A stretch of 34,144 nucleotides of DNA from a virus. The stretch spans positions 1 to 34,144 of the IMG/VR virus record IMGVR_UViG_3300049893_001655. One strand, written 5' to 3'. Under the pieces are notes generated by a model that saw only the letters and a program-made list of their open reading frames with translations, ran no database searches and was not told where the DNA came from. This document shows positions 1 through 34,144 of the stretch, in pieces; the first letter of the stretch is position 1, and each line of letters begins with the position of its first letter. A program made the translations under genes and the position numbers.

Positions 1-474
1 CCAAAAACGCGCAGCGCCGTCCAGTTCGATACCAGGCAGGTTCCCCGGTCAAAAATCAAGACAGCCAGCTACAACCCGCGCGCGATCTCGCAGGAGGCCC
101 AAAAGAAACTCTGGGCCAGCTTGGACAAGAACGGGCTAGTTGAACCACTGATCTGGAACGCGCGGACCGGGAACCTGGCGGAGGCCATCCGGTCGGACAG
201 ATGCGAGCATGTCTGGGGGGAGGTGCTCAACGCCCGTGGCGACTCGATGACAAGGACGATTGAGGCCCTGCGAAATTCCGGCTATGTCAATGACGCTGAC
301 AATCTCGAGATGGTATCGTCTTCCAAGGAGAGTTGGGAACGGTACGCCCGTGACACGTTCGAGGCCCACGCCCGGGTAATACCGCCTGAAAAGCTTAGAT
401 TCCTCCAATACGTGACAGCCGAAAGTCGCCCCTGGTGGTCGGCGCAAGCCAAGAGGGGAGCGATCCTGCTCTGA
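1..474 (+). CDS. ParB-like N-terminal domain protein, 5' partial
   Basis: The reading frame is open at the left edge, so the start lies outside the window. Residues encoded at about 85-165 (NPRAIS, then WASLDKNGLVEPLIWN) match the start of ParB/Srx-type nuclease domains, which phages often place beside the terminase or fused to DNA methylases. The next hallmark, a GGHQR-like loop expected right after the ARTGNL stretch, is absent in this frame. The remaining residues have no motif I recognise but look coding (charged, with plausible helices). A GGGHP peptide does appear in another frame near 170-185, so an old frameshift or a deletion-fusion is possible. The gene ends 16 bp before the terminase small subunit. 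The function in this phage is unknown; a catalytic ParB nuclease is doubtful. Confidence 0.6.
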   Translation, partial: PKTRSAVQFDTRQVPRSKIKTASYNPRAISQEAQKKLWASLDKNGLVEPLIWNARTGNLAEAIRSDRCEHVWGEVLNARGDSMTRTIEALRNSGYVNDADNLEMVSSSKESWERYARDTFEAHARVIPPEKLRFLQYVTAESRPWWSAQAKRGAILL

Positions 475-490
475 CTCACCGGCATTAGAT

Positions 491-1099
491 ATGGCCGACA
501 GCACGGCGCAGCTGCTTTCCAACCACGCGGAGCAGCTGAAGCGCATCCTTACCAAACACAAGTCGGGAAAGAGCTTAACTGCCCAGGAACTAAAACTGAT
601 TGGCGGCGGAGCGGATTCCAGGCCGACCGATCCGAGATCCTTTGACTCGATCGGTTCGGCGTCGGCGGCAATGAAGGTCCCGGTGGCGACCCTGAGGTGG
701 GCCAAGCGCCAGGGGGCACCTGGCTTTCGCGGTTCCAGGGTATATCCAGAGGAATTAGCACCTTGGCTTTGTGCGCGCGAGGACAAGGGCGGCGGCCTGG
801 ATGATAGGGATAAACACGCCCTGGAGTGCCGGCGGCTGCGCCAGCGAATAGATCGGGAGGCCTTCGAGTTCGAACGGGAGCGCGGCCAATGGATACGAGT
901 CGAGGAGGTTGAGACTTTTGTAGGGGAACTGGCTCAACTCATTCGCACGACCCTCCGAAATAAACTCCGGAATGAGTTACCTCCGAAACTCGAGGGGCTG
1001 CGCGCGGCGGAAATGTCGGCCAAACTGGAATCTTTTCTGCCTGACCTGATCGAGTCATTGCGCAAGCCGTTACCGGTTCCGGTGCCGAAGAGGGACTGA
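491..1099 (+). CDS. terS: Terminase small subunit, Nu1-like
   Basis: This 202-residue protein probably recognises the packaging site and recruits the large subunit. A winged-helix/MerR-type DNA-binding segment occupies about residues 50-93 (SIGSASAAMKVPVATLRWAK, then GSRVYPEELAPWL), as in lambda gpNu1. It is followed by a charged helical region (about 110-145) and a C-terminal helical domain that would contact the large subunit. The N-terminal 45 residues are an extra helical extension. It sits 2 bp upstream of the gpA-type large subunit, the normal order in lambda-like packaging modules. The ATG has no obvious Shine-Dalgarno sequence. The family call is from pattern recognition and position, and is fairly secure. 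Confidence 0.8.
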   Translation: MADSTAQLLSNHAEQLKRILTKHKSGKSLTAQELKLIGGGADSRPTDPRSFDSIGSASAAMKVPVATLRWAKRQGAPGFRGSRVYPEELAPWLCAREDKGGGLDDRDKHALECRRLRQRIDREAFEFERERGQWIRVEEVETFVGELAQLIRTTLRNKLRNELPPKLEGLRAAEMSAKLESFLPDLIESLRKPLPVPVPKRD

Positions 1100-1101
1100 C
1101 A

Positions 1102-3057
1102 ATGGCGGACATGTGGGGTTTATGGTCGGGGGCGTTTCCGCGTGCGGACGAGCGGGAAATATGGGACTGGGCGGCGACCGAAGGTGAGTTGCCTCTGGTC
1201 TATGCGGTGACAGGAAAACTCGACATTGAAACTTGCCCGATGATCAAGGAGCCGCTTCGGGCTCTCCGTAATCCGGCGATCCGTAACGTCGTATGCATGT
1301 GCGGCGTGCAGTGCCTCAAGACGCTGATTGGAGAGCTCTGGCTTTTATGGAGTATCGTCAACGATCCAGGCCCAACACAATGGCTGCACCCGGACAACGT
1401 TGAGGCGCGTGAGCATGCGCTTGAGCGGTTCCTCCCGCTTATCGAAAAGTTCCCTGCGGTGCATCGATTTTACACGTCCAACCGGTTCGACAAGCAGACA
1501 TCATTCATTCGGTTCCGACACATCTTCCTTCGGATGGAAGGCGCCTACGAGTTGGGAAACTTGCAGCGCAAGAGCATCAAAAACCAGATGCGCTCTGAGA
1601 TCTGGCAAGTGGACAAGTGGAAACCTGGCCGGCTAAAGGAGGCTGATTCAAGGCTAACTCAGTATGTCCACAACTCGAAGACCTACACAGAAAGCCAGCC
1701 TGGATGGGACAAGGTCTACTGCGAGGACGACATGCATGCGGCCTATGATGCTGGCAACCAAAACCAGATCCATTTTGCGTGCTTGTCATGCGGAAAGCTC
1801 CAGCCATTTCACTGGGATTTCCAACGGACTGATGGAACCAAAGCGGGCTTGCGGTGGGAGGTGAGTGAGCGGACACGGAGACCAGATGGTCAATGGCGAT
1901 GGGGGGAGCTGGCGCAGACGGTCCGCTATGAGTGCATTCACTGCGGGCATATTCACATCGACGAACCGATCACGAGGCGGCGCATGACGGCAAGCCTCCA
2001 ACACGTTCCGCAGAATCCCGATTCCGATCCGGCAACAGTGAGCTTCAACTGGGGACAATTGGCCATGGCCAATCTGTCGTGGTTCGAAACGAGGCTTGGC
2101 GGTGTAAAAAACTATCTTCTGGCCAAAGCTGCCGCGGAGAATGGTAACGACGGGCCGCTTCGTGATTTCGTGATGAAGGTTTTGGCTATCCCTTACGACC
2201 CATCGAAACACGGGGCATCACCGACGATGGAGACGATCGAGCTTGCCGGCGAGAAGGAACCAAGGCCGGGGCAGCCGATTGAACATGATGGGATCAAGTT
2301 CGACAATCGGCTGATGTCTGTGGACGTCCAGGCAGACCACTTTTGGCTTCTCGTTGAGGCGTGGTCGGCCAAGGGAGACTCCCTCACGTTGCATTTCGAA
2401 AAAGTGTTTAGTTGGGACGAGGTAGCGGAGCGGCAGCAGCATTTCGTTGTTGCCGACCAGGATGTTTCAATCGACATCTCGCACCGGACCCAGCAGGTCA
2501 AAACTCAGTGCGCCAGACACGGGCATTTGATCCAGGTCGGCCAACGCAAGGCCTGGGTGTGCTGGCGGGCAATGCGAGGGAGCGACCAGCCGCATTTTAT
2601 TTGGGTGCCACGCGCTGGCCGAGACCGCGGAAAGCGGATTCAGCTGCCCTACACGTGGCCACCAGAGGTTGGTGACCCCTGCTTCGGCATGCCGCTGAAC
2701 CATCCAAACCGGAAAGAGTTCGCTGGGAAACGCTGCCAAATCGTCACATGGAGCAATCCGACAATCAAGGATATCGCCATCGCTCGACGGGATGGGGCAG
2801 TGGCGTCTCGGAATCTCGTCATGCGCGGGGAATGGAACGCCGAATTTAACCGGCAAATGCATAGCCAGCGCAAGGTCCCGACGCCGGCAAAATATGGCGG
2901 GGACCGCTGGAAATGGGTCAAATTTCGCGACGACCACGGACTAGACTGCAAGTGCATGTGCATAGTACGGGCGATTCAAAAGCAATTGCTTGCGCCAGAT
3001 GCCTCGGGATCCTCAGATGCACCAACCGACGGCGAGGATGGGCACGCTGTAACTTGA
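1102..3057 (+). CDS. terL: Terminase large subunit, lambda gpA family
   Basis: This 651-residue DNA-packaging motor and nuclease has a length normal for the gpA family. The N-terminal ATPase contains a Walker-A-like segment near residues 67-74 (CGVQCLKT) in which the usual Gly before Lys is Leu, a degenerate form. Two Cys pairs, CLSCG (near 227) and CIHCG (near 278), form a probable zinc-binding insertion common in this family. The C-terminal RNase-H-like nuclease begins near SVDVQAD (about residue 405). Family members usually cut at cos sites, which suggests cohesive ends, but I could not locate a cos site. The gene is followed by a gpW-like gene and the portal, as expected. Confidence 0.93.
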   Translation: MADMWGLWSGAFPRADEREIWDWAATEGELPLVYAVTGKLDIETCPMIKEPLRALRNPAIRNVVCMCGVQCLKTLIGELWLLWSIVNDPGPTQWLHPDNVEAREHALERFLPLIEKFPAVHRFYTSNRFDKQTSFIRFRHIFLRMEGAYELGNLQRKSIKNQMRSEIWQVDKWKPGRLKEADSRLTQYVHNSKTYTESQPGWDKVYCEDDMHAAYDAGNQNQIHFACLSCGKLQPFHWDFQRTDGTKAGLRWEVSERTRRPDGQWRWGELAQTVRYECIHCGHIHIDEPITRRRMTASLQHVPQNPDSDPATVSFNWGQLAMANLSWFETRLGGVKNYLLAKAAAENGNDGPLRDFVMKVLAIPYDPSKHGASPTMETIELAGEKEPRPGQPIEHDGIKFDNRLMSVDVQADHFWLLVEAWSAKGDSLTLHFEKVFSWDEVAERQQHFVVADQDVSIDISHRTQQVKTQCARHGHLIQVGQRKAWVCWRAMRGSDQPHFIWVPRAGRDRGKRIQLPYTWPPEVGDPCFGMPLNHPNRKEFAGKRCQIVTWSNPTIKDIAIARRDGAVASRNLVMRGEWNAEFNRQMHSQRKVPTPAKYGGDRWKWVKFRDDHGLDCKCMCIVRAIQKQLLAPDASGSSDAPTDGEDGHAVT

Positions 3058-3073
3058 CTAAAGGCCATGGTTT

Positions 3074-3346
3074 GTGGCCCTGAATCCATTTCTCGGTGAG
3101 ACCCGCGCCAACTTAGAGTCGTGGTTGGCAATTGCACGGAAGGATCTTGCCTTGGGTAAAACGGTGTCCTCCGCGGGCGCGGGCGACGTCAACACGGCAA
3201 ACCAAATCCAAATGACGCCGCTTCAGCGGATTGAGCTATTGCTTCGGGCGCTGAATAGCATCGACCCCGTCACCTACCCGGCAACGTCGATTCGCCGCGT
3301 TACTCGGACTCAGGTCACCGTCTATCCGGTGGAGGCCTACAGGTGA
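3074..3346 (+). CDS. gpW-like head-tail joining protein
   Basis: This 90-residue protein lies between the large terminase and the portal, the position of lambda gpW, a small head-completion protein that stops DNA leaking from the filled head. It has two predicted helices (LESWLAIARKDLALGK and PLQRIELLLRALNSID) followed by a short beta-rich tail (TRTQVTVYPVEAY), consistent with the compact gpW fold, although it is longer than gpW (68 residues). The start is a GTG; an ATG at 3067 is in another frame and stops quickly. The stop overlaps the GTG of the portal gene (GTGA). The assignment rests on position and helix pattern rather than on a diagnostic motif. Confidence 0.6.
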   Translation: MALNPFLGETRANLESWLAIARKDLALGKTVSSAGAGDVNTANQIQMTPLQRIELLLRALNSIDPVTYPATSIRRVTRTQVTVYPVEAYR

Positions 3347-4899
3347 AACCAGTCGTGTTATACGGACCCAAAGGGCAAAAGCTGACCCTTAACAGTGGGT
3401 CCAACCGGATGATCGGTCCGGCTACTGTGACGCGGGACCGGCGTCAAATTCCGTTGCTGAACGATGACTTCCACCGGAACCTATCGGCATACGGCAGGAC
3501 GCTTCTTTTAACGCTGGGCCGGCATGTCTACTGGGCCAGCGGAGCGGTCCGCGGAGCGGTCGAGGATTTTGCCACGTATGCTTCGGGAAGCTTCATGTGG
3601 GAAAGTCGCTCGGCTGATTCGGAGTGGCGCAACCTAGCCGAGGGCAAGCTCTACTTGCACGACCGCTTTTGCGACATCTCCGGGCCGCCGCATACTATGC
3701 GCACATTCCGGAAAACCTTGGTTCGAGCTCAATATCTCGACGGTGATCTTGGAGTGATCTACGTGCGCGACGACGAAGGCCGGCCATACATGCAGGTGAT
3801 TCCATCTCACCGTATTGCCTCGTGTGGAGTGAATGTAGAGGGCGGGCCGTGGGATGGGGCGCGAATTATCGACGGCGTTATCGTGGACGATTACAACCGC
3901 CCGATGGCGTATCGGGTGCTGACCGGCGCAGCCGGAGACCTCAAGGAATACATTGATGTCTCAGCCGGCAGCATGGCGCTGTTCTTTCAAGCATTGGTGC
4001 CTGGGCAACTCCGCGGAGTGTCTCTTTTGGGGGCGAGTGCTTGGGACGTGCAGGATCTTACTGAAAGCAAACGCTGGGAACTCCTTGCCCAGAAGGCTGG
4101 GGCCGGACGGGTCTTTCAGGAATGGAACGAGGATGGAGAAGCGCAACCTGGGGCCGACCATATTGACGCTCCGGACGCGTCGGCGCCAGGCACCGCGTCT
4201 GGAATGTGGCGGGAGGTCATCGATGCCGGGATCAACACGTATTTTAAGAGCTCAGACATCGGAGCACGCATCGAGGCTGTCAAGTTTGACAGACCGTCTT
4301 CGAATCAGCAGGCGTTTGTTGCCCAGGTATGGCGGGAAGCCATGGCCGGGGCCAGGCTTTCCGTGGATTTCAACCTTGATTTAACACGCATCGGTGGCGC
4401 TCCGTTGCGCGTTCTAATCGACAAGATCAACCTCAACCACCAGGACAATCAGCAGGAGGTGATTGAGCCGGCGTGCAGACGCTTTGACTTTTTTCGGCTT
4501 GGCGCGTTCATACAGCTTGAGGAGCTGCCAATTGTAAATGATTGGTGGTCCTTTGAGTATCAGCCCGGTGAACGACTGACGGCTGATAAGAAATACGACT
4601 CGAGCGTCAGCGCGGAACAGATCCGCATCGGAGTTAAGACCCGATCACGCGCGGCCATGGAGCTCGGAGAGGCCCTGGCTGACGTCCGCGATGCCAGGGA
4701 ACGGGAGGCCGATGATCTCTTTGCAAGGGCCAGTCGCATCTCAACGAAATATCCGGACATCCCGCTTGATGTTATTCTGTCGCGGTTGGAGACGGATTCC
4801 CTCAACCCAACGACATCGGCGTTTCAACCGTCCGGAAAGGAAACGGCAGACAATTCCGAGGATCAAAGTGAAAACACGACGGAAAGTGAGGATGCATGA
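3343..4899 (+). CDS. Portal protein, lambda gpB family
   Basis: This 518-residue protein forms the ring at the unique capsid vertex through which DNA is packaged and to which the tail connects. The pattern is that of the lambda-family portal: an N-terminal segment with RNPVVRGAV-like content (here YWASGAVRGAVEDFATYA), a central region QVIPSHRIAS, the Pro/Gly-rich VPGQLRGVSLLG segment about halfway, and a charged C-terminal tail rich in Ser, Glu and Asp. The start is GTG, overlapping the previous stop by 4 bp. The stop overlaps the ATG of the protease gene by 4 bp, so gpW-like protein, portal and protease are translationally coupled. The length is normal for the family. Confidence 0.92.
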   Translation: MKPVVLYGPKGQKLTLNSGSNRMIGPATVTRDRRQIPLLNDDFHRNLSAYGRTLLLTLGRHVYWASGAVRGAVEDFATYASGSFMWESRSADSEWRNLAEGKLYLHDRFCDISGPPHTMRTFRKTLVRAQYLDGDLGVIYVRDDEGRPYMQVIPSHRIASCGVNVEGGPWDGARIIDGVIVDDYNRPMAYRVLTGAAGDLKEYIDVSAGSMALFFQALVPGQLRGVSLLGASAWDVQDLTESKRWELLAQKAGAGRVFQEWNEDGEAQPGADHIDAPDASAPGTASGMWREVIDAGINTYFKSSDIGARIEAVKFDRPSSNQQAFVAQVWREAMAGARLSVDFNLDLTRIGGAPLRVLIDKINLNHQDNQQEVIEPACRRFDFFRLGAFIQLEELPIVNDWWSFEYQPGERLTADKKYDSSVSAEQIRIGVKTRSRAAMELGEALADVRDAREREADDLFARASRISTKYPDIPLDVILSRLETDSLNPTTSAFQPSGKETADNSEDQSENTTESEDA

Positions 4900-5741
4900 A
4901 ATTGGCCTATCTGCTTGAACAGGTTTTTTCCCAGCCTGCCCTGATTCTGCCGGAGGCCCATGCGGCGATCCGAAAACTCCTCGAGGAGAGATTGGATGAG
5001 GCTGCGCTTTTTTCCCCAGAGGCGGCGCAACGGAAAGGAACCTACTGCGGGAGCTCGGTGAATCTGCCTTCAATGGAAATCATTGACGGGATCGCCCACA
5101 TTCCGATCGGTGGTGCCGTCGGACAAAAACTTTCCGGCTTTGCCAAGTACGCGGGAGCCGTAGACGTGGCGGACGTCGCCGTAGACATTACTGAGGCCGA
5201 GGCGGATAACGCCGTGAAGGGCGTGCTATTCGATATCGATTCCCCTGGGGGCATGGTCACCGGCACGCCGGAGCTTGGCCAAGCCATCTTGGACATGAAA
5301 AAGCCGCGCATTGCATTCACCAACGGCATGATGGCTAGCGCGGCTTATTGGATAGGCGCATCCACGGAAGCCGTCTTTGCAACACCAAGCGCGCAGGTCG
5401 GATCGGTTGGAGTGTACATGCCGGTCGTTGATGTCTCCGGCTGGTATGGGCAGCAAGGCGTCAAGGTCGAACTCATCAAGGCCGGCAAGCTGAAGGGTAT
5501 CGGATACCCCGGAACGACTCTTTCAGAGAGCGCGAGAGAGCATCTCCAGGCGCGGGTGAATCAGATTTACTCAGACTTTAAGGGGCACATTCGTGCCAGA
5601 CGTGGCGACATCGCGGATGATGCCATGCAGGGACAAACCTTTTACGCCAGCGACGCAGCTACCCTCAACCTGATCGATGGCGTAGTGAAGAACAAAGCCG
5701 AAGCGGTTGACTTCCTGAAAGAAGTGATCGCAATGCAATGA
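4896..5741 (+). CDS. S49-family prohead protease (lambda gpC-like)
   Basis: This 281-residue SppA-like serine peptidase probably processes scaffold and portal during prohead maturation. Visible motifs are the oxyanion-forming segment FDIDSPGGMVTG, the nucleophile segment GMMASAAYWIG with Ser148, and the Ser-Lys dyad lysine region IKAGKLKGIG (Lys198 or Lys200). In lambda and many relatives a scaffold is encoded in frame inside the 3' part of the protease. Here the protease ends at the catalytic domain, and a separate coiled-coil gene follows at 5901, which may supply the scaffold. The start ATG overlaps the portal stop. Confidence 0.92.
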   Translation: MKLAYLLEQVFSQPALILPEAHAAIRKLLEERLDEAALFSPEAAQRKGTYCGSSVNLPSMEIIDGIAHIPIGGAVGQKLSGFAKYAGAVDVADVAVDITEAEADNAVKGVLFDIDSPGGMVTGTPELGQAILDMKKPRIAFTNGMMASAAYWIGASTEAVFATPSAQVGSVGVYMPVVDVSGWYGQQGVKVELIKAGKLKGIGYPGTTLSESAREHLQARVNQIYSDFKGHIRARRGDIADDAMQGQTFYASDAATLNLIDGVVKNKAEAVDFLKEVIAMQ

Positions 5742-5935
5742 TTGCCGAGACTGCAATCTTAAATCCGACACCAGTCGCTCATCGCGGACCGAAGCTAGCG
5801 ATGCCAAGCGTCTGGCCTGCCGATTTTCTAAAACGGGCTCCAGTTCACACCGAGCCTCAAGCAAGACTTGACTCGCAATCAAACACCAGACCGAAACAAA
5901 ATGAACTTGCAAGAAACTCTCTCAAACCTTCCTGA
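5738..5935 (+). CDS. Possible small ORF between protease and scaffold-like gene
   Basis: A 65-codon frame starts at an ATG overlapping the protease stop (ATGA). It fills most of the 159-bp gap before the next gene and overlaps that gene's start by 35 bp. The product would be Pro- and Arg-rich with no domain I recognise. The ATGA coupling, the commonest junction in this genome, is the only positive sign. The stretch may instead be an untranslated leader for the scaffold-like gene. No promoter or terminator is evident in it. Confidence 0.25.
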   Translation: MIAETAILNPTPVAHRGPKLAMPSVWPADFLKRAPVHTEPQARLDSQSNTRPKQNELARNSLKPS

Positions 5936-6368
5936 GCGGATCACCCAATCAGTGAGGGACATTTTAGGCGTCAAGGAAGACGCGAGCGCGGCAATCAAAC
6001 GCGCCGAAAATGCCGAGGCAAAGGTCGCCAGCCTGCAAGATGAACTTGCCGCAAGCCTTGTCAAGTTGGCCAAAGTCGAAACTGAAGCGAAATCGGCCCA
6101 AGAAGCGGTGTCCAAGAAGGATGAAGAAATCGCAAAACTCCAGGCAGCCGCAAAGACGGTCGAGGAAATCGCCGCCAAAAAGGCCGCAGAAATCGCAGCT
6201 TCAGCTGGCCAAAGGCCGGTGCAAACAAAAGACGGTGGGAGTATCGGTCAGGAAACGGATATTCTCACTCGAATCAATCAGATTTCCGATCCGCTCGAGC
6301 GCGCCAAATTCATCCGTGCCAATCGTGCTGCGCTCCGGTCGGCTCACGCAAAGAAACCTCGTGCATAA
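5901..6368 (+). CDS. Coiled-coil capsid scaffold-like protein
   Basis: This 155-residue protein starts at the ATG at 5901; an upstream in-frame ATG at 5868 is less likely. Residues about 20-110 are a long Ala/Glu/Lys heptad-rich coiled coil. The C-terminal part contains DILTRINQISDPLERAKFI and a basic tail ending KKPRA. A short coiled-coil protein with a basic C-terminus, directly between prohead protease and major capsid gene, fits an internal scaffold that binds coat protein through its C-terminal helix. No sequence motif proves this. It could also be a capsid-associated protein. Poly-Ala/Lys composition makes database matches unreliable. Confidence 0.6.
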   Translation: MNLQETLSNLPERITQSVRDILGVKEDASAAIKRAENAEAKVASLQDELAASLVKLAKVETEAKSAQEAVSKKDEEIAKLQAAAKTVEEIAAKKAAEIAASAGQRPVQTKDGGSIGQETDILTRINQISDPLERAKFIRANRAALRSAHAKKPRA

Positions 6369-6414
6369 TATCGCAGGAAATTCTCCGACACGAACACCAG
6401 AATAAGTCCAAATC

Positions 6415-7314
6415 ATGGCCAACGCGCTCACAAACACCACCGACACGATCATCACGGATGCTGCGATTGAGGCATTCGATGCAGCGATTGCGCCATTGCG
6501 CGCCTTTGCCGTGAACGCATCCCCGGAACCCGCCCAACGCGGTGACAAGGTCAAGGTTCTTCAGATCCCTTTGCAGGACGCTGGTGGGGATTTCGTCGCT
6601 GCCAACGGTTACGTCATGCAAGACGCGGACGCGACCGGCCTTGATATCACGCTCAACAAGCACAAGTACGTCTCCTGGGCGTTGACCGATCAGGAAATCG
6701 CCATTAATCCCCAGGTGGACATTGAAAAGTTTGGGCGGCAAAAGGGCTTCCAGCTGGCCAAACTGGTGATTCAGGATATCTGGAGCCTGATCACCAACGC
6801 GAATTTTGGCGCGGCGGCATTTACTGGCGCCGCTGGAACGTTCGACGCAGATGACGTGGTGGATATCAGGACGGTTTGTGCCACGGCTGACTGGCCTGAG
6901 ATGCTTCGGAGCCTCGTGCTCAAAGAAACCTACGTCGGGGCATTGCTCAAGGATAATGCCATCCAGGACAGCAGCGCCTCCGGAATGCCGGAGGCGATTC
7001 AGGACGGAGCGGTCAACCGTATTTCTGGGTTTGATTTGTTCGAATCCACGCTGATTCCGGCCAACGGTGAAAACCTGGTCGGGTTTGCGGTATGGCCCAG
7101 CGCGATCCTTGTTGCCATGCGGTATCTCATGCCGCAAGAGGGCAACAAGTATTTCCAGGCCGCCCCGATTACTGCGCCCGACGGAAGCGGATTCACACTC
7201 GGCTTCCGCGATTGGTATGATGAAAACTACGGACAACGCCGACGGGTGCTGGAGTGCATCTATGGTTATGCAAAGGGCGACGGGGCGGCACTGAAACGCC
7301 TTGTCAGCGCCTAA
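6415..7314 (+). CDS. Major capsid protein
   Basis: This 299-residue protein immediately follows the protease and scaffold-like genes, the canonical position for the coat protein. The N-terminus (MANALTNTTDTIITDAAIEA) and the middle (KYVSWALTDQEIAINPQVDI, GRQKGFQLAKLVIQDI) resemble HK97-fold coat proteins. The C-terminal GFRDWYDENYGQRRRVLECI followed by YGYAKGDGAALKRL looks like the A-domain end of such proteins. There is no long N-terminal delta domain, which agrees with a separate scaffold gene. A 46-bp spacer precedes the gene. Confidence is high from context plus overall pattern. Confidence 0.85.
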   Translation: MANALTNTTDTIITDAAIEAFDAAIAPLRAFAVNASPEPAQRGDKVKVLQIPLQDAGGDFVAANGYVMQDADATGLDITLNKHKYVSWALTDQEIAINPQVDIEKFGRQKGFQLAKLVIQDIWSLITNANFGAAAFTGAAGTFDADDVVDIRTVCATADWPEMLRSLVLKETYVGALLKDNAIQDSSASGMPEAIQDGAVNRISGFDLFESTLIPANGENLVGFAVWPSAILVAMRYLMPQEGNKYFQAAPITAPDGSGFTLGFRDWYDENYGQRRRVLECIYGYAKGDGAALKRLVSA

Positions 7315-7336
7315 CCAGCTTCCAATCAGGACCTAG

Positions 7337-7639
7337 ATGAAACAATTCATCGTCATCACACACACCGGAACCAAGTCGGTTGTTAGCGGTCCGCATTCCG
7401 ATTACGAAAGGGGTAGGAAGGAATTCCTGTCGATTGTTGAGAAGAACAACGCCCTGAACGCCTCGGGAAAGCCGGGTGATGTTGACAGGGTTGAGCTTTG
7501 GGATAGCGCGACCGGCGTCAGGAAACGGGCCAAATTTTTGAACTCAAGCCAGGTGACCGCGATTAAAAAGGCCAAAGAGCTTGAGGCGAAGATCGCCGAA
7601 CAACAGCAAACCGAGAAAGAATCCAAAGGCAAGAAATGA
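7337..7639 (+). CDS. Small head-module protein of unknown function
   Basis: This 100-residue protein has a beta-rich N-terminal half (MKQFIVITHTGTKSVVSGP) and a C-terminal helix very rich in Lys, Glu and Gln that is probably a solvent-exposed coiled coil. It lies right after the major capsid gene, where lambda-like phages encode gpFI-like or decoration factors. Its stop overlaps the ATG of the exported protein at 7636. I recognise no family. A DNA-packaging accessory role like that of gpFI is possible but inferred only from position and charge. Confidence 0.6.
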   Translation: MKQFIVITHTGTKSVVSGPHSDYERGRKEFLSIVEKNNALNASGKPGDVDRVELWDSATGVRKRAKFLNSSQVTAIKKAKELEAKIAEQQQTEKESKGKK

Positions 7640-8331
7640 ACACCATCCGATCAATCAGCGCAGTTTTTCTTTCGGCTCTGGCCATGGTGGCCAGTGCTTT
7701 GAATCTTTCAGCGGCAAGCTTTCCAGCGGGCGTTGGCATCGGTGGCGATTTCAACGAGAATGCCGCAGGATTCGGCGGGAAGGGAGTCGCGACAACTGTT
7801 GTGGGTAGCGTTGTCTCAAATATCTCCTGGTTCATCACAAGCGCAAGGGCGGTCGGCTATCCGCGCGTAACTTATGCCGACTACACGACAACCCTCGGCG
7901 CATCGGGAAATCTTACGTTCTACGTTTGCACCAACTCCACGACGATCACGAACGTCGCCGAGGCGAACACCAACAGATTTTTGGTGAACAACACCAACGG
8001 CTTTTCGCCAAATGATTTTGTGGTCGTCCGAAATGTGGCCGGGGATTCCTACCAGTTCGGAGTGATCTCGAATGCGGCGGCCAACGCTTACACCATCGAG
8101 ACATACCAGAGCACGACCAACGCGGCAGCGGTCGGAGACATCATCTACGAAATGACCCCGGCAGGAAGCTTGAGCACTGGAGGCAGCGAAGGCGCATCGA
8201 TAACCAAGGCCTTTTCGAGTTCCGGCGGCCTATTCTTTGGAAGACCCAACTGCCCATTGCTGATCACGGTAACGGGGTCGAACGCCCCGACAATCAACCT
8301 GATCGCTGGCGATTATCTCAGGCATAGGTGA
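7636..8331 (+). CDS. Exported beta-rich protein in the head module
   Basis: This 231-residue protein begins with a Sec signal peptide: Arg5, a hydrophobic core AVFLSALAMVASAL, and a likely cleavage after LSAA near residue 27. The mature part is Gly/Thr/Asn-rich and predicted to be all-beta, with segments such as RFLVNNTNGFSPNDFVVV and a closing TVTGSNAPTINLIAG. The gene sits between a small head gene and a connector gene, where a decoration or head-fibre protein would be expected, yet it has an export signal. It is coupled upstream by ATGA and ends 22 bp before an intrinsic terminator. No enzymatic motif is visible. Confidence 0.75.
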   Translation: MNTIRSISAVFLSALAMVASALNLSAASFPAGVGIGGDFNENAAGFGGKGVATTVVGSVVSNISWFITSARAVGYPRVTYADYTTTLGASGNLTFYVCTNSTTITNVAEANTNRFLVNNTNGFSPNDFVVVRNVAGDSYQFGVISNAAANAYTIETYQSTTNAAAVGDIIYEMTPAGSLSTGGSEGASITKAFSSSGGLFFGRPNCPLLITVTGSNAPTINLIAGDYLRHR

Positions 8332-8353
8332 GGATTAGTGGGTTTCTCAAGGA

Positions 8354-8386
8354 GGCCGGGCCGGCTAAATCCGGTTCGGCCTTTTT
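8354..8386 (+). terminator. Strong intrinsic terminator within the late unit
   Basis: An 11-bp stem (8354-8364 with 8371-8381, two G-T pairs in the middle) closes a 6-nt loop CTAAAT and is followed by five T residues. It would terminate transcripts of the head genes ahead of the connector and fibre genes. It probably sets a step-down in expression after the capsid genes, unless an antitermination factor acts. Confidence 0.85.
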
Positions 8387-8389
8387 GTT

Positions 8390-8788
8390 ATGATCATCGC
8401 GCACGAAATCCAACGCGGGCTCATTGAACTGGAGGACGCCTGTAGCCTTACCGGCAATGCGCTCCAGATGTTCATTTGGAAAGGGGTCAACGTTCCATGC
8501 GTCCCGACGGCGATCGGTCGAGGTGTCCAAATCGATACGCATGGGAACACGATCGAGATCGATTTGATCTTGTTCGTGAGACTCGGATCATTTCTCACCG
8601 CGGATTCCACCTTGGTAACGGTAGACTCCGACCTTTACACCGCGGATCAAGATGCGCAAGCGGAAGGGCGGCGCCCATTGTCCGGACTGACGCTAAGCTT
8701 CCGAGGTGTCACCTATCGCATCATCACAGCAAGAGAATCGCTCGGACACGTCGAATTAACCCTGGCAGATCCGGCATCAAACAAATGA
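8390..8788 (+). CDS. Putative head-tail connector / head completion protein
   Basis: This 132-residue protein has a short helical start (IIAHEIQRGLIELEDA) followed by a beta-rich domain ending RGVTYRIITARESLGHVELTL. This resembles the small head-closure (gpFII- or gp16-like) proteins that cap the portal vertex. It is encoded just after the terminator at 8354-8386 and is coupled by ATGA to the exported fibre at 8785. A repeated SxLxTxDSxLxTxD segment in the middle (residues about 68-84) is notable. The family is not certain; the role is inferred from length, fold pattern and order relative to the tail completion genes, which lie 6 kb further on. Confidence 0.5.
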   Translation: MIIAHEIQRGLIELEDACSLTGNALQMFIWKGVNVPCVPTAIGRGVQIDTHGNTIEIDLILFVRLGSFLTADSTLVTVDSDLYTADQDAQAEGRRPLSGLTLSFRGVTYRIITARESLGHVELTLADPASNK

Positions 8789-11700
8789 ACCGAATACTTT
8801 CTGCCATCCTGTTGTTTGCTGCGCTCGCTATCGGGAACGGAGCGACGATCTACCCTATCAACATTGGGACATCTCCGAACGATGGCACCGGAGACACGCT
8901 GCGATCTGCATTCTCCAAGGTGAACAGCAACTTTACTGAAGTCGCAGCGATCCTTGCAACCAACGGAGTTGGAGGCGTAGGCGGGGGCGTCGCCAGCAAC
9001 GCAATCGCGATGCTTAACGGAAAAGGAACCAACACGACAATCACAAACCTTTTCATTGAGGGCAGGGCGTATTTCACGAACGGAGCGTCGTTTTTTCATT
9101 TGTTCTCCGATGACTCAATCACGAACGGTGTAGAATGGGTTCAGGATGGGCCGTTGCGCTTCGGTCCCAACTCCTCCGGCAACTCGATAGAAATCTACAC
9201 AAACAACGCGTTGCAAGTGGACGACGGTGCATTCCTGAACATTGGCTCGGCATCTGTCGGAATCACGGCACAAGCCGTTCTAAGATCTTCAACCAACAGT
9301 TTCATTTCCGATTACAACCTGACCGGCGAAAGCAACCGTGTGCGCTGGCCGTGGGATCCTACCGCAAACCGAACAAACAAGCTGATGCGACTAAAGGATC
9401 TCGGGGACACTTTCAACCCAGGGGCGGCGAATCATTGGTCTGTGAGGATAGATTCCAGAACGAACTATCACGCACAGAATCTGGCGGCAAATCGGACCTA
9501 CTCGAGCAATTCCTTTGACGGGCTCCTACAACAGGTGTTCTACGAAATCGGCCATGGCGGACATCTGCACATCTACGCCAATCCGTACTACTCAGGCGGC
9601 TACGTGGTCAGCAACACGATCGTGGTCACAAATTGGGGAGTGATTACCGGCGACGGCAACCCATCAACCGTCATCCGGTCGGCATCGAGCCTGACCGGAC
9701 CCCAGTTCCAGATCGGCACTCCGACTGTTGGCGGAATCGTTCGGTTCAAGGATCTGCGCTTCGAGGGAGGCGCAGCCGGAGCAACTGGAGTCGGCGTCAA
9801 GATCGTCGATTGTGCCGAGCCGGTCTTCGATTCATGCGAGTTCAATTCATTCCAATTCGCCGGGATCCAGATCAACAACACAACTGCGAACCACTGGAGC
9901 TATATCAACAACTGCTGGTTCGTGCAGGGACACGCGGCGTCTCATGGAATCCTAATCGACAAGACGCCATCCGATGCAACGAGCCAGAATCTGCTGATTT
10001 CCGGCTGCATATTTGGGGCGAACCTGGGGGAGATGATTACGGTCAGCAACCGATTTCGGAATATCACGATCTCCGACAACCTGTTCCGGCTCACAGGTGG
10101 GAGCTCGACATATGGTCTGCGGCTGTTCGCCGGCGAGGGCTACACGATTACAGGAAACAGATTCCAGGATTGGCGCGGCGTCGCTCCGATTGTTTTCGAG
10201 GACCGCTCTTCAGTGACGAACTATTCGAGCATCGTTTCCGATAACGTCGCATGGGACGTGGCTGGGGCAAGCGATCCAAACCCAATGATCTACGTCGGAA
10301 CAAACGTTCAGGGGATCCTGATGGTTGGAAACTACAGCCCGCGCGGCTCGATTCGGACGTTGGCTGGAACCAATGGATGGATGGATTCATTCGACTCGGA
10401 CGGAGGTCGCGTTGGAACAAACTACGTGCGGCAAATCCACATGGCCGGCGGTCAATCAACAAACACTCTGCTGTTTCTGGACGGCGGAACGAATGTCGGA
10501 GCGGCAGCTATCGGCGCCGGATTGACGTTTTCAGGAGGAACGCTGAGTGCTCCTAGCGGGGCCGCGTTCAATACGAACCAGTTCGAAATCGTAGCTGCAA
10601 CAAACAACATCAAGGCGGGCGCGATGGTGACGAACCTGAATGCGATCTACATGACCAACCGCGCCGACTTTACCAACGTCGGCAATGTGCTGATCGGTTC
10701 ATCGCTTCGGGCTGCTGGTGCATCGACGTTTGGGGGATCGCTTCAACTGATTGGCGCGCTGGATATTCTCGGCTCGCTGACGGATACCAGCACGAACATT
10801 ATTTCGCTTCAAACTGAGGACGTTTCTCCAAACGGAAACGATTTCGTTTTGACCGAGGACATCAGCACTGGGCGACTGAAGAAGTCGCAACTTGCAAACC
10901 TTCCATCCGCTGGAACCGGCAGCGGTGCGAACCTTGGCAGCGGAACGGCTGCCTGGTTTGCTGGCAAATCCGGAAGCACCTACCAATTCAACACCGTCTC
11001 CAATAGCGACGGAACGGTTCTAATCGTGAGCAATAACAATACGATCACGATGTCCGCAACGAACATCAACACGCCTCAACTCACGGACGATGGTGTGACG
11101 TATGCGAAGATCCAGAACGTGACGGCATCGAGAATCATCGGACGCGGAAGCGCCGGGGGCTCTGGCGATCCCCAGGAAATGACAGCCGGCAATGGATTGA
11201 CCATCAGCGGAACGGCAATCGGTGTCACCGGAAACAGCGTGACGCAAAAGGTGGAGGTCGTGAAAAACTCCGGGGCTGTCGTCTCGACGCGGAAGCAGCT
11301 CAACTTCATCGAGGGAGCAAACACGACACTGACGATCACCGACGATTCGGGCAATGACCAGACAGACATCACGATTGCATCGACCGGTGGCGGAGCTGGA
11401 TCGAGCAACTACGTCGCGCTTTCTGCCGGCCAGCTTACTGTCACGAATGGAATTTACGCGGTGACCAATGGATGGTCACGGCCAGGAACAAACCTGCTCG
11501 CAAGCGGATCGGGGCGCTGGGTCATTGCGTTGCTGAGCCAGACATCTGAGCCGACGAACATCGTCGTTTATCCGGGCGCCGCGGTGACGCAGCTTGAGAT
11601 TTGGGCGACGAACGGGACGGCGGTCAACCTCAGGGTCGAAACAAACGGATCCACTTTCCCGGCTGCGTGGTATATCGGTGGAATCCAGACGGCCATTCCT

Positions 11701-12360
11701 ACCAACGGGATCACGCTCGTCGATGTGTGGACGAACAGTCTCGGGACAAACGTCTGGGTCAGGCCGGCAAAGGACCTTGTGCTGATTCCAACAAACGGAG
11801 TGCGCACCGCAACCAACTACATCGCAAACGAAGTGCAGATCCTGAACAGCGGCTATTTCACCGGAAGCTCGACGAACATCGGCACAGCATACGTGAGCGG
11901 AGGATTCACGGCTGACATATCGAGTCAGGTGAATGGCTATGAGCGCGTTTCAACCAACGTCTTCGCTAATAATCTCCTGCTCACCAACGGCTATGGCCGC
12001 ATCTCATCGACGCTGAGCGGGACCGGAGGAGCAAACACCAACTTTGCTCCGAGTGTTTTTGATACAACAGTCTACATCGACGGCGGAACGACGAACGTCA
12101 ACTTCGGTCATTGGCAAACGAACTCGATCCTTTGGACGTCCGCGACGGCATACAATCCGCGATACATCATCACAAATCTCACGGCTACATCGCGAACGGT
12201 CAGCTTCGGAACAGCGACCAATCGATTCTTTTTCCTTCAAGGCTATGACGGCATCGGGACAACTATCACTCTGACGAACAAACAGACAGCGTTCGTTTCA
12301 ACAGAAATCATCGGCTCGAACGTTTACCTCGCATGGAAAGTGTTCACAAACGGCTTCTGA
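8785..12360 (+). CDS. Exported tail-fibre-like protein with beta-helix (1191 aa)
   Basis: The start chosen is the ATG at 8785, overlapping the previous stop (ATGA) and giving a clear signal peptide (Arg3, core ILSAILLFAALAIG, cleavage near GNGA). The mature N-terminus carries INIGTSPNDGTGDTLRSAF and KVNSNF, a motif common at the N-termini of phage fibres. Residues about 260-465 form a pectate-lyase-like right-handed beta-helix (repeated VxxxxxISxNxF coils such as NITISDNLFR and YTITGNRFQDW). Residues about 768-815 hold a second fibre motif (ASRIIGRGSAGGSGDPQEM). The C-terminus is fibrous and beta-rich. Likely roles are receptor binding or polysaccharide degradation. An export signal on such a protein is unusual. 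Confidence 0.85.
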   Translation: MNRILSAILLFAALAIGNGATIYPINIGTSPNDGTGDTLRSAFSKVNSNFTEVAAILATNGVGGVGGGVASNAIAMLNGKGTNTTITNLFIEGRAYFTNGASFFHLFSDDSITNGVEWVQDGPLRFGPNSSGNSIEIYTNNALQVDDGAFLNIGSASVGITAQAVLRSSTNSFISDYNLTGESNRVRWPWDPTANRTNKLMRLKDLGDTFNPGAANHWSVRIDSRTNYHAQNLAANRTYSSNSFDGLLQQVFYEIGHGGHLHIYANPYYSGGYVVSNTIVVTNWGVITGDGNPSTVIRSASSLTGPQFQIGTPTVGGIVRFKDLRFEGGAAGATGVGVKIVDCAEPVFDSCEFNSFQFAGIQINNTTANHWSYINNCWFVQGHAASHGILIDKTPSDATSQNLLISGCIFGANLGEMITVSNRFRNITISDNLFRLTGGSSTYGLRLFAGEGYTITGNRFQDWRGVAPIVFEDRSSVTNYSSIVSDNVAWDVAGASDPNPMIYVGTNVQGILMVGNYSPRGSIRTLAGTNGWMDSFDSDGGRVGTNYVRQIHMAGGQSTNTLLFLDGGTNVGAAAIGAGLTFSGGTLSAPSGAAFNTNQFEIVAATNNIKAGAMVTNLNAIYMTNRADFTNVGNVLIGSSLRAAGASTFGGSLQLIGALDILGSLTDTSTNIISLQTEDVSPNGNDFVLTEDISTGRLKKSQLANLPSAGTGSGANLGSGTAAWFAGKSGSTYQFNTVSNSDGTVLIVSNNNTITMSATNINTPQLTDDGVTYAKIQNVTASRIIGRGSAGGSGDPQEMTAGNGLTISGTAIGVTGNSVTQKVEVVKNSGAVVSTRKQLNFIEGANTTLTITDDSGNDQTDITIASTGGGAGSSNYVALSAGQLTVTNGIYAVTNGWSRPGTNLLASGSGRWVIALLSQTSEPTNIVVYPGAAVTQLEIWATNGTAVNLRVETNGSTFPAAWYIGGIQTAIPTNGITLVDVWTNSLGTNVWVRPAKDLVLIPTNGVRTATNYIANEVQILNSGYFTGSSTNIGTAYVSGGFTADISSQVNGYERVSTNVFANNLLLTNGYGRISSTLSGTGGANTNFAPSVFDTTVYIDGGTTNVNFGHWQTNSILWTSATAYNPRYIITNLTATSRTVSFGTATNRFFFLQGYDGIGTTITLTNKQTAFVSTEIIGSNVYLAWKVFTNGF

Positions 12361-13040
12361 TTGTCGCATTGCTGTGCGCCATCAACGCCATCGCTGTCGC
12401 GCAACTCGGCAATCCAGCCTGGCTTGCGAGCTTGAAGAGCTCTGGCGGCGGTGGCGGTGGAGGTCCTACGTATTTGCTGAGCGAATCGTTTGAGGGCACC
12501 GGATACGAGAACAGCGGGTGGAGCGAGACCGGAACACCGAACGAGGACGACGCGTCGTCACCGCTGCAAGGGTCGCAAAGCTACTCGTGGACGAGCGGGA
12601 ACAATCACTCGACGAAAACATTCTCGGGCTACAGCACGCTTTACATCTATTTCCAGGTCAATCTAAGCACGCTGTCTGATTACAAGTATCTGATTCAAAT
12701 CCAGAACAGCAGCTTCAATGACACTTGCACAATCACCACAGGCGGATCGGGTCATCTCCTCTGCTATCATGGGACGGTCCAATCCGAAGGCACGTTCACA
12801 ATGTCCGCGTCCACGACGTATCATGTCTGGGTGGACTGGATCAAAGGGACCGGCGCCAACGGCACGATGCAACTTTTCATCGCCAGCAGCGGCACGCGCC
12901 CTGGTAGTCCTGACATCAACATCACGACTGGCAACGGGGCGGTGACGGAACGGATCATCATCGGTCCCGACGCCGCTGGTATCGTCGGCAAGCTGGACCG
13001 TCTGCTCATCGACGACGTTACAATCGGGAGCAATCCATGA
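12333..13040 (+). CDS. Exported lectin-like (LamG/concanavalin-type) protein
   Basis: This 235-residue protein has a textbook signal peptide: basic HKR, hydrophobic LLIVALLCAINAIA, cleavage after AVA near residue 23. A short linker containing a run of seven glycines (about residues 38-44) precedes a beta-sandwich domain. That domain opens with LLSESFEGTGYENSGW and contains TYHVWVDWIKGTGANGTMQLF, a pattern typical of LamG/concanavalin-like carbohydrate-binding domains. The gene starts inside the last 28 bp of the fibre gene and its stop overlaps the next ATG, so fibre, lectin and beta-helix protein form a coupled set. It probably binds a surface glycan; no catalytic residues were identified. 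Confidence 0.75.
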   Translation: MESVHKRLLIVALLCAINAIAVAQLGNPAWLASLKSSGGGGGGGPTYLLSESFEGTGYENSGWSETGTPNEDDASSPLQGSQSYSWTSGNNHSTKTFSGYSTLYIYFQVNLSTLSDYKYLIQIQNSSFNDTCTITTGGSGHLLCYHGTVQSEGTFTMSASTTYHVWVDWIKGTGANGTMQLFIASSGTRPGSPDINITTGNGAVTERIIIGPDAAGIVGKLDRLLIDDVTIGSNP

Positions 13041-14968
13041 GGCTGATCCTGTTTCTCATTCTGTTTCCGCTGGTTGCTGGCGCGCAACTCTCAGTGAACG
13101 TGTTCACGGACATGGAGAATTCCACGGACGGAACAATCCTGACTGGAACGATAGCGTCAAACGGGTCCCATGGAGGGTCTGGAACATGGGCAACGGAGAA
13201 GGACGGCACGTTGGGCGGAACACTGACCGAGTTCCGCGTGCGCGCCAATGCCGAGGCCGAGGCGACACTGCGCGGTCCGGTGTCCGCCAACTCGACCACC
13301 TACACCGATTCGGGTTCAACGCGCGGATGGAAGATGCACAATACCGCGATATGGGAATTGCTCCGCTATACGTTCCCGGCGACAACGAACGCAGTGAGCA
13401 TCGGATTTGCGTGGAAATTGCTTAACGGGTGGAAAGCAGGTTTTGAGAGCTACGATCTCGCTGGAATCGAAACCACTGGAGGAGATTTTGCGCTCCTCAA
13501 TATGTTCGATCACACATCCACGATGAAGATCGATTTGCACACCGGAGGATCTCCCGGCACTACCGCCGAAACTCCAGTCAATACAAATCAGTGGTATTGG
13601 GTTACAATGAAATTGGACGTGAACGACAAGGCATACATGCGCGTTTACAACATGTCGACATGGCTCACTCTAGTGAACACAAACCTTGCTCTTGGAGCGT
13701 CACCCGGCAAATGCCTATTCGCATTCGTTGGGCGTTACGACAACCACGGCTCATCTACCGCCGACGCCTATCACGTCTATGACGACTTCTTGATCGATGA
13801 GACCGGAGCAAACTTTCCGTTGCTTCCACCGGGCGCGACAATCACGGCCAGCTCGGTGTCGCGAACGGCGTTTGACGAGGCATACACGAATGCGGCAAGC
13901 GGAGGAAGCCGGCAATATCAGGACACGATTCTTCTTCCGACCGGCAGCAACTCTTGGTCTAGCGGTTACACGATAAGCAAGACGCTCACGATTTCTGGAA
14001 GCGGCAGCAACGGAAACCAGACCGTTATCCACTTCGCCGCACCGTCGGCGGAAGCGGAGCTGTTTAGCCTGAAGTCCACATACTGCTCGGTCAGCAACCT
14101 TCAACTCCGCTCCGTCGATGTGGACAACGGCTGGCTCGTGGTTGTGCATTCGAACTGGAGTCGCGTGCGTGACGTGCATTTCATCATGGGGCTATCTCCG
14201 ACGATCCAATATGGGTTCGGGCTCGTCTACAACTGCACGTTCTACAATGGGACGCGCATGGGCCGTTGCTTCTCCCCGAGCGAAGACAACGTTTTCGGCG
14301 CATACGGATCCCCATATGACATCTCGATCATGGGGAGAACTAACTTCAGCGTTTGGGAGAACAACCGCTATTACTGCGACTCGGGTGCTACAGCGTTCCC
14401 AATCACGCTCTCAAGCCAGGACGGCGGCATGTGGATCATCCGTCATTGCGAGATCATCTCGTCTCAGGAATTCGGACCGTGCTTCGATGCGCACGGTGCA
14501 ATCGACGGAGGCAACCCAGAAACCGGAGTCATCGCGTTTCAGCTTTACAGCAACTATGTGTCATGCACCGGGCCGCGAAACAAGTTCGTTGACCAGCGTG
14601 GCGCAATGTCCTTGATCTATTCGAACTATGCATTGCAGGCATGGAACGACGATATCTATTTGCGGAGGGATGACGGGACCGGAGGCTCGTCCTATTTCAC
14701 GCCCGGGCCACAGGTCACCAACTCATACATTTGGGCGAACCTTGAGAATGCGGGTAACGCCATGCCGATCGTCGTGGAGACTGGAGATGTGTCAGTCATC
14801 ACAACAAATCAGAGCTATTTCGGCGTTGCGCCGGCAACCAACTACGTCGTGCAGTATCCACACTTCTTGCGCGAGGGCGTGACGCATGACCCGGCGTTGA
14901 GCGGAGCGCAAGTAACAGGAAGCCAATCCATCACTCAGGGCGCCAGAAGGTTGAGGTTTCGGAGATGA
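13037..14968 (+). CDS. Exported LamG-like plus beta-helix protein (643 aa)
   Basis: The protein starts with a strong signal peptide (MRLILFLILFPLVAGA, cleavage before Gln17). Residues about 20-255 form a jelly-roll domain similar to that of the preceding gene (NQWYWVTMKLDVNDKAYMRVY). Residues about 275-560 form a right-handed beta-helix, with coils such as YTISKTLTISGSGSNGNQTVI and NLQLRSVDVDNGWLVVV. The combination resembles adhesins or polysaccharide lyases, but I see no defined catalytic set. Both ends overlap neighbours by 4 bp. It is the last of the three exported proteins inserted between connector and tail genes. Confidence 0.78.
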   Translation: MRLILFLILFPLVAGAQLSVNVFTDMENSTDGTILTGTIASNGSHGGSGTWATEKDGTLGGTLTEFRVRANAEAEATLRGPVSANSTTYTDSGSTRGWKMHNTAIWELLRYTFPATTNAVSIGFAWKLLNGWKAGFESYDLAGIETTGGDFALLNMFDHTSTMKIDLHTGGSPGTTAETPVNTNQWYWVTMKLDVNDKAYMRVYNMSTWLTLVNTNLALGASPGKCLFAFVGRYDNHGSSTADAYHVYDDFLIDETGANFPLLPPGATITASSVSRTAFDEAYTNAASGGSRQYQDTILLPTGSNSWSSGYTISKTLTISGSGSNGNQTVIHFAAPSAEAELFSLKSTYCSVSNLQLRSVDVDNGWLVVVHSNWSRVRDVHFIMGLSPTIQYGFGLVYNCTFYNGTRMGRCFSPSEDNVFGAYGSPYDISIMGRTNFSVWENNRYYCDSGATAFPITLSSQDGGMWIIRHCEIISSQEFGPCFDAHGAIDGGNPETGVIAFQLYSNYVSCTGPRNKFVDQRGAMSLIYSNYALQAWNDDIYLRRDDGTGGSSYFTPGPQVTNSYIWANLENAGNAMPIVVETGDVSVITTNQSYFGVAPATNYVVQYPHFLREGVTHDPALSGAQVTGSQSITQGARRLRFRR

Positions 14969-15747
14969 AACCCACATTCCAACTGAATACATCCGAGTTT
15001 GCGGCCACGGCGCGCCGGCTTCGCGAGGTCAAACGAATCAGCGTGGAAAAGCTAATCACCGACCAAAGCCGGCTTCTCACGCGTGATGCTCTGCGCATGA
15101 CTCCTCCGTTTGGGCCCAACAGCATCACCGAGAGTTTTCAGGTTCAACGGCGGATAGGCCAGGCCGCAGTCCGCCGCGACATTGCCCGCGTGTTCAAACC
15201 GATCTCGTCCTTTAGCTTGGTCGCCAGCCCCAAGAATCCCAAGCTTGCCAAGGCCATCCAAAAGGCCGTCCGCCGCAAAGACGTCGCTGGCCTGCAAATC
15301 ATCCTCCAGCGGATTGGGCCGCAAGTGAAAGTGCTGCTGCAACCCGATCCAGCTCTGCACGCCTCAGCCCGCGGCCATCGAGGCCGAGTGCGCAAAGGGC
15401 ATCAACCGGCCTTAATCTTGGATGTCCGGGCGCTCAAACGTTACCAAGCCGAAAAAGAAAGCCACGTTGGAAAAACCAAGGCTGGCTGGTTGCCGGCGGC
15501 GGAAGCGTTGCGGGTCGGAGGGATTCCGCAATGGATCAAAGCCCACTCCGGAGCGACCGCTGGACTGGTGCGCATCGAGAGGACAAGATCTGGGTTCTTC
15601 ATCACGGTGGGTAACCTCGTACCATATTCAGGAGACTTTGGGCCGCTGCGGATCATCGAGTCGGTGATCGGACATCGCGTGCGCGCAATGAGGATTCAGG
15701 CTGAGAAGATCGTTGAAGCTCAACTCCGAAAAGCAGCTGCGACCTGA
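14965..15747 (+). CDS. Tail completion / minor tail protein, gp10-like
   Basis: This 260-residue basic protein resembles the HK97-gp10/lambda-gpZ type tail-completion proteins. It has an N-terminal amphipathic helix (TSEFAATARRLREVKRIS), a TRDALRMTPPFGPNS segment, a C-terminal beta-hairpin region (SGFFITVGNLVPYSG) and a long final helix (MRIQAEKIVEAQLRKAA). It is longer than usual because of a basic central insertion (about residues 70-150). Such proteins join the tail terminator to the connector. It is coupled to the upstream exported protein by ATGA and followed 18 bp later by the tail-terminator-like gene. Confidence 0.65.
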   Translation: MKPTFQLNTSEFAATARRLREVKRISVEKLITDQSRLLTRDALRMTPPFGPNSITESFQVQRRIGQAAVRRDIARVFKPISSFSLVASPKNPKLAKAIQKAVRRKDVAGLQIILQRIGPQVKVLLQPDPALHASARGHRGRVRKGHQPALILDVRALKRYQAEKESHVGKTKAGWLPAAEALRVGGIPQWIKAHSGATAGLVRIERTRSGFFITVGNLVPYSGDFGPLRIIESVIGHRVRAMRIQAEKIVEAQLRKAAAT

Positions 15748-15765
15748 CAAACCAATCTCAACCAA

Positions 15766-16230
15766 ATGGCAATCAGGTCCAAAACCGAGGAGGCATTCCG
15801 AGACGTCCTTCAGGACTCCGGCGTTACCATCCCGATTCACATCTCCCAGGCCAATCAAACGGTTGCAAAGGTCGGTCTACAACGCGTCAACATCCGGGCA
15901 ATCAGCGGAGAGCAGACGCGCCCAAAGACGCGTGTTATTCGGATGATTGTGCTCGTCTCGGTCGAAACTAACGCTGACAAAGACGATGCTGACGTAGAGG
16001 ATCCTGAAGCCCGGCACAAGGAAGGCATCGACACCGTTCAATCGGCTCTAGATGATAACGTCACACCATTGGCCCAAAGGCTGTCCGCGGCGCGGGACGA
16101 GGTTGGGCCGTTTACGTGTCTGTTCGTCCAACCAATCGGTGACGTGTCGGATGTGCCGCAACCTGGGGACAGAATATTCCGAGACACGATCGGTTACACG
16201 GTGATCGTGGCCGAAGGCAACGCAACGTAA
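15766..16230 (+). CDS. Putative tail terminator protein (gpU-like)
   Basis: This 154-residue protein has an N-terminal helix (MAIRSKTEEAFRDVLQDSG) followed by alternating strands and a central helix. It ends with a strand containing RDTIGYTVIVAEGN. Length, fold pattern and position between the tail completion gene and the tail tube gene match tail terminators, which cap the tube at its correct length. An Asp/Glu-rich loop (about residues 68-85) is probably surface exposed. No single residue is diagnostic, so the call is contextual. Confidence 0.6.
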   Translation: MAIRSKTEEAFRDVLQDSGVTIPIHISQANQTVAKVGLQRVNIRAISGEQTRPKTRVIRMIVLVSVETNADKDDADVEDPEARHKEGIDTVQSALDDNVTPLAQRLSAARDEVGPFTCLFVQPIGDVSDVPQPGDRIFRDTIGYTVIVAEGNAT

Positions 16231-16253
16231 AGGTTGACTAGAAAGGAATTGAT

Positions 16254-16712
16254 ATGGCCGAACCGACATACATTGGGAGAGTTACGGTGTGGGGACTGGA
16301 CGGAAAACTTGCCTACACCGGATTGCTCGTTGGCGAGAATGAACCGACCCGGCTTACCTACACCGATGAAATCGCGCGCCACGATTCCAAAGATCGAAAG
16401 GGCGAGACAATCGGCGTTCAGCTCTACAACCCAACTCCCAAACTCGACATCAGCTTTATTCCATGTGCGCCCATGGGAGTTGGGGCGATCGCCGCATCAA
16501 AACAGAAAGTCGTGCTGCCTGCCAAAGGCAGCAAGGTTACAGTAAGCGAATTTCCGCCGAACGTCGGGACGGCAGAGGATGTTACAATCAACTCTGCCAA
16601 GTGGCTTTATTTGGGTGGCGGAAGCATCGACTTCACAAACGAAGGTGAAGCGGTGATCAACCTGCCTCTGCACAAGTTCAACACGGACATCGCTCAAACA
16701 GCTAATTCCTAG
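16254..16712 (+). CDS. Major tail (tube) protein
   Basis: This 152-residue beta-rich protein precedes the chaperone-like and tape measure genes, the standard tube-protein position. The sequence TYIGRVTVWGLDGKLAYTGL and the later LYLGGGSIDFTNEGEAVINL fit the tube-protein beta-sandwich. The gene has one of the better ribosome-binding sites in the window (AAAGGA about 8-10 bp upstream of the ATG), in line with a need for high expression. Two alternative hairpins lie just downstream, at the start of the next gene. Confidence 0.65.
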   Translation: MAEPTYIGRVTVWGLDGKLAYTGLLVGENEPTRLTYTDEIARHDSKDRKGETIGVQLYNPTPKLDISFIPCAPMGVGAIAASKQKVVLPAKGSKVTVSEFPPNVGTAEDVTINSAKWLYLGGGSIDFTNEGEAVINLPLHKFNTDIAQTANS

Positions 16713-16714
16713 CT

Positions 16715-17305
16715 ATGCATCCTGAGGCCGCTTTCCTTGAAGCGGCTCTCCCTGAGCCGCTGACATTGCTTCACCAGCAGCTATTGCCTTATTCGGTCGG
16801 CCATGAAATCATTCTGCGCAGACTCAAGAGCCCATTCATATTCGGTCAAACATACTCTAAGGAGGCACTGGCCGGGAAACTTTTCAGTGCGGTGCACGTC
16901 TGCTGTCACACTTACGACGAGTGCGTGACTACGCTCCGAAACCCACACTTGGAGGAGAATTTTGCAAGGTGGCGAAATCTGTGTGGGAGATTCGATCCTG
17001 CACCAGTAACGGCCGCATTTGTGAACTATCTTGCTGCCGGTCGTTCTTGTCCGGAATATGTGCGCAAATCCATTGGCCAGAGTTTCAGGCCTGGCGCTCC
17101 ATTCATCCTATGCCTGTTGCAGGTGCTGCAAGGGGAGCTGGGATTCTCGCGCTCCGAGGCATTGGCGTGCCCATTCGGGCTTGCTCAATGGCACTACTGC
17201 GCCTTCTGGGAGTCCCAAGGACGAATCAGAATCCACGATCTTCGGTCAATTCGGGCCCGCGCTGCTGATCTTGGCCTTCAACCATTGAGGTTCAACGGTG
17301 CTTAA
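16715..17305 (+). CDS. Putative tail assembly chaperone
   Basis: This 196-residue mostly helical, Cys-rich protein lies between the tube protein and the tape measure, where tail-assembly chaperones are encoded. The ending (CPFGLAQWHYCAFWESQGRI) resembles the GLAQWHYC-type segments seen in such proteins. No slippery heptamer or -1 extension was seen, so the G/GT frameshift pair of lambda is not evident. The first 50 bases contain mutually exclusive hairpins that could lower initiation. The stop lies inside the tape-measure start region (8-bp overlap). The role is inferred mainly from position. Confidence 0.55.
   Translation: MHPEAAFLEAALPEPLTLLHQQLLPYSVGHEIILRRLKSPFIFGQTYSKEALAGKLFSAVHVCCHTYDECVTTLRNPHLEENFARWRNLCGRFDPAPVTAAFVNYLAAGRSCPEYVRKSIGQSFRPGAPFILCLLQVLQGELGFSRSEALACPFGLAQWHYCAFWESQGRIRIHDLRSIRARAADLGLQPLRFNGA
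16727..16760 (+). promoter_or_regulatory. Alternative hairpins at start of chaperone-like gene
   Basis: GCCGCTT (16727-16733) can pair with AAGCGGC (16740-16746) around a 6-nt loop. GCGGCTC (16742-16748) can instead pair with GAGCCGC (16754-16760) around a 5-nt loop. The middle arm is shared, so only one stem forms at a time. The site starts 12 bases into the coding region. It may tune translation after the tube gene, or it may be codon-driven coincidence. No U-tract follows. Confidence 0.4.
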
Positions 17306-18404
17306 TCTGATCGCCAAACTTGGTCTAAACAGCAGCGGGTTCGACGAGGGCCTTAGCAAGGCAGAACACAAAGCCTCCCAATTCGGGCGAAGCCTTGGAT
17401 CGAGGCTGGCGGGATTCATCGGGGTCGCCGCAGTCGGAGCGCAGGCACGCGCAACGATTGAGTATGCCGGGCGCATCAACGATCTCAGCACGGCTGCTGG
17501 CGTCAGCGCCGAGGCGCTACAAGAGATGGATTACGCCGCAAAGCAGAACGGGGCCAGCATCGAAGACATGGTCAAGGCCATGCGCAACCTGGCCGGAGCC
17601 CGTGACGCTGCACTAAAGGATCCTGGCGGCAAGGAAGCCCAGAGCTTCAAGAGCTTTGGGATCGGGCAAGACTTTCTGAAGTCTACAACCGATCCGGCTG
17701 CGCTGTTCCGCAAACTGAGCGACGCCGTTAAGGGAACGGCTGTGGACCTCAATTCCCTGCCCGAAATTCTGGACCTCATTGGGTCGAAGAATCAGGCCTT
17801 GATCCCGCTGATGCAGGCCGGATTTAGCGAGGCAGCCGAAGAGGCTCGCAAGCTGGGCCTGGTCATTGAGAACGACGTCATTGGAGAGCTCGACGAGCTT
17901 GGCGACTCCATTGACCGCAACATGTCCCGATTCAACGCTGCTGTGGCAAAGGCCATCGGCTGGTTCTCAAAAGGTACCGCCGGAATCGGCCACATGATGG
18001 GATTTGCCATGGAACGGTTCAATGAAACCTCGACGCCGGGCCTGCTTGGATGGACCCCGTACGGCCTGATTCGCAAGGCCATTGCCGGAGGCAAGGGGGT
18101 GTGGGAAGGCGCAATGGACTTAGCGACCTCCGAACTGGCAAACGAGGAATCTCCAGCACAGCGTGCTAAACGCATCGTTGAAACCCCTGAAATCAGAGCC
18201 GTGCGGGAGGCCGCCCAGCCTCCGGAATGGAAAGAGCCAGAGGCGATTCGCCGCGGCGCTGGCGGCCCGGAAAACCTAGATAGCCTGGCCGCAATCGGCG
18301 GCTTCACTGCCCAAGGCGAAACGATGGTAATTCAGACCGCCATCCGAGACGCCACCGTGCGGACCGCTCGAGCGGTAGAGGCGATTGAAAGGGAAGGACT
18401 CTAG
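17298..18404 (+). CDS. Tape measure protein (short)
   Basis: This 368-residue protein starts at a GTG overlapping the chaperone-like gene. Its N-terminus (LIAKLGLNSSGFDEGLSKAE) matches the typical opening of tape-measure proteins, and it is largely helical with a hydrophobic centre (GTAGIGHMMGFAMERF; AGGKGVWEGAMDLA). Tape measures set tail length at roughly 0.15 nm per residue, so this one predicts a short tail of about 50-55 nm. No lysozyme or peptidase domain is fused to it. A C-terminal segment with TAIRDATVRTARAVEAIE closes the protein. Stop and next start are adjacent. Confidence 0.78.
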   Translation: MLNLIAKLGLNSSGFDEGLSKAEHKASQFGRSLGSRLAGFIGVAAVGAQARATIEYAGRINDLSTAAGVSAEALQEMDYAAKQNGASIEDMVKAMRNLAGARDAALKDPGGKEAQSFKSFGIGQDFLKSTTDPAALFRKLSDAVKGTAVDLNSLPEILDLIGSKNQALIPLMQAGFSEAAEEARKLGLVIENDVIGELDELGDSIDRNMSRFNAAVAKAIGWFSKGTAGIGHMMGFAMERFNETSTPGLLGWTPYGLIRKAIAGGKGVWEGAMDLATSELANEESPAQRAKRIVETPEIRAVREAAQPPEWKEPEAIRRGAGGPENLDSLAAIGGFTAQGETMVIQTAIRDATVRTARAVEAIEREGL

Positions 18405-19187
18405 ATGGCATTCAACACCAAGATCGGAAATAACAACGCCCGCTCAATTATGACGGGCCTGGACTTCGATCCCGAAACGGGTTGGGTGTGGCGCGAGACA
18501 TGGGAAGGGTCTGAAGATGCGATCAAAGCAGTCCAGATCCAGTATGCCGCCGCCGGCTACAGGAGCCGCTCCTATCAACAAGAGGGCCCAGTCTGGCGAG
18601 GCGATTTTACGCGCGCCCCGTCACCAGAAGAGGGAGGCCAAGCTGAAGTTACTGATCAATGGGAGTTCGACACGGAGTTTGTGCAACAAAGCATCTACGA
18701 GAGCCCTAATGTTATCGCGGCTGCTGGAAACGATGACGAAAGTCTCTCGATCGCCAAGAGCGCGATTGAGCAGGCGATCTCCGACCGGCTAAGCCTGTCC
18801 GAATTTCAAACGAAATTTCCAACAGCCACCCCATTGGCAATCCAGTTGTTTGTCCTACGAACGCGCGGACAACAGGCTGTTGAGGTCGAGCGATTGGTAG
18901 TGCGGCGAGTTCGCACCCTGACTATCTCCACGGCCCAACGAGTGACGCTAGACGCGGTCCCTCGCATCTATAGCACCGCCGCTCTAATCAACACGTTTGG
19001 CCTTCCTCAGTTCATCGCCGACCGGCTGCCGGCGATTCCAGGCGCTGCGCCAAACTACACGGCCTGGGCCTGGAAGAAACGGCGCGACACATCCACGTTC
19101 ATCGCGCAACTAAACAAATTCCAGGAAATCCGCGACTGGGTTTTCGCCGCATGGTCAACCCTCACCTATCAACTCATTGATGTTTGA
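18405..19187 (+). CDS. Tail-tip protein of unknown family
   Basis: This 260-residue protein follows the tape measure, where distal-tail and tail-tip proteins are encoded. The N-terminal half is beta-rich with many aromatic residues (DPETGWVWRETWEGSE; QEGPVWRGDFTRAP); the second half is helical and basic. I recognise no family. By order it may take the place of the distal tail or hub protein. The ATG directly follows the tape-measure stop, and the gene overlaps the next one by 8 bp. Confidence 0.6.
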   Translation: MAFNTKIGNNNARSIMTGLDFDPETGWVWRETWEGSEDAIKAVQIQYAAAGYRSRSYQQEGPVWRGDFTRAPSPEEGGQAEVTDQWEFDTEFVQQSIYESPNVIAAAGNDDESLSIAKSAIEQAISDRLSLSEFQTKFPTATPLAIQLFVLRTRGQQAVEVERLVVRRVRTLTISTAQRVTLDAVPRIYSTAALINTFGLPQFIADRLPAIPGAAPNYTAWAWKKRRDTSTFIAQLNKFQEIRDWVFAAWSTLTYQLIDV

Positions 19188-19782
19188 TCTCGGTCCAGAT
19201 CTACCTGAACGTGGTCGGCATGGTGCCCTTTACCGTGAGATCAACCGACTGCGCAACGCGATTCGAGCCCTGATCCCAATCCCGAGCTTGAACATCTTGA
19301 CGGGCATGTCGGCGATCGGAACAACGCGCGAAGCCCTGAATCTGCCCGGCGACGCTCCAAAAACAATCCAATGGCGGGGCGAATGGTCGGCAACAGAAAG
19401 CTACAAGGAAAACGATCTAGTAATCCGCGGTAGCGCAAACCCGGCGGATGCCGACATCACGGATACCGTGGCGATTTTACAAGATGGAACGAAGGCCGGA
19501 CTCTACATCGCGATTCGCGACATGGACGCAAACCATGAGCCGCACGAGCCGCCGGACCCGGATTACTGGGAAACGATGGCGAGATTCGCAACTCCGATAT
19601 TCACGGTGCGGCATCCTTCATCAACCAAAAAGGTCTACATCGATGCGACCGGTCCTAGCGGAAGCGTGATTCTCCAGCTTTCACAGTGCAATAACAAGGA
19701 CCTACGGATCCAGGAAATGCCGGTGTGCATCAACGGAGTGCAAAAAAAAATCATGCTCATTTGCAGCGACCCATACGCTTGA
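19180..19782 (+). CDS. Tail-tip protein with carbohydrate-binding-like segment
   Basis: The ATG at 19180 is preferred over a TTG one codon earlier, giving 200 residues. A short helical N-terminus (ALYREINRLRNAIRAL) resembles tail-tip attachment regions. Residues about 60-135 hold WRGEWSATESYKENDLVIRG and, later, LYIAIRDMDANHEP followed by DYWETMARF. That spacing (W-x-Y-x-x-G-D/N-x-V ... Y-x-A ... P-x-x-W) is typical of chitin-binding-type CBM5/12 modules on phage tail proteins. A beta-strand domain with three cysteines ends the protein. It probably contributes to host-surface contact. It is a structural tail protein by context; exact location unknown. Confidence 0.6.
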   Translation: MFDLGPDLPERGRHGALYREINRLRNAIRALIPIPSLNILTGMSAIGTTREALNLPGDAPKTIQWRGEWSATESYKENDLVIRGSANPADADITDTVAILQDGTKAGLYIAIRDMDANHEPHEPPDPDYWETMARFATPIFTVRHPSSTKKVYIDATGPSGSVILQLSQCNNKDLRIQEMPVCINGVQKKIMLICSDPYA

Positions 19783-19785
19783 TCC

Positions 19786-20487
19786 ATGGCATGTCAATCA
19801 ACAATTGGGGAGTGCTGCGACGTGGCGCAACTGGACGTTAGGTATATCACATTTTTTTTCTCGTTCCCGTTCCGAGTGGACAACAGCTTTTACGCATGCC
19901 CGGAAGCTGGCTCAAACTTGGCGGCTCAATATGAGCTGTGGGGCAACGAAATGTTTGCGGACATTTCTGCTGTCAATCTGTTTGCTCCATCGTCAGTTCT
20001 AAATCCTCGCAATGGATTCTCATACTCCCTGACAACCGGCCTGGCTTACTCATTCCGATGGCTAGGTCCACCTGGCTGGATACCGCTGGATCCGATCAGT
20101 TCTGGAATTGGAGTGAATGAGCCGCCTGAATCAACATCCGGACTTGGGCCTAGCGGTGAATTATTTCTGGATCTTCAGGGAGGCTACCGTAGCGATTGCA
20201 GTTTTACCGGTCTGATAACCATTGCATGGAGCAAAATTGAGGTGAGGAATGCTGGTCGTTGGTGCCGCTATAGGATATTCGGCGGAAACAGCGGAGGCTC
20301 TGGAATAGTGGAATGTACAAAGGGCAACGGCGGGAATGTGGTTTACATGTCTCGGAACAACGTCAGCGAGTGGGCATCGCATTACATCCCGGGAGCTGGA
20401 TCAGGTTCATCGTGGATTGACCGCACAATCTTTGCGACAGGCGAATCTGTGTTTGCCGGCGGGGTGCTTCCGGGATGCTGTTTCTAA
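19786..20487 (+). CDS. Cys-rich tail-region protein, unknown
   Basis: This 233-residue protein has no signal peptide and no family I recognise. It is Gly/Ser/Trp-rich and predicted to be beta-rich, with Cys pairs at both ends (IGECCDVAQ at the start; LPGCCF at the C-terminus) and several in between. The context (between tail-tip genes and a small zinc-ribbon gene) suggests a baseplate or tip component. Cysteines may bind metal or form disulfides after release. It overlaps the next gene by 13 bp. Confidence 0.55.
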   Translation: MACQSTIGECCDVAQLDVRYITFFFSFPFRVDNSFYACPEAGSNLAAQYELWGNEMFADISAVNLFAPSSVLNPRNGFSYSLTTGLAYSFRWLGPPGWIPLDPISSGIGVNEPPESTSGLGPSGELFLDLQGGYRSDCSFTGLITIAWSKIEVRNAGRWCRYRIFGGNSGGSGIVECTKGNGGNVVYMSRNNVSEWASHYIPGAGSGSSWIDRTIFATGESVFAGGVLPGCCF

Positions 20488-20750
20488 AGCCACACACGCC
20501 GTTTCCAATCGTTCCCAACACACGATTGTCGCGTGCCAAGGCATTTTGTAGCGCGATGATTCGATGGGCCGCTTCGGGATTCTCTGTGGCCTCATCCGCT
20601 CGGTATTGGAGTCGGCGCATGACGTGCTTGCAATGTGATCATTGGAATGGCTCAGCGTTTTTCAAGATCGGACGATGCGAAAAGTGCGGATGCTCGGGGT
20701 TGAAGCTGAAAGTGAAAACTGAGAAATGTCCAATTGGGCGCTGGAAATAG
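20475..20750 (+). CDS. Small zinc-ribbon phage protein
   Basis: This 91-residue protein has a C-terminal half with CLQCDHWN, then GRCEKCGCSG and finally KCPIGRWK, a Cys pattern (CxxC...CxxCxC...CP) found in small proteins that many phages encode among tail genes. It probably binds one or more zinc or iron ions. The first 48 residues are basic and less conserved in appearance. An internal ATG (MTCLQCDHW, at 20619) would yield just the ribbon domain and may be the true start. No RBS clearly decides between the two. Confidence 0.6.
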   Translation: MLFLKPHTPFPIVPNTRLSRAKAFCSAMIRWAASGFSVASSARYWSRRMTCLQCDHWNGSAFFKIGRCEKCGCSGLKLKVKTEKCPIGRWK

Positions 20751-20782
20751 GAGACTCGAATTGACTCCACTGGCAACGAGTA

Positions 20783-21379
20783 ATGCCAGCTCTGCTCCCA
20801 CTGTTCTATGACGTGGTCAACAAGCGGCTAGTAATCTCAGCTCTCAGCCCGGACCCGTTTCTTTTGCCATCGCTCAACCAGGAAGACGCCTATACGATCG
20901 AATTTGTTGCTCTCTTACCAACCGGTGTTCCGCTTGGCCCAATCTATCAGCGCATCAACCTTGCCGGCTACAATTTGCGCATTTCGGTGGGCACGGCAGG
21001 AGTAGAGAACACTTTCAACAGCGCATGGGCTCCAAATGCCGAAAACACATCGCTGAGCGGCGTTCTGCAAATGAACACCGCCGGGATTAACGGCCTGGCG
21101 GATGGGGCTCAGCAAACATTCGAGATCCGGCTCTTCGACGGCACCAATTACAACCGAGGGCAGTTCCCTGTGACGATTCGAAAGAGCGTATCAATTGCCG
21201 GAGCATTGGTGCCGGTTCCGGGTGAATTGGCTCTATCGGCGACGGAAGCCCGCCGGCTTTATGTGGCCAAGGAAGGCCTGCCTGGGGAGGCGATCATACT
21301 CACCAGCAAGACGAGCGGCAAACAGGTCATGCTCTACGTCGATGATGACGGCGCCTTACAATCTCCACGCATCGCATGA
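20783..21379 (+). CDS. Baseplate/fibre-attachment protein (BppU-like N-terminus)
   Basis: This 198-residue beta-rich protein has a fold pattern (NKRLVISALSPDPF; YTIEFVALLPTGVPLGP; QTFEIRLFDGTNYN) resembling BppU-type N-terminal domains that anchor receptor-binding fibres to the tail tip. The C-terminal SKTSGKQVMLYVDDDGALQ looks like a short fibre head. Its stop overlaps the ATG of the exported YadA-like fibre, suggesting that the two products act together. It has no signal peptide, unlike its partner. Confidence 0.55.
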   Translation: MPALLPLFYDVVNKRLVISALSPDPFLLPSLNQEDAYTIEFVALLPTGVPLGPIYQRINLAGYNLRISVGTAGVENTFNSAWAPNAENTSLSGVLQMNTAGINGLADGAQQTFEIRLFDGTNYNRGQFPVTIRKSVSIAGALVPVPGELALSATEARRLYVAKEGLPGEAIILTSKTSGKQVMLYVDDDGALQSPRIA

Positions 21380-22872
21380 GATATTTCGCTTTAGCACTCC
21401 TACTCACCATCACAGCCTGGCAGGCCATGGCCGCCGACATCGTTACCGCAACGGTCACGCTGAGCAAAGCTCCCATTGGTAACACCAACTCGATCACGGT
21501 CAATGCCAGCACACGCACATGGACCAACGCGCCAGCGTCTAACCCCGCGCTGCTGATTCAGGAAACCAACTCCGTTAGCTGGTCTGCTACCAATCTGCTA
21601 AACCACCTGACAATCTATCCGGTTTCTACGGCCCACCGGCTGAAGCAAAGCAATCCAACCAACGTCATCGTTGTCGGCTCTGTCGGAGAGGCGCTCACAA
21701 TCACAATCGCCGGTGGCTGGGCGGCAGTGTCCTACACGACAAATACAATCTCCTCGCCAGTCTACACCGTAAGAGTTCCGGCCAGTGTCGAGGCGGCAGA
21801 CGTGTCCACAAACGTCGCAAGCCAGCTCACGATCTACTTGGAAAGGTCAACCAATGCGCTCAGCGCATCCGCCAAAGTCCTCGAAAACGTTGTAAATCTG
21901 TCCAGCAACCAGACCGTTGCTGGAAACAAGACGTTCACTGGGACTAACTCGCTTTCCAATGGCGGCTGGAATCGCCCATCCATCAGCAACGCGACGCTCA
22001 TTAGCGGCATCATGGGCTCCACCACAAACGGGGTGTCTACCAATCAGGTTTTGAACAGCCCGATCCTCACCAACGGCGCGAATTACGGCAGGGCTTTTCG
22101 AAGCGTCGGATCTGGCATCCAAAGCGAGCAGTTTGGAACCAATGCTGTCGCCAGCGGAAACTATTCTTTGGCTGTCGGCAGCCATGCAACGGCCTCCGGT
22201 GATTACGGAATTGCGATCGGCAACGCATCGATAGCGAGTAACTACAGCGCAATAGCATTAGGAGTCTCGGCCATTGCTCTTGGGACCAACTCATTTGCCG
22301 TTGGCTCTGAGAGTTTCGCGGGGGAAACCGACTCGTTTGCGATCGGCACTGCCAGCAGCGCAACCCATTCCAAATCCATCGTGATCGGTGTTCAGAGTGC
22401 ATCGACAAGCACCAATCAGATCACGCTCGGAAGCGCGGCGTACTCCGTTTATATCCCAGGCATTGTCACGTCTCCTACATCCACCAATGGCATTTTACTC
22501 GGCACAAACCGATTACACGGCGATCTCAGCTTCAACCGTTATTCCAACTCGACGCTGGTGAACGGGAATAACGCCGGGATCGAGATTGGCACGAACGTCA
22601 TTGTCGAACTCTCTGGGCCGTCCACAATTGCGCAAATTGCAGGGTTTCGCCAGGGACGTGATGGCGAATGGCGGCGGGTTCGCATCACGGGCGCGGTAAC
22701 GAATATCATCGTTAACGAGGTGAACTCCGCTTATTCGACAGACCCGACGGCGGCCAGGCGTATCGTGACCGGGACCGGTGGTGATTTGGCTTTGACGAAC
22801 CAGCCTTCATGGCTTGAAATCATCTACCGCGGTGCGTCGTCACGATGGGAGGTAACTGGAAACTCGCGATGA
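21376..22872 (+). CDS. Exported fibre with YadA-head-like repeats
   Basis: This 498-residue protein opens with a classic signal peptide (MRYFALALLLTITAWQAMA, cleavage before Ala20). Residues about 262-351 contain tandem 14-residue-type repeats of the S-x-A-x-G form (YSLAVGSHATASGDYGIAIG, then YSAIALG, TNSFAVG, TDSFAIG, KSIVIG), the left-handed beta-roll of trimeric autotransporter (YadA) heads, also found in phage fibres. The C-terminal domain (GDLALTNQPSWLEIIYRG, ending WEVTGNSR) resembles fibre tips. It is probably a trimeric receptor-binding fibre or surface adhesin. No YadA membrane anchor is present, so anchoring must be through the phage tail or another partner. Confidence 0.78.
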   Translation: MRYFALALLLTITAWQAMAADIVTATVTLSKAPIGNTNSITVNASTRTWTNAPASNPALLIQETNSVSWSATNLLNHLTIYPVSTAHRLKQSNPTNVIVVGSVGEALTITIAGGWAAVSYTTNTISSPVYTVRVPASVEAADVSTNVASQLTIYLERSTNALSASAKVLENVVNLSSNQTVAGNKTFTGTNSLSNGGWNRPSISNATLISGIMGSTTNGVSTNQVLNSPILTNGANYGRAFRSVGSGIQSEQFGTNAVASGNYSLAVGSHATASGDYGIAIGNASIASNYSAIALGVSAIALGTNSFAVGSESFAGETDSFAIGTASSATHSKSIVIGVQSASTSTNQITLGSAAYSVYIPGIVTSPTSTNGILLGTNRLHGDLSFNRYSNSTLVNGNNAGIEIGTNVIVELSGPSTIAQIAGFRQGRDGEWRRVRITGAVTNIIVNEVNSAYSTDPTAARRIVTGTGGDLALTNQPSWLEIIYRGASSRWEVTGNSR

Positions 22873-23363
22873 AATCACTGATCCCTTTTCTCCTTTTTGC
22901 GCTCTCAGCGCGCGGGGTGGATGTCATGTTTACCTGGGACGCACGGCCTGCCAGTGAGCAGGTTCGGGCGTACCGCTTCTATGATGTCATCGGCACCAAT
23001 CGCGTGCTTCTGGGTATCGTTGTCACGAACTTCTTTGTCGTTACAAACTGGCAGCCGGCGGCCAGCCGTACAGTCACGGTGACGGCATCGAACCTTTTCG
23101 AAGGTCCTCCCGCGGTTCCGCTTCAGGTTCCATCTGCTCCTGGCACGCCCACGAATTTGACCCCGGTGCCACTCTCTTTGAATGTTCCGCTGCCGTCCGT
23201 AATCGAGATCAGCCAGAATCTCACGAACTGGCAAGAGCGCGTGTCGCTTTACCTAACCAACGGAGCTCGGGTGGCGATGGTATGGAAGACATACCCCAGG
23301 GAACCAATGATGTTCATGCGTCAAAAGGCGACGCTCCAGAGCAGTCCACCATTACCGAGATGA
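22869..23363 (+). CDS. Exported Fn3-like protein
   Basis: The start at 22869 overlaps the previous stop (ATGA) and gives a signal peptide MKSLIPFLLFALSARG. The 164-residue product has a Fn3-like opening (TWDARPASEQVRAYRFYDV) and a second beta-sandwich-like part with ISQNLTNWQERVSLYL, a TNW-type pattern I associate with secreted proteins of Verrucomicrobiota. It lies between the YadA-like fibre and the holin-like gene and may be a fibre accessory or an adhesive surface protein. No catalytic motif was found. Confidence 0.65.
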   Translation: MKSLIPFLLFALSARGVDVMFTWDARPASEQVRAYRFYDVIGTNRVLLGIVVTNFFVVTNWQPAASRTVTVTASNLFEGPPAVPLQVPSAPGTPTNLTPVPLSLNVPLPSVIEISQNLTNWQERVSLYLTNGARVAMVWKTYPREPMMFMRQKATLQSSPPLPR

Positions 23364-23647
23364 TCCACGGAATGAAAAAACAGGTTCGGCGGTGGGGGGG
23401 TGCGCTGGTAAGCTCAACGATTCAGGGCGGGGCCAGCGCAGGATCTGCGTGGTTGACCACAAACGGGGCGCACGCCGCGGGCGTCGATGTGCCGGCGCTC
23501 AACTTGAAGTGCTTGCTCATCATCACGGTCACAGGAGCCTTGGCAGCCATGTACGGATACTTGAAGGAGAAGCCTCTTCCGTTACTTGACAACGGAAACG
23601 GCGGCGGCAGTGGAGACACAACCATCACAACCAAAACACCAGAATGA
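23360..23647 (+). CDS. Holin-like membrane protein
   Basis: The ATG at 23360 overlaps the upstream stop (ATGA), giving 95 residues; an internal ATG at 23372 could give a shorter form. A basic N-terminus (KKQVRRWGG) precedes a Gly/Ala-rich weakly hydrophobic segment and one clear transmembrane helix (KCLLIITVTGALAAMYGYL). A Gly/Thr-rich polar tail follows. Small size, one or two membrane segments and position after the fibre genes suit a holin. No endolysin gene is adjacent, so the lysis role remains an inference. Confidence 0.6.
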   Translation: MIHGMKKQVRRWGGALVSSTIQGGASAGSAWLTTNGAHAAGVDVPALNLKCLLIITVTGALAAMYGYLKEKPLPLLDNGNGGGSGDTTITTKTPE

Positions 23648-23727
23648 AAACGCGCCTGTTTGTAGCAACGATCGAGTTAATCGCCCTTGCGGGCTGGATC
23701 TGCGCCATCGCCAACGCCGTGGCGTGA
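23644..23727 (+). CDS. 27-residue membrane peptide
   Basis: A short frame starts with an ATG overlapping the holin-like stop (ATGA). It encodes MKTRLFVATIEL followed by a hydrophobic stretch ending ICAIANAVA. This is almost entirely one transmembrane or signal-type helix. Coupling and composition suggest it is translated, possibly as a lysis accessory, a holin regulator or a spanin-like membrane anchor. The peptide is too short for family assignment. Confidence 0.45.
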   Translation: MKTRLFVATIELIALAGWICAIANAVA

Positions 23728-23806
23728 AGCGACTCAGAATGCATGACCCCAGCAGACGCAAACCGGATCACGGTTGAGCGAATTCGCGCCTACATCAAAA
23801 CCAAAA

Positions 23807-24298
23807 ATGAAAACACTGATCACACTCATACTGACAATCACAGGCATGGCGGCGATGGCCGCAGCCGAACCGTTGTTCAAAGCCGGAGACATCGTGCTGA
23901 GCCCGTTCGGGAGCTACCGCGTCAAGGAGTTTGATGGCAACATGGATCGTTTCGGTGCCGGCACCGCGCTCACGATTGGCGTTGCGCGCAATATCGCGGT
24001 TGAAGCCAATTTCCTCAGCGAAGGGCTTCATTGGAAAGACGCATCGTTCGCCGACTCATTCACCGAGGCCGGCGCAAACCTCAAAGGCTATCTGCCGGTC
24101 GGGCGAATCGGACTCGCTCCCTATGGTCTGATCGGTTACACGCGCGACCTACGGCGCGACGAGAACCGAATGAATGCCGGCGCGGGTCTGGAGGTTAGAG
24201 CGAAGCGCGCCGTCGTCTTTGCAGACGGCCAATGGACGCACGATTTTGAGCGAGTAGGCCAGGCGCTGTTTAGGATTGGGCTTGGCCTGAAGTTCTAG
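23807..24298 (+). CDS. Exported outer-membrane beta-barrel protein
   Basis: This 163-residue protein has a signal peptide (MKTLITLILTITGMAAMAAA, cleavage near residue 20). The mature part has alternating hydrophobic beta-strands (GTALTIGVARNIAVEANFL; IGLAPYGLIGYTRDL; GAGLEVRAKRAVVFADGQW) and a final Phe (RIGLGLKF), the C-terminal signature of outer-membrane barrels recognised by BamA. The size suggests an eight-stranded OmpA/OmpW-like barrel. It may change the lysogen's surface (receptor masking) or disrupt the outer membrane at lysis. The two bases after its stop separate it from the convergent minus-strand gene. Confidence 0.7.
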   Translation: MKTLITLILTITGMAAMAAAEPLFKAGDIVLSPFGSYRVKEFDGNMDRFGAGTALTIGVARNIAVEANFLSEGLHWKDASFADSFTEAGANLKGYLPVGRIGLAPYGLIGYTRDLRRDENRMNAGAGLEVRAKRAVVFADGQWTHDFERVGQALFRIGLGLKF

Positions 24299-24300
24299 CG

Positions 24301-24561
24301 TTACTCCCCGATCTTAACATTGCGACCGTCGAAGAAGTTGGCCAGCCGTTCCGTCTGAATGCAGATGTTCTCTAATCTGGCATTGTGCTCCTGACGGGAG
24401 GCCTGGACCGTCTCAATGAGGATCTTCATCTGCTCTTGCTGACGTTTAAGTCCGCGTTGGATCATGAACGGCAGCATAACCCATACGATCGCCAGGAGGA
24501 GAAAAACGCACGCGGCGAACGTGAACAGAATGGAGACAACCGTTTCAACTTGTGGTGACAT
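24301..24561 (-). CDS. Small membrane protein with coiled coil
   Basis: This 86-residue protein has one long N-terminal transmembrane segment (about residues 7-32, SILFTFAACVFLLLAIVWVM) followed by a polar coiled coil (QQEQMKILIETVQASRQ). It is transcribed with the integrase, 39 bp downstream of it. GGAGG abuts the ATG, so the initiation site is unusual. Genes in this place in temperate phages are often expressed in lysogens, and a single-span protein with a cytoplasmic coiled coil could serve in superinfection exclusion, but that is speculation. Confidence 0.6.
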   Translation of the reverse strand: MSPQVETVVSILFTFAACVFLLLAIVWVMLPFMIQRGLKRQQEQMKILIETVQASRQEHNARLENICIQTERLANFFDGRNVKIGE

Positions 24562-24600
24562 CCTCCCCGTTTATTCGAACGGCAAATGTCAGTCAATCTC

Positions 24601-25446
24601 TCAAAGAGCCCAGAACCTGGCGCAGTCCTCCGGGCTGACGAGCTCGTGGTAGTGGTTGAGCAGGATTCCTGGAGAGTTCCCGAGCATCATCGCAACCTTG
24701 CCAGCGTCGCGGTGCAGGGCCAGCAGGTAGGACGCCGCGGTGTGACGGAGCAGATCGTGAGGCCAGCGTTCCCAGCCGAGGGCGCGCTCGATGCGGCGGC
24801 GGGGCCGCACGTGCGAGAGCGGGGCCACTGCGCCTTGTTGCTTGGGAGCCTTCGAGAGCCAGTGCACTGCGATGGGTTGGGCTTGAATGAGGCGTCGGCG
24901 CCTGACCTTGCTCGCAGCGGCGTCCACGCGAATCATGCCACGGGCAAGATCGATGCACGCCCAATCGAGGCGTTTTAGCTCCGCCGGGCGCACGCCGCAG
25001 TAGAGGCCGAGAGCGACATAGGCCAGCAGCTCCGGAGAGTGCTCTGTTGTGGCTCGGATCAGCTCGCCGGCCTGCTGGGGCGTGAGAATTGTTGGCGGGC
25101 TCCTCTCAAGACGAACCCTGTCAATTCGGGCAACAGGATTACTGTCAACATGCGATCGTCGAAACGCGAACGAGAACAACGCGGATAGCCGAGCGATCAG
25201 TGTCGCCCTGGTCCCCGGTTTCTGGGCGTTGGCGTCAATCCAATCACCCACTTCCGCGACCGTCACGGACTTGATCGGTTGCGTTTCTCTTCCATCGCAG
25301 AACTGTCTAAGGACCCGGCGCAGCTCCCGCACGTAGCACGGGCGAAGGTTGGACGCCTCTTTCGCTCTCATGCACTGCTCGAACACCTCGCCCAGGGTCG
25401 CAGTGCATGGCTGCGGCTCCATGAATAGCATATCGGTAATCCCCAC
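24601..25446 (-). CDS. int: Tyrosine-family integrase
   Basis: This 281-residue site-specific recombinase has an N-terminal SAM-like core-binding domain (about residues 15-105) and a C-terminal catalytic domain. Catalytic residues visible are Arg153 (YCGVRPAEL), Lys180, His230 and Arg234 (HDLLRHTAAS), Asn257 in place of the usual second His (LGNSPGI), and the nucleophile Tyr266 (LNHYHELV). The start is taken as the GTG at 25446; ATG codons at residues 6 and 9 are alternatives. It begins 7 bp after the stop of the RHH gene, so the two are probably cotranscribed in the free phage. The attP core lies 42-87 bp upstream, inside that gene, so integration removes the upstream part of this transcription unit. 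Confidence 0.93.
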   Translation of the reverse strand: MGITDMLFMEPQPCTATLGEVFEQCMRAKEASNLRPCYVRELRRVLRQFCDGRETQPIKSVTVAEVGDWIDANAQKPGTRATLIARLSALFSFAFRRSHVDSNPVARIDRVRLERSPPTILTPQQAGELIRATTEHSPELLAYVALGLYCGVRPAELKRLDWACIDLARGMIRVDAAASKVRRRRLIQAQPIAVHWLSKAPKQQGAVAPLSHVRPRRRIERALGWERWPHDLLRHTAASYLLALHRDAGKVAMMLGNSPGILLNHYHELVSPEDCARFWAL

Positions 25447-25453
25447 ATTTCCT

Positions 25454-25774
25454 TTAGTAGGCAGCGCAGAGCATGGCCGGGTTCCACGTTGCCAAGGTGA
25501 ATGTCGAGGGTTCGAATCCCTTCGCTCGCTCCATCTCCTTCAGAACCTTCGCTCGCTTTTTGTCTTCCTCCAATTTCCGCAGAGCCTCCAGGCGCATCTG
25601 CTCAAACGCGATCGGAAGTCCTGCCAAATAGGCCCGCCTCGCGAGTTCTGACTGATTCTTCAGCTCAAGAGAATCGACCAAATCACAGAAATTGCGCCAA
25701 GTTACGGCGTCTGCTTTGAAGCCGATGGTACCCTTTCCATCATGCTTGTCGTTTTTTGTTCCGGTGTCTTTCAT
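25454..25774 (-). CDS. RHH regulator whose 3' end contains attP
   Basis: The ATG at 25774 gives 106 residues. Residues 15-52 fit a ribbon-helix-helix DNA-binding domain: strand TIGFKAD, helix AVTWRNFCDLVDSL, turn, helix QSELARRAYLAGL. A charged coiled coil (about 56-82) follows. Residues 82-95 (ERAKGFEPSTFTLA) are the antisense translation of the tRNA-Gly attP core, and the last 11 residues (TWNPAMLCAAY) come from the phage arm beyond it. It could be the lysogeny repressor or an excisionase-like factor. It is divergent from a second RHH gene and 7 bp upstream of int. No Shine-Dalgarno sequence is seen. The C-terminus must change on integration. Confidence 0.7.
   Translation of the reverse strand: MKDTGTKNDKHDGKGTIGFKADAVTWRNFCDLVDSLELKNQSELARRAYLAGLPIAFEQMRLEALRKLEEDKKRAKVLKEMERAKGFEPSTFTLATWNPAMLCAAY
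25489..25533 (+). other. attP core: 3' half of tRNA-Gly(GCC)
   Basis: The 45 bases read, in tRNA order, as anticodon loop TTGCCAA (anticodon GCC), 3' anticodon-stem strand GGTGA, a short variable region, the T-arm GAGGG-TTCGAAT-CCCTT, the 3' acceptor strand CGCTCGC, discriminator T and CCA. The 5' half of a tRNA is missing: the bases before 25489 do not pair with the anticodon stem and give no D-arm. Integrases of this class recombine within tRNA genes and carry the 3' part so that the tRNA is rebuilt. Phage genes on both sides show this is attP, not attL or attR. Confidence 0.88.
25519..25557 (+). repeat. 12-bp direct repeat beside attP
   Basis: CCTTCGCTCGCT occurs at 25519-25530, inside the tRNA-like core, and again at 25546-25557, 27 bp downstream. 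Both copies lie in the RHH coding region, encoding RAKG and RAKV. The second could be an integrase arm site or a trace of an older core exchange. Confidence 0.5.
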
Positions 25775-25783
25775 AAATTTTAT

Positions 25784-25890
25784 CAACCCGATAACCCTAT
25801 AAATACAGGCCACGCTAGTCCGTTGGTTAACCAATAGCAAGAAGCACTAAAGATTTTTGTTGCAGATTCGGTTACGCGGTTATACGGTTA
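25784..25890. promoter_or_regulatory. Divergent control region with 8-bp-spaced GGTTA repeats
   Basis: Three CGGTTA words begin at 25869, 25877 and 25885, exactly 8 bp apart, just before the rightward RHH gene. On the opposite strand GGGTTA and GGGTTG words (TAACCC at 25792-25797, CAACCC at 25784-25789) lie 8 bp apart before the leftward RHH gene. Between them is the perfect palindrome TTGGTTAACCAA (25823-25834). RHH proteins such as MetJ bind tandem 8-bp boxes, so this array is a good candidate operator for one or both RHH proteins. The 25775-25895 interval contains no gene. Confidence 0.6.
25857..25886 (+). promoter_or_regulatory. Candidate rightward early promoter
   Basis: TTGTTG (25857-25862), an 18-bp spacer and TATACG (25881-25886) resemble a weak sigma-70-type promoter. 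The three CGGTTA repeats overlap its spacer and -10. Transcription would start within a few bases of the ATG at 25896, so the message would be leaderless or nearly so. Promoter consensus in this host is unknown. Confidence 0.35.
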
Positions 25891-25895
25891 ACGCG

Positions 25896-26090
25896 ATGAA
25901 TGAAGCAACGGATTGCGAAGTCGGGGTTCCGAGGACCATCGGCTACAAAACCAAAGAGTTGGCGCCCGTCCTGAAGAAGTGGAGAGACCGAAACCCAGGT
26001 GTTCCGTGGGCCTACCTGATTCGGGCCGCGCTAAAAAAGGAACTGCGCGAGATTGCGGGAAAGCGGCTATCTCACCTCGTTGAGTCCTGA
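25896..26090 (+). CDS. Second RHH-type regulator
   Basis: The start is the ATG at 25896, giving 64 residues; an upstream in-frame TTG is inside the repeat array. Residues about 12-52 show the RHH pattern: strand RTIGYKTK, helix ELAPVLKKWRDRN, turn, helix PWAYLIRAALKKELREIA. The TIGY/TIGF strand is shared with the divergent RHH protein, so the two may be related and bind related sites. As first gene of the rightward early unit it takes the place that Cro has in lambda-type switches. No Shine-Dalgarno sequence is visible, consistent with a leaderless message. Confidence 0.65.
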   Translation: MNEATDCEVGVPRTIGYKTKELAPVLKKWRDRNPGVPWAYLIRAALKKELREIAGKRLSHLVES

Positions 26091-26091
26091 C

Positions 26092-26319
26092 ATGTTCACC
26101 CTATCCGCAAAGTTGACCTGCGACTGTCCTGGCTGCGCGAATTTCCTACGGTCCGGCGAGTGCGAATCCGAGGCCCGCGCCAAAATGAAGGTCCGCCTGG
26201 AGGTTGTCGAATCAGGTTGGCGGTTCATACCCTCGGGACCCGAGAACCGCAGTTTGCGCGCACTGTGCCCCGGCTGCGCAACGCCATCGCACTATCCAGT
26301 CACCTATAATCACATCTAG
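26092..26319 (+). CDS. Small Cys-rich (zinc-binding) protein
   Basis: The ATG at 26092 lies 1 bp after the previous stop; 75 residues. Four or more cysteines are arranged as CDCPGCANF, SGECESEA and LCPGCATP, which suggests a zinc-binding module. The middle (RLEVVESGWRFIPS) is a probable beta-hairpin. I recognise no family. It is part of the tightly packed early unit behind the RHH regulator. Confidence 0.55.
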   Translation: MFTLSAKLTCDCPGCANFLRSGECESEARAKMKVRLEVVESGWRFIPSGPENRSLRALCPGCATPSHYPVTYNHI

Positions 26320-26323
26320 CACC

Positions 26324-26602
26324 ATGAGTGAATCATCCAACAAAGGCCGCCCCGTTATTATTTGCACGTCCTATAAAGGCGTATTTTTCGGCTACGCCGA
26401 CTCAACGACTGGCGACGTTATTCACCTAACCCGGGCCAAAATGGCCATCTACTGGGGAACTTCGCGCGGGGTGATGGAATTAGCCGACACTGGACCGACT
26501 AATAAAAGCAAGATTTCATCCCCAGCCGACATTGAACTGCGCGGGATCACTGCGGTTTTCGAGGTTACTCCGGAAGCTGTTACAAAATGGGAGTCAGCAT
26601 GA
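26324..26602 (+). CDS. Small phage protein, DUF6948-like
   Basis: The ATG at 26324 gives 92 residues. The pattern RPVIICTSYKGVFFGYADS, then IHLTRAKMAIYWGTSRGVME and ADIELRGITAVFEVTP, resembles a small beta-rich phage family (DUF6948) found in early regions. Its function is unknown. The stop overlaps the next ATG (ATGA). The family name is from memory of the pattern and has not been checked by search. Confidence 0.6.
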   Translation: MSESSNKGRPVIICTSYKGVFFGYADSTTGDVIHLTRAKMAIYWGTSRGVMELADTGPTNKSKISSPADIELRGITAVFEVTPEAVTKWESA

Positions 26603-26895
26603 GTTGGCCGATCTACCGGGCGAGAGTTACAGCCTTTGAGCTGCTGGAGTCGGGGGCGTGTTGTGATGGAGTTGCGCGCGCGGCGTTAAAGCACGGTTTA
26701 TCACAACCGACCGAAGCAGCTTTGGCTCTCGCTGGTGCACACCGCGATTACGTTGAGGCAGCAACGTATTCCGACGGCTACGGCGACGGCTACGGCGACG
26801 GCTCCGGCTACGGCTACGGCGACGGCGACGGCTACGGCTACGGCTACGGCGACGGCTACGGCGACGGCTACGGCTACGGCGAGTTAACCGCATGA
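26599..26895 (+). CDS. Protein with Gly-Tyr/Gly-Asp repeat tail
   Basis: The ATG at 26599, overlapping the previous stop, is preferred over the ATG at 26587. The 98-residue product has an N-terminal helical domain (RARVTAFELLESGACCDGVA; TEAALALAGAHRDYVEAA) and a C-terminal repeat of Gly-Tyr and Gly-Asp dipeptides (about residues 60-94), ending ELTA. The helical domain resembles no family I know. The tail would be flexible, aromatic and acidic, of a kind that can drive phase separation or bind calcium or nucleic acid. Its function is unknown. The stop overlaps the next start. Confidence 0.6.
   Translation: MSWPIYRARVTAFELLESGACCDGVARAALKHGLSQPTEAALALAGAHRDYVEAATYSDGYGDGYGDGSGYGYGDGDGYGYGYGDGYGDGYGYGELTA
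26776..26880 (+). repeat. Hexanucleotide repeat GGCTAC / GGCGAC
   Basis: There are seventeen consecutive 6-bp words, mostly GGCTAC (Gly-Tyr) or GGCGAC (Gly-Asp) with one GGCTCC (Gly-Ser), followed by a final GGC. The words are in frame with the host gene, so gain or loss of units changes tail length without a frameshift. This is a likely slippage hot spot. Confidence 0.9.
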
Positions 26896-27674
26896 TGACC
26901 ACACTACAAACCCGTGACGAAAAATGGGCCGTCATCGACTCAGCCGGCCAGGAGATCCATCGGTTTGAAACGGAGCTGTTGGCGATCACCATGGCCAGCG
27001 CGTTGAGCCGAGAATCGGCACCATCTGTAACGCCGGCTGGTCGCTGGACACAACCGGCCACTAATGCCATCTACGTCGATTGGTGTCCCGAGTGCAACGG
27101 AGACGGATACGTCAGCCAGCGCGGACCCTACACCGATCGGTGCGAGGGATGCCGCGGAACAGGCCTCGTAGAAACAGATTTCCCCGCCGCCGACCGGCAT
27201 GATGCTGCCAGGGATTGGACGTCGGTTGGCGGGGATTCAATTCGCGGCAGCGAGCGGGAACCCGAGGCGTGTGCTCCTCAAGAGCATCCACCGGACGCGA
27301 TGACCTGCCGCGATTCATCCACTCCCCGGCCAGAGGCGCCAACTCATCGAGCCCATCGAGGCGCCGACCGCTCCGAACTGGCCGGGGAACCAATTTCCCA
27401 TCGGGACGCCGATGGACAACGCCAGCCTGCGGCGACGGCTACGCGAGCCGTGCAGGCCCCCAACGCGCTCGGGGCGGATAATAGGAGCGTGCGCACGGTG
27501 GCGCTGGGCCTTGAGGCTCACACCGCGACAACAGCGTTCAGGGGAAATCCACCCGCCGAGATCGATAGGACAGATGACCCGACCTATCGCGGCGACTCTG
27601 TGTCTCAACGGCCAGGAGACCTCTCAACGCTCGCGTCATGCATAAAGTTCACACTGGAAACCGAGACGCCATGA
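26892..27674 (+). CDS. Zinc-finger protein with long disordered tail
   Basis: This 260-residue protein has a DnaJ-type Cys-rich finger at residues about 64-91 (CPECNGDGY, then CEGCRGTG) after a short helical N-terminus. From about residue 95 to the end the sequence is rich in Ala, Arg, Asp, Pro and Thr and looks disordered, with little hydrophobic content. The tail is the longest stretch in the early region with weak coding character. The frame is intact, both ends overlap neighbours (ATG/TGA), and no other frame there is more convincing. The protein may have expanded from a short finger protein. Its function is unknown. Confidence 0.55.
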   Translation: MMTTLQTRDEKWAVIDSAGQEIHRFETELLAITMASALSRESAPSVTPAGRWTQPATNAIYVDWCPECNGDGYVSQRGPYTDRCEGCRGTGLVETDFPAADRHDAARDWTSVGGDSIRGSEREPEACAPQEHPPDAMTCRDSSTPRPEAPTHRAHRGADRSELAGEPISHRDADGQRQPAATATRAVQAPNALGADNRSVRTVALGLEAHTATTAFRGNPPAEIDRTDDPTYRGDSVSQRPGDLSTLASCIKFTLETETP

Positions 27675-27880
27675 TCAACACCATTAACGACGGAAATTTG
27701 GGCGCTCAGGCCCACGAGCCGGACGCCATTGAAGCGGAGCGGACGCGGCAGCTCTCTCTGCTGCCGCATCACGTCCAGGCAGAGATTTTGACGCGGCCAG
27801 GAGGCTCTAGAGCACTCGAGTTTGCAATGAGCGTCGTGCGCGAATTGGAGAAATTGGAGAAGGGAGGCGCCCTCGCATGA
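27671..27880 (+). CDS. Small helical early protein, unknown
   Basis: The ATG at 27671 overlaps the preceding stop; 69 residues. It is mostly helical and charged (PDAIEAERTRQLSLLPHHVQ; LEFAMSVVRELEKLEKGG). I recognise no family. The stop overlaps the ATG of the following membrane peptide, so it is translated within the coupled early string. Confidence 0.55.
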   Translation: MINTINDGNLGAQAHEPDAIEAERTRQLSLLPHHVQAEILTRPGGSRALEFAMSVVRELEKLEKGGALA

Positions 27881-28032
27881 TCACCATTTTTGCAATGTGG
27901 GGGCTCGTGTCGCTCGTGGCCTGCGGTTTCCTATTTGCCGCATGTTTGACCGCCGCTCGGGCACCGAGACCCAACCGCCGCCGGCATCAACTCGGGCGCT
28001 TGCTTGCGCTTCATGCGAGCTGCAAACGCTGA
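27877..28032 (+). CDS. 51-residue membrane peptide
   Basis: An ATG overlapping the previous stop (ATGA) opens a 51-codon frame: MITIFAMWGLVSLVACGFL and a short continuation form one transmembrane helix, followed by a strongly basic tail (RAPRPNRRRHQLGRLL). Hydrophobic-then-basic composition and coupling argue that it is real. It may be an inner-membrane host-takeover or exclusion peptide; nothing in the sequence decides this. Confidence 0.55.
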   Translation: MITIFAMWGLVSLVACGFLFAACLTAARAPRPNRRRHQLGRLLALHASCKR

Positions 28033-28050
28033 ACACCGCAACCAACATAA

Positions 28051-29142
28051 ATGAGCACCGAACTAGAAATCGTTCCCACGTCCGCAATCGAGTCCATCGC
28101 GCGCGCTGAAGTGGACATCCAGATCACCACGGCCAAGAAGTTTCCGCGCCAGTTGACCACGGTTAAGCAATCGATGCTTTCATTTGCGACCTTGGACCAA
28201 GAGACGGCGGAAAGCTGCTTCTATACGCTGCCGCGTGGCGGAAAGAATGTGCAGGGGCCGAGCGTGCGCCTGGCCGAAATCGCCGTGAGCTGTTACCAGA
28301 ACCTGCGTGCCGGGTCGCGGATCATTCAGGTGGTCTCCAGCGGGGACAACCCGCACGTCGTTGTGCAGTCTGTCTGCCACGACCTTGAAAAAAATGTGGC
28401 TGTGACGGTGGAGAAGCGCCGGCGCATTGTCAAAAAGAAGGCCAAGGACAAGATCGACGAGGATGACATTAATTTGGCCGCTAACGCCGGGGCCGCCATC
28501 GCCTTCCGCGACGCAGTCTTTAAGGTGATCCCCGGTGCCCTGATCAAGCCTGTGTACGAGCAGGCCAAGCGCGTTGCCATCGGGGACGCCAAGACGTTGG
28601 CCGATCGTCGTGTGCGTGCGGTGGAGTCGTTTGGCAAGATGGGTGTCACTAAGGATCGGATCTTCTCCAAGCTCGGAAAGAAATCGGTGGATGAAATCGA
28701 CCTTGCGGATCTTGAAACGTTGCTCGGTCTGCACAATGCGATCAAGGACGGTGAAGCCTCCGTGGATGAAGTGTTCCCGCTGCCCCAGCTGGCTGCCGCT
28801 CCAGCGCCATCAATGGCGGAGTCCACCGAGCAAGAGCTAGCCGACGCTGGGCTTGCTCCCGCTCAGCCAAAGCCAGCGCCGGAACCAGTTCAAGCAGCGC
28901 AGCCCGCGGCGTCCGCAGCTACCACTTCGCAACAGGAGTTGCAGGCATTGGTTGAATCGGTTCCAGCCGATTTTACCGCCCTGCAACTATGGGGAATTGA
29001 GTCTGGCGTGATTCCTGGGGCTGATTCTTTGGGCAGCTACGACGAGATTTCGTCTGATCTTGTGAGGCGGTTACTGAACGCCAAGAAAGGTCTGACGCGA
29101 GGCTTGCAGCAAGCAATGGCCAAGAGAGGAGTCGCGTCGTGA
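28051..29142 (+). CDS. Conserved phage early protein near recombination genes
   Basis: This 363-residue protein has a conserved-looking core (about residues 15-235): an N-terminal helix (SAIESIARAEVDIQITTAKK), ATLDQETAESCFYTLPRGGK, GPSVRLAEIAVSCYQNLRAG and AFRDAVFKVIPGALIKPVYE. This set recurs in many phages next to single-strand-annealing or exonuclease genes. An Ala/Pro/Gln-rich linker (about 250-295) leads to a C-terminal helical domain. I recall the pattern but not a proven activity. A role in recombination or replication is inferred from its place upstream of RusA and the replication genes. Confidence 0.65.
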   Translation: MSTELEIVPTSAIESIARAEVDIQITTAKKFPRQLTTVKQSMLSFATLDQETAESCFYTLPRGGKNVQGPSVRLAEIAVSCYQNLRAGSRIIQVVSSGDNPHVVVQSVCHDLEKNVAVTVEKRRRIVKKKAKDKIDEDDINLAANAGAAIAFRDAVFKVIPGALIKPVYEQAKRVAIGDAKTLADRRVRAVESFGKMGVTKDRIFSKLGKKSVDEIDLADLETLLGLHNAIKDGEASVDEVFPLPQLAAAPAPSMAESTEQELADAGLAPAQPKPAPEPVQAAQPAASAATTSQQELQALVESVPADFTALQLWGIESGVIPGADSLGSYDEISSDLVRRLLNAKKGLTRGLQQAMAKRGVAS

Positions 29143-29861
29143 GTGGAATTATAGTCGCCCCGTTGCCAGCGCAGTTCACCCTCAGCGCGGAGATAAAGGA
29201 ACAGAAGTCAGCGGTGCTGGAGGGCTCGGCGCTGATCGCGGTGGTCCGGAACGCGGACGAAAACGAGGAAGCTAACACCGCCATGGCCGCAATTAACTCA
29301 TTCCTGTCCACTGTCGAGAAGGGCCGCAAGGAAGTTAAAGAGCCGCTGATTGCCGCAGGACGACTCATCGACGAAACAATCGGCGCGTTCATTGAGGACG
29401 TGAAGTCCGAGAAGATGAGGCTCGGGAGAGTCTTGGGGGATTTTCTTGCGTTGGAGGACGCCAAGCTGCGGGATGCCGAACTCGCACGCAAGAAGGAACT
29501 GGACGAGATCGAGCGCCAGAAACGGGAGGAAATGGCCAAGGCCAGCACTCACGAGCAGCGAGAAGCCATCCAAGCGACCTTTGAGCGACAGGCGGCATTT
29601 GTGGCACCGCCACCACCACCAATCCGCGCTCCCGGCCAGCAGGCACGCGAGGACTGGGAGATCGAGGACATCGACTTGCCGACCCTGTATCGGTTTTACC
29701 CTCACGCGGTAAAAATGGAGGCGCGTTTGACCGAGGTGAAATTTCTGCTCGGCAAGTTGAAGGAGGGAGAATCATTGCCGGGAGTGAAGGCTCGGAAGGT
29801 TATCAAAGCGGTCACGTCCGCCAAGCGGGCCAAGCCGATCGAGATTGGAGGCGCGGCATGA
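29139..29861 (+). CDS. Coiled-coil early phage protein
   Basis: This 240-residue protein begins at a GTG overlapping the previous stop (GTGA). Residues about 45-150 are a long charged coiled coil (ELARKKELDEIERQKREEMA). After a Pro-rich hinge (APPPPPIRAPG) comes a small domain with WEIEDIDLPTLYRFYP and a PGVKARK ending, a layout seen in phage proteins encoded beside recombination functions. It may assist annealing or inhibit host nucleases; neither is shown. The gene reads as intact. Confidence 0.6.
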   Translation: MSGIIVAPLPAQFTLSAEIKEQKSAVLEGSALIAVVRNADENEEANTAMAAINSFLSTVEKGRKEVKEPLIAAGRLIDETIGAFIEDVKSEKMRLGRVLGDFLALEDAKLRDAELARKKELDEIERQKREEMAKASTHEQREAIQATFERQAAFVAPPPPPIRAPGQQAREDWEIEDIDLPTLYRFYPHAVKMEARLTEVKFLLGKLKEGESLPGVKARKVIKAVTSAKRAKPIEIGGAA

Positions 29862-29884
29862 CCATCAATCGACGATGATGACAG

Positions 29885-30079
29885 ATGAAAGTGCGACTCT
29901 GGTTTATCCACGAGACCGAAAAGGCTAGGCTTTACTCAAAGCTGCCAGCTGAAAGAAATCCAACGCAAGAGGACCAAATTTGGATTGCTCGATCGCTGGT
30001 TAAGCACACAAGCAAGGAACCATCCGGACTGCACATCCTAGATATTGAAGACTGGTTTGCGGAGAAAAACAACCTATGA
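29885..30079 (+). CDS. Small hypothetical protein
   Basis: This 64-residue protein (MKVRLWFIHETEKARLYSKL at the start, LDIEDWFAEKNNL at the end) has mixed alpha/beta character and no recognised family. A 23-bp gap separates it from the coiled-coil gene. It is the usual kind of accessory early gene; its function is unknown. Confidence 0.5.
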   Translation: MKVRLWFIHETEKARLYSKLPAERNPTQEDQIWIARSLVKHTSKEPSGLHILDIEDWFAEKNNL

Positions 30080-30185
30080 GCAGAACCATTACCGACCACA
30101 AACTCAAGAGGCGGCGGAGTCGGCGGCGTGGTCGAGGTATAAATCAGAACTCCTGAGGTTGCTCAGGGAGGCTGCGCGCGCATGA
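30057..30185 (+). CDS. Possible 42-residue peptide upstream of RusA
   Basis: A frame beginning at a TTG codon encodes a peptide ending with SRYKSELLRLLREAARA, a plausible amphipathic helix. Its stop overlaps the RusA ATG, like most junctions here. A competing frame begins at the ATG at 30076 (ATGA overlap with the previous gene) and gives a 26-residue Arg-rich peptide ending at 30156. I favour the first for its composition, but its start codon is poor. At least one is likely translated. Confidence 0.35.
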   Translation: MRRKTTYEQNHYRPQTQEAAESAAWSRYKSELLRLLREAARA

Positions 30186-30649
30186 AGGCGATTGAATTTT
30201 TTGTCTTGGGAGAACCTAAGGGCCAGCCTCGGCCAAAGGCCTTTGCGCGTCGGTTCGGCGACAAGTGGCAGGCGCGCGTCTACAATCCTGGCACGGCAGA
30301 AAACTGGAAAAGCCTCATCGCCGCGGCGGCCAAGCCGTTCTTGCCAAGCTCTCCACTGCTCGGCCCAATCCGCGTTGATGAGACATTCTATTTCCCGCGG
30401 CCAAGGAGCCACTACCGCACCGGAAAACATTCCGGCATGCTACGCCCGGACGCACCGGCGTGGTGTGTCGTGAAACCTGACCGCGACAACGGAGATAAAG
30501 CGGTGTTGGACGCGCTGACCCAACTCGGTTTTTTTGCCGACGACTGCCAGGTCTGCGCCGGGGAAATCCAGAAACGCTATAGCTATCACGGGCTAGTCGG
30601 CTGCCAAATTGTGATTCAACAGCTCTCACAGGAGCGGTGGTCCACATGA
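30182..30649 (+). CDS. rusA: RusA-family Holliday junction resolvase
   Basis: This 155-residue endonuclease resolves four-way junctions formed in phage recombination and replication, and may trim branches before packaging. The family signature is clear: PKGQPRPKAFARR near the N-terminus and KPDRDNGDKAVLDALTQLGF with Asp100 and Asp102, followed by DDCQV (Asp120-121), which supply the metal-binding acidic residues. The length is slightly above the usual 120-140 residues. It is encoded just before a deletion scar and the replication genes. Confidence 0.92.
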   Translation: MKAIEFFVLGEPKGQPRPKAFARRFGDKWQARVYNPGTAENWKSLIAAAAKPFLPSSPLLGPIRVDETFYFPRPRSHYRTGKHSGMLRPDAPAWCVVKPDRDNGDKAVLDALTQLGFFADDCQVCAGEIQKRYSYHGLVGCQIVIQQLSQERWST

Positions 30650-30837
30650 CAATCAACCACATCGGAATCTCTGGAGGCAAGGACAGCACGGCGCTGTTGC
30701 TATGGGCCGTGCATGAAAGCGGGTACCCCAAAGAAAGTATTCACGCGACCTTCTGCGACACGGACAACGAGCACCAGATCACCTTGACCTGTTCAGCGGC
30801 ATTGGCGGATTTGCCTTGGCGGCAGGCTGGAAGCTGA
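30646..30837 (+). pseudogene. Truncated PAPS-reductase-like (PP-loop) gene
   Basis: The ATG overlaps the rusA stop. The first 48 codons are a good match to phage PAPS-reductase/CysH-like PP-loop proteins: GISGGKDSTALLLWAV is the ATP-binding loop and ATFCDTDNEHQIT the next conserved segment. After that the frame runs into sequence that in another frame encodes the start of a DNA methyltransferase, and it stops after 63 residues. Intact relatives are several times longer, with C-terminal substrate-binding parts. The gene is therefore a remnant left by deletion. The short product might still be made, but would lack most of the domain. Confidence 0.75.
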
Positions 30838-30872
30838 TATGCCAAACCGCATCATCAGGGAAGGATGGATAG
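30777..30872 (+). pseudogene. Remnant of C5-cytosine DNA methyltransferase start
   Basis: In the frame not used by the PP-loop remnant, HLDLFSGIGGFALAAGW is encoded (30780-30830). This is the N-terminal motif I (SAM-binding) of Dcm-type cytosine methyltransferases, which usually begin with this motif. The frame then continues only to a TAG at 30870-30872 inside the start of the next gene. Motifs IV (PCQ), VI, VIII and X are absent, so the enzyme is lost. Its own start codon is also gone. Confidence 0.75.
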
Positions 30873-31636
30873 ACAGTGAACGGATCAGCCGCTTGAGCGC
30901 GGCTGAGGAATGCTTTTTCTTAAGGCTCTGCCTGAAGGCCGATGACTTCGGGCGTTACACAGCAAATCTGAAACTACTCAAGAGCGCACTGTATCCTTTG
31001 CGTGATGACGTTCGCGACACCGACATAGCCCGAAACCTGGCTGCGGCGCAGGAGACCGGCTTGATTCGCTGTTACGAGGTCGAAGGCAAACGATATCTGG
31101 TGATCCCAGATTTCCGGCAACGGAACCGGGCGTCTACGAGTAAGTTCCCAGACCCAAGTAACGGTCAGATGTTGGAAATGTGTCCGACATTTGACCGACA
31201 GGCGACGGACACAGGGCAGACACCCGCGCACGTAGTCGGAGGCGGAGACGGAGTCGGAGGCGTAGGCGAGGTCGGACGCGCGCGCGAGGCGGCTTCCGGC
31301 TCGCCAAGCCCGATGGCCGAAGGTGCGGACATCCCCGACCGCCCACACGCAATCGCCATGACCACCCCAGCGGGGATTGACCCAGAGTTCGCTGGCTATG
31401 TCTGGGATGATTGGGCCGGAAGAGGTGGCAAGGACGGAGCCGGGAATCCAAGGAAGTGGCTGAACTACGTGACAACGCGCTGGACCAGAGAACGGAAGGA
31501 ATGGACCAATGGAACACACAAAGGCAACAGAGCAATCGACGCCGGCAAGCGCGGCGCCATCGACCGAAACGCCGGAACAGCGCATGACGACGACGAATAT
31601 CGACGAGCCATCGCCAGGAAAATCGCTCGCAGATAA
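30839..31636 (+). CDS. Replication initiation protein (O / replisome-organiser-like)
   Basis: This 265-residue protein has an N-terminal winged-helix-like domain with REGWIDSERISRLSAAEE, FFLRLCLKADDFGRY and LKSALYPLR. This pattern is seen in many phage replisome organisers and DnaT/O-like proteins that bind the origin and recruit the helicase loader. A Gly/Val/Asp-rich linker (about residues 130-150) with simple-sequence DNA leads to a C-terminal domain containing WDDWAGRG and WLNYVTTRWTRERKEW, the region that typically contacts the loader. It overlaps the loader gene by 128 bp, if the upstream loader start is used. The origin may lie in the linker-coding DNA, as in lambda O, but I identified no iterons. 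Confidence 0.75.
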   Translation: MPNRIIREGWIDSERISRLSAAEECFFLRLCLKADDFGRYTANLKLLKSALYPLRDDVRDTDIARNLAAAQETGLIRCYEVEGKRYLVIPDFRQRNRASTSKFPDPSNGQMLEMCPTFDRQATDTGQTPAHVVGGGDGVGGVGEVGRAREAASGSPSPMAEGADIPDRPHAIAMTTPAGIDPEFAGYVWDDWAGRGGKDGAGNPRKWLNYVTTRWTRERKEWTNGTHKGNRAIDAGKRGAIDRNAGTAHDDDEYRRAIARKIARR

Positions 31637-32195
31637 TTGGATTCGTCAATGGCTCAACCTCGACATCTGGAACGAGGATGTTGCTGGATTGGCGCAGCAT
31701 GTGCACCAATTCTGCTCAGGCTGGACGCACCAGCGCAAATCGGCTCGCGTGCTCGTGGTTTCCGGTCGCAGCGGATGCGGTAAGACCCATGCGATGAGCG
31801 GAGCAATGGCGTTCAGCCGTCGGGCATGTTTCTCGCTCGCTGAGTTGGGTCTGTGGAAATTCCCGCCGCACATTCAATGGACCAACTGGCCGCAGAAAGC
31901 GCGACTCATCATCGAGGGATTCCCGATGGCAAGCGTGATGCAAGACTCGGTTGATGCGGACGTGCTTTTCTTGGATGACATCGGAGCCGAGTCCGACAAA
32001 TACCGTTCCGGAGAAACAACCGACGCGCTCTGCCAACTACTGAGCCGACGCGCCATCAAGTGGACGATGATCACAACAAACTATTTGCCGGAGGAATGGC
32101 CAACCAGATGGGATGCGCGTGTCGCCGATAGACTATTGCGCAACTCGGTTATTTGCGACATGCGAGGATGCGGAAGTTACGCCACAAGGCCATGA
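31509..32195 (+). CDS. DnaC-like helicase loader ATPase
   Basis: This 228-residue AAA+ ATPase probably loads the host replicative helicase. Walker A is SGRSGCGKT (residues 85-93), Walker B DVLFLDD (151-157), and sensor-1 MITTN (187-191). The ATG at 31509 has GGAAGGA about 10 bp upstream but overlaps the initiator gene by 128 bp. The ATG at 31584 is an alternative that removes a Thr/Pro-rich N-terminus of 25 residues. Its partner is the initiator just upstream. No DnaB-type helicase or primase gene is in the window, so the host helicase is presumably used. Confidence 0.88.
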   Translation: MEHTKATEQSTPASAAPSTETPEQRMTTTNIDEPSPGKSLADNWIRQWLNLDIWNEDVAGLAQHVHQFCSGWTHQRKSARVLVVSGRSGCGKTHAMSGAMAFSRRACFSLAELGLWKFPPHIQWTNWPQKARLIIEGFPMASVMQDSVDADVLFLDDIGAESDKYRSGETTDALCQLLSRRAIKWTMITTNYLPEEWPTRWDARVADRLLRNSVICDMRGCGSYATRP

Positions 32196-32196
32196 T

Positions 32197-32409
32197 ATGA
32201 CATCGCTCACAAAACAGCTCGAATACGTTGACGCGGCGATCTCCAAAATGAATCGCGACCCAGGATGGTCAAAGGGCATGACCGAAGACAAAATCAAAGA
32301 GCGCACCGACACCTTGTTTGCGATTCGTCACACCATCGACCGCGCGCTCATGCTCGAACAGGCAAGCATCGATGCCATGAAGATGTTCGATGCGATCGGA
32401 AAGTCGTGA
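32197..32409 (+). CDS. Small helical protein, unknown
   Basis: The ATG at 32197 follows the loader stop by 1 bp; 70 residues, all helical (SLTKQLEYVDAAISKMNRD; TLFAIRHTIDRALMLEQ). No family is recognised. It forms part of the replication block by coupling. The product could be a small helical partner of the loader or helicase, but there is no direct evidence. Confidence 0.5.
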   Translation: MTSLTKQLEYVDAAISKMNRDPGWSKGMTEDKIKERTDTLFAIRHTIDRALMLEQASIDAMKMFDAIGKS

Positions 32410-32501
32410 ATTTCTCGAGGCGATGCCAGGCTCGGCTCGGCGCGGCTCGGCATAGGCTAACGGGACAGCCGGAGATCCCCTAAGATCCGGCAACTAAATT
32501 T
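32410..32501 (+). other. Short gap with G/C simple repeat and weak hairpin
   Basis: This 92-bp non-coding stretch contains repeated GGCTCGGC-type words (about 32430-32453). An imperfect inverted repeat (about 32468-32491, GCCGG...GATC / GATCCGGC) follows. It could be a weak terminator or mRNA structure ahead of the GTG at 32502. No U-tract follows, so termination is uncertain. Confidence 0.35.
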
Positions 32502-32969
32502 GTGAAAATCCTACTATTTCGAGGCCGCGGCATAATTTCGGCGCTGATTCGCTGGCAGACGCGATCACGAAAATATTCTCACGCCGCCATCGAGTTCTCG
32601 GATGGCATTGTCATTGAGGCCTGGCAGGGCGCCGGCGTGCGGAAAACGACCAGAAAACCAGGGCCGGGAATTGATGAGTTTGTCGTTTGCGGCGGAGTAT
32701 CGGAATCGCAAGAGCAAGCCATTCGCACATTTTCCGAAGCACAGGTCGGGAAGGGGTATGATTACATCGGTGTGCTCCGATTCATTAGCCGAGGTCGTCA
32801 CGACAATAGGGAACGCTGGTTTTGCAGCGAGCTGGTATTCGAATCGCTGCTCGCTGGTGGAATTCGTCTGCTGAACGTCGATGGGTCCATGGTCCACCCC
32901 GAAATGCTCACATTTTCTCCGTTAATACGACGCTCACCAGAATTGTCCAGTGACCACAGCCAAACCTGA
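32502..32969 (+). CDS. Permuted papain-fold (YiiX/NlpC-P60-like) amidase or peptidase
   Basis: This 155-residue protein starts at GTG. It shows the circularly permuted papain-like order: His27 early (KYSHAAIEF), then IEAWQGAGV, GYDYIGVLRF, and the Cys nucleophile late (Cys108 in RWFCSELV). Such enzymes cleave amide bonds in peptidoglycan, lipids or proteins. No other cell-wall hydrolase is recognised in this genome, so this is the best endolysin candidate. However, it lies in the replication-to-packaging interval and lacks a signal peptide, which also allows a host-takeover role. The gap upstream carries simple repeats. Confidence 0.7.
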   Translation: MKILLFRGRGIISALIRWQTRSRKYSHAAIEFSDGIVIEAWQGAGVRKTTRKPGPGIDEFVVCGGVSESQEQAIRTFSEAQVGKGYDYIGVLRFISRGRHDNRERWFCSELVFESLLAGGIRLLNVDGSMVHPEMLTFSPLIRRSPELSSDHSQT

Positions 32970-33013
32970 ATTAAATGGCTGGAACATTTTGAAAGAAGCT
33001 GAAATATAATCTC

Positions 33014-33499
33014 ATGAGCAAAGAGCACGCAGGAGGAGCTATTCCGTCCGGATTTGCCAGCATCCCGGTCGAATGGACAGAGCGTCATTGTAACGCAATC
33101 CCCATCTCATCGTTCGATTATTCCGCCCTGGATAACCTCACGTCCGAATGCCAGGAGGCGCTTGACGATGGGCGGCCAATTGAGCCCATCCTCAAATCAT
33201 GGGAACTAAAGCAGCGCATGCAATGGATGGCCAAAGGGGCCGCGGAGGTGCTGGCGGAAATCGTCACAGCATCGGACATTCGCAAAGCCGCCTGTGCGTG
33301 GAGTTATGTTTGTGGGCTGGACGCAACCCAGGGAACCAGTGGTCCGGCATTGGCTAGTCAATTCGGAATCACCAAGCAGGCGTTTTTCCAATACGTCGAT
33401 CAAATTGCGAAACGTTTGGGCGGAATGCGCAGGCTAAACATGCGGGACGATTCGGCTCGGGACAAAATGAGGACCCGCAACTTCAGAGGACCACGATGA
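33014..33499 (+). CDS. HTH-containing protein upstream of packaging genes
   Basis: This 161-residue protein has a C-terminal helix-turn-helix-like segment (SGPALASQFGITKQAFFQYV, followed by DQIAKRLGG) and a basic tail (RDDSARDKMRTRNFRGP). The central part is helical (WMAKGAAEVLAEIVTASDI). It may be a late-gene activator, a sigma-like factor or a small packaging-site-binding protein; position near the terminase genes (if the genome is circular) suits any of these. The stop overlaps the next ATG. No family is recognised. Confidence 0.55.
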   Translation: MSKEHAGGAIPSGFASIPVEWTERHCNAIPISSFDYSALDNLTSECQEALDDGRPIEPILKSWELKQRMQWMAKGAAEVLAEIVTASDIRKAACAWSYVCGLDATQGTSGPALASQFGITKQAFFQYVDQIAKRLGGMRRLNMRDDSARDKMRTRNFRGPR

Positions 33500-34116
33500 G
33501 CCAGTTGGCGATTACACTGCCACAGATTCGCATCACATCGGTAGGGGCCGATTGTCCTGAAAACATCTCTCGGGATGAATGGCTTCAGATTTGGGACAAG
33601 TGCAGCCAAATTGATGCGGCCTTCAACTGGATCAAGGGCGACTTGCTCAATGTGAGCACGCGCTTTGTCGCTAGTGAGGCAATGAGCGATGATGACAAGC
33701 AAGACAAGGCCATTGCGGAGCTGTTGCGCGTAGACTCCGAGACGCGGCGTAGATTGCGCAACCTTGCATGGGTTGCCAGTCGCATCCCGATGTCACGCCG
33801 GCGTGACACGCTCTCATGGTCCCATCACTACGAGGTTGCTTCCCTCTCACCAGCAGATCAAACGATACTGCTCGACGCAGCATTGGCCAATGGCTGGAGC
33901 CGCGCCGATCTGCGCGAACAGGTGTTTAAGCATCGGCACCCGGAATCGGCTGAGCCATCTGGCCCGATCTTTTCCTTTTCGCCAGTCTCAATGCAGAATC
34001 AGTTCCTACGTTGGGCAGGCCGCCTCGAAGAGTGGCCGGAGCCGAGACGGATCGCGCTTGTGAAACAGATGCGTCCGCTGCTCGAGTGGCTGAAGCCGCT
34101 CATGGAGATGCTGTGA
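33496..34116 (+). CDS. DNA-binding-like protein before the ParB/terminase region
   Basis: This 206-residue helical protein contains LSWSHHYEVASLSPADQTIL followed by GWSRADLREQVFK. This resembles the HTH region of KorB/ParB-like proteins and of some phage DNA-binding proteins. If the ends of the window join, it lies directly upstream of the ParB-domain gene at position 1, which would fit a split ParB-like pair. A short hydrophobic C-terminus (LLEWLKPLMEML) ends it. Its function is unproven. The last 28 bases of the window after its stop hold no gene that I can define. Confidence 0.55.
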   Translation: MSQLAITLPQIRITSVGADCPENISRDEWLQIWDKCSQIDAAFNWIKGDLLNVSTRFVASEAMSDDDKQDKAIAELLRVDSETRRRLRNLAWVASRIPMSRRRDTLSWSHHYEVASLSPADQTILLDAALANGWSRADLREQVFKHRHPESAEPSGPIFSFSPVSMQNQFLRWAGRLEEWPEPRRIALVKQMRPLLEWLKPLMEML

Positions 34117-34144
34117 ACCATTAGTTCACCCTACTCCCCGTAAG

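Follow-up and report, generated by a model that had tools for sequence, protein, structure and literature searches.

The BPs-type switch and the corresponding locus

Integration-dependent immunity has been described for mycobacteriophage BPs and for Clusters G, I, N, and P, as well as for Gordonia, Bifidobacterium, and M. abscessus prophages (Broussard 2013, cited in PMC4557955, PMC9262239, PMC9934374, and PMC6109161). Systems of this type share an attP located in the repressor gene (rep), a rep–int operon, a tRNA gene as attB, and a stop codon supplied by host DNA at attL; furthermore, their att sites consist of the core only and no RDF takes part (PMC4557955, PMC9262239, PMC9934374), armless systems of the BPs type working without one (PMC9262239). 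In BPs, the long and short forms of the repressor differ in stability (PMC4557955). An ssrA-like tag marks the long form for destruction, and immunity comes from the short form alone; the primer used for this short repressor finishes in a tRNA frame read antisense, E-P-P-T-F-stop. The literature searched reports systems of this kind solely from phages and prophages of Actinobacteria.

The DNA analysed here, an IMG/VR virus record of 34,144 bases referred to as the window, belongs to an uncultured tailed phage, as judged by its terminase, portal, and capsid genes. As in BPs, attP is situated in the 3' end of a leftward regulator gene, the integrase gene lies directly downstream in the same direction, and a small gene in a cro-like position diverges from the regulator. 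The tRNA attB, the host-supplied stop at attL, the armless integrase, and the lack of a detectable RDF are likewise shared, and the antisense tRNA ending is of the same kind, EPPTF-stop in BPs and FEPSTFTLAR-stop in the window. Unlike BPs, whose hosts are Actinobacteria, the window phage is assigned to hosts of the phylum Verrucomicrobiota; its regulator is short and RHH-like, the lost tail comprises 11 residues (33 in BPs) and is not ssrA-like, and the integrase has no ssrA-like end. The initial annotation had proposed that the logic of BPs operates here; the rep–int operon, the divergent cro-like gene, the armless integrase, and the operator clusters, which it had not listed, are all present as well. 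Since the systems in the literature searched are confined to actinobacterial phages and prophages, the locus probably represents a new variant, outside Actinobacteria, of a known type of switch, one whose repressor looks different and which lacks the degron known from BPs.

The regulator gene, its candidate operator region, and the integrase

The regulator gene (rep, RHH1-like) occupies positions 25454–25774 on the minus strand, an ORF of 321 bases whose translation gives 106 residues ending in FTLA-TWNPAMLCAAY; this is the viral form, and the predicted prophage form has 96 residues. Its 3' end contains the attP core, 45 bases at 25489–25533 (plus strand) that correspond to the 3' half of a tRNA-Gly(GCC), from the anticodon loop TTGCCAA to CCA. 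Read antisense, this half encodes residues 82–95 (ERAKGFEPSTFTLA), and the phage arm supplies the 11 codons after the core, residues 96–106; the viral-only C-terminal tail TWNPAMLCAAY, with its stop codon (25454–25489, minus strand), would be lost on integration. The initial annotation had placed attP within this gene and had divided its C-terminus in this manner, and both the coordinates and the translation agree. At 25489–25533, Rfam returns a weak and broken tRNA of 18 bits, below the cut-off, and ARAGORN finds no complete tRNA anywhere in the window; hence, the element is regarded as a 3' tRNA fragment forming the attP core and not as a tRNA gene. The integrase frame (25446–25539, minus strand) is also open across the core, without a start codon, and could therefore fuse to host-flank sequence at attR.

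The ribbon-helix-helix fold of the regulator is putative, resting on weak profile hits and on a strand-helix-helix pattern seen by eye, and its presumed binding to DNA draws on the same weak hits together with the position of the gene. No relative was found in the viral contigs when the regulator alone was the query, and Pfam gave no match; a weak PHROG match to partition proteins was obtained (E 0.02), and the partner gene in a second phage, L002, described below, has weak matches to an Arc-like repressor and the VapB antitoxin. Comparison with profiles of Arc and Mnt gave no significant match, and single-sequence structure models reached pLDDT values of 57 and 62 without a PDB match, which is too weak to judge the fold. 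The regulator resembles P22 Arc and Mnt in its small size, the strand-helix-helix pattern by eye, its place in a putative phage immunity region, and the candidate paired operator half-sites. However, Arc and Mnt are not rewritten by integration, and the window regulator lacks a significant profile match to them.

Between the two divergent regulators lies a candidate promoter and operator region (25775–25895) rich in GGTTA/TAACC repeats. Six copies occur in this 122-base intergenic region against 0.11 expected, and no other stretch of 122 bases in the window holds more than two. An operator-like repeat with an 8-base period, GGGTTATCGGGTT, is located beside the rep start (25785–25796, minus strand), a palindrome, GGTTAACC, stands in the center (25825–25832), and a second operator-like repeat of the same period, CGGTTACG-CGGTTATA-CGGTTA, lies just before the rightward gene (25869–25890, plus strand); the 8-base-period repeat is thus present on both sides of the intergenic region and occurs nowhere else in the window. 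The rightward gene (25896–26090, plus strand) encodes a small regulator in a cro-like position with an RHH-like pattern and is the first gene of the rightward early operon. In L002, a different motif, GTGCAC, takes the same position, with three copies in 12 kb, all of them within its intergenic region. The arrangement is that of the BPs type, with rep and int apparently in one transcript, a divergent cro-like gene, and an operator-like region between them. Further along, a 102-residue ORF (26587–26892) carrying a long GDGYGDGYGYG tandem repeat adjoins a DUF6948 gene.

Directly 3' of the 106-residue ORF, on the same strand, a tyrosine integrase of 273 residues is encoded (24601–25422, minus strand); its start at 25422 follows the rep stop (TAA-AGGA) in the same direction of transcription. 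Most relatives of this integrase carry about 90–110 extra N-terminal residues, and the window protein is therefore considered armless, that is, without the N-terminal arm-binding domain. Those early genes that were scanned yielded neither an excisionase or RDF nor a repressor of the CI type. The integrase C-termini, RFWAL in the window and RFWEIRP in L002, bear no ssrA-like tag. In common with lambda-type integrases that use tRNA genes, including those of Akkermansia phages (29–30% identity), the window integrase has the catalytic domain and a tRNA attB. Most relatives possess an N-terminal arm-binding domain and usually sit beside the intact tRNA, whereas the window integrase gene belongs to the attR end, and its direction of transcription leads away from the core.

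Host tRNA-Gly genes, related phages, and junctions

When the exact 44-base core was used as the query, it was recovered in 45 genome stretches, nearly all from Verrucomicrobiota, chiefly from a single order around Limisphaerales/Pedosphaera-like genomes. In 44 of the 45 the core forms part of an intact tRNA-Gly(GCC), and the remaining stretch (L026) holds an attR. In all 44 intact host genes with an identical core, the antisense frame ends TLA-R-stop, because TCACC, the 5' strand of the anticodon stem, gives GG-TGA when read from the opposite side. Joining a host 5' half to the phage core and the regulator in silico yields an attL product of 96 residues ending in FTLAR, and the product is the same for any crossover point within the core, because phage and host are identical throughout it. 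Judged from these sequences, integration at tRNA-Gly must turn the 106-residue regulator into the 96-residue form, and the FTLA-R-stop ending forecast by the initial annotation is borne out by every host gene and by the modelled junction. In the same model, the host tRNA-Gly gene acts as attB and is restored; the regulator passes to the attL side, next to the restored tRNA, and the integrase passes to the attR side, away from the regulator promoter.

L002 has the same gene order as the window and an integrase that is 84% identical. The two phages share 50 identical bases over the core and the start of the arm, in the same frame, and in both the stop codon is followed by AGGA (TACTAAAGGA). The tail of L002 also comprises 11 residues, TWGPARLCAGY, three of which differ from the window tail. 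Its regulator relative (5020–5286) is considerably more distant at the N-terminus (only 27% identical, E 3e-4), the counterpart of the divergent gene is located at 4733–4912 on the minus strand, and the early genes of the two phages are syntenic, though diverged. The DNA similarity between them (74%) breaks off precisely where the core has its 3' end (window 25533, L002 5207). This break looks as if, through recombination at the core, one int module had become linked to different early regions.

A junction of a more distant relative was found at positions 1–606 of a contig from a Verrucomicrobia MAG (L026/L100), where a phage arm and an armless integrase of 39% identity adjoin the tRNA-Gly core, oriented as they are in the window. 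Over 671 bases, the host-side flank of this attR shares 90% identity with the sequence downstream of the intact tRNA-Gly that a related genome (L018) carries, which indicates that integrases of this type use tRNA-Gly as attB; the sequence of this distant relative's attR thus confirms the assignment for the type. At the same attR, however, the antisense frame would extend for 52 residues beyond the core; a short tail is therefore not a general rule.

An attL of a close relative was found neither in 320 genomes of the order, nor in 384 drawn from the class, nor in IMG/VR, and those 320 and 384 genomes contain no integrase above approximately 44% identity over most of its length. A core-pattern search of the viral contigs for an integrated form returned only phage tRNA arrays (L102, L103) and L002. 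The best genomic integrase relatives (40–44%) mostly lie just downstream of an intact tRNA-Ala or tRNA-Val in the usual orientation and have no bearing on the switch. Four genomes with two copies of the core were set aside as non-relatives: G108 and G305 look like a duplicated assembly or tRNA, G072 holds two tRNA variants, and G247 (C268:8557–34476, L094/L095) has two tRNA-Gly core repeats that enclose an unrelated element of about 26 kb. In L008, stops interrupt a weak match to the regulator, which was rejected as a prophage attL. Just outside the G247 element lies a distant integrase (28%), and tRNA-Gly looks like a hot spot. In L060 and L075, integrase relatives, one of them a short armless form, are preceded by antisense remnants of other tRNAs, which are possible attR or attP sites of similar systems.

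The proposed switch and competing explanations

An integration-dependent lysogeny switch is the best explanation of the locus, with a probability of roughly 0.6. In the free phage, a leftward promoter would give one message for the 106-residue DNA-binding regulator and the small armless integrase downstream, and the integrase would recombine the host tRNA-Gly gene with the attP core that the regulator gene contains at its 3' end. This recombination would restore the tRNA, and the antisense TGA of the anticodon stem would end the regulator at FTLA-R-stop, leaving 96 residues without the 11-residue viral tail. Simultaneously, the integrase gene would be cut off from the regulator promoter, and the shortened regulator, acting at the repeated sites that separate it from its divergent partner, would keep the lytic operon silent. 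What is read directly from the DNA is the gene layout, the truncation at tRNA-Gly, the armless integrase, the operator-like repeats, and the conservation in L002; the regulator is, by inference, the immunity repressor, and its 106- and 96-residue forms would be unequal in activity or in stability.

A more specific version of this switch holds that the viral tail is a degron, as in BPs, so that integration stabilises the repressor. The layout is the same as that of BPs, and a distant relative, L113 (IMGVR_UViG_3300012179_000003, 3262–4798), has a window-like layout of divergent small regulators and an armless integrase of 45% identity, in which the regulator upstream of int ends in the ssrA-like SLISAA. 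However, the attP of L113 was not located, and homology between its tail and that of the window was rejected, since their DNA similarity does not exceed that of shuffled sequences (p 0.17). Moreover, the host ssrA tags, ANQELALAA, ANTELALAA, and ANEELALAA, end in ELALAA, whereas the viral tails end in tyrosine, LCAAY in the window and LCAGY in L002. The suggestion of the initial annotation that LCAAY serves as a degron finds no counterpart in the host tags, and the comparison argues against the exact BPs device, an ssrA-like tag, in the window; a degron of the BPs kind is accordingly doubtful, if still a serious contender. The tail may act otherwise, or it may be neutral, in which case the main effect would be that int loses its promoter.

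According to this last view, integration truncates the protein without consequence, and the overlap of gene and attP reflects compact packing; the only effect that matters is that int is parted from its promoter and the prophage is locked in, whereas both forms of the small protein would be equally able to regulate its own operon (or excision). The position of the integrase directly after the regulator fits such a separation, the tail is not recognisably a degron, and three of its 11 residues differ in L002. The codon score of the tail region is also not coding-like in the regulator frame, though the tRNA dictates most of it. Nevertheless, L002 retains the frame, the tail length, and the stop, the full BPs-type layout is present down to the armless integrase, and the repressor forms of BPs do differ in stability (PMC4557955); a neutral tail is judged unlikely.

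Another reading takes the small protein as an accessory factor of excision or integration, encoded next to attP, and not as a repressor. It would suit an operon with int beside attP, the lack of any other RDF in the genes scanned, and a fold that is itself putative. On the other hand, the operator-like repeats flank both divergent starts, the early genes scanned offer no other repressor candidate except the divergent partner, and armless systems of the BPs type work without an RDF (PMC9262239), which makes an accessory role quite improbable. Finally, the open frame alone is weak evidence for a gene, because antisense tRNA genes commonly give open frames of the GFEP type and about one-fifth of host tRNA-Gly loci have at least 90 open codons in the same frame by chance, but a chance frame is barely credible here, given that over the N-terminal part no other of the six frames scores as well in codon use, that L002 has a homologous start region and keeps the frame, core, tail length, and stop, and that the ORF takes up the space from the operators to int, its stop being followed at once by AGGA in both phages.

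Within the preferred reading of an integration-dependent switch, it is proposed tentatively, as a possibility held at less than even confidence, that immunity of this kind arose independently outside Actinobacteria, in phages of Verrucomicrobia, with an unrelated small RHH-type repressor, whose viral tail disables it by means other than an ssrA-like degron, for example through a different protease signal or through interference with dimer formation or DNA binding. If so, the coupling of immunity to an attP inside the repressor gene would not be a speciality of actinobacteriophages, and the design would have evolved repeatedly, in every case combining an armless integrase with a tRNA gene that provides the stop codon from its antisense strand. 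The general principle, that integration edits the repressor, would then be separated from the one implementation that has been worked out, the ssrA-like degron, and testable switches would become available in a phylum whose temperate phages are little studied.
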